Assembly (NCBI GenBank): GCA_016208915.1
Contig: JACQXE010000025.1
Location: 1-38,548 of the forward strand
From: Nitrospirota bacterium
Lineage (GTDB): Bacteria; Nitrospirota; Thermodesulfovibrionia; Thermodesulfovibrionales; UBA1546
Length of the DNA: 38,548 bases
Direction of reading: 5' to 3'
This document shows positions 1-38,548 of the stretch, piece by piece. A model generated the notes under the pieces. It worked only from the letters and a program-made list of their open reading frames with translations. It did no database searches and was not told the DNA's origin. The position numbers and the translations under genes are program-made. Positions within the stretch are counted from its first letter, which is position 1, and each line of letters starts with the position of its first letter.

Positions 1-131
1 ATCGAAAATAGAGGCCTTTATGAAAACCGATTTCATCAAAGAGTTGCTTCAAAATCAAAAAGGGGAGAGTATAAGTTAAAATATAAAAACCGGACATTTC
101 TAAATCAGTAAGAATAGGACATTTCTAAATC
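1..131 (+). mobile_element. Right-end remnant of an insertion-sequence-like element (partial)
   Basis: The window opens inside an open frame. In frame 2 it ends at a TAA at 78-80, and in frame 1 it ends at 109-111, so which frame is coding is unclear. Directly behind it lie two direct copies of GGACATTTCTAAATC (92-106 and 117-131), spaced 25 bp apart. Tandem short direct repeats just after a transposition gene are typical of multi-site transposase-binding ends, as in IS21-like elements. The family is inferred from this layout alone; no transposase motif is visible in the short stub. Confidence 0.35.
92..131. repeat. Two direct copies of GGACATTTCTAAATC, 25 bp apart
   Basis: Both 15-bp copies are identical (92-106 and 117-131) and are preceded by related purine-rich bases. 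They are likely terminal transposase-binding sites of the element whose coding tail lies at 1-80. Confidence 0.6.
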
Positions 132-455
132 GCCATAACATTTAAGGTCTTGCCATGACGAATTATACAAGGCTATACTATAGCTATATTCATTAATTCA
201 TACCCGACCCCAACACACTTTCCCAACACACTTTCACGGGTCATAGACTTGTCGGGTTTGTCATTCCGAACAAGCCAGAATGACGGATAGGGACAGTTTA
301 AAACATGGCTAAATGGTATGAATGTTTTAGGACATTATCATTTTGGTGTTACATAGACTTAATCAGTCCTATTTGCTCTGAACCAGCCTGAGAGCAAGGC
401 ATTTTTATGCTCTACTTGATTTACATGGTTCTAACCATACATGTATAATTCCTTC
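132..455. other. Intergenic region upstream of polA
   Basis: No gene is visible. The stretch holds a small palindromic repeat at 260-284 (GTCATTC, 11-nt loop, GAATGAC). A second hairpin is at 373-397 (TTGCTCT/AGAGCAA) with a T-rich tail just before polA. There are also two tandem copies of a short AACACACTTTC motif near 210-236. I see no convincing promoter for polA. Confidence 0.5.
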
Positions 456-3098
456 ATGAATCTTTATCTCATTGACGGCAATTCGTATGTGTATCGCGCA
501 TTCTATGCGATTAAGGGATTAACAAACTCAAAGGGATTCCCCACAAATGCAATTTACGGGTTCACGAATACCCTTCTGAAGATCATACGCGAGAAGAAAC
601 CAGATGCCGTTGTAGTCTCATTTGACACGCCTGCCCCGACTGAAAGACATAGAATCTTTGAGGACTATAAGGCGCACCGCCCGGAGACGCCTAATGATCT
701 TTTGAAACAACTCCCGCATGTAAGGGAGGTAATCAAGGCATTCAATATCAAGATCTTCGAAGTGCCTGGTTATGAGGCAGATGACCTCATAGGAACGATC
801 GCAAAAAGGGCAGCAAAAGAAGGCGTGGACGTCTTCATAGTCACTGCTGACAAGGATATGCTCCAACTGGTTGATGAAAACATAAAGATCTACGACCCTG
901 TAAAGGACCGCATTCTGGATGAAAAATATGTGGAAGAAAAGTTCGGTGTGGGGCCTGAGAGGGTTACAGAGGTTATGGCTCTTACAGGGGATGCGGTTGA
1001 TAATATTCCGGGGATTAAAGGCATCGGCGAGAAGACGGCGAGGGAATTGCTGACAACTTTTAAGAGTCTCGATGAGGTGCTTTCGCATCCTGAGAAAATA
1101 GGGAAAGAGAAATTGAGAACCCTTATTACTGAGAATGCAGACATTGCAAGGCTCAGCCAGAAACTCGCAGAGATAGATATCTCTGTGCCTATTGATGTTG
1201 ATATAAAAGAATTTGGGCTAAGAGAGCCTGACTGGCTTCAGCTTCTGGGATTGTTTAAGGAATTTGAATTCAGCCGTCTCATGAAGATGATACCATCGGG
1301 AATTCCCACTGAAAGAAAATATGAGGCAATATTTTCCATAGAGCAACTTAAAAAGATAGTGTCTTCAATAAAAAATGAATTTGCCTTTGATATAGAGGCA
1401 ACAGGAAAGGAGCCACTCATAGACAGCATCGTAGGACTTTCCATAAGCCCTGAGACAGGCACGGGATATTATGTTCCATTATGCCATCTGTATTTAGGAG
1501 TGCCCAAGCAGATAGATAAGGAAGAGGCGCTGAAGTTATTAACCCCTGTTTTGGAGAGCGCTGATATATCCAAGACAGGCCATAACCTGAAATATGACAC
1601 TATGATGTTCAGACAGGAAGGAATACATACAAAAGGCATTCTCTATGACACAATGATAGCTGCGTATCTCTTAAATCCGAATAAACCGAATCATAGCCTT
1701 GAAGAGGTTGCATTTGAATATCTCTCATACAGGAAGAAGACCTTTGCAGAGGTTCTGAACAAAAAAAAGTCCTTTGCTGATGTGGCAGTTGAAGAGGCAA
1801 CCTGTTATTCAGGAGAGGATGCAGCGCTTGCCTTGGAACTGAAAGAGGTTTTATTCCCCAAGTTAAAAGAATTTAATCTCGAGAGACTCTATTTTGATAT
1901 CGAGATGCCTCTCATCTCTGTCCTTTCAGATATGGAAGAGGCAGGGGTAAAGATAGATGTGGACAGGCTCAATGATCTCTCAAAAGAACTAGCCCGGGAC
2001 CTTGATTCTATCCAGAGGAGGATATATTTCCTTTCAGGAGAGGAGTTCAATATAAACTCCCCAAGGCAGCTTGCAAAGGTTTTATTCCACAGTCTTGGAA
2101 TGAAACCCGGTAAAAAGACAAAGACAGGGTTTTCAACAGAGGTTAGCGTACTTGAAGAACTTGCCCTATCACATGAACTTCCCCACGAAATCCTCAACTG
2201 GAGGAGCCTGAACAAGCTCAAGACCACATATGCAGATGTTTTGCCGGCATTAATCAATCCAAAGACAGGCCGTGTGCATACCTCCTTTAATCAGGCTGCA
2301 ACAGCAACCGGGAGGCTGAGCAGCAGCGATCCAAATCTTCAAAATATACCTATCAAGGGTGACTGGGGCAGGAGGATACGGGAGGCCTTTATAGCAGAGA
2401 AAGGTAATGTCCTGATTTCTGCTGATTACTCCCAGATAGAACTCAGGATACTTGCGCATCTCAGCAATGATGAGGTATTGATCGAGGCATTCAGAAAAGG
2501 CATTGATGTCCATACAAAGACAGCCTCAGAAATCTTCGGCGTCCCGACTGATAAAGTCACACCTGAAATGAGGAGGACAGCAAAGACAGTCAATTTTGGG
2601 GTTATCTACGGGATATCGCCTTTTGGCCTTTCAGAGACGCTCTCAATATCAAAGGATGAGGCAAAGAGCTATATCGAGAAATATTTTGAAAGGCATAGCG
2701 GAGTAAAAAAATATATGGAAAGCGTCTTTGAGGAGGTAAGACAGAGTGGCTATGCGACAACGCTTTACGGCAGGCAAAGGCCAATACCAGAACTGAAGAA
2801 TCAGAACACAAATATCAGGTCGCAAGGCGAGAGACTGGCAATAAACACCCCGATTCAGGGCACTGCTGCTGATATCATCAAGGCTGCCATGATACAGATA
2901 TGGAAGAGGTTGAAAGAAGAGCACTTAAATACAAAGATGACACTTCAGGTGCATGATGAGCTTTTATTCGAAGCCCCTGAATCAGAACTGGGAATGGCGA
3001 AAGAAATTATCCGGGAAGGGATGGAGGGAATAATAAAACTTGAGGTTCCATTGAAAATTGACATAGGTTATGGTATAAATTGGGCAGAGGCACACTAA
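456..3098 (+). CDS. polA: DNA polymerase I
   Basis: This is a full-length family A DNA polymerase of about 880 residues for repair and Okazaki fragment processing. Three domains are visible in order. The N-terminal 5'-3' exonuclease starts MNLYLIDGNSYVYRAFYAIK. The 3'-5' proofreading domain keeps DIEATG near residue 311, GHNLKYD and YSGED, so the catalytic carboxylates look intact. The polymerase domain has motif A (ADYSQIELR, near 655), motif B (RRTAKTVNFGVIYG) and motif C (QVHDELLFE, near 830). I chose the ATG at 456 because family members begin with MNLYLIDGN; an in-frame ATG at 441 would add five unconserved residues. Neither start has a clear Shine-Dalgarno sequence. A lysine-rich DUF4912 gene follows 63 bp downstream. 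Confidence 0.97.
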   Translation: MNLYLIDGNSYVYRAFYAIKGLTNSKGFPTNAIYGFTNTLLKIIREKKPDAVVVSFDTPAPTERHRIFEDYKAHRPETPNDLLKQLPHVREVIKAFNIKIFEVPGYEADDLIGTIAKRAAKEGVDVFIVTADKDMLQLVDENIKIYDPVKDRILDEKYVEEKFGVGPERVTEVMALTGDAVDNIPGIKGIGEKTARELLTTFKSLDEVLSHPEKIGKEKLRTLITENADIARLSQKLAEIDISVPIDVDIKEFGLREPDWLQLLGLFKEFEFSRLMKMIPSGIPTERKYEAIFSIEQLKKIVSSIKNEFAFDIEATGKEPLIDSIVGLSISPETGTGYYVPLCHLYLGVPKQIDKEEALKLLTPVLESADISKTGHNLKYDTMMFRQEGIHTKGILYDTMIAAYLLNPNKPNHSLEEVAFEYLSYRKKTFAEVLNKKKSFADVAVEEATCYSGEDAALALELKEVLFPKLKEFNLERLYFDIEMPLISVLSDMEEAGVKIDVDRLNDLSKELARDLDSIQRRIYFLSGEEFNINSPRQLAKVLFHSLGMKPGKKTKTGFSTEVSVLEELALSHELPHEILNWRSLNKLKTTYADVLPALINPKTGRVHTSFNQAATATGRLSSSDPNLQNIPIKGDWGRRIREAFIAEKGNVLISADYSQIELRILAHLSNDEVLIEAFRKGIDVHTKTASEIFGVPTDKVTPEMRRTAKTVNFGVIYGISPFGLSETLSISKDEAKSYIEKYFERHSGVKKYMESVFEEVRQSGYATTLYGRQRPIPELKNQNTNIRSQGERLAINTPIQGTAADIIKAAMIQIWKRLKEEHLNTKMTLQVHDELLFEAPESELGMAKEIIREGMEGIIKLEVPLKIDIGYGINWAEAH

Positions 3099-3161
3099 CG
3101 AATTAAAAAAAATAGATATTTTTTTAAATTCTGCTACAATATCCTTGAAAAGGGGGGCACG

Positions 3162-4067
3162 ATGAAGAAAAAACCTCAGGCTAAAAAGGTTACGAAGAAA
3201 AAGACTGGCAAGAAGATAACAAAAAAATCCGTCAAAAAACCGGTTATAAAAACAAAGAAGAAAACTGCAACAATAGAAAAAACAACAAAAGAAACTAAAA
3301 AGCTAATTGAGAAAGCCGGCCCCAAAAAACCTGAGAAGAAAAAAGAGAAGCCTGCAAAAACCGCAACAAAAGAAACTAAAAAACCAGTTGAGAAAGCCAG
3401 CAAAAAACCCCCTGAGGGAAAAAAAGAAAAACATCCAAAAGCTGCCAAGAAAGAAGAAAAAGCGAAAAAACCTGCAAAAAAGCTAAAACCAAAAACCGCT
3501 AAAAAAACTCTCCCAAAAAAGACAACAATACTAAAAACAATCAGCAAAAAAGAGCTTAAAACAATTGCCATCCCTAAAAAAAAGGCGACAAAAATACCTG
3601 AAAGAACAATAGGACTCGACCTCAACATCTCAGCTGTCAAACCATTACCAGAAAAGAAATATCCCGTGGTTACAGTAAAGGGAAAGCTCCTGCCTGAATA
3701 CAGGGAGGACAGGATTACATTGATGGTAGTTGATCCATGGAAGATCTTCGCATACTGGGAAGTGAAACCAGATACCCTCGCAAAGATAAAAGGCGCTCTT
3801 GTCTTAAGGATATATGATGTGACAGGTGTAATCTTTGACGGCAAGAATGCAAATATCAGCTTCGACATAGCAGTTCATGAAAGAGTAGGAGACAGTTATA
3901 TAGGCGTAAGACCAGGAAGAGGGTTTTTTGTTGATATAGGCATCATACCGTATATCGGAAATTTCATAACAATTGCAAGATCAAACAGGGTAATCACCCC
4001 TGCATTAAAAGAAGACAGTAGCGCGTTCAATGAGATATATGCAACAAGCCCTACAGGCGGCTTCTAA
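3162..4067 (+). CDS. Lysine-rich, histone H1-like tail fused to a DUF4912 domain
   Basis: The 301-residue protein is bipartite. Residues 1 to about 145 are almost only K, A, P, E and T in repeating KKPAK/KETKK blocks, resembling bacterial histone H1-like tails and likely disordered and able to bind nucleic acid. Residues about 150-301 form a compact DUF4912 domain (DRITLMVVDPWKIFAYWEV and RIYDVTG motifs, ending PTGGF). A strong AAGGGGGG ribosome site precedes the ATG. DUF4912 has no settled function; from family knowledge it occurs in Nitrospirota, Deltaproteobacteria and Firmicutes. The gene ends 36 bp from the convergent waaA. The low-complexity half produces a long open frame on the opposite strand that is not a gene. 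Confidence 0.85.
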   Translation: MKKKPQAKKVTKKKTGKKITKKSVKKPVIKTKKKTATIEKTTKETKKLIEKAGPKKPEKKKEKPAKTATKETKKPVEKASKKPPEGKKEKHPKAAKKEEKAKKPAKKLKPKTAKKTLPKKTTILKTISKKELKTIAIPKKKATKIPERTIGLDLNISAVKPLPEKKYPVVTVKGKLLPEYREDRITLMVVDPWKIFAYWEVKPDTLAKIKGALVLRIYDVTGVIFDGKNANISFDIAVHERVGDSYIGVRPGRGFFVDIGIIPYIGNFITIARSNRVITPALKEDSSAFNEIYATSPTGGF

Positions 4068-4103
4068 GCAGGATAGGTTTCAACTAAAGATGTGTCTGCA
4101 CAA

Positions 4104-5444
4104 TTAAGGTATGCTTCGTTCAAAAAGATATTCTTCTATTATCTTCACTGCCTTTTCTACTGCCCCTGATTTTTCATCACACATCTCTTTTGCTTTTTTC
4201 CCCATCATCTCCATTTTTTCAGGATATAGCAGCAAATCCCTCAATTTTTCGAAAAGGCTTGCTGCATCAACTTTCATTGCAGCGCCTTTCTCATAGAACT
4301 CTTTTGCAAAAGGAAAGTTCTCCATATGCGTACCGCATAGTATGGGTTTAGCCCAGTATGCAGGCTCCAGCAGGTTCTGGCCTCCGTGGGGTATGAAGCT
4401 GCCGCCTATGATCGCAATGTCTGCTGAAGCATAAACAGATGCAAGCTCTCCGACTGCATCGAGAAGAACTACGCAACCCTTTAGAGTTTCCAGTTTCGTC
4501 GCCCCAGGCGACTCGCCGAGGCGAGAGTTTCGAGTTACAAGTTCTGAGCGTTTTTTATAAGCAAGACCTCTTGCCCTTACTAAATCCTCCACCTCCTTGA
4601 ATCTATCAGGATGGCGCGGCGCTATTATAAGATTTAGATCAGGAAAATCATTTTTGAGTTTGCTATATACAGATACAACCAGATCTTCCTCGCCCCTATG
4701 GGTGCTGCCTGCGATTATAACAGGCGGGGCTAATAATTCAGTCCACTCCGGTATATTTGCAGAAGGCCTCGTATCAAACTTGAAGTTGCCCAGAACCCTT
4801 ACCCTGTCTTCTGATGCGCCGAGTTCCTTAATCCTTTGCGCATACACAGAATCCTGCATGCAGAAGATATCAATGCATGAAATCATGTCCTTTAGAAAGA
4901 ATCTTATCTTTTTATATCCTCTGAATGAATCATCTGAGATTCTGCCGTTCATAATTAGTGCAGGGATGTTCTGCCTTTTTAATGCCCTGAACAGGTTTGG
5001 CCATAATTCTGTTTCCATGGCGATGAAAAGGGCAGGACAGATATCTTTCAGCGCCCTTTTTAATATAAAAGCCAGATCAAACGGAAGATATAGTACTTGT
5101 GTGCCTTCAGGGGATTTTTCGATTGCAACTTTTTGTCCTGTGTCTGTAATTGTGGATACAATAAAATTAACGCCCGGGAGCCTCTCTTTGAGTCTTCTAA
5201 TCAAAGACATTGATGCGATGACCTCACCAACAGAGACTGCATGAATCCAGATAATCCCCCCATGCCCCCCTTTACTAAAGGGGGGGAGGGGGGATTTGGG
5301 AATTTGTAGCTTGTAGTTAAAAAATCCGAATTTTTCCATGAGCCATTTTCCCCTGAATTCCTTTGGCCTTTTTCTGTACTGAAATGGCAGCAAAAAGATT
5401 AGTGCTATAGCATACAGAATGCTATAAATTAGTCTTGGGATCAT
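4104..5444 (-). CDS. waaA: 3-deoxy-D-manno-octulosonic acid transferase (Kdo transferase)
   Basis: WaaA (KdtA) transfers Kdo from CMP-Kdo to lipid A precursors on the inner face of the inner membrane. An N-terminal membrane anchor (LIYSILYAIALIFLLPFQ) is followed by the glycosyltransferase fold with HAVSVGEV (catalytic Glu), IAMETELWPN, GSTHRGEE, APRHPDRF and GGSFIPHGGQN. The ATG at 5444 starts MIPRL as in the family and overlaps the end of the upstream ABC transporter by 23 bp; ATGs at 5459 and 5480 would add an unconserved extension. Two stretches are absent from typical homologues: a peptide containing SPLPPFSKGG after residue 45, and one containing SELVTRNSRLGE near residue 280. Both derive from genomic repeats (see separate entries). 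The gene is last in the lipid A block. Confidence 0.95.
   Translation of the reverse strand: MIPRLIYSILYAIALIFLLPFQYRKRPKEFRGKWLMEKFGFFNYKLQIPKSPLPPFSKGGHGGIIWIHAVSVGEVIASMSLIRRLKERLPGVNFIVSTITDTGQKVAIEKSPEGTQVLYLPFDLAFILKRALKDICPALFIAMETELWPNLFRALKRQNIPALIMNGRISDDSFRGYKKIRFFLKDMISCIDIFCMQDSVYAQRIKELGASEDRVRVLGNFKFDTRPSANIPEWTELLAPPVIIAGSTHRGEEDLVVSVYSKLKNDFPDLNLIIAPRHPDRFKEVEDLVRARGLAYKKRSELVTRNSRLGESPGATKLETLKGCVVLLDAVGELASVYASADIAIIGGSFIPHGGQNLLEPAYWAKPILCGTHMENFPFAKEFYEKGAAMKVDAASLFEKLRDLLLYPEKMEMMGKKAKEMCDEKSGAVEKAVKIIEEYLFERSIP
4491..4552. repeat. GC-rich repeat carried in frame inside waaA
   Basis: The DNA contains the nested palindromes CGCCCCAGGCG and CTCGCCGAGGCGAG and encodes the peptide around SRLGESPGATKLETLKG. 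It interrupts the usual WaaA sequence between the ARGLAYKKRS segment and VVLLDAVGEL. Similar GGCGACC/GGCGAGG palindromes occur in the intergenic elements at 10620 and 13980. Confidence 0.55.
5253..5316. repeat. AATCCCCCC...GGGGGGATT palindromic repeat plus short AGCTTGTAG tail, in frame inside waaA
   Basis: A near-perfect inverted repeat (5253-5296) with central CCCCCCTTTACTAAAGGGGG encodes SPLPPFSKGGHGG on the minus strand. The adjacent TTTGTAGCTTGTAG encodes NYKLQ. Both peptides are recognisable translations of dispersed bacterial repeats and interrupt the WaaA fold between the membrane anchor and the first Rossmann domain. Confidence 0.7.
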
Positions 5445-7152
5445 CGAACTGAAGGTCATACAGTTTTCTGTAAAGTCCATTTTTTTCTATAAGTTCATTA
5501 TGCGTTCCGGACTCAACAATTCTGCCGCTGTCGAATACTATTATCCTGTCTGCCCTTCTGACGGTTGAGAGCCTGTGGGCAATTATAAATGTCGTTCGGC
5601 CTCTCATGAGCATATCAAGCGCCCTTTGAACCGCTATCTCAGAGGCTGTATCAAGAGATGATGTTGCCTCATCAAGGATAAGTATCGGAGGATTTTTCAA
5701 TACTGCCCTTGCTATTGAGAGCCTCTGCCTCTGACCGCCTGATAGACGCAACCCCCTCTCACCAATCACTGTGTCATAGGCCTTCGGCATATCGAGTATG
5801 AAACCATGCGCAAACGCTGCATTTGCAGCGCTTATTATTTCTTCTTTCGTTGCGCCTTTTTTGCCGTATGCTATATTGGCTTCGACTGTATCATTAAAGA
5901 GTATTATGTCCTGGCTCACAATCCCAATCATAGTCCTCAGAGATTTCAATGTCATACCTGAGATGTCTGCGCCATCTATGCAGATTTCGCCCTCTGTAGG
6001 CGTATAAAACCTCGACAACAGGTCAACGAATGTTGTTTTCCCTGCTCCGCTTTTGCCTACGAGTGCGATAATCTCTCCCTTTTTTACCTTAATTGAGATA
6101 TTCTCAAGCGCCTCCTCTCTTGTATCCTGATATCTGAAGGAAACATTCTCAAGGGATATATTCTCACGTATGCTCATAACCTCTTTCTGTCCTTCTGATT
6201 CTTTTGCTTCTGCAAGCAGTTTATCTATCCTTTCAAGCGGCGCCTTTGCCTGCTGAAGTGAATTATTCACTCCGACGAGCCTCTTTGCAGGCGTGTATAC
6301 CATGAATATTGCTGTAAGGAATGAAAAGAACTCTCCGGCAGTTATTGCTTTTTTTACAACAAGGCCACCCCCGTATAAAACCACAAACGCGATTCCAAGC
6401 CCGCCGACAAACTCCATCATAAGAGAGGTTGCCTCAACAATTCTTGTGGAGCGCATGAGTTCCCTGTAATAGCCCTGATTCTTGTCCTTGAAACGCAGAA
6501 CCTCATCTTCTTCCCTGCAGAATGACTTTATAATCTTTATGCCTGTAATAGTTTCAGTCAGTATCTCGGTTATCCTCGATATTTTTTCAAGCGCCCTCAT
6601 ACTTACTTTCTTGAGTCTCCTGCCGAGCCTTGCAACACCGTAAAGGGCCATGGGCAGAATGACAATTGATATCAGCGTCAGGTCCCATCTCATATACATG
6701 GCAATGCTGATGAGGACTACTATTGTGCAGGTTTCTACAAAAAGGTCTTTAATTGTGTAAGCGAGCAGTCCCTGAACAGCGCCTGCATCATTTATTATCC
6801 TTGAGGTCATAGCGCCTGTGGAGTCTTTACCAAAGAAACTCATAGGCAGGGAGGTTGCATGCTGATAAAGGTCGTCTCTTATATCCCGGACCATTTTTGC
6901 GCCTGCAGACCTCATGAGATATGACTGAAAAAAGGAAAAAACGCCTCTGAGAAGATAAGCGCCAAATATTGAAGCTGAGATCAGGAACAAGACACTGCTT
7001 TCCTTTTGAACAAACACATTGTCCACTGCCGGTTTTACAAGCCATGCGAGCCCGCCATTAAGGCCTGAGACTACAAGGCTGCAGATGCCTGCGAGGGCTA
7101 TTCTTGCCCAATAAGGTCTTGAGAGATTCAGTATCTTTTTAAGTGTATTCAT
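5422..7152 (-). CDS. msbA: Lipid A export ATP-binding/permease protein (MsbA-like)
   Basis: This is a 576-residue half-transporter: an N-terminal six-helix ABC exporter domain (about residues 15-310) and a C-terminal ATPase. The ATPase has Walker A GKSGAGKTT, a Q-loop in IGIVSQDI, the LSGGQRQR signature, Walker B ILILDEATS and the switch His in IIAHRLST. MsbA flips lipid A-core across the inner membrane. Substrate assignment rests on position: its start codon overlaps the stop of lpxB (ATGA) and its end overlaps waaA, so the three genes are translationally coupled. On sequence alone a generic multidrug-type exporter would also fit. Confidence 0.93.
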   Translation of the reverse strand: MNTLKKILNLSRPYWARIALAGICSLVVSGLNGGLAWLVKPAVDNVFVQKESSVLFLISASIFGAYLLRGVFSFFQSYLMRSAGAKMVRDIRDDLYQHATSLPMSFFGKDSTGAMTSRIINDAGAVQGLLAYTIKDLFVETCTIVVLISIAMYMRWDLTLISIVILPMALYGVARLGRRLKKVSMRALEKISRITEILTETITGIKIIKSFCREEDEVLRFKDKNQGYYRELMRSTRIVEATSLMMEFVGGLGIAFVVLYGGGLVVKKAITAGEFFSFLTAIFMVYTPAKRLVGVNNSLQQAKAPLERIDKLLAEAKESEGQKEVMSIRENISLENVSFRYQDTREEALENISIKVKKGEIIALVGKSGAGKTTFVDLLSRFYTPTEGEICIDGADISGMTLKSLRTMIGIVSQDIILFNDTVEANIAYGKKGATKEEIISAANAAFAHGFILDMPKAYDTVIGERGLRLSGGQRQRLSIARAVLKNPPILILDEATSSLDTASEIAVQRALDMLMRGRTTFIIAHRLSTVRRADRIIVFDSGRIVESGTHNELIEKNGLYRKLYDLQFDDPKTNL

Positions 7153-8285
7153 CCTGCCATCTCACATACCATTTCTGCCACCCTTAAAGAGGGATTTTTG
7201 CCTGAGAACATATCCTTGACAACTCTGAACTGCTTTGTCATATGCTCTTTGTATTCTCGATCCTTCCTAATCTTTTTTAGTTCATATAATATATTTCCTG
7301 CATTAGCATGGGACTGAAGAAGCTCCTTTACCACCTCTCTGCCTGAAAGGAGATTTATGAGTGAGATATATTTTACATTAACAATTATCCTGCCGATGAA
7401 ATATGTAAGAGGAGACACTTTATATACAACGACCATAGGAATGCCAAGGAATGCAGCTTGAAGCGTTGCCGTTCCTGAGGCAATCACAGCTATATCAGCG
7501 ACAGAGAGGATATTTATGGCATTCTCTTTTTTTATGATCACGCCCTCATCCTTTAGCTGCCTGATATGTATCTGGTATCTGTCAATATCAGTGTTTGGGG
7601 CAACAGGAATTATAAACTGAAAGCCATAATCCCGAAATTCTGCCTTAAAGCCTCTAACCACATCCAGCATTACAGGTAGAAGACTTTTAAGTTCATGGTG
7701 TCTGCTGCCTGGAAGCAGGGAAAGAACAGGCTTTTCAGGATTCAGACCGAGAGACAATTTTAAATCCTTCCTGTCCTGTTTTAATGATTCTATCTCATCA
7801 AGAACAGGATGCCCTACGAATTCACATTGTATGCCTGCGTCTTTGTATATCTTTTCTTCAAACGGAAGTATTACAGCGATCCTGTCTGACACCTCTGCGA
7901 TTGTCTTTACCCTGCCCTTTCTCCATGCCCAGACCTGTGGGCTGACATAGTAAAGGATTTTTATGCCTTTTTTCTTTGCAGCCCGCGCCAGTCTGATATT
8001 AAAGTCAGGATAGTCTATCAGAACAATAACTCTGGGGGAGAACTCTTTTATCGCATTGACAGCTAGCATGAAAGTCTTCTTAACAGCCTTGTAAGCAGAT
8101 ATCGCCTCTGAAAGCCCGAATGCGCCTGATATTCCTGAGATGATTTCTACGCCTGCCTCTCTCATCCTTTCTCCGCCAATACCGATTATATGTATATCAG
8201 GACATTTTATCTTTAAAGCCTTGGCAAGCAGCGCGCCATACAATTCTCCTGAGCTTTCACCAGTAACTATCATGACAATTTTCAT
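7149..8285 (-). CDS. lpxB: Lipid-A-disaccharide synthase
   Basis: LpxB (378 residues, usual length) condenses UDP-2,3-diacylglucosamine with lipid X to form the lipid A disaccharide at the inner membrane. Visible family motifs are TGESSGELYGA at the N-terminus, IGIGGERM, IDYPDFNIRLA, YYVSPQVWAWRKGR and LLPGSRHHEL. The gene starts with ATG at 8285 without a clear Shine-Dalgarno sequence and runs into the ABC transporter through an ATGA overlap. A palindromic intergenic element (8305-8446) separates it from the upstream aminotransferase gene, so it may have its own promoter or depend on read-through. Confidence 0.96.
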   Translation of the reverse strand: MKIVMIVTGESSGELYGALLAKALKIKCPDIHIIGIGGERMREAGVEIISGISGAFGLSEAISAYKAVKKTFMLAVNAIKEFSPRVIVLIDYPDFNIRLARAAKKKGIKILYYVSPQVWAWRKGRVKTIAEVSDRIAVILPFEEKIYKDAGIQCEFVGHPVLDEIESLKQDRKDLKLSLGLNPEKPVLSLLPGSRHHELKSLLPVMLDVVRGFKAEFRDYGFQFIIPVAPNTDIDRYQIHIRQLKDEGVIIKKENAINILSVADIAVIASGTATLQAAFLGIPMVVVYKVSPLTYFIGRIIVNVKYISLINLLSGREVVKELLQSHANAGNILYELKKIRKDREYKEHMTKQFRVVKDMFSGKNPSLRVAEMVCEMAG

Positions 8286-8304
8286 AATAAGAAAAGTTTA
8301 TCAG

Positions 8305-8446
8305 AACAGAGAGGGTATGGTGTTTGAGCGGATTTTTTTACTGATATTCCGACAATAAAAATAAGAATAATCGAGAGGCAAAAACCTCGCAGTTCCCGAC
8401 ATTTGTCGGGAACGAGAATGAGCGAAAATACTATGCCCTCTCTGTT
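8305..8446. repeat. Palindromic intergenic element, copy A
   Basis: The 142-bp element has 20-bp terminal inverted repeats matching at 17 positions: AACAGAGAGGGTATGGTGTT on the left and AACAGAGAGGGCATAGTATT on the reverse strand at the right. Inside the termini it has the family marks TTGAGCGG on one side and GAATGAGCGAAAATAC on the other. A hairpin with TTCCCGACA/TGTCGGGAA lies inside. It contains the stop codon of the DegT gene and could form a strong mRNA hairpin. Confidence 0.8.
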
Positions 8447-9533
8447 AACAACCATTAATTACCCTCGCTATCTCTTCTATCGTTTTCTCCTCAAGATACG
8501 GATGAATCGGCAAAGACAGCACCTCTTTCGCTGCCCTTTCTGCAACAGGGAAATCACCCTCTTTATATCCAAGGTAGCTTAAAGCGTCCTGCAGGTGAAG
8601 TGGAATCGGATAATATACAACAGATGAGAAACCTTTATCCTTTAACCTGCTCTGTATAGCGTTTCTTTCAGGCGACGTTATCGTATACTGGTGATATACA
8701 TGATAGAAACCATCTTTCTCTGAAGGGCATTTTGCCTTGCCAGACAGGAGTTTTGTGTAAAGTGCTGCCTTCTGCCTTCTCTTACTGTTGGATTCATCTA
8801 TACGTTTAAACTTTATCAGCAGTATCCCTGCTTGAATTTCATCAAGCCTGCTGTTGAATCCTATGGTCTCATGCCTGTATGCGCCTCCGGAACCATGATT
8901 CCTAAGCTTTTTAATTATTTCAGCTACATTAATGTCATTGATGGTTATCATGCCTCCATCACCATAAGCGCCTAAGTTCTTGCTCGGATAGAAGCTGTAA
9001 CAACCTGCATCCCCGAAACTTCCTGTTTTTTTGCCATGAACAGCAGCGCCAAAAGCCTGCGCGCAGTCCTCAATTATCCTTAAGTTGTATTTTTTTGCTA
9101 TTCTTTGAATCTCTTTCATATCAGCAGGATGGCCGAAAAGATGCACAGGGATAATTGCCTTTGTTTTTGGTGTAATCTTCTCCTCTATCCTTGTTGGATC
9201 TATATTAAATGTATCTGGCTCTATGTCAACAAAAACAGGCGTTGCTCCTGTATAAATAACTGCCTCTGCAGTAGCAAAAAAAGTGAAAGGCGTTGTTATA
9301 ACCTCGTCTCCTTCCCCTATGTCAAGGGCGTCAATGCTTAGATGAAGCGCATCAGTCCCTGAGGCAACACCGATTGCTGAAGGTACGCCTATATACTCTG
9401 CGATCTTTTTTTCAAGCTCAGCAACTTTTGGCCCGAGTATGTAATGTGAACTGCCCAATATCTCAGTGAGCATGTCCAAAAGCTCTGTTTTAATCTCCCC
9501 AAACTCTTTTTTAAGATCAAGCATTGGAACCAT
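8445..9533 (-). CDS. DegT/DnrJ/EryC1/StrS sugar aminotransferase (GnnB-like candidate)
   Basis: A 362-residue PLP-dependent sugar aminotransferase with the family signature VASGTDALHLS, the pocket motif EDCAQAFGA and the lysine that binds PLP in YSFYPSKNLGAYGDGG. It starts at the ATG at 9533 with a GGAGAG site nine bases upstream. The neighbouring upstream gene is a Gfo/Idh oxidoreductase, and lpxB, the transporter and waaA lie downstream. In Acidithiobacillus the oxidoreductase/aminotransferase pair GnnA/GnnB makes UDP-GlcNAc3N for lipid A and its genes lie next to lpx genes; that is the favoured reading here. A WbpE/WlbC-like enzyme for O-antigen 3-amino sugars is the alternative. The specific substrate cannot be read from the sequence. 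Confidence 0.9.
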   Translation of the reverse strand: MVPMLDLKKEFGEIKTELLDMLTEILGSSHYILGPKVAELEKKIAEYIGVPSAIGVASGTDALHLSIDALDIGEGDEVITTPFTFFATAEAVIYTGATPVFVDIEPDTFNIDPTRIEEKITPKTKAIIPVHLFGHPADMKEIQRIAKKYNLRIIEDCAQAFGAAVHGKKTGSFGDAGCYSFYPSKNLGAYGDGGMITINDINVAEIIKKLRNHGSGGAYRHETIGFNSRLDEIQAGILLIKFKRIDESNSKRRQKAALYTKLLSGKAKCPSEKDGFYHVYHQYTITSPERNAIQSRLKDKGFSSVVYYPIPLHLQDALSYLGYKEGDFPVAERAAKEVLSLPIHPYLEEKTIEEIARVINGC

Positions 9534-9574
9534 TTAATTTATCTCTCCATTTCTTATTATGAAAACCCCTCTTT

Positions 9575-9630
9575 GTCATGCTGAACTTGTTTCAGCATCC
9601 CTAAGACCCTGAAATAAATTCAGGGTGACA
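9575..9630. repeat. GTCA...TGAC repeat with two hairpins
   Basis: The element lies between the oxidoreductase and aminotransferase genes. It contains two consecutive perfect stems, ATGCTGAA/TTCAGCAT and CCCTGAA/TTCAGGG, each with a 5-nt loop, bounded by GTCA and TGAC. It resembles the dispersed GTCATTCC-type elements found elsewhere in the window. Confidence 0.65.
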
Positions 9631-9644
9631 TATAAAAGATAATT

Positions 9645-10562
9645 TCATTTTGTATTTTTTATTTTATCTGTTATTTCAAGCGCTATCTTCAGTGCATTCC
9701 TGCCTTCCATGCCTGAAACCACAGGTCTCTTCCTTTCCTTGACGCATCTGATAAAGTCAGCCAGTTCCTGCTTTAACGGTTCTTTTTTTTCGGGATTTAT
9801 TGTCTCTGACAGTACCTCTCCGTCTTTTTTGAAATAACGCCTTATCTCATGACTCTGATAATCAGCAAAGACATAGGAATCTTTCTGAAATATCTTGAGC
9901 ATCCTCTTTTTTTCTGTTGAGATACGGCTCGCAGTTGCCATTGCTGCACAGCCGTTTTCAAACTCAAGCCATGCCCATGCAAGATCTATTTTGTCCGTAA
10001 GCACGCTCATGCCCTTTGCCTTTATCTCCTTAACAGGGGAATGCGCAAACCCAAGCATTATATCTATATCATGTATCATGAGGTCAAGTGTTATGTCCAC
10101 ATCAGTGCCCCTGCCGAGGAACGGCGAAAGCCTCTCTGACTCGAGAAAAAGAGGCTCTTTAATCATCCCTGACATTGCTGTTACCGCAGGATTATACCTC
10201 TCTATATGCCCAACCTGAAGTATGCATCCTGCCTTTTCTGCCTCAACTATCAGTTCGTCTGCTTCGGCTACACTTACTGTCATTGGTTTTTCCAAGAGTA
10301 TATCTTTGCCTGCTTTCAAAAAATCCAGCGCTATTTTATGATGAGTTATTGTAGGGGTGACAATGCTCACAGCATCGAGACTATTTATTACATCTTTATA
10401 ATCAGAATATGCCTTGCAGTGATATTTCTGCGCGAGTTCTCCTGCCTTTTTTTCATCGGTATCAACAAGCGCAACAAGCTCAACATTGGGAATCTCTGAA
10501 TATACCCTTGCATGATGCTGGCCGAGATACCCTGTTCCTATAACCCCTACTTTAATTGACAA
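9645..10562 (-). CDS. Gfo/Idh/MocA family oxidoreductase (GnnA-like candidate)
   Basis: A 305-residue NAD(P)-dependent sugar dehydrogenase. The N-terminal Rossmann motif GVIGTGYLGQHHARVY, the LLEKPM motif with the family lysine and the C-terminal sheet domain with DLMIHDIDIM are visible. The start is a TTG at 10562, four bases after a strong GGAAGGAG site; no in-frame ATG lies nearby. It heads the lipid A block and is followed by an aminotransferase, so it most likely oxidises the 3-position of a UDP-amino sugar to a keto group that the aminotransferase then aminates. The alternatives are WlbA/WbpB-type enzymes for surface polysaccharide. Confidence 0.88.
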   Translation of the reverse strand: MSIKVGVIGTGYLGQHHARVYSEIPNVELVALVDTDEKKAGELAQKYHCKAYSDYKDVINSLDAVSIVTPTITHHKIALDFLKAGKDILLEKPMTVSVAEADELIVEAEKAGCILQVGHIERYNPAVTAMSGMIKEPLFLESERLSPFLGRGTDVDITLDLMIHDIDIMLGFAHSPVKEIKAKGMSVLTDKIDLAWAWLEFENGCAAMATASRISTEKKRMLKIFQKDSYVFADYQSHEIRRYFKKDGEVLSETINPEKKEPLKQELADFIRCVKERKRPVVSGMEGRNALKIALEITDKIKNTK

Positions 10563-10597
10563 CAGACTCCTTCCTAAAAATTAATCTCTAAACATGC

Positions 10598-10832
10598 AGC
10601 ATATAGCATTTTCGCTTTCTCCTCGGCGACCCGCCTGAGGCGGACATTCCCGGTCGCTAATTCCCTATTTGTCATTCCGTGCTTGACACGGAATCCAGTT
10701 CATTAATTACTGGATTCCCGCCCCCCGTTTTCACGGGGGCAAGTTTATCCCCGCGGAAGCGGGGACGAGAATGACATTAAGTAGTAAATTAAAGAATATC
10801 AGCAAAATAATGCCGCTCAAATACTATATGCT
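10598..10832. repeat. Palindromic intergenic element, copy B
   Basis: Terminal inverted repeats are AGCATATAGCATTT at the left and AGCATATAGTATTT on the reverse strand at the right (13 of 14 match). The inner marks TTTTCGCT and GCCGCTCAAATAC are as in copies A and C, but in the opposite orientation. GGCGACC/GCCTGAGGC palindromes and a nested GTCATTCC-type element (10670-10775) fill the interior. It occupies most of the gap between 10563 and 10941, in which no gene is visible. Confidence 0.75.
10670..10775. repeat. GTCATTCC...GAATGAC element nested in copy B
   Basis: The ends are inverted (GTCATTCCGTG and GAGAATGAC). Inside are CCAGT/ACTGG around a short AT-rich loop, then CCCCCGTTTTCACGGGGG and CCCCGCGGAAGCGGGG hairpins. 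It is the same family as the elements at 13911 and 19701. Confidence 0.7.
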
Positions 10833-10941
10833 ATATGGTTTATCATAAAATGAGTTAGGTGTTATTGTGCACTAAAATGATATATTTGGGCAAGGGATGG
10901 GCTTATTCTTAAAGTAAAAGAGAACGCACGTTATTTCAGCG

Positions 10942-11292
10942 TTATTTTTCTTTTGTAATAACGAGGGCAATATTCTTTCCGGTTTTTACATCATACTCTA
11001 CTGTTACTTTGTCTTTGACCTTAACGTCCCTCAACCTCTTATAACCGCTAAATTTCGCCTGTGAGGCGTCGAAGAGCAGGCCGATGTCCATGTTCTCCTT
11101 CAAAACCTCAAGGGTCTTGGCCTTCAGCTTCACTCTGCCGACAACACCGTGATAAAGAGAGGTTTTCCTTTCTTCCTTGGGTTTTTCCTGAGTTATCTGC
11201 TGAGTTTTTTCCGGTTTATCCGCAGCAAGGCAGACTCCCATAAAACAGATGCTTACAATTACTGTAATGATTAAGCTCCGGTATTTCTTCAT
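10942..11292 (-). CDS. Small secreted protein of unknown function
   Basis: The 116-residue protein has a clear signal peptide (residues 1 to about 23, ending VCLAA). A charged linker rich in K, E and Q follows, then a compact domain of about 70 residues from YHGVVGRVKLKAKTL to VITKEK with alternating hydrophobic residues, suggesting a small beta-barrel or OB-like fold. No cysteine follows the signal peptide, so it is predicted to be soluble in the periplasm. I do not recognise the family. It lies downstream of the octahaem cytochrome on the same strand but beyond a likely terminator, so it is probably transcribed separately. A GAAAGGAGAAGGC ribosome site precedes the ATG. Confidence 0.75.
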   Translation of the reverse strand: MKKYRSLIITVIVSICFMGVCLAADKPEKTQQITQEKPKEERKTSLYHGVVGRVKLKAKTLEVLKENMDIGLLFDASQAKFSGYKRLRDVKVKDKVTVEYDVKTGKNIALVITKEK

Positions 11293-11377
11293 GCCTTCTC
11301 CTTTCCTAATCTCTTTTTGATACTATTCTCTAATTTTCGAGAAGAACTTTCAACTCTTTTTTGTTTCAAGTAATAAA

Positions 11378-11412
11378 AAGGCTGCGCCTTGATCAGACGC
11401 AGCCTTAAATAT
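11378..11412 (-). terminator. Rho-independent terminator of the octahaem cytochrome gene
   Basis: A perfect 9-bp stem, AAGGCTGCG (11378-11386) and CGCAGCCTT (11398-11406), has an 11-nt loop. Read on the minus strand it is followed by TTTTTATTA. It lies 26 bp past the cytochrome stop codon. Confidence 0.85.
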
Positions 11413-11431
11413 GATCTTATGCTAAAAACTG

Positions 11432-12463
11432 TTATTTCTCAACAATATGCGGATTAGTTGAGCTTACATGACAATTGCCGCAGACGTCTCCCATATTGTT
11501 CGCTGTTGGCTGAACTGTATGACATTTTTCGCAGTTGTTGTTCACGCCGTCGCCCCAGTCCATGGGCTTTGTTTCCATGTGAGTGGAGTTGTGGCAGACG
11601 ATGCAGAGGTTCTTCGCACCTCTGGCAGAAGTCCTGCCGTGCCCTACCGAATCCTTGAACTCTTTATTGGTGTTCTGGGAATAAGGAACAGGCTGCTTCG
11701 CCGCGCTCGTATGGCAATTCTCGCATCTCGGCAGTCCAAGCTGTGCCTTAATCTTCATATTGCCATTTACCGCATCAGAAAGTTTCCCGTGGCAGGTTAC
11801 GCAGCCAATGGAATCATTGGCGAATTTGTTCTTATGGACGCCTCCATAGCAAGGTGACGGATGACACTTATAGCAAGCGTTCGATGTGTCATCATTAATT
11901 CTGCTTGCATGTGACCTCTTCATCTTGTCGGCAAGGTCATGACACTCCCTGCATCTGCTTGTGCCGGCAGTGGTTGCCTTATATGTTATGGCATGTGCAG
12001 GAGGTGCTGCATGACAGCCGTCACAGTCTGAATTCCATCTCCTTACAACGCCGGTAAAGGTCTTTCCGTCAGCAGTATACTGTATCTCATAGTCTTTGTC
12101 GCCTGATACAAGCGCCCCCATGCTCGTCGGAGTTGCAGTATAAATCTTATTTGTTGAGTCAGCAAGGGTCATGCTTCCAGTTTGGCCTGTTGCTGTAACC
12201 TTCCAGGTGACGCCGTTGGCAGGAGTAATCAGAATACCGTTTTTATCATAGACCTGTGCCTTTATCGGTGTTCCATTGCTCCATACATAAATACCATCGC
12301 TGAGCCACTTTACAGGATCAGCGCAGTACATACCTTTTGCAGGACGACCGACAATCATGTTTGTAGTAGCCGCGGTGTTCCCTTTTCCTGCATAAGCAAT
12401 TGCAAAGGTTGCAACTACTGAAACTAACACTAACAACCCTATTAATATCCTGTACTTCTTCAC
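11432..12463 (-). CDS. Octahaem c-type cytochrome with an N-terminal beta-domain
   Basis: The 343-residue exported protein carries eight CXXCH haem-binding motifs at residues 147-151, 171-175, 197-201, 221-225, 247-251, 287-291, 311-315 and 328-332. A signal peptide ends near AYA at 25. Residues 30-145 have no haem motifs and look like a beta-rich domain (GTPIKAQVYDKNGILITPANG), perhaps immunoglobulin-like for binding a partner or surface. From family knowledge such cytochromes carry electrons in the periplasm or at the cell surface; the electron partner is unknown. An AGGAGG site precedes the ATG, and a 25-bp perfect palindrome (12495-12519) lies in its upstream region. It has its own terminator. 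The dedicated octahaem nitrite and hydroxylamine enzyme families carry other motifs, so I do not assign an enzymatic activity. Confidence 0.92.
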   Translation of the reverse strand: MKKYRILIGLLVLVSVVATFAIAYAGKGNTAATTNMIVGRPAKGMYCADPVKWLSDGIYVWSNGTPIKAQVYDKNGILITPANGVTWKVTATGQTGSMTLADSTNKIYTATPTSMGALVSGDKDYEIQYTADGKTFTGVVRRWNSDCDGCHAAPPAHAITYKATTAGTSRCRECHDLADKMKRSHASRINDDTSNACYKCHPSPCYGGVHKNKFANDSIGCVTCHGKLSDAVNGNMKIKAQLGLPRCENCHTSAAKQPVPYSQNTNKEFKDSVGHGRTSARGAKNLCIVCHNSTHMETKPMDWGDGVNNNCEKCHTVQPTANNMGDVCGNCHVSSTNPHIVEK

Positions 12464-12494
12464 TTTTTTCCTCCTAATTTTTTGATTAATAACC

Positions 12495-12519
12495 TAAATG
12501 TCAGCAAGGCTGACATTTA
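12495..12519. promoter_or_regulatory. Palindrome upstream of the cytochrome gene (operator or leader hairpin)
   Basis: TAAATGTCAGC (12495-12505) and GCTGACATTTA (12509-12519) are perfect inverted repeats of 11 bp around a 3-bp centre, 32-56 bp upstream of the cytochrome start codon. This could be a dimeric regulator site or a stabilising 5' leader hairpin. The rest of 12520-12821 is AT-rich and shows no gene. Confidence 0.5.
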
Positions 12520-12821
12520 CCAAATCATTCATAAAGACTAATATCCCACCTCCCTTTCTGCTAATAGAAATTAACCTCTCTCCCCCCAATTATATTTCTG
12601 TGCCATTGGAACAATGCAATTTTTAAGCCATAATATAGTTTCGAAACTCCTAAACTTTTGATTTTAAAAGACTATTATTTATCAAGGAGTTAAACTTATA
12701 AATTGTGATTTTATGTTATTTGATTATTTTATTTAAGAAGATAGGGTCAGCAAATTGTGGTGATTTCACGCAGACTTATGGGTGATTTCACCCTTAATCG
12801 ACATTAGTATATCTGTGTTTT

Positions 12822-13832
12822 TTAAAGAGAGGTTGATATATTTTTGATCTCGTCTAATTTCTTGATAGCCTTGCCGGAATCAATAACATCAGATGCTATT
12901 TCTACTCCATCTCTGAAATCTTTTGCCTTTCCAGCAACGACAAGTGCTGCAGCAGAATTCATAAGCACCACGTCGCGCTTTGGCCCTTTGTCACCATTAA
13001 GAATCGAAAGCGTTATGCGGGCATTGCTGTTTTTATCAGCGCCTATAAGGTCATCCATCTTTCCTCTCTTGATTCCAAAGTCTTCAGGCGCAATATAAAA
13101 ATTCTCGACCTTGCGGTCAGCATATCTCGACACTCGAGTCCCATTAGTCAGCGTTATCTCATCAAGTCCATCTTCGCCGTGGACAACCATTGCATCAACA
13201 GCGCCTAAGTTTCCGAGGACTTTTGCAAGCGGTTCTGTTAATTTATCTGTAAACACGCCGAGTATCTGCCTTTTTGCTCCAGCCGGATTTGTAATGGGCC
13301 CGAGTATATTGAATATCGTTCTTATTCCCATCTCCCTTCTCGGGCCTATGGCATATTTCATGGCAGGATGAAATAATGGCGCAAACAAAAAGCCAAAGCC
13401 TGTCTCGAAGATGCACTTTTCGACCTTTTCCGGAGGCAAGTCTATCTTTACCCCTAATGCCTCGAGCACATCAGCGCTTCCTGACTGACTTGAAACAGAG
13501 CGGTTACCGTGCTTTGCAACAGGAACTCCGCATGCAGCTACAACAAGGGCAGTTGTCGTTGATATATTAAATGTATGCGACATGTCGCCGCCTGTCCCGC
13601 ATGTGTCTAACACCCCTTCAGGGGCTTTAATTACAGCAGCCTTCTCCCTCATTATTCTTGCTGCGCCTGTTATCTCGTCAACAGTCTCTCCTTTTATCCT
13701 TAATGCTGTAAGAAATGCACCTATCTGGGCATCAGTTGTCTTGCCTTCCATAATCTCCTGCATGCATTCTGCCATTTCTGCCTCTGACAGGTTTATACTG
13801 CTGACAAGAATGTTTATTGCCTCTTTTATCAT
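12822..13832 (-). CDS. trpD: Anthranilate phosphoribosyltransferase
   Basis: TrpD (336 residues) joins anthranilate and PRPP in tryptophan synthesis in the cytoplasm. The phosphoribosyl-binding motif DTCGTGGDMSHTFNIST, the KHGNRSVSSQSGSADVLE segment, FLFAPLFHPAMKYA and RREMGIRTIFNILGP are all intact. A GGAG site precedes the ATG at 13832. No other trp gene lies in the window, so the gene stands alone, divergent from the Rnf operon and separated from it by palindromic element copy C. Confidence 0.96.
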   Translation of the reverse strand: MIKEAINILVSSINLSEAEMAECMQEIMEGKTTDAQIGAFLTALRIKGETVDEITGAARIMREKAAVIKAPEGVLDTCGTGGDMSHTFNISTTTALVVAACGVPVAKHGNRSVSSQSGSADVLEALGVKIDLPPEKVEKCIFETGFGFLFAPLFHPAMKYAIGPRREMGIRTIFNILGPITNPAGAKRQILGVFTDKLTEPLAKVLGNLGAVDAMVVHGEDGLDEITLTNGTRVSRYADRKVENFYIAPEDFGIKRGKMDDLIGADKNSNARITLSILNGDKGPKRDVVLMNSAAALVVAGKAKDFRDGVEIASDVIDSGKAIKKLDEIKNISTSL

Positions 13833-13865
13833 ATAGAATCTCCTTTATAAAATAATTTTAAAAAG

Positions 13866-14049
13866 ACAGGGTATAGTATTTGAGCGGCATTATTTTGCCG
13901 ATTGTTTTTTGTCATTCCGTGCTTGACGCGGAATCCAGTTCTTTTGTTTTCTGGATTCCTGCTTTCGCAGGAATGACACCTCGGAGGTCGCCTCGGCGAC
14001 CGACCTGCCTGCCGGCAGGCAGAGAATGAGCGAAAATACTATACCCTGT
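13866..14049. repeat. Palindromic intergenic element, copy C
   Basis: The 184-bp element has perfect 16-bp terminal inverted repeats ACAGGGTATAGTATTT, followed by TGAGCGGC on one side and TCGCTCATTC on the other. The interior carries a nested GTCATTCC element (13911-13977), a CGGAGGTCGCC/GGCGACCGACC block and a CCTGCCTGCCGGCAGGCAG palindrome. It lies between the divergent trpD and rnfC. Confidence 0.85.
13911..13977. repeat. GTCATTCC...GGAATGAC element nested in copy C
   Basis: GTCATTCCGTGCTTGACGCG and the CGCAGGAATGAC end are inverted, with internal GGAATCCAG/CTGGATTCC flanking a T-rich loop. It is a close relative of the elements at 10670 and 19701. Confidence 0.8.
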
Positions 14050-14088
14050 TTTTTTACCATAAAATTAAAGCTAAGTTTATCACATCAC

Positions 14089-14118
14089 TTGACATAATTC
14101 TACTTTTAATGTTATTAA
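14089..14118 (+). promoter_or_regulatory. Candidate sigma-70 promoter of the rnf operon
   Basis: A perfect -35 TTGACA (14089-14094) is followed after 18 bp by TATTAA (14113-14118), a 4/6 match to the -10 consensus. Transcription would start near 14125, giving a leader of about 38 bases with the AGGAGG site before rnfC. Confidence 0.5.
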
Positions 14119-14162
14119 TTATAAGTTTTTTGCCGGCTATCTTCCTCAGGAGGATTTTTAAA

Positions 14163-15470
14163 ATGGCTCTTGCAACATTTAAAGGCGGCGTACATCCGCC
14201 TGATAAAAAGGAACTTGCTAAAAACGAGCCAATAAAAGAAGCAAAGTCTCCCCAGAGAGTCTTAATCCCCTTAAGTCAGCACTTAGGAGCGCCGTGCAAA
14301 TCTATAGTATCCATCGGGCAAGAAGTAAAAAAAGGAGAGATGATAGGTGAAGCCGGAGGTTTTGTTTCTGCTCCGGTTCATTCATCTGTATCAGGCAAAG
14401 TAATTGCTATCGGGGATTTTCCGAATGCTATGGGCAAGATGGTCACATCAATTGTAATAGAGAATGACGGAAAAGAAGAATGGACTAATATAAAAGACAA
14501 TCCGGATTATATAAAACTCTCTCCTGAAGAGCTGAAAGAAAAGATTAAGGCAGCAGGCATCGTCGGAATGGGAGGAGCTGCGTTCCCTACACTTGTAAAA
14601 CTTTCTCCCCCGAAGGAAAAACCAATAGATACAGTAATAATCAATGGAGCGGAATGCGAGCCGTATCTTACTGCAGACTACAGATTAATGATAGAAAAGC
14701 CAAAAGAGATAATAGAAGGCCTGAAGATTCTGATGAAGGTGCTGAATGTAAATAAGGGCTTTGTGGGCATAGAAGATAACAAGCCTGATGCTGTTCAGAA
14801 GATGAAAGAGGCAGCAAAGAACGAGCCAAACATAGAAGTCCTTGCGCTTGAGGTCAAATATCCCCAGGGCGCTGAGAAGATGCTGATACGGGCTGTTACA
14901 GGCAGGGAAGTTCCTCCGAGAGGGCTTCCAATGGATGTCAGCGTTGTTGTGCAGAATGTTGGAACTGCCTTGGCTGTATACGAAGCTGCGCGATATGGAA
15001 AGCCTTTGATAGAAAGGGTCGTTACTGTAACAGGTGAAGGGATAAACAGGCCTGCCAATCTGATGGTGAAGGTAGGAACACTGGTCTCAGACCTGATAGA
15101 GCAATGCGGTGGACTTAAAAACACTGCTGGCAAGGTAATATCAGGCGGGCCAATGATGGGTTTTGCCCTCTCTTCGCTTGACACCCCTGTAACAAAAGGC
15201 ACCTCAGGCATCCTTGCCCTTCCTGAAGAAGGCATTGCCCATGCAGAGGATTTCGGCCCGTGCATAAGATGCGGAAGGTGTATTGATATCTGTGCAATGG
15301 GTCTCATGCCCTCTATGCTGAGCATTCTTTCAGAAAGAGGCTTCTATGAAGATGCAAAAGAATACAATCTCTTTGACTGTTTTGAGTGCGGTTCCTGTGC
15401 ATTTGTCTGCCCTTCAAAGAGACCGATAGTTCAGCTTATAAGGCTGGCAAAATCTTTGGTGAAACCATAA
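14163..15470 (+). CDS. rnfC: Ion-translocating oxidoreductase complex subunit C
   Basis: RnfC is the peripheral subunit of the Rnf complex that exchanges electrons with NAD(H). It carries the conserved N-terminal TFKGGVHPPDKK segment and the NADH/FMN region with GMGGAAFPTLVK and NGAECEPYLTADYR. Two [4Fe-4S] motifs follow, CIRCGRCIDIC and CFECGSCAFVC. The start at 14163 has AGGAGG at a good distance; the ATG at 14109 would place the start inside the promoter. The length of about 435 residues is normal, without the long C-terminal repeats of proteobacterial RnfC. It opens the cluster in the order C-D-G-E-A-B, as in acetogens. Confidence 0.96.
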   Translation: MALATFKGGVHPPDKKELAKNEPIKEAKSPQRVLIPLSQHLGAPCKSIVSIGQEVKKGEMIGEAGGFVSAPVHSSVSGKVIAIGDFPNAMGKMVTSIVIENDGKEEWTNIKDNPDYIKLSPEELKEKIKAAGIVGMGGAAFPTLVKLSPPKEKPIDTVIINGAECEPYLTADYRLMIEKPKEIIEGLKILMKVLNVNKGFVGIEDNKPDAVQKMKEAAKNEPNIEVLALEVKYPQGAEKMLIRAVTGREVPPRGLPMDVSVVVQNVGTALAVYEAARYGKPLIERVVTVTGEGINRPANLMVKVGTLVSDLIEQCGGLKNTAGKVISGGPMMGFALSSLDTPVTKGTSGILALPEEGIAHAEDFGPCIRCGRCIDICAMGLMPSMLSILSERGFYEDAKEYNLFDCFECGSCAFVCPSKRPIVQLIRLAKSLVKP

Positions 15471-15477
15471 GAAAAGT

Positions 15478-15536
15478 GTCCGTGACAGTTAACAGTGTCA
15501 GTTACTGACACAGACACTAATTACTGACACTGATTT
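15478..15536. repeat. GTGTCAG/CTGACAC inverted repeats between rnfC and rnfD
   Basis: The 76-bp gap contains AGTGTCAGTTACTGACAC followed by AGACACTAATTACTGACACT, so several copies of GTGTCAG and its complement overlap. The mRNA here could fold into alternative hairpins just before the rnfD ribosome site TTGGAGG. A related repeat occurs before gapA (29052-29113). Confidence 0.65.
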
Positions 15537-15546
15537 TGGAGGTTAA

Positions 15547-16581
15547 ATGGCTGATACAAAAAAAGAACATGAACTGATAGTCACAGTAAGCCCGCATATT
15601 AAGGACGAAGAGACCACCAGCAGGATCATGTGGAGCGTGAACCTTTCTCTGCTCCCTGCAGTTCTGATGGGTGCGTATTTCTTCGGGCCTAAAGCCGTGT
15701 TTACGATGGCTCTTTCAATAATCTCTGCTGTGCTGTCTGAATACATATATCAGAAGGCATTAAACAAAAAAGTCGCCATTAATGACGGAAGCGCATTTCT
15801 AACAGGATTGCTGCTCGGCATGAATCTGCCTGCATCAGTTCCTTTTTATATACCTATCATAGGCTCTGCTGTTGCAATAGTCATTACAAAACAGCTCTTC
15901 GGAGGACTTGGGTTTAATGTGTTCAACCCTGCCCTTATCGGAAGGGCATTCCTGCTTATATCGTTCCCTAAACTGATGACCATATGGACACAACCTGATG
16001 CTGCATTTGTATATCTTGATGCTAAGACAACAGCCACCCCTCTGGGAATACTTAAGGAAGAAGGCATTTCAAAACTGATAGAGATATTTGGAGACAAGAT
16101 GAACCTTTATGTCGAGCTTCTGAAAGGTCACAGGGCAGGCTCAATAGGAGAGACCTCAGCAATTGCACTGCTCATTGGCGCAGCATTTCTTCTTTATAAG
16201 AGATATATAACATGGCATATACCTGTGTCATTTCTCGGAACCGCTACTTTGATTGCATATATATTTGGAGGCAAGAGCGCTGAGACAGGCAAGATGATTC
16301 TGTTCGCAGGCGATCCGGTACTGCACCTTATCAGCGGTGGACTTATACTCGGTGCATTTTTCATGGCAACAGATTACGTCACATGCCCTTCTGTTAAAAA
16401 AGGGCAGATTCTTTTCGGTATCGGCTGCGGCTTCCTCACAATGCTTATAAGAATTAAAGGCGGCTTTCCTGAAGGTGTAATGTTCGCAATACTGATAATG
16501 AACTGTTTTGCTCCTCTGATTGATAGAGGATTTAAGTCGAGGGTCTTTGGAGCGGTTAAGATAAAGGAGAGCAAGAAATGA
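15547..16581 (+). CDS. rnfD: Ion-translocating oxidoreductase complex subunit D
   Basis: RnfD is a membrane subunit (344 residues, about nine or ten helices) with covalent FMN. The expected flavin-attachment threonine lies in KTTATPLG, and the conserved segments GLGFNVFNPALIGRAFLL and MATDYVTCP are present. A GGAGG site lies seven bases before the ATG. The stop overlaps the rnfG start (ATGA), indicating translational coupling. It belongs to the NqrB/RnfD family and is thought to be part of the ion path. Confidence 0.95.
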   Translation: MADTKKEHELIVTVSPHIKDEETTSRIMWSVNLSLLPAVLMGAYFFGPKAVFTMALSIISAVLSEYIYQKALNKKVAINDGSAFLTGLLLGMNLPASVPFYIPIIGSAVAIVITKQLFGGLGFNVFNPALIGRAFLLISFPKLMTIWTQPDAAFVYLDAKTTATPLGILKEEGISKLIEIFGDKMNLYVELLKGHRAGSIGETSAIALLIGAAFLLYKRYITWHIPVSFLGTATLIAYIFGGKSAETGKMILFAGDPVLHLISGGLILGAFFMATDYVTCPSVKKGQILFGIGCGFLTMLIRIKGGFPEGVMFAILIMNCFAPLIDRGFKSRVFGAVKIKESKK

Positions 16582-17168
16582 CAGGCAAGGACATTATAAA
16601 GATAACCCTGAATCTTGTTATTGTATATGTTGTCGGCGGGCTTATCCTTGCTTTTGTATATGCCAAGACATCGCCCATCATGTTTAAAAACGCTGTTATC
16701 GCAAAAGAAAAGGCTCTCAAGGCACTCGTGCCTGACGCAGACAAGATAGAGAAGATGGGGGACTGGACTATACATGAAAAGCATGCTGAATATTTTATTG
16801 CAAAAAAGGGAAGCGAGACTATCGGATATGTTGTACAGTCATTCGGGAAAGGCTATTCAAGCTATATCAATACCCTTGTAGCAGTTGATAAGGACTTTAA
16901 GGTGCAGAAGATTAATATTCTGAGCCACGCAGAGACCCCGGGACTGGGAGACGAAATAGAGTATGATTATTTCAAAAACCAGTTCAAAGATAAAGACATT
17001 GAACATTTGAAGGTTCTTAAAACAGAGACTACAGAATATATACAGGCCATCTCAGGTGCAACCATCTCGAGCCGTGCGGTCACCGAGGACGCGGTAAAGA
17101 ACGGTGTCGCATTTCTGATCAAGACAGTCAAGGAAGGAAGCAATACTGATGTCAAGCAACAGCATTAG
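16578..17168 (+). CDS. rnfG: Ion-translocating oxidoreductase complex subunit G
   Basis: RnfG (196 residues) has one N-terminal membrane helix (VIVYVVGGLILAFVYAKT) and a periplasmic FMN-binding domain. The covalent-flavin motif is SGATISSRAV, and HAETPGLGDEI is conserved. It starts through a 4-bp overlap with rnfD and overlaps rnfE by 20 bp. Confidence 0.95.
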   Translation: MTGKDIIKITLNLVIVYVVGGLILAFVYAKTSPIMFKNAVIAKEKALKALVPDADKIEKMGDWTIHEKHAEYFIAKKGSETIGYVVQSFGKGYSSYINTLVAVDKDFKVQKINILSHAETPGLGDEIEYDYFKNQFKDKDIEHLKVLKTETTEYIQAISGATISSRAVTEDAVKNGVAFLIKTVKEGSNTDVKQQH

Positions 17169-17802
17169 TCTCAAAGAATTATTTTTAAACGGGATTATTA
17201 AAGAGAATACGATCTTCAAGCTCGCCCTCAGCCTCTGTCCTTCGATTGCTGTTACAAACAATCTGAAGAACGGGATATTTATGGGACTGGCAGTACTGTT
17301 TGTCCAGACCATGGTGAACATTACCATCTCCCTGATGAGAAAGGTCATCCAGCCCAAAGTAAGGCTGCCGATCTTCATGCTCGTCATCTCCGGGTGGGTC
17401 ACGATAACGCAAATGATGATGGCTGCTTTCGTCCCGGACGTTTATGCTAAGGTGGGTCTCTATATCGCCCTGATCGTTGCTTTTGCTTCGATCCTGGCAA
17501 GGGCGGAGATGTTTGCAAGCAAGAACAGTATTATGCCGTCAATGGTCGATGGCCTCGGTATGGGTGTCGGGTTCCTGTTTGCACTCACGGTCATCAGCTT
17601 TTTCAGAGAGTTGGTTGGTAAGGGAACGCTGACCGTCCCTACAGGGTTGGCAACGCAGCATGTTTTTACCTTCATTAATACAAAACCGCTATTGATAATG
17701 GTTCTGCCTGCAGGAGGTTTTCTGGCTGTGGGAATATTAATGGCAGCATTTAACTGGCTTGATGCAAAATATTTGAATAAAGGCTCGCATGGCGCACATT
17801 AA
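17149..17802 (+). CDS. rnfE: Ion-translocating oxidoreductase complex subunit E
   Basis: RnfE (217 residues) is an integral membrane subunit with six predicted helices. The family motif LALSLCPSIAVTNNLKNG near the N-terminus and the GLGMGVGFLFAL segment are visible. It resembles RnfA and NqrD/NqrE, and together they form the pseudo-symmetric membrane core. The start lies within rnfG. Codon choice here and in the first half of rnfA looks richer in G and C at third positions than in rnfD or rnfG, which may hint at local recombination. Confidence 0.95.
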   Translation: MSSNSISLKELFLNGIIKENTIFKLALSLCPSIAVTNNLKNGIFMGLAVLFVQTMVNITISLMRKVIQPKVRLPIFMLVISGWVTITQMMMAAFVPDVYAKVGLYIALIVAFASILARAEMFASKNSIMPSMVDGLGMGVGFLFALTVISFFRELVGKGTLTVPTGLATQHVFTFINTKPLLIMVLPAGGFLAVGILMAAFNWLDAKYLNKGSHGAH

Positions 17803-17814
17803 AAGGAGGCAAAA

Positions 17815-18405
17815 ATGAGTGAATTTATAAAGCTGTTTGAACTGATAATATCAGCCTCGTTGATAAATAATTTTGTCTTCACGAGATTCCTGGGGCTCTG
17901 CATCTTCTTTGGCGTCTCGAAAAAGATGGAGACTGCCGTAGGCATGAGCATTACCTTTACTTCAGTTATGATGATAAGCGCGGCAGCTAGTTGGGTTATC
18001 TTCACCAAAGTTCTGGTTCCGCTCGAGATTACGTTTCTGGAGATCATTGTGTTCATCGGCGTTATAGCAGGGCTTGTGCAGGCGTCAGATACAATAATGA
18101 AGAAGGTGTCGCCGGGACTTTATTATAAACTGGGCATCTACCTTGCCCTTATATCAACAAACTGTATCATACTTGCAGTCCCGCTTATTAATGCAGGGGA
18201 GAAATACACTTTTATTCAGAGCCTTGCATTCGGGCTTGGTTCAGGCTTAGGATTTGCCCTCGCATTAATAATAATGGCCAGCATCCGTGAAAAACTCGAG
18301 CTTGCAGACGTGCCGGCTCCGTTTAAGGGGTTGCCAATGGCCTTTATGATTGCCGGTTTGATCGCACTGGCATTTACAGGTTTTTCAGGGCTGATTACGC
18401 TATAA
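17815..18405 (+). CDS. rnfA: Ion-translocating oxidoreductase complex subunit A
   Basis: RnfA (196 residues) is the second six-helix core subunit. Family motifs are NNFVFTRFLGLCIFFGVSKK at the N-terminus, STNCIILAVPLIN and the GSGLGFALAL segment. A strong AAAGGAGG site precedes the ATG 12 bp after rnfE ends. The conserved cysteines in LGLC and TNC probably help bind the membrane-embedded iron-sulfur centre described in Rnf/Nqr structures. Confidence 0.95.
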   Translation: MSEFIKLFELIISASLINNFVFTRFLGLCIFFGVSKKMETAVGMSITFTSVMMISAAASWVIFTKVLVPLEITFLEIIVFIGVIAGLVQASDTIMKKVSPGLYYKLGIYLALISTNCIILAVPLINAGEKYTFIQSLAFGLGSGLGFALALIIMASIREKLELADVPAPFKGLPMAFMIAGLIALAFTGFSGLITL

Positions 18406-18481
18406 ATAAAGGGTTCGAGGGTTCAAGTGGTCAGGCGAGTCAACGAACCTTGCATGTTATTATAAAGAAGGAGCAAAAACG

Positions 18482-19687
18482 ATGTTTAAAGGAAGTTCTA
18501 AAATTCGGAAAACTTTTCCTTCTGCACTTCCGTACGTCCGTACTTTTGTGCTTTTGCTCTTTTGCACTTTGGTATTTTGGCACTTTGGCGCTATTGTCTT
18601 CGCCGGAGTTGGAGGAGGTGTAGAGGCCAAAGAAAAGGTTGATTTAATCCCCCTCATAAAATTTTCCCTGATGTTTCTTGCAGGAATAGCCGTTGTTTTT
18701 GGTATTGTGCTGGCATTGGCAGCCAAAAAGTTTGCTGTCCAGACCGACCCACGGGTAGAACAGGTGCTGGATGTCCTTGCCCATGCTCATTGCAGCGCCT
18801 GCGGATATGCTGGCTGTGAGCAGTATGCAGAGGCTGTTGTTAAAAACCCTGATGTCGCGCCGAATCTGTGCATCCCTGCAGGTGCAAAAAGCGCTGAGGC
18901 AGTTGCTTTGATTACCGGTAAAAAGGCAGAGATACGAGAACCTCAGTTTGCACGAATCATGTGCCAGGGCGGATGGTCAAAGTCTGTAAAGAAGTTCAGG
19001 TACGAAGGTGTGCAGGACTGCAGGGCTGCAATACTTGCAGGAGGCGGTGACAAAGCATGCAGGTACGGATGTCTGGGGTATGGCACATGCTCAAAGGTAT
19101 GTCCGTTTGGAGCAATAACAATGACTGAGGACCATCTTCCTTTTGTTGATATAACAAAATGCACAGGATGCAGAAAGTGCGAGACAGCATGTCCTGTCAA
19201 GGTCATTGAGGTAGTGCCTGCATCAAAACAGGTATTGGTTACATGCCATTCAAAGGACAAAGGCGGAGACACAAGAAAGAATTGTCAGGTGGGCTGCATT
19301 GCATGCGGGATATGCGTGAAAGTATGCCCTTACGATGCGCCTTCAGTAACAAATAACCTTTCAAAGATAGATACCAGTAAATGCAGGGTTTGCGGTCTTT
19401 GCGTGACAAAATGTCCTACAAAGGCCATCAGGGATTTCATACCTCACAGGTCAACGGCATATGTGATGGATAACTGCATTGGCTGCCATTCCTGCGCAAA
19501 GGTATGCCCTGTTAATGCGCCTTCAGGCGAACAGAAGAAAAAACATGCAATAGACCAGAATAAATGCATTGGATGCGGCATCTGCACTGCAAAATGTCCT
19601 GTACAGGCAATAAACGGCACATTCAATGCACAGGAGATCTTTGCAGCCGCAGCAGCAAAAAAACAGAAAAAAGCTGAAGCAGCATAA
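18482..19687 (+). CDS. rnfB: Ion-translocating oxidoreductase complex subunit B, cluster-rich form
   Basis: RnfB receives electrons from ferredoxin and passes them into the Rnf core. The 401-residue protein has a normal membrane helix (about 58-80) and the N-terminal cluster motif C104-x2-C107-x4-C112 with C130. Six further four-cysteine groups lie around 193-207, 227-237, 272-282, 301-311, 332-342 and 362-372. Seven [4Fe-4S] clusters would be more than in proteobacterial RnfB and near the upper end for acetogen-type forms. The ATG at 18482 has an AAGGAG site. Residues 1-50 are unusual, with an extra hydrophobic stretch (FVLLLFCTLVFWHFGAIVFA) encoded by a low-complexity repeat (see 18505-18600). 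If that is not translated, the next ATG is at residue 63, inside the normal helix. The tail is rich in Ala and Lys. Confidence 0.94.
   Translation: MFKGSSKIRKTFPSALPYVRTFVLLLFCTLVFWHFGAIVFAGVGGGVEAKEKVDLIPLIKFSLMFLAGIAVVFGIVLALAAKKFAVQTDPRVEQVLDVLAHAHCSACGYAGCEQYAEAVVKNPDVAPNLCIPAGAKSAEAVALITGKKAEIREPQFARIMCQGGWSKSVKKFRYEGVQDCRAAILAGGGDKACRYGCLGYGTCSKVCPFGAITMTEDHLPFVDITKCTGCRKCETACPVKVIEVVPASKQVLVTCHSKDKGGDTRKNCQVGCIACGICVKVCPYDAPSVTNNLSKIDTSKCRVCGLCVTKCPTKAIRDFIPHRSTAYVMDNCIGCHSCAKVCPVNAPSGEQKKKHAIDQNKCIGCGICTAKCPVQAINGTFNAQEIFAAAAAKKQKKAEAA
18505..18600. repeat. Low-complexity CTTTTGCACTTTGG-type repeat in the 5' end of rnfB
   Basis: Degenerate tandem units such as CTTCCGTACGTCCGTACTTT, GTGCTTTTGCTCTTTTGCAC and TTTGGTATTTTGGCACTTTG fill this stretch. 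The opposite strand would read as KVQKSKST-type low complexity. Here the plus strand is read in frame and supplies an additional hydrophobic segment of RnfB. Confidence 0.65.
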
Positions 19688-19700
19688 AGAAACTAATTCT

Positions 19701-19757
19701 GTCATTCCCGCCTTCGCGGGAATCCAGAAAAAGATTCCGTGTCAAGCACGGAATGAC
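19701..19757. repeat. GTCATTCC...GGAATGAC element after rnfB
   Basis: The 57-bp inverted element begins GTCATTCCCGCCTTCGCGGG and ends in CAAGCACGGAATGAC, with AATCCAGAAAAAGATT in the middle. It lies 13 bp after the rnfB stop and may act as an mRNA 3' hairpin. A run of TTAACTTT-type units follows at about 19813-19855, just before the tRNA. Confidence 0.8.
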
Positions 19758-19863
19758 TAATCAAAGACTATAGCTTAAAAAGCCCTCATTTGATATTATT
19801 AATAGACTATTTTTACATTAACTTTTAACTTTAAACTTTTCACTCTTAACTTGCTTTTCCCCT

Positions 19864-19953
19864 GGAGGGGTGGCCGAGCGGTTGAAGGCGACGGTCTTGA
19901 AAATCGTTGTAGGGGCAACTCTACCGTGAGTTCGAATCTCACCCCCTCCGCCA
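19864..19953 (+). tRNA. tRNA-Ser (anticodon UGA)
   Basis: The 90-base gene folds into a class II tRNA. The acceptor stem GGAGGGG pairs with CCCCTCC, the anticodon loop CTTGAAA has anticodon TGA, the variable arm is long, the T-loop is GTTCGAATC and CCA is encoded. Its 3' end (19931-19952) is repeated twice downstream, marking it as an integration site. Confidence 0.96.
19931..19952. repeat. att-like repeat 1 (3' end of tRNA-Ser)
   Basis: This is the T-arm and acceptor segment running from TTCGAATCTC to CTCCGCC. All 22 bp recur at 20223-20244, and 18 bp recur at 20928-20945. It is the left boundary of the cassette-like region. Confidence 0.85.
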
Positions 19954-19999
19954 ATTTTCTGAGATGAAATTCTATCTTTTCTGTGTTATTATTTAACCT

Positions 20000-20212
20000 A
20001 TGGGAACGCAGGTAAAAATAACAAGAGAAGAAACCATTAGAGAAAACATCAAGTCTTTTCAGAAACTTTCGCCTTCTGAAAAGATAAAATATGTAGAAAA
20101 AGCAAAGAAAAGACTGAAATATTTTTATTCACTTTGTGCAGTGGCTGCAAAGGATTTTGAGGATGTGGAGTATCTGAAAAGTATAAAAAAGGGGCTTAAA
20201 AACAAAAGATAA
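20000..20212 (+). CDS. Small basic helical protein of unknown function in mini-cassette 1
   Basis: The 70-residue frame is rich in Lys and Glu with a helical pattern (REETIRENIKSFQKLSPSEKIKYVEKAKKRLKYFY...). It starts 46 bases after the tRNA. I do not recognise a family. No Shine-Dalgarno sequence is seen; the AT-rich stretch just upstream (TTATTATTTAACCT) could be a promoter very close to the start. Because its neighbour in the next unit is a toxin-antitoxin pair, an orphan antitoxin or regulator is possible, but nothing in the sequence proves this. Confidence 0.6.
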   Translation: MGTQVKITREETIRENIKSFQKLSPSEKIKYVEKAKKRLKYFYSLCAVAAKDFEDVEYLKSIKKGLKNKR

Positions 20213-20222
20213 CTACCTTAAT

Positions 20223-20244
20223 TTCGAATCTCACCCCCTCCGCC
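20223..20244. repeat. att-like repeat 2 (copy of the tRNA-Ser 3' end)
   Basis: All 22 bases, from TTCGAATCTC to CTCCGCC, are identical to 19931-19952; bases on either side differ. The rest of the tRNA is absent, so this is not a second tRNA gene. Confidence 0.9.
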
Positions 20245-20278
20245 CGTTCTTTTATATCTTTTTCGCAACGCATGAAGA

Positions 20279-20307
20279 TTGACATGTGCTATCATATATG
20301 ATAGCAT
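20279..20307 (+). promoter_or_regulatory. hicAB promoter with palindromic operator
   Basis: A perfect -35 TTGACA (20279-20284), a 17-bp spacer and TAGCAT (20302-20307) form a sigma-70 promoter. The spacer and -10 are covered by a perfect 20-bp palindrome, TGCTATCATATATGATAGCA (20287-20306), ideally placed for repression by HicB. Transcription would start at about 20314, right at the hicA ATG. Confidence 0.75.
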
Positions 20308-20314
20308 TAAAATA

Positions 20315-20572
20315 ATGAGCAGGATACAAAAGCTGTTTGACAGGGTTAAGAATAATCCGCAACAAGTCAGGTTTGATGAAATTTGTAAATTGGCAGGGGT
20401 TTTCGGCTTTAAATATAAAGGTGGCAAGGGGAGCCATAGAGTGTACAGCCAGAAAGGCATTGTTGAGATTCTGAATTTTCAGAATGTTCATGGCATGGCA
20501 AAACCTTATCAGGTCAGGCAGTTTTTAAAGATAATCGAAGATAATGACCTATCAATGAAGGAGGAAGAATAA
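20315..20572 (+). CDS. hicA: HicA-type mRNA interferase toxin
   Basis: The protein of about 85 residues has the HicA double-stranded-RNA-binding-like fold. The key motif is GGKGSHRVYSQKG with the catalytic-type histidine, and the tail QVRQFLKIIED matches the C-terminal helix. HicA toxins cleave mRNA on translating ribosomes. I set the start at the ATG at 20315 (MSRIQKLF), because the in-frame upstream start at 20279 lies inside the promoter. The predicted transcription start falls on this ATG, so the mRNA may be leaderless. HicB follows after one base. Confidence 0.88.
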   Translation: MSRIQKLFDRVKNNPQQVRFDEICKLAGVFGFKYKGGKGSHRVYSQKGIVEILNFQNVHGMAKPYQVRQFLKIIEDNDLSMKEEE

Positions 20573-20573
20573 G

Positions 20574-20912
20574 ATGCACTATCCGATAAAAGTATTCTAT
20601 AGTGAAGAAGACAAGGGGTTTATAGCAACTGTTCCTGATCTCCCGGGTTGTTCAGCTTTTGGAAAAACCGAGGAGGCAGCTATAAAGCAGATAAAGATTG
20701 CTGAGGAATTATGGCTTAAAACAGCAAAGAGGGAAAGAAGAAAAATACCCCAACCATCATCTGAAGATGTATATAGCGGGAAAATACTTGCAAGAACTCC
20801 AAAATCTTTACATAAGGAACTAATGGAGAAGGCAAAAGAAGAGGGTGTCAGCCTTAATCAGCTTGTGGTATATCTCTTATCAAAGGGGATAGACAAGAGG
20901 GCATCAGCTTAG
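20574..20912 (+). CDS. hicB: HicB-type antitoxin with ribbon-helix-helix domain
   Basis: The 112-residue antitoxin has the HicB N-terminal degraded RNase H-like domain (YSEEDKGFIATVPDLPGCSA and the TEEAA helix). It has a C-terminal ribbon-helix-helix DNA-binding domain (RTPKSLHKELMEKAKEEGVS, then LNQLVVYLL). It neutralises HicA and probably binds the palindrome at 20287-20306. AAGGAGG lies nine bases before the ATG, a much stronger site than for hicA, which suits antitoxin excess. Confidence 0.9.
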   Translation: MHYPIKVFYSEEDKGFIATVPDLPGCSAFGKTEEAAIKQIKIAEELWLKTAKRERRKIPQPSSEDVYSGKILARTPKSLHKELMEKAKEEGVSLNQLVVYLLSKGIDKRASA

Positions 20913-20927
20913 AGGGAGAAAATTATT

Positions 20928-20945
20928 GAATCTCACCCCCTCCGC
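20928..20945. repeat. att-like repeat 3 (copy of the tRNA-Ser 3' end)
   Basis: GAATCTCACCCCCTCCGC is identical to 18 bases of the tRNA-Ser 3' end. It lies 16 bp after hicB and marks the end of unit 2 and the start of the phosphoribosyltransferase/SLOG region. Confidence 0.85.
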
Positions 20946-21028
20946 TGTTATGCGTAAGAAATGACAAATATGAGTGTTTGTGATAAATTAACTTTGTAAT
21001 GTATGTATTCAACAATCTGGTATAAGCT

Positions 21029-21623
21029 ATGATTACCATTAATCCAATAGAACTATCTGGGAACTGGGCTCAAGGATACGCCTTAGATATCCACACCATT
21101 GACAGTACGTTTATTGGGTATGATGAGTACGGACACGAAGTCTTCGACACAAAAAGAAGCGAAATAGGAGAGTTGCTTTATAGGCTGAAGTATAAATCTG
21201 ACAAGACTGCGATTGACGAAATATTAGATACGGTCGTAGATTTTCTTGAAAACCGCTGGAAGATTATTAATGCTATTTATACACTAATACATGTTCCGCC
21301 ATCCAAGAATAGAGCTTTTCAACCAGTTATAGAAATAACGAAAAGTCTTAGTTTACGCCTAAAAATCCCTTTTCACGATGATGTTTTGGTTAAAACCAGA
21401 GAAACGCCTGAGCTAAAAGACGTTTACGCATATGAAAAGCGAATGGAATTATTAAAAAATGCCTTTGATGTCGAAAGTAAGTTATGGAAAAAGTATTTTG
21501 CTATTAGATGATTTATTCAGGTCAGGTGCAACTCTGAATGCTATAGCGGATATTTTATATAACCGAGGCAAGGTGAGCAATGTTTACGTCTTAACGTTAA
21601 CCAAAACAAGGAGCAAAGTATGA
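21029..21623 (+). pseudogene. ComF-like phosphoribosyltransferase, split by a frameshift
   Basis: The first frame (21029-21511) gives 160 residues including HVPPSKNRAFQPVIEI (about 88-103), typical of ComF-type phosphoribosyltransferases, but stops before the PRPP loop. The loop continues in the +1-shifted frame from about 21483: GKSILLLDDLFRSGATLNAI, then VYVLTLTKTRSKV, ending TGA at 21621-21623. One extra base near 21480-21484 (around AAGTTATGG) explains this. The restored protein would be about 197 residues. Its stop overlaps the next gene's ATG (ATGA), as expected for an intact coupled pair. The break may be a real mutation, phase variation, or an assembly error. Codon use is AT-rich compared with flanking core genes. 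Confidence 0.8.
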
Positions 21624-22171
21624 ATAAGGTATTCATAGGCGGCTCTATAAGCTTATCGAGACTTAGCGATGAGGTCAGGCAAAGAATAGATAATATTGTA
21701 CAGAAAGGATATTCAGTTCTTGTTGGCGACGCAAACGGTGTGGATAAAGCAGTTCAACAATACCTCTTTAACAAGAATTATAGAAATGTTTTTGTATACT
21801 GTGTAGGAGAAAAATGTAGAAACAATGTTGGTCAGTGGAAAACAAAGTGTGTAAAAGAACTGGGCAAAGCAAAAGATTTCCATTACTATACGATTAAAGA
21901 TTTAGAGATGGTTAAGGATACCGACTATGGATTTATGATATGGGATACAAAAAGTAAAGGTACGCTAAACAATATTATAAATCTTTTACGAGAGAACAAA
22001 ACCGTCATCGTTTATCTATCTAAAGATAAAAAGTTTTACACTTTACGTGCGTCGAATGACTTAGAAAAGCTCTTATCTAAGTTTGATAAAAATTCTTTAG
22101 AATCTTTAGAAAAAAAACTTCAACTGTCACAGAAAGCAAAAAAAGAACAAGAAGCGTTTAATTTCGCATAA
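21620..22171 (+). CDS. SLOG-fold (Rossmann-like) protein paired with the phosphoribosyltransferase
   Basis: The 183-residue protein has a SLOG/DprA-like nucleotide-binding pattern: FIGGS near residues 5-9, then VLVGDANGVDKAVQQYL at 33-49 with the GDAxGxD motif. Further conserved-looking segments are CRNNVG (66-71) and FMIWDTKSKGT (105-115). SLOG proteins bind or cleave nucleotides and nucleotide-derived signals; members occur in DNA uptake, cytokinin-like metabolism and immunity systems. An AAGGAG site and the ATGA overlap with the phosphoribosyltransferase tail show an operon. The tail (about 155-183) is charged and coiled-coil-like. The precise reaction is unknown. Confidence 0.75.
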   Translation: MNKVFIGGSISLSRLSDEVRQRIDNIVQKGYSVLVGDANGVDKAVQQYLFNKNYRNVFVYCVGEKCRNNVGQWKTKCVKELGKAKDFHYYTIKDLEMVKDTDYGFMIWDTKSKGTLNNIINLLRENKTVIVYLSKDKKFYTLRASNDLEKLLSKFDKNSLESLEKKLQLSQKAKKEQEAFNFA

Positions 22172-22182
22172 CAAAAAAATCC

Positions 22183-22208
22183 AGCGGACGCGAAATAGCC
22201 GCTTTTTG
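22183..22208 (+). terminator. Candidate terminator after the SLOG gene
   Basis: AGCGG (22183-22187) can pair with CCGCT (22199-22203), followed by TTTTT. The stem is short, so this is a weak call. Confidence 0.4.
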
Positions 22209-22374
22209 ATTTTGTCAATGGTGGTTGCCCGCGCCGCTGATTTATATCGTTATCAAAATCCCTGCCATGAAGCAAAAAGAACTTAATCATAGTTTCCGCT
22301 AAAAAGCACTGTAAACATCTTAACTGTTTTAAATTTTCAAAGAAATAATAGAAAGCTATAATCTGGAATTGAAC

Positions 22375-22404
22375 TTGTTATAAATCCGACAAATCGTTTA
22401 AAAT
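22375..22404 (+). promoter_or_regulatory. Candidate promoter of selC
   Basis: TTGTTA (22375-22380) and TAAAAT (22399-22404) are separated by 18 bp, placing the transcription start at about the first base of the tRNA (22412). Confidence 0.45.
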
Positions 22405-22411
22405 CATGCAT

Positions 22412-22509
22412 GGGAGTGCATAGGGTTCTGGTGTCCCTCCTGGACTTCAAATCCAGTGTTGCCGGCCAAAATCTGGCAGGGTGGGTTCGATTCCCACACG
22501 CTCCCGCCA
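22412..22509 (+). tRNA. selC: tRNA-Sec (anticodon UCA)
   Basis: The 98-base gene has the selenocysteine tRNA form. The acceptor stem is GGGAGTG with CGCTCCC, and the D-stem is AGGG/CCCT. The anticodon stem-loop is CTGGA-CTTCAAA-TCCAG with anticodon TCA. The extra arm is long (TTGCCGG/CTGGCAG), the T-arm is GTGGG-TTCGATT-CCCAC, and CCA is encoded. selC shows that the organism makes selenoproteins. selA, selB and selD are not in the window. selC is a frequent integration site, and it bounds the accessory region on the right. Confidence 0.95.
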
Positions 22510-22552
22510 TACTTAAGTTTCTATCAAAGGTTCTTTGTATCCCAATCTGAAT

Positions 22553-24706
22553 ATGAAAGATAACAAAAACAAAGCAGAACTTTTGAATGAGATTGCAGAG
22601 CTTCGTTTTCAGCTTGCTGCATTAGAGTTGTCAAAGGCTGAAAGAAAGCAGGTAGATGAAGCGCTTCAGGAAAACATTGAGAAGCTGCGCATAATCACAG
22701 ACACTGCAAAGGATGCCATTGTCATGATGGACAATGACGGTAATATCTCATTCTGGAACCCTGCTGCCGAGACAATTTTTGGGTATACGAGTAAAGAGGC
22801 AATTGGCAGGGAGCTTCATATATTTCTTAGTCCGGAGAGATACCATGAAGATTACAGAAGGGGATTCGAAAGATTTAAGGAAACAGGTGAAGGGAATGCT
22901 ATAGGAAAGACTCTTGAGCTTATTGCTATAAGAAAAGATGGGACAGAGTTCAAGATAGAACTTTCATTATCAGCTATTCAGATAAAAGAAAAATGGCAGG
23001 CTGTTGGAATAATCCGTGATGTAACCCAGCGTAAAAAGGCAGAGGAGGAACTTAGAGCGCATCGCGAACACCTTACTGAGCGTATAGAGGAACGCACTCG
23101 CGAGCTAAAGGTGGCAAATGAAAATCTTCTGAAAGAGATAACAGAGCGAAAACAGGTAGAGGATGCATTGCGTATAGCAGTGGCAAGGGCAGAAGAGGAA
23201 AAGTCCAAGACAGAGTCTATAATCGCTGCCATAGGTGACGCCATAAGCATTCAGGACACTGATTTCAAGATACTTTACCAGAACCAGATTCATAAGGATA
23301 TGCTTAAAGACCATGTGGGCGAGACCTGTTACATAGCATACAGGCAGAGGGCAACCCCCTGCGAAGGTTGTCCTGTTGAAATGTCTTTCAAAAACGGAAT
23401 GATACATAAGGGCGAAAGGATTGTGACAAATCCAGGAGGTGGGATGTACATAGAGGTGACAGCATCTCCTTTGCGAAACTCTGCAGGAAACATAATTGCA
23501 GGTATTGAGGTTATCAGGGATATTACAGAGCGGAAAAGGATGGAGGCAGAACTTCAGAAGACTCAGAGGCTGGAGTCGATTGGCATGCTGGCAGGCGGGC
23601 TTGCCCATGAATTCAACAATATCCTTACAGCTATTATGGGCAACGTTTCACTTGCAAAGATGTATGCCAAGCCAGGACTTGAAATCTTCGATATACTGAT
23701 AGAGGTGGAGAAGGCTTCACAAAGGGCAAAAAACCTTACAACACAATTGCTGACCTTTTCAAAAGGCGGAGTGCCGATCAAAAAGGCAACAAATCTTACA
23801 AAAATAGTCACAGATTCTGCAAATTTTGCCTTGAGCGGAGCTAATGTAAGGTGTGAGTTTGTTTTACCTGAGAACTTGTGGCCTGTAGATATAGATGAAG
23901 GACAGATAAGTCAGGCAATCAATAATATTATTATCAATGCCAAGGATGCAATGCCCCAAGGCGGTATAGTCGGGGTGAGCGCTGAAAACATAGATATCGA
24001 TTTTGAAAATTTTATCTCGCTGAGAGAAGGAAAATATGTAAAGCTCTCGATAAAGGATCAGGGCACAGGAATTCCTGAAGAGAATATTCAGAAGATATTC
24101 GACCCATTTTTTACGACCAAACAGGAGGGTAATGGGATTGGGCTGACCACCTCATATTCAATCGTCAAAAAACATGAAGGCTGCATCACTGTGGAATCTG
24201 ATATTGGATCAGGCACAACTTTTCATATATATCTTCCTGCCTCTGAAGAGATGCGCCAGCCGGCAGATGACGCTGGAAGACTGTTAATCAGCAGAAGGGG
24301 CATGGGAAGGATTCTTGTTATGGATGATGATGAGATAGTCAGAGCCGTGGCAGTCAGAATGATAGCCCAGTGCGGATACGAGGTTGCATTTGCCAGAGAC
24401 GGGGCTGAGGCAGTAGAGATGTACAAAAAGGCAAAGGATTCATCGAGGCCTTATGATGTTGTTATACTTGACCTTATTATTCCTGCAGGGATGGGGGGAA
24501 GTGAAGCCATAAAGAAACTGATTGAAATAGACCCCAATGTTAAGGCGATAGTCTCAAGCGGCTATTCATCCGACCCTATAATTGCAAACTTTAGGGAGTA
24601 TGGCTTCAAGGGCGCATTAGCCAAGCCATATGAATTTACAGAACTTAAGCATGTGCTGCAAAAGGTAACCAAGGGCAAAAAGGCGAATATCCCTTCACCT
24701 CTCTGA
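22553..24706 (+). CDS. Hybrid sensor histidine kinase with two PAS domains and a receiver
   Basis: The cytoplasmic protein of about 717 residues has domains in order. A PAS domain (about 40-155) is followed by a coiled coil with ERIEERTREL. A second PAS (about 210-325) carries a CEGCPVEMSF cysteine pair. A HisKA domain has the phosphorylation site LAGGLAHEFNNILTAI. The ATPase domain has NAKDAMPQGG, KDQGTGIPEENI and GNGIGLTTS. A receiver domain has DDDE and the phosphoacceptor in VVILDLIIP. No membrane segment is visible, so it senses an internal signal; the cysteine pair could bind metal or respond to redox. The ATG at 22553 lacks a clear ribosome site; a TTG at 22535 with AAAGG upstream is an alternative. 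No separate output regulator lies nearby, so the target is unknown. Confidence 0.92.
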   Translation: MKDNKNKAELLNEIAELRFQLAALELSKAERKQVDEALQENIEKLRIITDTAKDAIVMMDNDGNISFWNPAAETIFGYTSKEAIGRELHIFLSPERYHEDYRRGFERFKETGEGNAIGKTLELIAIRKDGTEFKIELSLSAIQIKEKWQAVGIIRDVTQRKKAEEELRAHREHLTERIEERTRELKVANENLLKEITERKQVEDALRIAVARAEEEKSKTESIIAAIGDAISIQDTDFKILYQNQIHKDMLKDHVGETCYIAYRQRATPCEGCPVEMSFKNGMIHKGERIVTNPGGGMYIEVTASPLRNSAGNIIAGIEVIRDITERKRMEAELQKTQRLESIGMLAGGLAHEFNNILTAIMGNVSLAKMYAKPGLEIFDILIEVEKASQRAKNLTTQLLTFSKGGVPIKKATNLTKIVTDSANFALSGANVRCEFVLPENLWPVDIDEGQISQAINNIIINAKDAMPQGGIVGVSAENIDIDFENFISLREGKYVKLSIKDQGTGIPEENIQKIFDPFFTTKQEGNGIGLTTSYSIVKKHEGCITVESDIGSGTTFHIYLPASEEMRQPADDAGRLLISRRGMGRILVMDDDEIVRAVAVRMIAQCGYEVAFARDGAEAVEMYKKAKDSSRPYDVVILDLIIPAGMGGSEAIKKLIEIDPNVKAIVSSGYSSDPIIANFREYGFKGALAKPYEFTELKHVLQKVTKGKKANIPSPL

Positions 24707-24772
24707 TAAGCAGATCCTTTGAAAGTCTGAAAGAATGGAATTAAAGTTTTAAAGAAAGGAGATATCGCTGAG

Positions 24773-25567
24773 ATGAAACAGGCCTTTTTAATCTTAATAG
24801 TTTTATTTATCATTTCCTGTCAGACGGTCCCAATAACAGGAAGACAACAGTTAAGCCTTATACCATCCCAATCAATTCTTTCTATGAGCTTCAATTCTTA
24901 CGGAGAATTTATCTCCAAGCATAAAGTGATTGCAGATACGGAAGAAGCGCACATGGTCAAGAGAGTCGGACAGAAAATTCAGCACGCAGTTGAACAATAT
25001 CTTTCTGAAAACGGCATGTCGTACGTTTTAAATGATTATAAATGGGAGTTCAATCTTGTTGAAGACAAGAACATAAACGCATGGTGCATGCCCGGAGGCA
25101 AGGTTGTCGTGTACACCGGGATATTGCCGATAACAAAAGACGAGACAGGATTGGCTGTGGTTATGGGGCATGAGATTGCACATGCTATTGCAAGCCATGG
25201 AGAGGAACGCATGAGCCAGGGGCTACTGGCACAAATGGGAGGAATCGCACTGTCAGCGGCAGTATCCGAGAAACCGAAAGAGACACAAAACCTGTTCCTG
25301 ACTGCTTATGGTCTTGGCGCTCAGATAGGGGTTCTGCTCCCGTACAGCAGATTACATGAGTCTGAAGCAGACCATCTCGGGCTTATATTTATGGCAATAG
25401 CAGGTTATGATCCTCGTGCTGCTGTTGATTTCTGGGAGAGAATGTCAGCATCCCACAAAGGATTATCGGTTCCTGAATTTCTGAGCACTCACCCTGCAGA
25501 TAAAAAGAGGATTGATCAGATAAAAGAGTTTATTCCAGAGGCTATAGGATATTATCAGAAGCAGTAA
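24773..25567 (+). CDS. M48 family metalloprotease, lipoprotein
   Basis: The 264-residue protein starts with a lipoprotein signal peptide (LFIISC lipobox, Cys16), so it is anchored at a membrane facing the periplasm. The zinc site is HEXXH in VMGHEIAHAIASHGEER, with the third ligand in HESEADHLGLIFM. The family includes LoiP, BepA and Oma1-like proteases for envelope quality control. A GGAG site lies upstream of the ATG at 24773. It follows the histidine kinase by 66 bp on the same strand and might share its transcript. Confidence 0.93.
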   Translation: MKQAFLILIVLFIISCQTVPITGRQQLSLIPSQSILSMSFNSYGEFISKHKVIADTEEAHMVKRVGQKIQHAVEQYLSENGMSYVLNDYKWEFNLVEDKNINAWCMPGGKVVVYTGILPITKDETGLAVVMGHEIAHAIASHGEERMSQGLLAQMGGIALSAAVSEKPKETQNLFLTAYGLGAQIGVLLPYSRLHESEADHLGLIFMAIAGYDPRAAVDFWERMSASHKGLSVPEFLSTHPADKKRIDQIKEFIPEAIGYYQKQ

Positions 25568-25639
25568 TGAGATGGCGAAAGGGTGTGATTCAGGGCATTC
25601 AAGCAACAAAAAGTATTTGCGATACACATAGCTGAAAAA

Positions 25640-25963
25640 TTATTGGACAATGGAAAAAAGCGGTTCGTAAATGGTTTCAGCCTTACATATCGGACATCTG
25701 CTCGGCTTTTTCAGCTTCTCCCGTTTTGAGAATATAAAGCCGCACTTCTTGCATTCCGCCGGCGTAACCTTAAGCTGATGCTCTTTTTTGCTCATGGATC
25801 GCTGGATATGTTCCATATGTTCATAGACGTCTCTTTCCGGAATCCCAACAGCCGTAGATATCTCCTTTGCCGAAAATATCGCGCCCTCAAGACACTTCAC
25901 GATCTCATGCCTCACTGTCTCATTGCGCTCTTTGGGAACAGTTTTATTTAATTTTTTCTTCAT
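25640..25963 (-). CDS. HTH and zinc-ribbon predicted transcriptional regulator
   Basis: The 107-residue protein has a winged-helix-type N-terminal half (ETVRHEIVKCLEGAIFSAKE followed by ISTAVGIPERDVYEHMEHIQ). Its C-terminal half is a zinc ribbon with two pairs of cysteines (CKKCGFIF and CPICKAETI). This matches the small HTH/Zn-ribbon regulator family also common in archaea (COG3357-like). The ATG at 25963 is preceded by GGTATAATGAACC on the minus strand, a perfect -10 hexamer only five bases upstream, so translation may be leaderless. Its target is unknown. Confidence 0.8.
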   Translation of the reverse strand: MKKKLNKTVPKERNETVRHEIVKCLEGAIFSAKEISTAVGIPERDVYEHMEHIQRSMSKKEHQLKVTPAECKKCGFIFSKREKLKKPSRCPICKAETIYEPLFSIVQ

Positions 25964-26171
25964 GGTTCATTATACCTCTGATGGAATATTGAGTGATAGG
26001 CTATAGGTTTAGAGCTATATTCAGAGCAAAATAAGCTATTAAATAAATGCGTCTCTCTTATCTTTCAAAGGCAGGGGCAAGGTTCTATGAGATTTTTAAA
26101 ATAGGCGCTGAACTGTTTTTGCAGACAAATTTATATGCCGTTAAATTTATATTTGCACACAACAATGAAGT

Positions 26172-26199
26172 GAGCCACCGAGCGAATCGAGGATGGCTC
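26172..26199. repeat. GAGCCA...TGGCTC hairpin
   Basis: GAGCCA (26172-26177) pairs with TGGCTC (26194-26199), and the loop contains CGAGCGAATCGAGG. It lies downstream of the small membrane protein gene and may be its 3' hairpin. The surrounding 25964-26243 holds no other convincing gene. Confidence 0.4.
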
Positions 26200-26243
26200 G
26201 ACTGCCTTGTTAATAACAATTCAATCTTACATTTTATAATTAT

Positions 26244-26477
26244 TTAACGTCTATTAATCGGCAGGCCTACAATAATGAAAAGAAATAATTCTGTTAAAAA
26301 CAAAATGCCGGCTGCTTTTGCCAATTTTATGTCTATTGATTTTAGTTCCTTACCGAGTGCTGAAATTGGTATTATTAGACCTTTTGCATATCTAATGCCT
26401 ATTATACTTAGACATAGACCTGCTCCGATCCAAGATATAAGCCCAACCCATTGTATTAACTCTTTCAGATTATCCAT
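26244..26477 (-). CDS. Small two-helix membrane protein of unknown function
   Basis: The 77-residue frame encodes two predicted membrane helices (WVGLISWIGAGLCLSIIGIRYA and AGILFLTELFLFIIVGLP) separated by a short charged loop with LGKELKSIDIKLAKA. The hydrophobic arrangement supports a real protein. The ATG at 26477 is used; a TTG two codons upstream is the only other start. No family is recognised. The 180 bp upstream, to 26663, shows nothing else. Confidence 0.6.
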   Translation of the reverse strand: MDNLKELIQWVGLISWIGAGLCLSIIGIRYAKGLIIPISALGKELKSIDIKLAKAAGILFLTELFLFIIVGLPINRR

Positions 26478-26663
26478 GCACAATACTCATCTTATTAACA
26501 ATTAATATACCAACCTGGCATTTTCTGTCCTAATGAAAAAAATGATAGCATACCGAACAATTCTTGTGAAGGAAAAAGTCTTTTAAATCGAGATGTGCGA
26601 AATTCTTGTCTTGGTATTTTCTGATAATATGGACAAAAAACCAACAAGGATTTTTTGTCTTGC

Positions 26664-27605
26664 TCATTTAAGATGAAACTCTACCACATCCCTGTCGTGG
26701 AGCACGTAGTCCTTCTGAACCCTTTGACCTTCAAATTTTGCAGAGCCCCAGATACATGCATATTTCATGTTTACTACGAAATCATTGTGAATCAGCTCTG
26801 CGAGATTAAGCACTGATGAGCCCTCGTGCAGGATAAACGGCGTATTCATCGCGGGTTCTTTGCCGGGTTCTTTTGAATATACTCTTATTATATTGGCATT
26901 TTCGAATATAATCCTTCTTAATTCCTCCATGCCTTGTTTCTTTGTGGTTGAAATGCTGGTTACAGGAAAAAGAGACCCGTACCTATGTTGCAGCCTTTTA
27001 AATCGACTTTCTGACTCAGGCAAATCAGACTTGTTTCCAGTAATAACAATCTGTTTATCTGATATCTTCCATTCTGATATCTGACTTATCAACAGTTCAG
27101 CCTGTATTTCGGGGTCATCTGACAGGTCTACCACAAGCGTTAAGACATCTGAATTTCTGGCTATCCCAGAGATCCGGCCGTCTGTTGATTCATTGCCTAT
27201 TGGCGGAAGGTCTACAAGCTGAAACTGTATATCCTCGAACGGCATCATACCTGAAAGAGGCAGGGCAGTAGACATCGGGTAGTCAGCAATAACAGGATGC
27301 GCATTAGTTAGGGTTGCAAGCACAGACGACTTCCCTGAATTCGGAAAGCCCAGCAGTACAACCTGTGCAGCGCCCTGTCTTTCAACAGCATAGCTATCTG
27401 TTTGCCCTGATTTCTTTTTCCTGACAAATTCTTCTCTTAGCTGTGAGAGCTTCCTTCTAAGGTCTGCCCTGAGTTTGTCTGTGCCTTTATGTTTTGGAAC
27501 TGTGGATATTAGTTTTTCAAGCGCAGATATTTTCTCTTTAAGCGCTGTTGCCCGCTTTAATTTTTTTTCAGCCTCAAAATATTCAGGCGGAAGATTTGTG
27601 GGCAT
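26664..27605 (-). CDS. DRG/Obg-type GTPase with TGS domain
   Basis: The protein of about 313 residues starts MPTNLPPEYFEAEKKLKRA as in the DRG family, with an N-terminal coiled coil. The GTPase motifs are G1 GFPNSGKSS, G3 DLPPIG, G4 TGNKSD and a G5-like TSIS. The C-terminal TGS domain runs from VYSKEPGKEP to RDVVEFHLK. G3 reads DLPPIG, a usual DRG/Obg variant of DxxG. The family binds ribosomes or RNA; the exact role in bacteria is not settled. The start at 27605 is chosen by homology; the frame could begin at 27641, adding an unconserved MYETSRRVLYFN. Confidence 0.87.
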   Translation of the reverse strand: MPTNLPPEYFEAEKKLKRATALKEKISALEKLISTVPKHKGTDKLRADLRRKLSQLREEFVRKKKSGQTDSYAVERQGAAQVVLLGFPNSGKSSVLATLTNAHPVIADYPMSTALPLSGMMPFEDIQFQLVDLPPIGNESTDGRISGIARNSDVLTLVVDLSDDPEIQAELLISQISEWKISDKQIVITGNKSDLPESESRFKRLQHRYGSLFPVTSISTTKKQGMEELRRIIFENANIIRVYSKEPGKEPAMNTPFILHEGSSVLNLAELIHNDFVVNMKYACIWGSAKFEGQRVQKDYVLHDRDVVEFHLK

Positions 27606-27765
27606 ATTAAAATATAACACACGCCGGCTTGTCTCATACATCCCAAACGCAGGTTAGCGTTGATATGGCAATTCACCAATTCCCTGTGCTATGATAATTA
27701 ATCTTTTTACCTTTTACCTTAATTTACTCCCAAGGATTCGGTAGAGCTGGGTACAATTTTTAAAA

Positions 27766-29051
27766 ATGGCTGAAATTATTCCTTTTAGAGGAGCCCTCTA
27801 CAATACGCAAGAGGTTTCGGGAGAGGATGTTGTTGCACCTCCATACGATATCATTACGCCTGAATACAAAGAACACCTTTATAGTAAAAGTCCATACAAC
27901 ATTGTGCGGATTGATTTTGGCAAGGAATTAGAAAACGACAGTGAAGCAGACAACAAATACACGAGAGCTGCAGCTTATCTCAATTCATGGCTGGAAAGCA
28001 AGATACTGCTCAGTAGCAAAAATCCGGCATTCTACGTCTACGGGGTTGATTACAGGATTAAAGATCAAACTAAAAGGCTGCGTGGGCTTTTCGCACTTGT
28101 AAAGATCGAAGAACTCGGCAAAGGCAGCATATATCCGCACGAGTGCACCCATTCTAAACCAAAGGCTGACAGGCTGAGCGTTATAAGAGCATGTAATGGG
28201 AATATCAGCCCGATATTCTCCCTCTACAACAGTCCTGAGAGAAAGGCCTCAGAAGTCATAGAGCAGACAATGCGCACTGACAGCCCTTACATTGAGGCAA
28301 AGGATGCTGACGGCGCTGTTCACAGACTCTGGATTATCGAAGATAAAAGAGCCATAGAGATCATAAAAAACGACATTAGTGGGAGGTCTGTATTTATTGC
28401 AGACGGCCATCACAGATATGAGACAGCACTTGAGTTCCAGAAAGAGATGAAATTTAAGGGTGAAGGCGGAATTATGAAAGCTGAAAAAGGGGAAAACAAT
28501 CTCCATCCTTCATCATTCGTCCTTCATCCTTATGACTATGTCCTTATGTTTCTTGCGAATATATCAGATGAGGGCCTTACTATACTTCCTGCCCACAGGC
28601 TGGTAAAAAATGTGCCTGATAATACGCTAAGCATACTGTCAAAACATTTCGATATGGAAACTATCCTTCCATCAACCATGGAAGAAAAACTCTTTAAGCA
28701 TGAACACGCCATTGGTTTCTTTCAGCGCGGCGACAAACAGCAGTATCTTCTGCACTATAGAGATGAGGACATTAAAGATATACACCCTGCGCTCAGGGCA
28801 CTTGATGTTACTGTACTACATGAACTAATATTTAATAGGCTTCTTAAGGTCACTGATATTGAATATGAGATGGACATAAAGGAGACCATGGAGCGGGTCA
28901 ATAAAGGGCTTTATGATGCAGCGTTCTTTCTTAATCCAACAAGGGTTAAGGATGTTGAAAGGGTTGCAATCTCATCTGTGCGGATGCCGCCTAAATCCAC
29001 ATACTTTTATCCAAAGCTTTTAACCGGTATGGTTATTTATAAATTCAGTGG

Positions 29052-29055
<4 letters not shown>
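27766..29055 (+). CDS. DUF1015 family protein
   Basis: The 429-residue protein carries the DUF1015 landmarks: IIPFRGALYN, VVAPPYDIITPE at the N-terminus, YPHECTHSKPKADR, and the IADGHHRYETALEF motif near residue 215. The function is not established; the fold relates to ParB-like and serine-kinase proteins in some lineages, which would fit the HGHHR-type site, but this is inference. Between about residues 225 and 260 the sequence contains NNLHPSSFVLHPYDY, a repeat-derived peptide. Upstream of gapA and pgk on the same strand, it may form an operon with them. In many anaerobes a DUF1015 gene lies close to serA/serC; those genes are not seen here. Confidence 0.88.
28450..28532. repeat. CCTTCATCATTCGTCCTTCA repeat in frame inside the DUF1015 gene
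   Basis: The stretch 28501-28532 encodes LHPSSFVLHP, a peptide produced by a dispersed repeat known in several phyla. The bases before it (GGCGGAATTATGAAAGCTGAA) add further low-complexity residues. It interrupts the DUF1015 domain between the HHRYE motif and YVLMFLANI. Confidence 0.65.
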
Positions 29056-30138
<1,083 letters not shown>

Positions 30139-30143
30139 AGGTT

Positions 30144-31379
30144 ATGATCAAAAAGGCCAATAATCCTGTCCCTATAAAAGACATCCTGAACAAGCTTACT
30201 ATTGAGGAACTTGACATAAAAGGGAAAAGGGTATTTGTAAGGGCTGATTTTAACGTGCCTATTGATAATAACCTCAGCATCACTGACGACCGCAGGATCC
30301 GTTCTACACTGCCGACAATAGATTATCTCATAGACGAGGGGGCCAAGGTTATCCTTGCATCCCATCTCGGAAGACCTAAGGGGAAGATTGACCCGAGGTT
30401 TACACTTGCGCCTGTTGCCAAGAGACTGCAACGCCTTATCGGTAAAGAGGTCTTGTTTGCGCAGGACTGCATTGGCGCCCAGCTGGAAGGTATTGTTTCG
30501 AGGATGAAGAATGGAGATGTTCTTCTGCTTGAAAATCTCAGGTTTAACCCGGGTGAAGAAAAAAATGATGAAGAATTTGCAAAGGCGCTTGCAAGGCTCG
30601 CAGATTTTTATGTGAATGACGCATTTGGCGCAGCCCACAGGGCGCATGCATCAATAGTAGGCATACCGAAATTCCTTCCCTCCGCAGTAGGTTTCCTGAT
30701 GAGGAAGGAAATAGAATATCTTAAAGGGACAGTACAAAATCCTGTCAGGCCGTTTGTGGCAATACTCGGCGGTGCAAAGGTCTCAGGAAAGATTGGCGTG
30801 CTCGAAAATCTCGTGGACAAGGTGGACAAGGTTATAGTCGGTGGAGGCATTGCTTATACATTCATCAAGGCTATGGGATATGAGGTCGGGGATTCGCTTG
30901 TTGAACCAGAGATGTTAGATTTTGCAGATATGCTAAGGAAAAAGCTTATAGAGCATAATGTCAAATTTTACCTGCCTGTGGACAGTGTTATAGCACAAAG
31001 CATGGAGCCTGGCTCAGAGACAAAGATTGTCACGACTCAGGAAATTCCGAAGGGATGGAGGGCGCTGGACATAGGGCCTGCATCAGCAAAGCTTTTTTCA
31101 GAGGCAATACAGGACGCAAAAACCATAATATGGAATGGGCCTATGGGTGTCTTCGAGATGGATGCATTCTCAAGAGGCACATTTGCCATCGCACGCACAA
31201 TATCTGATGCATACGCACTTACAATAATCGGAGGCGGTGATACTGACTATGCTGCACACAGGGCAGGCGTCTCTGATGCGATATCTTTTATATCAACAGG
31301 CGGAGGCGCGTCATTACAACTTCTCGAAGGCAAAGAGCTCCCTGGGATTGCAGCGCTGACGGACAGGAAAGAAGAGTGA
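30144..31379 (+). CDS. pgk: Phosphoglycerate kinase
   Basis: The 411-residue kinase interconverts 1,3-bisphosphoglycerate and 3-phosphoglycerate with ATP. It has RVFVRADFNVP, ASHLGRPKG, LLENLRFNPGEEKND, ILGGAKVSGKI, WNGPMGVFE, the nucleotide loop GGGDTDYA and STGGGASLQLLEGKELPGI. About 15 residues precede the usual beginning, with GAGG before the ATG at 30144. It lies five bases after gapA and ends just before palindromic element copy D. Confidence 0.97.
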   Translation: MIKKANNPVPIKDILNKLTIEELDIKGKRVFVRADFNVPIDNNLSITDDRRIRSTLPTIDYLIDEGAKVILASHLGRPKGKIDPRFTLAPVAKRLQRLIGKEVLFAQDCIGAQLEGIVSRMKNGDVLLLENLRFNPGEEKNDEEFAKALARLADFYVNDAFGAAHRAHASIVGIPKFLPSAVGFLMRKEIEYLKGTVQNPVRPFVAILGGAKVSGKIGVLENLVDKVDKVIVGGGIAYTFIKAMGYEVGDSLVEPEMLDFADMLRKKLIEHNVKFYLPVDSVIAQSMEPGSETKIVTTQEIPKGWRALDIGPASAKLFSEAIQDAKTIIWNGPMGVFEMDAFSRGTFAIARTISDAYALTIIGGGDTDYAAHRAGVSDAISFISTGGGASLQLLEGKELPGIAALTDRKEE

Positions 31380-31390
31380 GGAATGCGAGC

Positions 31391-31529
31391 AATGTATAAT
31401 ATTTTCGCTCATTCCCTGCCTGCCGGCAGGCAGGTCGGTCGTTCCGACCTCCGAGGTTTTGTCCGCCCGATATTTAGATTCCTGCTGTTGGAATTGCGGA
31501 CAAAAAAGCCGCTCGAATACCATTCCTGT
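31391..31529. repeat. Palindromic intergenic element, copy D (degenerate ends)
   Basis: The inner marks TATTTTCGCTCATTCC and GCCGCTCGAATACC match the other copies. The reverse complement of the CCTGCCTGCCGGCAGGCAGG and TCGGTCGTTCCGACCTCCGA blocks closely follows copy C. The outermost arms are only loosely inverted. It lies between pgk and tRNA-Val. Confidence 0.7.
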
Positions 31530-31554
31530 TTATTATAAAGATAAGTAGTACAGA

Positions 31555-31629
31555 GGGCGATTAGCTCAGGGGTAGAGCGCTTCCTTCACACGGAAGAGGT
31601 CGCTGGTTCGAAACCAGCATCGCCTACCA
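31555..31629 (+). tRNA. tRNA-Val (anticodon CAC)
   Basis: The acceptor GGGCGAT pairs with ATCGCCT (first pair G-T). The D-arm is GCTC-AGGGGTA-GAGC, the anticodon arm CTTCC-TTCACAC-GGAAG has anticodon CAC, the T-arm is CTGG-TTCGAAA-CCAG, and CCA is encoded. Confidence 0.95.
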
Positions 31630-31666
31630 TAAGTCTATCGACCTTTTCAGATAAATTTACCCTGCT

Positions 31667-32641
31667 TTATTTCTTAACCCTTATCCTTGGATCAACCATT
31701 GAATATGATATGTCTGCAATCAGATTTCCGATTAATGTCAGAAACGCTCCAATAACAAGTATCCCCATAATCGTCGGATAGTCCCTCGACATAGTTGATG
31801 AATAGAAAAGTTGTCCCATGCCTGGGATTGCGAATATCGTCTCGAATATCACTCCTCCGCCAATCAGCCCCGGCACTGAAAGCCCAAGAATTGTCACTAT
31901 CGGCATCAACGCATTTCTGAAGGCATGTCTGAAGATTACATCTGATTCATGAAGTCCTTTTGCCCGTGCCGTCCTTATGTAATCCTGCCTGATTACCTCT
32001 AACATGCTTGAACGGCTGTATCTGCTTAGTCCTGCTATTCCTCCAAATGCAGAGATTCCCACAGGAAGTATCAGATGTTTTATCCAGTCAATGACTCTTT
32101 CGAATGGCCCCATCCCTGAGACATCTATGCTCTGGAAACCTGATATTGGAAGGATCCCCAGGTTAACACCAAAGAGGATCATAAGCAATAAGGCAAGCCA
32201 GAATGTTGGTATCGAGAAACCCAGGAAGACAAATACAGTAGAGATTTTATCGAATATGGAATACTGTTTTGTTGCTGAGAGCACACCTATTGGAACCGCA
32301 ATTATAAGTATGAGCAATAGCGAAAGAACGTTAATTATTAATGTTTTAGGAATCCTTTCAATGATCTTGTCCGTTACTTTTCTTCCGTCAACAAATGACT
32401 TCCCGAAATCGAGTTTCACGAATCTCTTAATCCAGTCTACATACTGGACATGCAATGGTTTATCAAGACCGTAAAGTTTTTTCAGGTTCTCCCTTGCCTC
32501 AGCAGATGCCTTTAAAGACATCTCTGTCTGTACCTCAACAGGCCCGCCAGGCGCAAGATGTATGACTATGAATGTTATCAGAGTAATGCCGAAGAGCAGA
32601 GGAATCATTAAAAGAAGTCTTTTGCTTATGTATGAAGGCAT
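31667..32641 (-). CDS. Oligopeptide/dipeptide-type ABC transporter permease (DppB/OppB family)
   Basis: The 324-residue membrane protein has six helices and the typical DppB N-terminus ([20 protein letters not shown] followed by [11 protein letters not shown]). The cytoplasmic EAA-type loop is [20 protein letters not shown], and the C-terminus ends [13 protein letters not shown]. It imports peptides or nickel together with a second permease, two ATPases and a binding protein. None of these lies next to it: tRNA-Val (opposite strand) lies downstream and uvrA upstream, so the gene is an orphan here or the end of a rearranged operon. Confidence 0.92.
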
Positions 32642-32728
32642 GAAATATTATACAAAAATATTGTAAGAAGTGAAGCTTTTGCGTTTCCTGTGTTGGTTTC
32701 CTCTATTCTGACTCATACGTTGGCAACC

Positions 32729-35497
32729 TTACTTCTCATCAATGTAATCTTTCAAATATTTTCCTGTATAAGACTCTTTATTTCCCACTATCTCCTCAGG
32801 TGTGCCTTCGAATATAATTTTTCCTCCTTTTTCGCCGCCTTCAGGGCCAAGGTCTGCTATCCAGTCCGCTGTCTTTATTACATCAAGGTTGTGTTCTATG
32901 ACGAGGACTGTATTTCCAGCGTCAACTAATCTCTGAAGAACACTAAGCAATGCATCCACATCAGCAAGATGAAGCCCGACTGTTGGTTCATCGAGGATAT
33001 AAAGGATTCCTTTTTGCAAAGTCCGGTGCGCAGAGTCCGGAGTCTGGAGTTCACCGCATATCTTGAGTCTCTGCGCCTCGCCTCCGGAAAATGTTGTGAC
33101 AGGCTGGCCAAGTTTTAGATATCCAAGACCTATATCCTTCATTAATGAAAGCTTTGCGCTTATCTGGGAAACATCGGAAAAGAATCCGGCTGCTTCATCG
33201 ACTGTCAAATTTAAAATATCATCTATATTTTTTTCTCTATAAAATATCTTTAATGCCTCGGGTTTATATCGCTTTCCGTTACACTCCTCGCACTTTATAT
33301 AAAGGTCTTCGAAGAAGTACATCTCCATCTTCTGGTAACCTTCCCCATTGCATGTCTCGCAGCGGCCGCCCGGAACATTGAACGAAAAAAATCCCGGACC
33401 ATACCCATGTGCCTTTGCCTCCTGCTGCTCTGAAAAAAGCTTTCGTATAGGGGCAAAGATCTTAAGGTATGTGACAGCATTGGAACGGGGGCTTCTGCCT
33501 ATCGGCGTCTGGTCTATGAGCTTTATGCCTTTAATGTATTCTCCGCCTTTGATATCCCTGTATGTCAGAGGGAATTCAGACTCGCCCTTGAAATGCCGCG
33601 CAAGCGCCCTGTACAGCGTCTCGACAACAAGACTGCTCTTTCCTGAGCCTGAAACCCCTGTGACTACTGTAAGTGTTTTAATCGGTACCCTGAAGTCTAC
33701 GTTTTTTAAGTTATGCCCAGAGGCGCCATATAATATAAGAGCATAGTTCGAGGTTCGGGTTCTGGATTTATAACTTGCAGCTTGTAGCTTGCAATTGTTT
33801 TTCATATATCTTGCAGTCAAAATATCTGACCTTAAAAATTCATCCGTCGGGCCTGAAAAAACAACCTCTCCTCCTTCTTGACCGCCGCCGGGCCCAAGTT
33901 CCACAACCCAGTCAGATGCCCTGATAATGTCTCTGTCATGTTCAACAACTATTATTGTATTGCCAAGCCCGGAAAGTTCTGACATAATCTTTGCAATCCT
34001 GTCTGTGTCTCTCGGGTGAAGTCCGACTGTTGGTTCATCGAGCACATAGAGTGTCCCTGTCAGGTATGAACCCAGCTGATTTGAGAGATTTATCCTCTGG
34101 TATTCTCCGCCTGAAAGTGTCTTGCCCTGCCGGTTAAGGCTAAGGTAATCAAGCCCGACCCTGTCGAGAAACCGGGTCTTCAGATCAATATGCCTAAGGA
34201 GCTCTTTTGCAAGCCTTCTCTGAAAAGGAGAGATGTCATTATCTTTGAAAAATTTAATCAGCCCTGAAACAGGAAGCTCGCACAATTCTGCAATATCCAG
34301 ATTTGAAATCTTATAGGATAATGCCTCATTTTTGAGCCTTTTCCCTCTGCACAAAGGGCATGTAATCGCTTTTCTGTACCTGCTTAGGAATACCCTGACA
34401 TGGAGTTTATATCTTTTTGTTTCAAGCTCTTGAAAAAAATCATTAATACCGTAAAACTCCGCAGTCCCTTTAAAAATCTTTTCTATGTCCTTTTTTAAAA
34501 GCTCAATATAAGGCCTGTGCAAATCGATTCCTGCTTTTTTAGCGCCGCTAATCATCTGTTTTTTCCACCACCTGTATCCAGGCTTTTCCCATATGTCTAT
34601 TGCGCCTTCTGAGAGAGAAAGATACTTGTCAGGGATTATCAGGTCTTCATCATAAACAAGCGTGTTGCCAAACCCCTTGCATTCAGGACACGCACCTATA
34701 GGATGATTGAACGAAAAGAGCAGGGGCGAAGGCTCAGGAAGTTCAATGCTGCACTCATCGCATACATTCTCAGAGGAAAATCGGAGAACTGAAAATTCTA
34801 ACCCATTGACAGAATCTATTATGATAACCTTTATCTTTCCATTGCCTTCTTTCCATGCTATTTCCATAGAATCAGAAAGACGCGGTTCATTTTTTAATAT
34901 AAGTCTGTCGAGGACAATATCCAGTGTCTTAGCTGATAGCTTAGAGCTGACAGCTGACAGCTCAACAACTTCTCCATCAATCCATGCCCTGTGAAATCCT
35001 CCCTGCCGAAGACTGTCTATTGATTGCAGTGTCTCGAACAAAATTATAGCTTTCTGCCCTGAATAATTTTCTAAAAGTTCTGTAACAACCTGGGACGTGT
35101 CCCATTTTCTTATTTCCCTGCCGCATTTTGGGCAAAAAGGGATTGCAATCTTTGAATAGAGAAGCCGAAGATAATCGTAAATCTCTGTCAGCGTCCCGAC
35201 TGTTGAACGTGAGCCCTTTACAGGATTCCGCTGCTCAAGCGCGATTGCTGGTCTTACATTCTGTATGGCATCAACATCAGGCCTGTCAAGCTTTTCAAGA
35301 AAAAGCCGCGCATAAGTGGAAAGGGACTCTATGAACCGCCACTGCCCTTCTGCAAAGATAGTGTCAAAGGCCAGAGATGATTTTCCAGAACCGGATACTC
35401 CTGTTACTGCAATGACTTTGTTGTGCGGCAATCTGAGGGAAATATTTTTAAGGTTGTTCTGTCGTGCGCCTTCAATTATGAGTTCTCTCTGAGACAT
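32729..35497 (-). CDS. uvrA: Excinuclease ABC subunit A
   Basis: UvrA (922 residues) recognises DNA damage in nucleotide excision repair. Two ATPase halves are visible: Walker [15 protein letters not shown] with signature LSGGEYQR in the first, and [14 protein letters not shown] with FSGGEAQR in the second. Zinc motifs [23 protein letters not shown] and CEECNGKRY are intact. Compared with usual UvrA, three loops hold repeat-derived peptides ([25 protein letters not shown], and [12 protein letters not shown]); all keep the frame and avoid catalytic motifs. It starts at the ATG at 35497. The stop lies 87 bp upstream of the permease gene. Confidence 0.97.
33015..33053. repeat. In-frame repeat 3 in uvrA (GTCCGG/CCGGAGTCTGGAG type)
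   Basis: The DNA GTCCGGTGCGCAGAGTCCGG followed by AGTCTGGAG encodes [10 protein letters not shown] on the minus strand, placed between [14 protein letters not shown] and [12 protein letters not shown], where other UvrA proteins have only a short linker. Confidence 0.6.
33741..33797. repeat. In-frame repeat 2 in uvrA (AACTTGCAGCTTGTAGCTTG type)
   Basis: It encodes [17 protein letters not shown] between the end of the first ATPase half and the start of the second. The AGCTTGTAG core is shared with the repeat at 5302-5316 in waaA. Confidence 0.65.
34928..34964. repeat. In-frame repeat 1 in uvrA (AGCTGATAGC/GCTGACAGCTGACAGC)
   Basis: Tandem AGCTGACAG units encode [12 protein letters not shown] on the minus strand in the loop after WIDGEVVE. 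The peptide is a common translation of a dispersed repeat. Confidence 0.65.
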
Positions 35498-35629
35498 CCA
35501 AATATTTTAACATATGCGGTAACACACTCAGTCGTGACATTTGGCAGCCCTAAAGCTTTGTAACTTTTTACTCGATAAAATTTAATAAATGTTTTAGCAT
35601 TTAATTGTTATTTATAGTCCTATATTTTA

Positions 35630-35656
35630 TTTGGTGAAAGTAACCAAACAGGAGGG
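35630..35656 (+). promoter_or_regulatory. Leader hairpin and ribosome site of acs
   Basis: TTTGGT (35630-35635) and ACCAAA (35643-35648) form a 6-bp stem with a GAAAGTA loop, ending two bases before the strong GGAGGG ribosome site (35651-35656). It could influence translation of acs. The rest of 35498-35629 is AT-rich with no clear promoter. Confidence 0.35.
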
Positions 35657-35664
35657 AGACTTGC

Positions 35665-37629
35665 ATGGATGAAGAAAAAACAATAGCTAAGGAACAAAAG
35701 CTCTTCTATCCACCAAAAGAATTTCAGGAAAAGGCTCATATAAAAAGCCTTGCAGAATATGAGAGACTTTATAAGCAGTCTATCGAAGACCCTGAAAGAT
35801 TCTGGGCTGATATGGCTGAAAATATTACATGGTTTAAAAAGTGGGATAAGGGCATGGAGGGTGACTTTAATAAGGCTGAGATAGCATGGTTTAATGGCGC
35901 AAAATTAAATGTCTCATATAATTGTCTCGATAGACATCTAAATACTTCTCGCAAAAACAAGGCAGCCATAATATGGGAAGGAGAATCAGGAGAGAATAAG
36001 ATATTTACATACCAGCAGCTTCATAGAGAGGTCTGCAGGTTTGCAAATCTCCTAAGGAAAAAAGGTGTAGGCAAGGGAGACTGTGTGGCCTTTTATCTTC
36101 CCATGATCCCTGAGCTTGCAATCGGAATGCTGGCATGTACAAGGATAGGTGCAGTGCATAGTGTTGTATTTGGCGGATTCAGTGCAAATTCCCTGAAGGA
36201 GAGGCTTAATGATTGCCAGGCAAAGGTCATTGTTACAGCAGATGGAGGGTTCAGGGGAGGCAAGGTAATTCCATTGAAAAAGAATGCTGACATAGCAACG
36301 AATGAGGCGCCGTCTGTTAAGACCTGCCTTGTTGTGAAAAGGGCGAATATATCTGTGGATATGAAGTTAGGACGCGACTTCTTTATTGATGAAGAACTCC
36401 TGGCAGGTGATATTTTATCTTATTGCGAACCTGAGCCCTATGATGCAGAGGATCCACTCTTTATTCTTTATACATCTGGTTCTACAGGAAAACCAAAAGG
36501 GCTTTTACATACAACTGCCGGCTACATTGTATATGTTGCTACTACATTTAAGTATATCTTTGATTATCATGAAGAAGATACATTTTGGTGTACAGCAGAC
36601 ATAGGCTGGATAACAGGACATTCATATATAGTCTATGGGCCATTGGCCTGTGGCGCTACAAGTGTGATGTTTGAGGGTGTACCAACCTATCCTGCTCCTG
36701 ACAGGTACTGGGAGATTGTTGAAAAATACAGGGTCAATATATTTTATACAGCCCCTACTGTAATCCGTGCCCTTGCAAGGGAAGGAGAAGACTGGACAGA
36801 GAAAAGGGATTTAAGCAGTCTAAGGCTTCTGGGTTCTGTTGGAGAGCCGATAAATCCTGAGGCATGGTTATGGTATTACAAAAACATAGGTAAAGGTAGA
36901 TGTCCTATTGTTGACACATGGTGGCAGACAGAGACGGGGGGTATTTTGATATGCTCTCTGCCAGGTGCCCTTCCTCAGAAGCCTGGACATGCAGGAAGAC
37001 CATTTTTCAGCATAAGGCCAGCTATTCTGAGGCATGATGGAAAAGAGGCCTCTGTTAATGAAGAAGGTGTCCTTGTAATAAAGGCTCATTGGCCTGGCCT
37101 TGCGAGGACTATCTATGGGAACAAGGAACGATATATCGAAACCTATTTTTCCCAGTATCCTGGAAATTATTTTACAGGAGATGGTGCAAAGGTTGACAGT
37201 AATGGAGACTACAGGCTATTCGGTCGTATTGATGATGTAATAAATGTCTCGGGTCATAGACTCGGCACTGCAGAAATAGAGAGTGCCCTTGTTGCAAACA
37301 CAAAGGTTGCAGAGGCCGCTGTTGTAGGTTTTCCTCACGAGATAAAGGGACAGGGGATATATGCCTTTGTCATCTTAAAGAGCGGGGTTGAGAAGGGAAC
37401 TGAACTCGAAAAGGAACTGATTCAACAGGTAAGAAAGGATATAGGTCCCATCGCAACACCTGACAGTCTCCAATTTTCAGAAGGACTTCCAAAGACAAGG
37501 AGTGGCAAGATAATGCGAAGGATACTAAGGAAGATTGTTGAAGGAAGACTTGATGAGATTGGCGATACCTCTACACTGGCTGACCCTGCCATAATAGAGA
37601 AATTGATCGAAGGAAAGAAGGAGGTTTAA
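35665..37629 (+). CDS. acs: Acetyl-CoA synthetase (AMP-forming)
   Basis: The 654-residue enzyme activates acetate through acetyl-AMP to acetyl-CoA. It has [14 protein letters not shown], the P-loop-like [41 protein letters not shown], the hinge [17 protein letters not shown] and the C-terminal [15 protein letters not shown] with the lysine that is regulated by acetylation in the family. A GGAGGG site precedes the ATG. A small gene starts one base after its stop, so the two form an operon. It suggests acetate assimilation. Confidence 0.96.
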
Positions 37630-37630
37630 G

Positions 37631-37939
37631 ATGTGGTATATCTCTATATTTAATGCTAAGGAAAATACTAACCAGGCGCAGATAACGCATGAGAGGGAAG
37701 AGTGGATACAGAAGGGTAAGGACAGGATTTTCCATCAGAAGTGTAAGACAATTAACCGATATGAAGTTTTAGGAATCTCTCCTCTCAAGATCTTTTTTAT
37801 TATAGAGGCAGATGACCCAACAGTGCTTAATTTGCTTGCACACCATTTTGGTGATGCATGGAATTCTACTACTTATCCCATAGTCCAGAGGGAGATATAT
37901 GAGGCGCTGGAGGAGGACCGCACGATTATTGGAGGCTGA
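37631..37939 (+). CDS. Small protein coupled to acs, unknown function
   Basis: The 102-residue protein follows acs after one base, with AAGGAGG overlapping the acs end. The pattern of strands and helices (MWYISIFNAKEN; ISPLKIFFIIEADDPTVLNL; HHFGDAWNSTTYPIVQREIYEAL) suggests a compact ferredoxin-like alpha/beta fold, similar in style to DUF3303-type proteins, but I am not sure of the family. No metal motif or signal peptide is visible. The tight coupling suggests a role in acetate activation or its regulation. Confidence 0.75.
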   Translation: MWYISIFNAKENTNQAQITHEREEWIQKGKDRIFHQKCKTINRYEVLGISPLKIFFIIEADDPTVLNLLAHHFGDAWNSTTYPIVQREIYEALEEDRTIIGG

Positions 37940-37957
37940 CTAATCTCATAATTTAAG

Positions 37958-38167
37958 CTATTTTATCTTTCCCGATATCGCCTTAAACTCCTCTGTCCCT
38001 GCAACTGGAAGAGCACAGTCTCTGTGCATTGGATACTGTTCATTCAGAACAATCGGAATATTGAGGAGCTTTGAAATCTCGATTAAGTGAAGGCAGTTGT
38101 CTATCATCTTCTGCCTCTCTTTCATCACAGCAGCAAGCTTCTCCTGAATATCGACGATGACAAGCAC
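37958..38167 (-). pseudogene. Truncated isochorismatase-like hydrolase
   Basis: The frame encodes about 69 residues beginning LVIVDIQEKLAAVMKE, with IPIVLNEQYP further on, the N-terminal third of an isochorismatase-like cysteine hydrolase. The catalytic Asp (VIVD) is present, but the downstream Lys and Cys of the triad are missing, and the neighbouring small gene occupies the space where the rest would lie. The reading frame continues upstream of the GTG at 38167 (LDKNEA) without a convincing start codon. It is probably a remnant, possibly linked to the adjacent insertion element. Confidence 0.6.
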
Positions 38168-38294
38168 CGCCTCGTTTTTATCTAAAAAAACTTCTCCTTA
38201 TACTCTTTTTAACGCCCCAAAAAGTTTTAATTTGGAGCAAACTGAAGCTTATCAGGACTTGCAAGTGTCCCTATTAGAAAAAGAAAAAGCCAGC
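38168..38294. other. Short intergenic region before the IS element
   Basis: No gene is visible. It contains an imperfect palindrome around GGACTTGCAAGTGTCC (about 38255-38270) and AT-rich sequence. Confidence 0.4.
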
Positions 38295-38548
38295 TGAACT
38301 TCCCCCGGTTTAACGGACACACCGAAAGGTTAGGTTACAATATAACCTTATAACCTTGGGAGGTGTAAAAATGCAAGAGAGCAAAAAGCATAGGACGTAC
38401 GATCTGAAGTTTAAAAAGGAAGCGATACGACTTGTGACAGAAGGTGGACGATCAGTGAGTGACGTAGCCCACGGTCTTGGGATTCATGAGAATCTGTTAC
38501 ATACATGGAAACGAAAGTATAAAGAAGATCCCTCATGCAGTTTTTCTG
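38295..38548 (+). mobile_element. Left end of an IS3-family insertion sequence (continues beyond the window)
   Basis: The element begins with a likely terminal repeat TGAACTTCCCCCGGTTTAAC at 38295, typical of IS3-group ends, followed 56 bp later by a transposase OrfA. The right end lies outside the window. Confidence 0.75.
38371..38548 (+). CDS. IS3-family transposase OrfA, partial
   Basis: Fifty-nine residues are visible: a helix-turn-helix of the Tnp_1 type, with YDLKFKKEAIRLVTEGGRSV, SDVAHGLGIHENLLHTWKRK and YKED. GGGAGG precedes the ATG at 38371. OrfA binds the IS ends and is normally joined to OrfB by a ribosomal frameshift; that part is outside the window. Confidence 0.88.
   Translation, partial: MQESKKHRTYDLKFKKEAIRLVTEGGRSVSDVAHGLGIHENLLHTWKRKYKEDPSCSFS

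Follow-up and report, generated by a model that had tools for sequence, protein, structure and literature searches.

A dispersed degenerate octamer repeat in the signal-peptide-like leader of RnfB in an uncultured Nitrospirota lineage

The best-known examples of dispersed repeats lying in frame within protein genes come from Rickettsia and Wolbachia, and cyanobacterial genomes contain STRR sequences, degenerate 7-nt short tandem units that are dispersed in the genome and mainly intergenic. The Rickettsia palindromic elements (RPEs) are short dispersed repeats found in frame in unrelated metabolic genes, where they add a peptide to the product, other copies being intergenic; a review of them suggests that similar repeat-driven protein evolution may have occurred outside Rickettsia (PMC10969869). 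The P6b stem of the Nostoc tRNA-Leu intron consists of hairpins of degenerate 7-nt units, whose types have been repeatedly replaced between lineages (PMC4476775). Tandem repeats of Borg elements are reported to evolve rapidly, form independently and add new protein segments (PMC9879509).

We analysed a 38,548-nt stretch of Nitrospirota DNA (the window; contig C7 of genome G000, which comprises 2.51 Mb in 88 contigs) in which a degenerate octamer array is translated as part of rnfB. The repeats described below, with units of 6–8 nt in protein-coding genes and spacers, share with the Nostoc P6b heptanucleotide hairpins both the hairpin build and the replacement of units at a fixed place, whereas the Nostoc hairpins are intronic and untranslated. 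They are like the STRR, as these are described, in being dispersed degenerate units, but the phylum is another and the unit is 8 nt long rather than the 7 nt that defines that class. Borg repeats are direct, site-local and carried on extrachromosomal elements, whereas here one dispersed unit is common to many chromosomal genes.

The gene concerned (18482–19687, + strand, 401 aa) is the last of an rnfCDGEAB operon, with rnfC, rnfD, rnfG, rnfE and rnfA preceding it on the same strand (14109–18405, NCBIfam models). Its product matched NCBIfam NF005503 with E = 2.2e-88 and 296 bits (cut-off 252), exceeded the TIGR01944 rnfB cut-off and contained Pfam FeS and Fer4 domains; on the family profile, these Fe-S/ferredoxin domains and its place in the operon, it is the RnfB subunit of the Rnf complex. 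Among the upstream products, RnfC, RnfD and RnfG scored above their TIGR cut-offs and RnfE above that of NF009070, with RnfA just below its own. The closest RnfB relatives came from Nitrospirota metagenome genomes, many of them filed as Thermodesulfovibrionales. Several other repetitive stretches were seen in the window. A heptamer-like low-complexity stretch, GGTTCGAGGGTTCAAGTGG, occupies the rnfA–rnfB spacer (18411–18431, + strand), and the similar GATTCGAGGATTCGAGGGGTCGAG adjoins an octamer copy on contig C27 (locus L005). The rnfC–rnfD spacer holds an ACTGAC-type hexamer repeat (15482–15533) like the one occupying the core of the RnfB leader in some relatives, a TGTCATTCCCGCCTTCGCGGGAATCCAG palindrome that looks REP-like by eye lies just 3′ of rnfB (19698–19760), and two tandem 81-nt copies lie within a Lys-rich coding region (3283–3440).

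Alignment, Tandem Repeats Finder and synonymous recoding together delimit a degenerate octamer array, (CTTYTGCN)n, at 18511–18596 (+ strand), with its best part at 18543–18589, where Tandem Repeats Finder reported period-8 and period-16 rows. Seven 38-nt copies stand in register at 8-nt steps and are 61–76% alike. The initial annotation had placed the repeat at 18482–18640, an interval that covers the whole leader; the repeat proper fills only about 18511–18596 of it. Its reading of the degenerate units as translated from an ATG with a good ribosome site was borne out, with a Shine-Dalgarno AAGGAG (18468–18473, + strand) 8 nt before the ATG and the peptide FVLLLFCTLVFWHFGAIVF forming residues 22–40. 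Where Leu, Phe, Cys and Ala codons abound, a hydrophobic signal peptide might appear repetitive by chance, and 0.3% of synonymous recodings did equal the best consensus match. However, the lag-8 self-match was 31/40 against a mean of 19.5 after synonymous recoding of the same protein with the codons of the genome (P = 5e-5), and none of 20,000 codon-order shuffles reached the observed score. Lag-8 periodicity was also confined to two of about 169 other hydrophobic N-termini from the same loci and absent from the remaining 167 (two RnfB rows are counted on the RnfB side of this comparison), and a generic compositional bias of signal peptides was rejected on this ground. With the octamer also dispersed in the genome, the likelihood that the periodicity is accidental is practically negligible.

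Across the whole of G000, (CTTYTGCN)3 with up to 3 mismatches gave 79 matches, compared with 6 for a reversed control pattern. The octamer is a dispersed repeat family of this genome, the same unit recurring at many unrelated places beyond chance. Exact three-unit copies were present in 10 of 61 relatives and the control in none; among 296 genomes across the phylum, 15 of the window's class and 1 outside it had such copies, and none had the control. A strict 256-nt similarity search of the same genome retrieved the query alone; such a short degenerate unit must be sought as a pattern. A search of open-licence papers for octamer or palindromic repeats in Nitrospirae/Nitrospirota returned nothing relevant. 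CTTYTGCN is stop-free in all six frames, as are 46% of random octamers; its sense-strand peptides are hydrophobic (LLHFCTSA, LLLFCSSA; mean hydropathy, GRAVY, +1.75) and its antisense peptides hydrophilic (e.g. CRSAEVQK; GRAVY −2.05).

Most Thermodesulfovibrionia RnfB proteins begin at an aligned ATG after AAGGAG (AAGGAG or GAGGAG in most relatives). A K/R n-region leads into a hydrophobic core, and this into ...(V/L)(Y/F)A followed by GVGG. More than half of the relatives' equivalent leaders, ending in A/GVGG, have no detectable repeat. The proposal that a repeat supplies the hydrophobic core ahead of the normal RnfB helix stands, but the repeat did not create that segment, since most relatives have an equivalent leader; the comparison of RnfB N-termini that the initial annotation had called for does not bear out novelty by repeat. 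These alignments indicate that the leader predates the repeat, which would be a passenger in a pre-existing leader. The comparison also bears on the translation start. Initiation downstream, at M63 or at a GTG or TTG inside the array, would leave the repeat as mRNA leader only, the outcome foreseen initially for a start near residue 63; M63 is present, and the starts of the solved RnfB proteins fall at about query residue 55–60. Yet relatives keep both the Shine-Dalgarno sequence and the ATG at the aligned site, the near-invariant AGVGG (residues 41–45) and EAKE, both upstream of residue 63, are conserved as protein, and initiation at M63 would truncate the membrane helix. We rejected a start at residue 63 on this conservation across relatives and regard downstream initiation as extremely unlikely.

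Octamer periodicity (P ≤ 0.002) was found in 18 of 45 leader-type RnfB proteins and 0 of 19 others, with leader type assigned by a simple rule (an early basic residue, and A before GVGG) that also admits a few IPLP-like proteins to this type. On an RnfB tree built from the mature part of the protein, well-supported branches force at least eight changes of periodicity state. Across RnfB, the array takes three registers relative to the predicted cleavage site, and ACTGAC-type hexamers replace the octamer in near neighbours (L082 versus L092 and L042; also L075, L093 and L126). Judged from these comparisons, the RnfB leader core appears to be a hot spot for repeats, overwritten or colonised by the octamer. 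Short, apparently ancestral LLFCSSALYA leaders hold two octamer-like units, and the periodicity may be partly inherited and grown rather than newly invaded. A second type of RnfB N-terminus, lacking the basic start and ending in ..IPLP/(x)GVGG, was seen at L091, L095, L101, L102, L104 and L121, scattered on the tree among leader-type proteins.

The leader opens with a positively charged n-region, MFKGSSKIRK (18482–18511, + strand), as in the K/R-rich start of relatives (majority IKK). Its hydrophobic core (18545–18601, + strand), delimited by hydropathy and AlphaFold2 and encoded almost wholly by octamers, has a mean Kyte-Doolittle value of 2.39 over 19 aa, with the histidine and tryptophan of FWHFG making it less typical than the cores of relatives. 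Conservation and a break in the model place a predicted signal peptidase I site at A41/G42 (18599–18607, + strand; V39-F40-A41, then G42); in 44 aligned RnfB proteins, A41 occurs in at least 90% of rows and G42 is invariant. With K7, R9 and K10, the core at 22–40 and small residues at −3 (V39) and −1 (A41), the sequence has the features of a Sec signal peptide. The AlphaFold2 model, of moderate confidence (mean pLDDT 63.7), contains helices at 16–40 and 55–84 with a break at 41–54 (pLDDT <50 at 41–49). The second of these is the normal RnfB membrane helix (18644–18733, + strand), placed by the model and by solved RnfB chains, which align to the query only from residue 60–66 onward. The solved chains 7zc6 and 8ahx, which we take to be RnfB/RsxB of Clostridium tetanomorphum and its Azotobacter counterpart, are the same Rnf subunit, with one N-terminal helix and then Fe-S domains, but they lack the roughly 55 residues that precede the helix in the Thermodesulfovibrionia proteins.

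Normal RnfB has a single N-out/C-in helix. The most likely reading of the leader is a signal peptide, its predicted cleavage falling at A41/G42. If it were left uncut, it would stay as a second membrane helix in a two-helix hairpin with a cytosolic N-terminus, in line with the changed membrane topology that the initial annotation had considered. The two long AlphaFold2 helices and the length and hydropathy of the core are compatible with this, and relatives without the K/R n-region carry another segment (..IPLP/GVGG), so that some N-terminal segment may be useful in itself. An uncut anchor, however, would not need the V39-x-A41 small-residue pattern or the conservation of A41 and G42, and we consider a retained helix unlikely. 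The orientation of the working part would be unchanged in any case, because the Fe-S domain is cytosolic with either a cleaved signal peptide or an uncleaved hairpin; RnfB should stay N-out/C-in, and an altered topology is not supported.

The array might also act as a switch, either through slippage of 8-nt units that shifts the frame (phase variation), 8 not being divisible by 3, or through pairing with the ribosome site that controls translation, given that AAGGAGCAAAA (18468–18478) is 91% complementary to TTTTGCTCTTT within the array. Phase-variable simple sequence repeats consist of near-identical units able to slip, and the units here are too degenerate for frequent slippage. Pairing between the ribosome site and the coding region was no stronger than in shuffles, in the window (z −1.1) or in most of 23 relatives, and the fold of the whole leader was not significant (z −0.40). 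Sequestration of the ribosome site by the array was rejected on these duplex energies and this fold, and a switch of either kind is very unlikely. As a hairpin, the rnfB copy itself was not significant (z −1.58), and its classification as a full palindrome was likewise rejected.

About ten octamer copies of G000 lie in frame within conserved proteins. By Pfam, the hosts include TsaD, FolC, QueC, an MqnC/CofH-like radical SAM enzyme, an MFS transporter, CobA-HemD, HisG (at the N-terminus), a glutamate-synthase-like protein and a TPR membrane protein, with a phosphatase/transferase named by eye. TsaD (L212:1239–2288, contig C41, − strand) has two octamer arrays in one loop, inverted relative to each other and in frame, and in QueC (L217:1127–2071, contig C58, + strand) both an N-terminal SGVRGSGLGISSKNQSQNPNPQSRVP stretch and an octamer loop look like added repeats. 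TsaD relatives have other repeats or a repeat-free form of 331–333 aa, and the orthologous TsaD and QueC loops hold other repeat peptides (QPPLGKGGIEGG, CRIQDK..SCIMD, RITHYALRITHHALRIT, SPIPNPQSPIP) or none. At the DNA level, many of these inserts are hairpins in which tandem units make up the arms and the loop is A-rich (z down to −8), and the TsaD octamer copy is a significant palindrome (z −4.7). In genome G006, the QueC loop contains a hairpin element of about 72 bp, GGATACAGGATACA...TGCATCGTGCATCATGCATCC (e.g. contig C1:24432–24524), whose copies have common ends and number at least 41 or so in G006, at least 35 in G010 and 24 in G012; the window's genome has 8. The octamer is therefore one of several genuine families of dispersed elements. 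Another dispersed repeat, giving PPHPPLTKGGNEGG and PPLDKGGIKGG peptides, was seen beside the octamer in CobA-HemD (L225:429–2027, + strand) and a membrane protein (L204:254–2476, − strand). Judged on strong octamer copies only, the sense strand stands alone in the RnfB leader and in the membrane segment of the TPR protein, and in the loops of soluble enzymes the hydrophilic strand comes first (AEVQKSKSAEV...TSALL).

As with RPEs, repeats were found in frame in conserved genes and absent from orthologues, as seen in the TsaD and QueC alignments and in profile matches on the interrupted proteins. RPEs, however, are elements of about 150 bp, each with a conserved peptide, whereas here tandem 6–8-mers make up the arms, and the unit found at a given site varies from genome to genome. 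In rnfB only one arm is present, and we do not class this copy as an RPE because the palindrome test fails; the likeness is one of function and place rather than a comparison of sequences.

The best overall explanation, to which we assign a probability of about 0.72, is that a pre-existing signal-peptide-like leader had its core invaded by a dispersed octamer and tolerated it. RnfB would be made with a leader of residues 1–41 and probably inserted via Sec/YidC, after which signal peptidase I probably cuts at A41/G42, so that the N-out/C-in helix is preceded in the periplasm by a short acidic tail, GVGGGVEAKEKVD. The core of the older leader would later have been overwritten and lengthened by the lineage-specific dispersed CTTYTGCN, which it could tolerate because it need only stay hydrophobic and because the octamer, stop-free in every frame, gives peptides of the LLHFCTSA/LLLFCSSA type when read in sense. 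The octamer and other dispersed hairpin repeats with tandem 6–8-mer arms probably made their way into many genes, here and in related genomes, at places where the protein tolerates them, in soluble enzymes presumably at surface loops. As repeats seem to enter genes wherever they are tolerated, the RnfB case would be a tolerated invasion and not a new function, and the idea of the leader as a repeat-born novelty is corrected. The repeat, its dispersal, the conserved leader and the swapping of repeats at fixed sites are observed directly; the repeats are probably near-neutral, and their manner of spreading we infer.

A broader reading is more tentative, and we put it at somewhat below an even chance: Thermodesulfovibrionia may harbour a large system of short dispersed hairpin elements, their arms built of tandem oligomers, which time and again insert at fixed coding sites, including those of essential genes, grow there and supplant each other, with the RnfB leader as a hot spot. 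The fit would depend on the strand, the hydrophobic strand lying in signal peptides and membrane helices and the hydrophilic strand in loops, and the system would be a continuing source of new protein segments. Annotators should bear in mind that an odd insertion or a hydrophobic leader in these genomes may consist of repeat DNA. In-frame dispersed repeats are seen here in core enzymes of a free-living, uncultured Nitrospirota lineage. Because the repeat at an orthologous site differs between species, insertion, replacement and tolerance are directly comparable; the RnfB case is a sign of a wider, little-described process.
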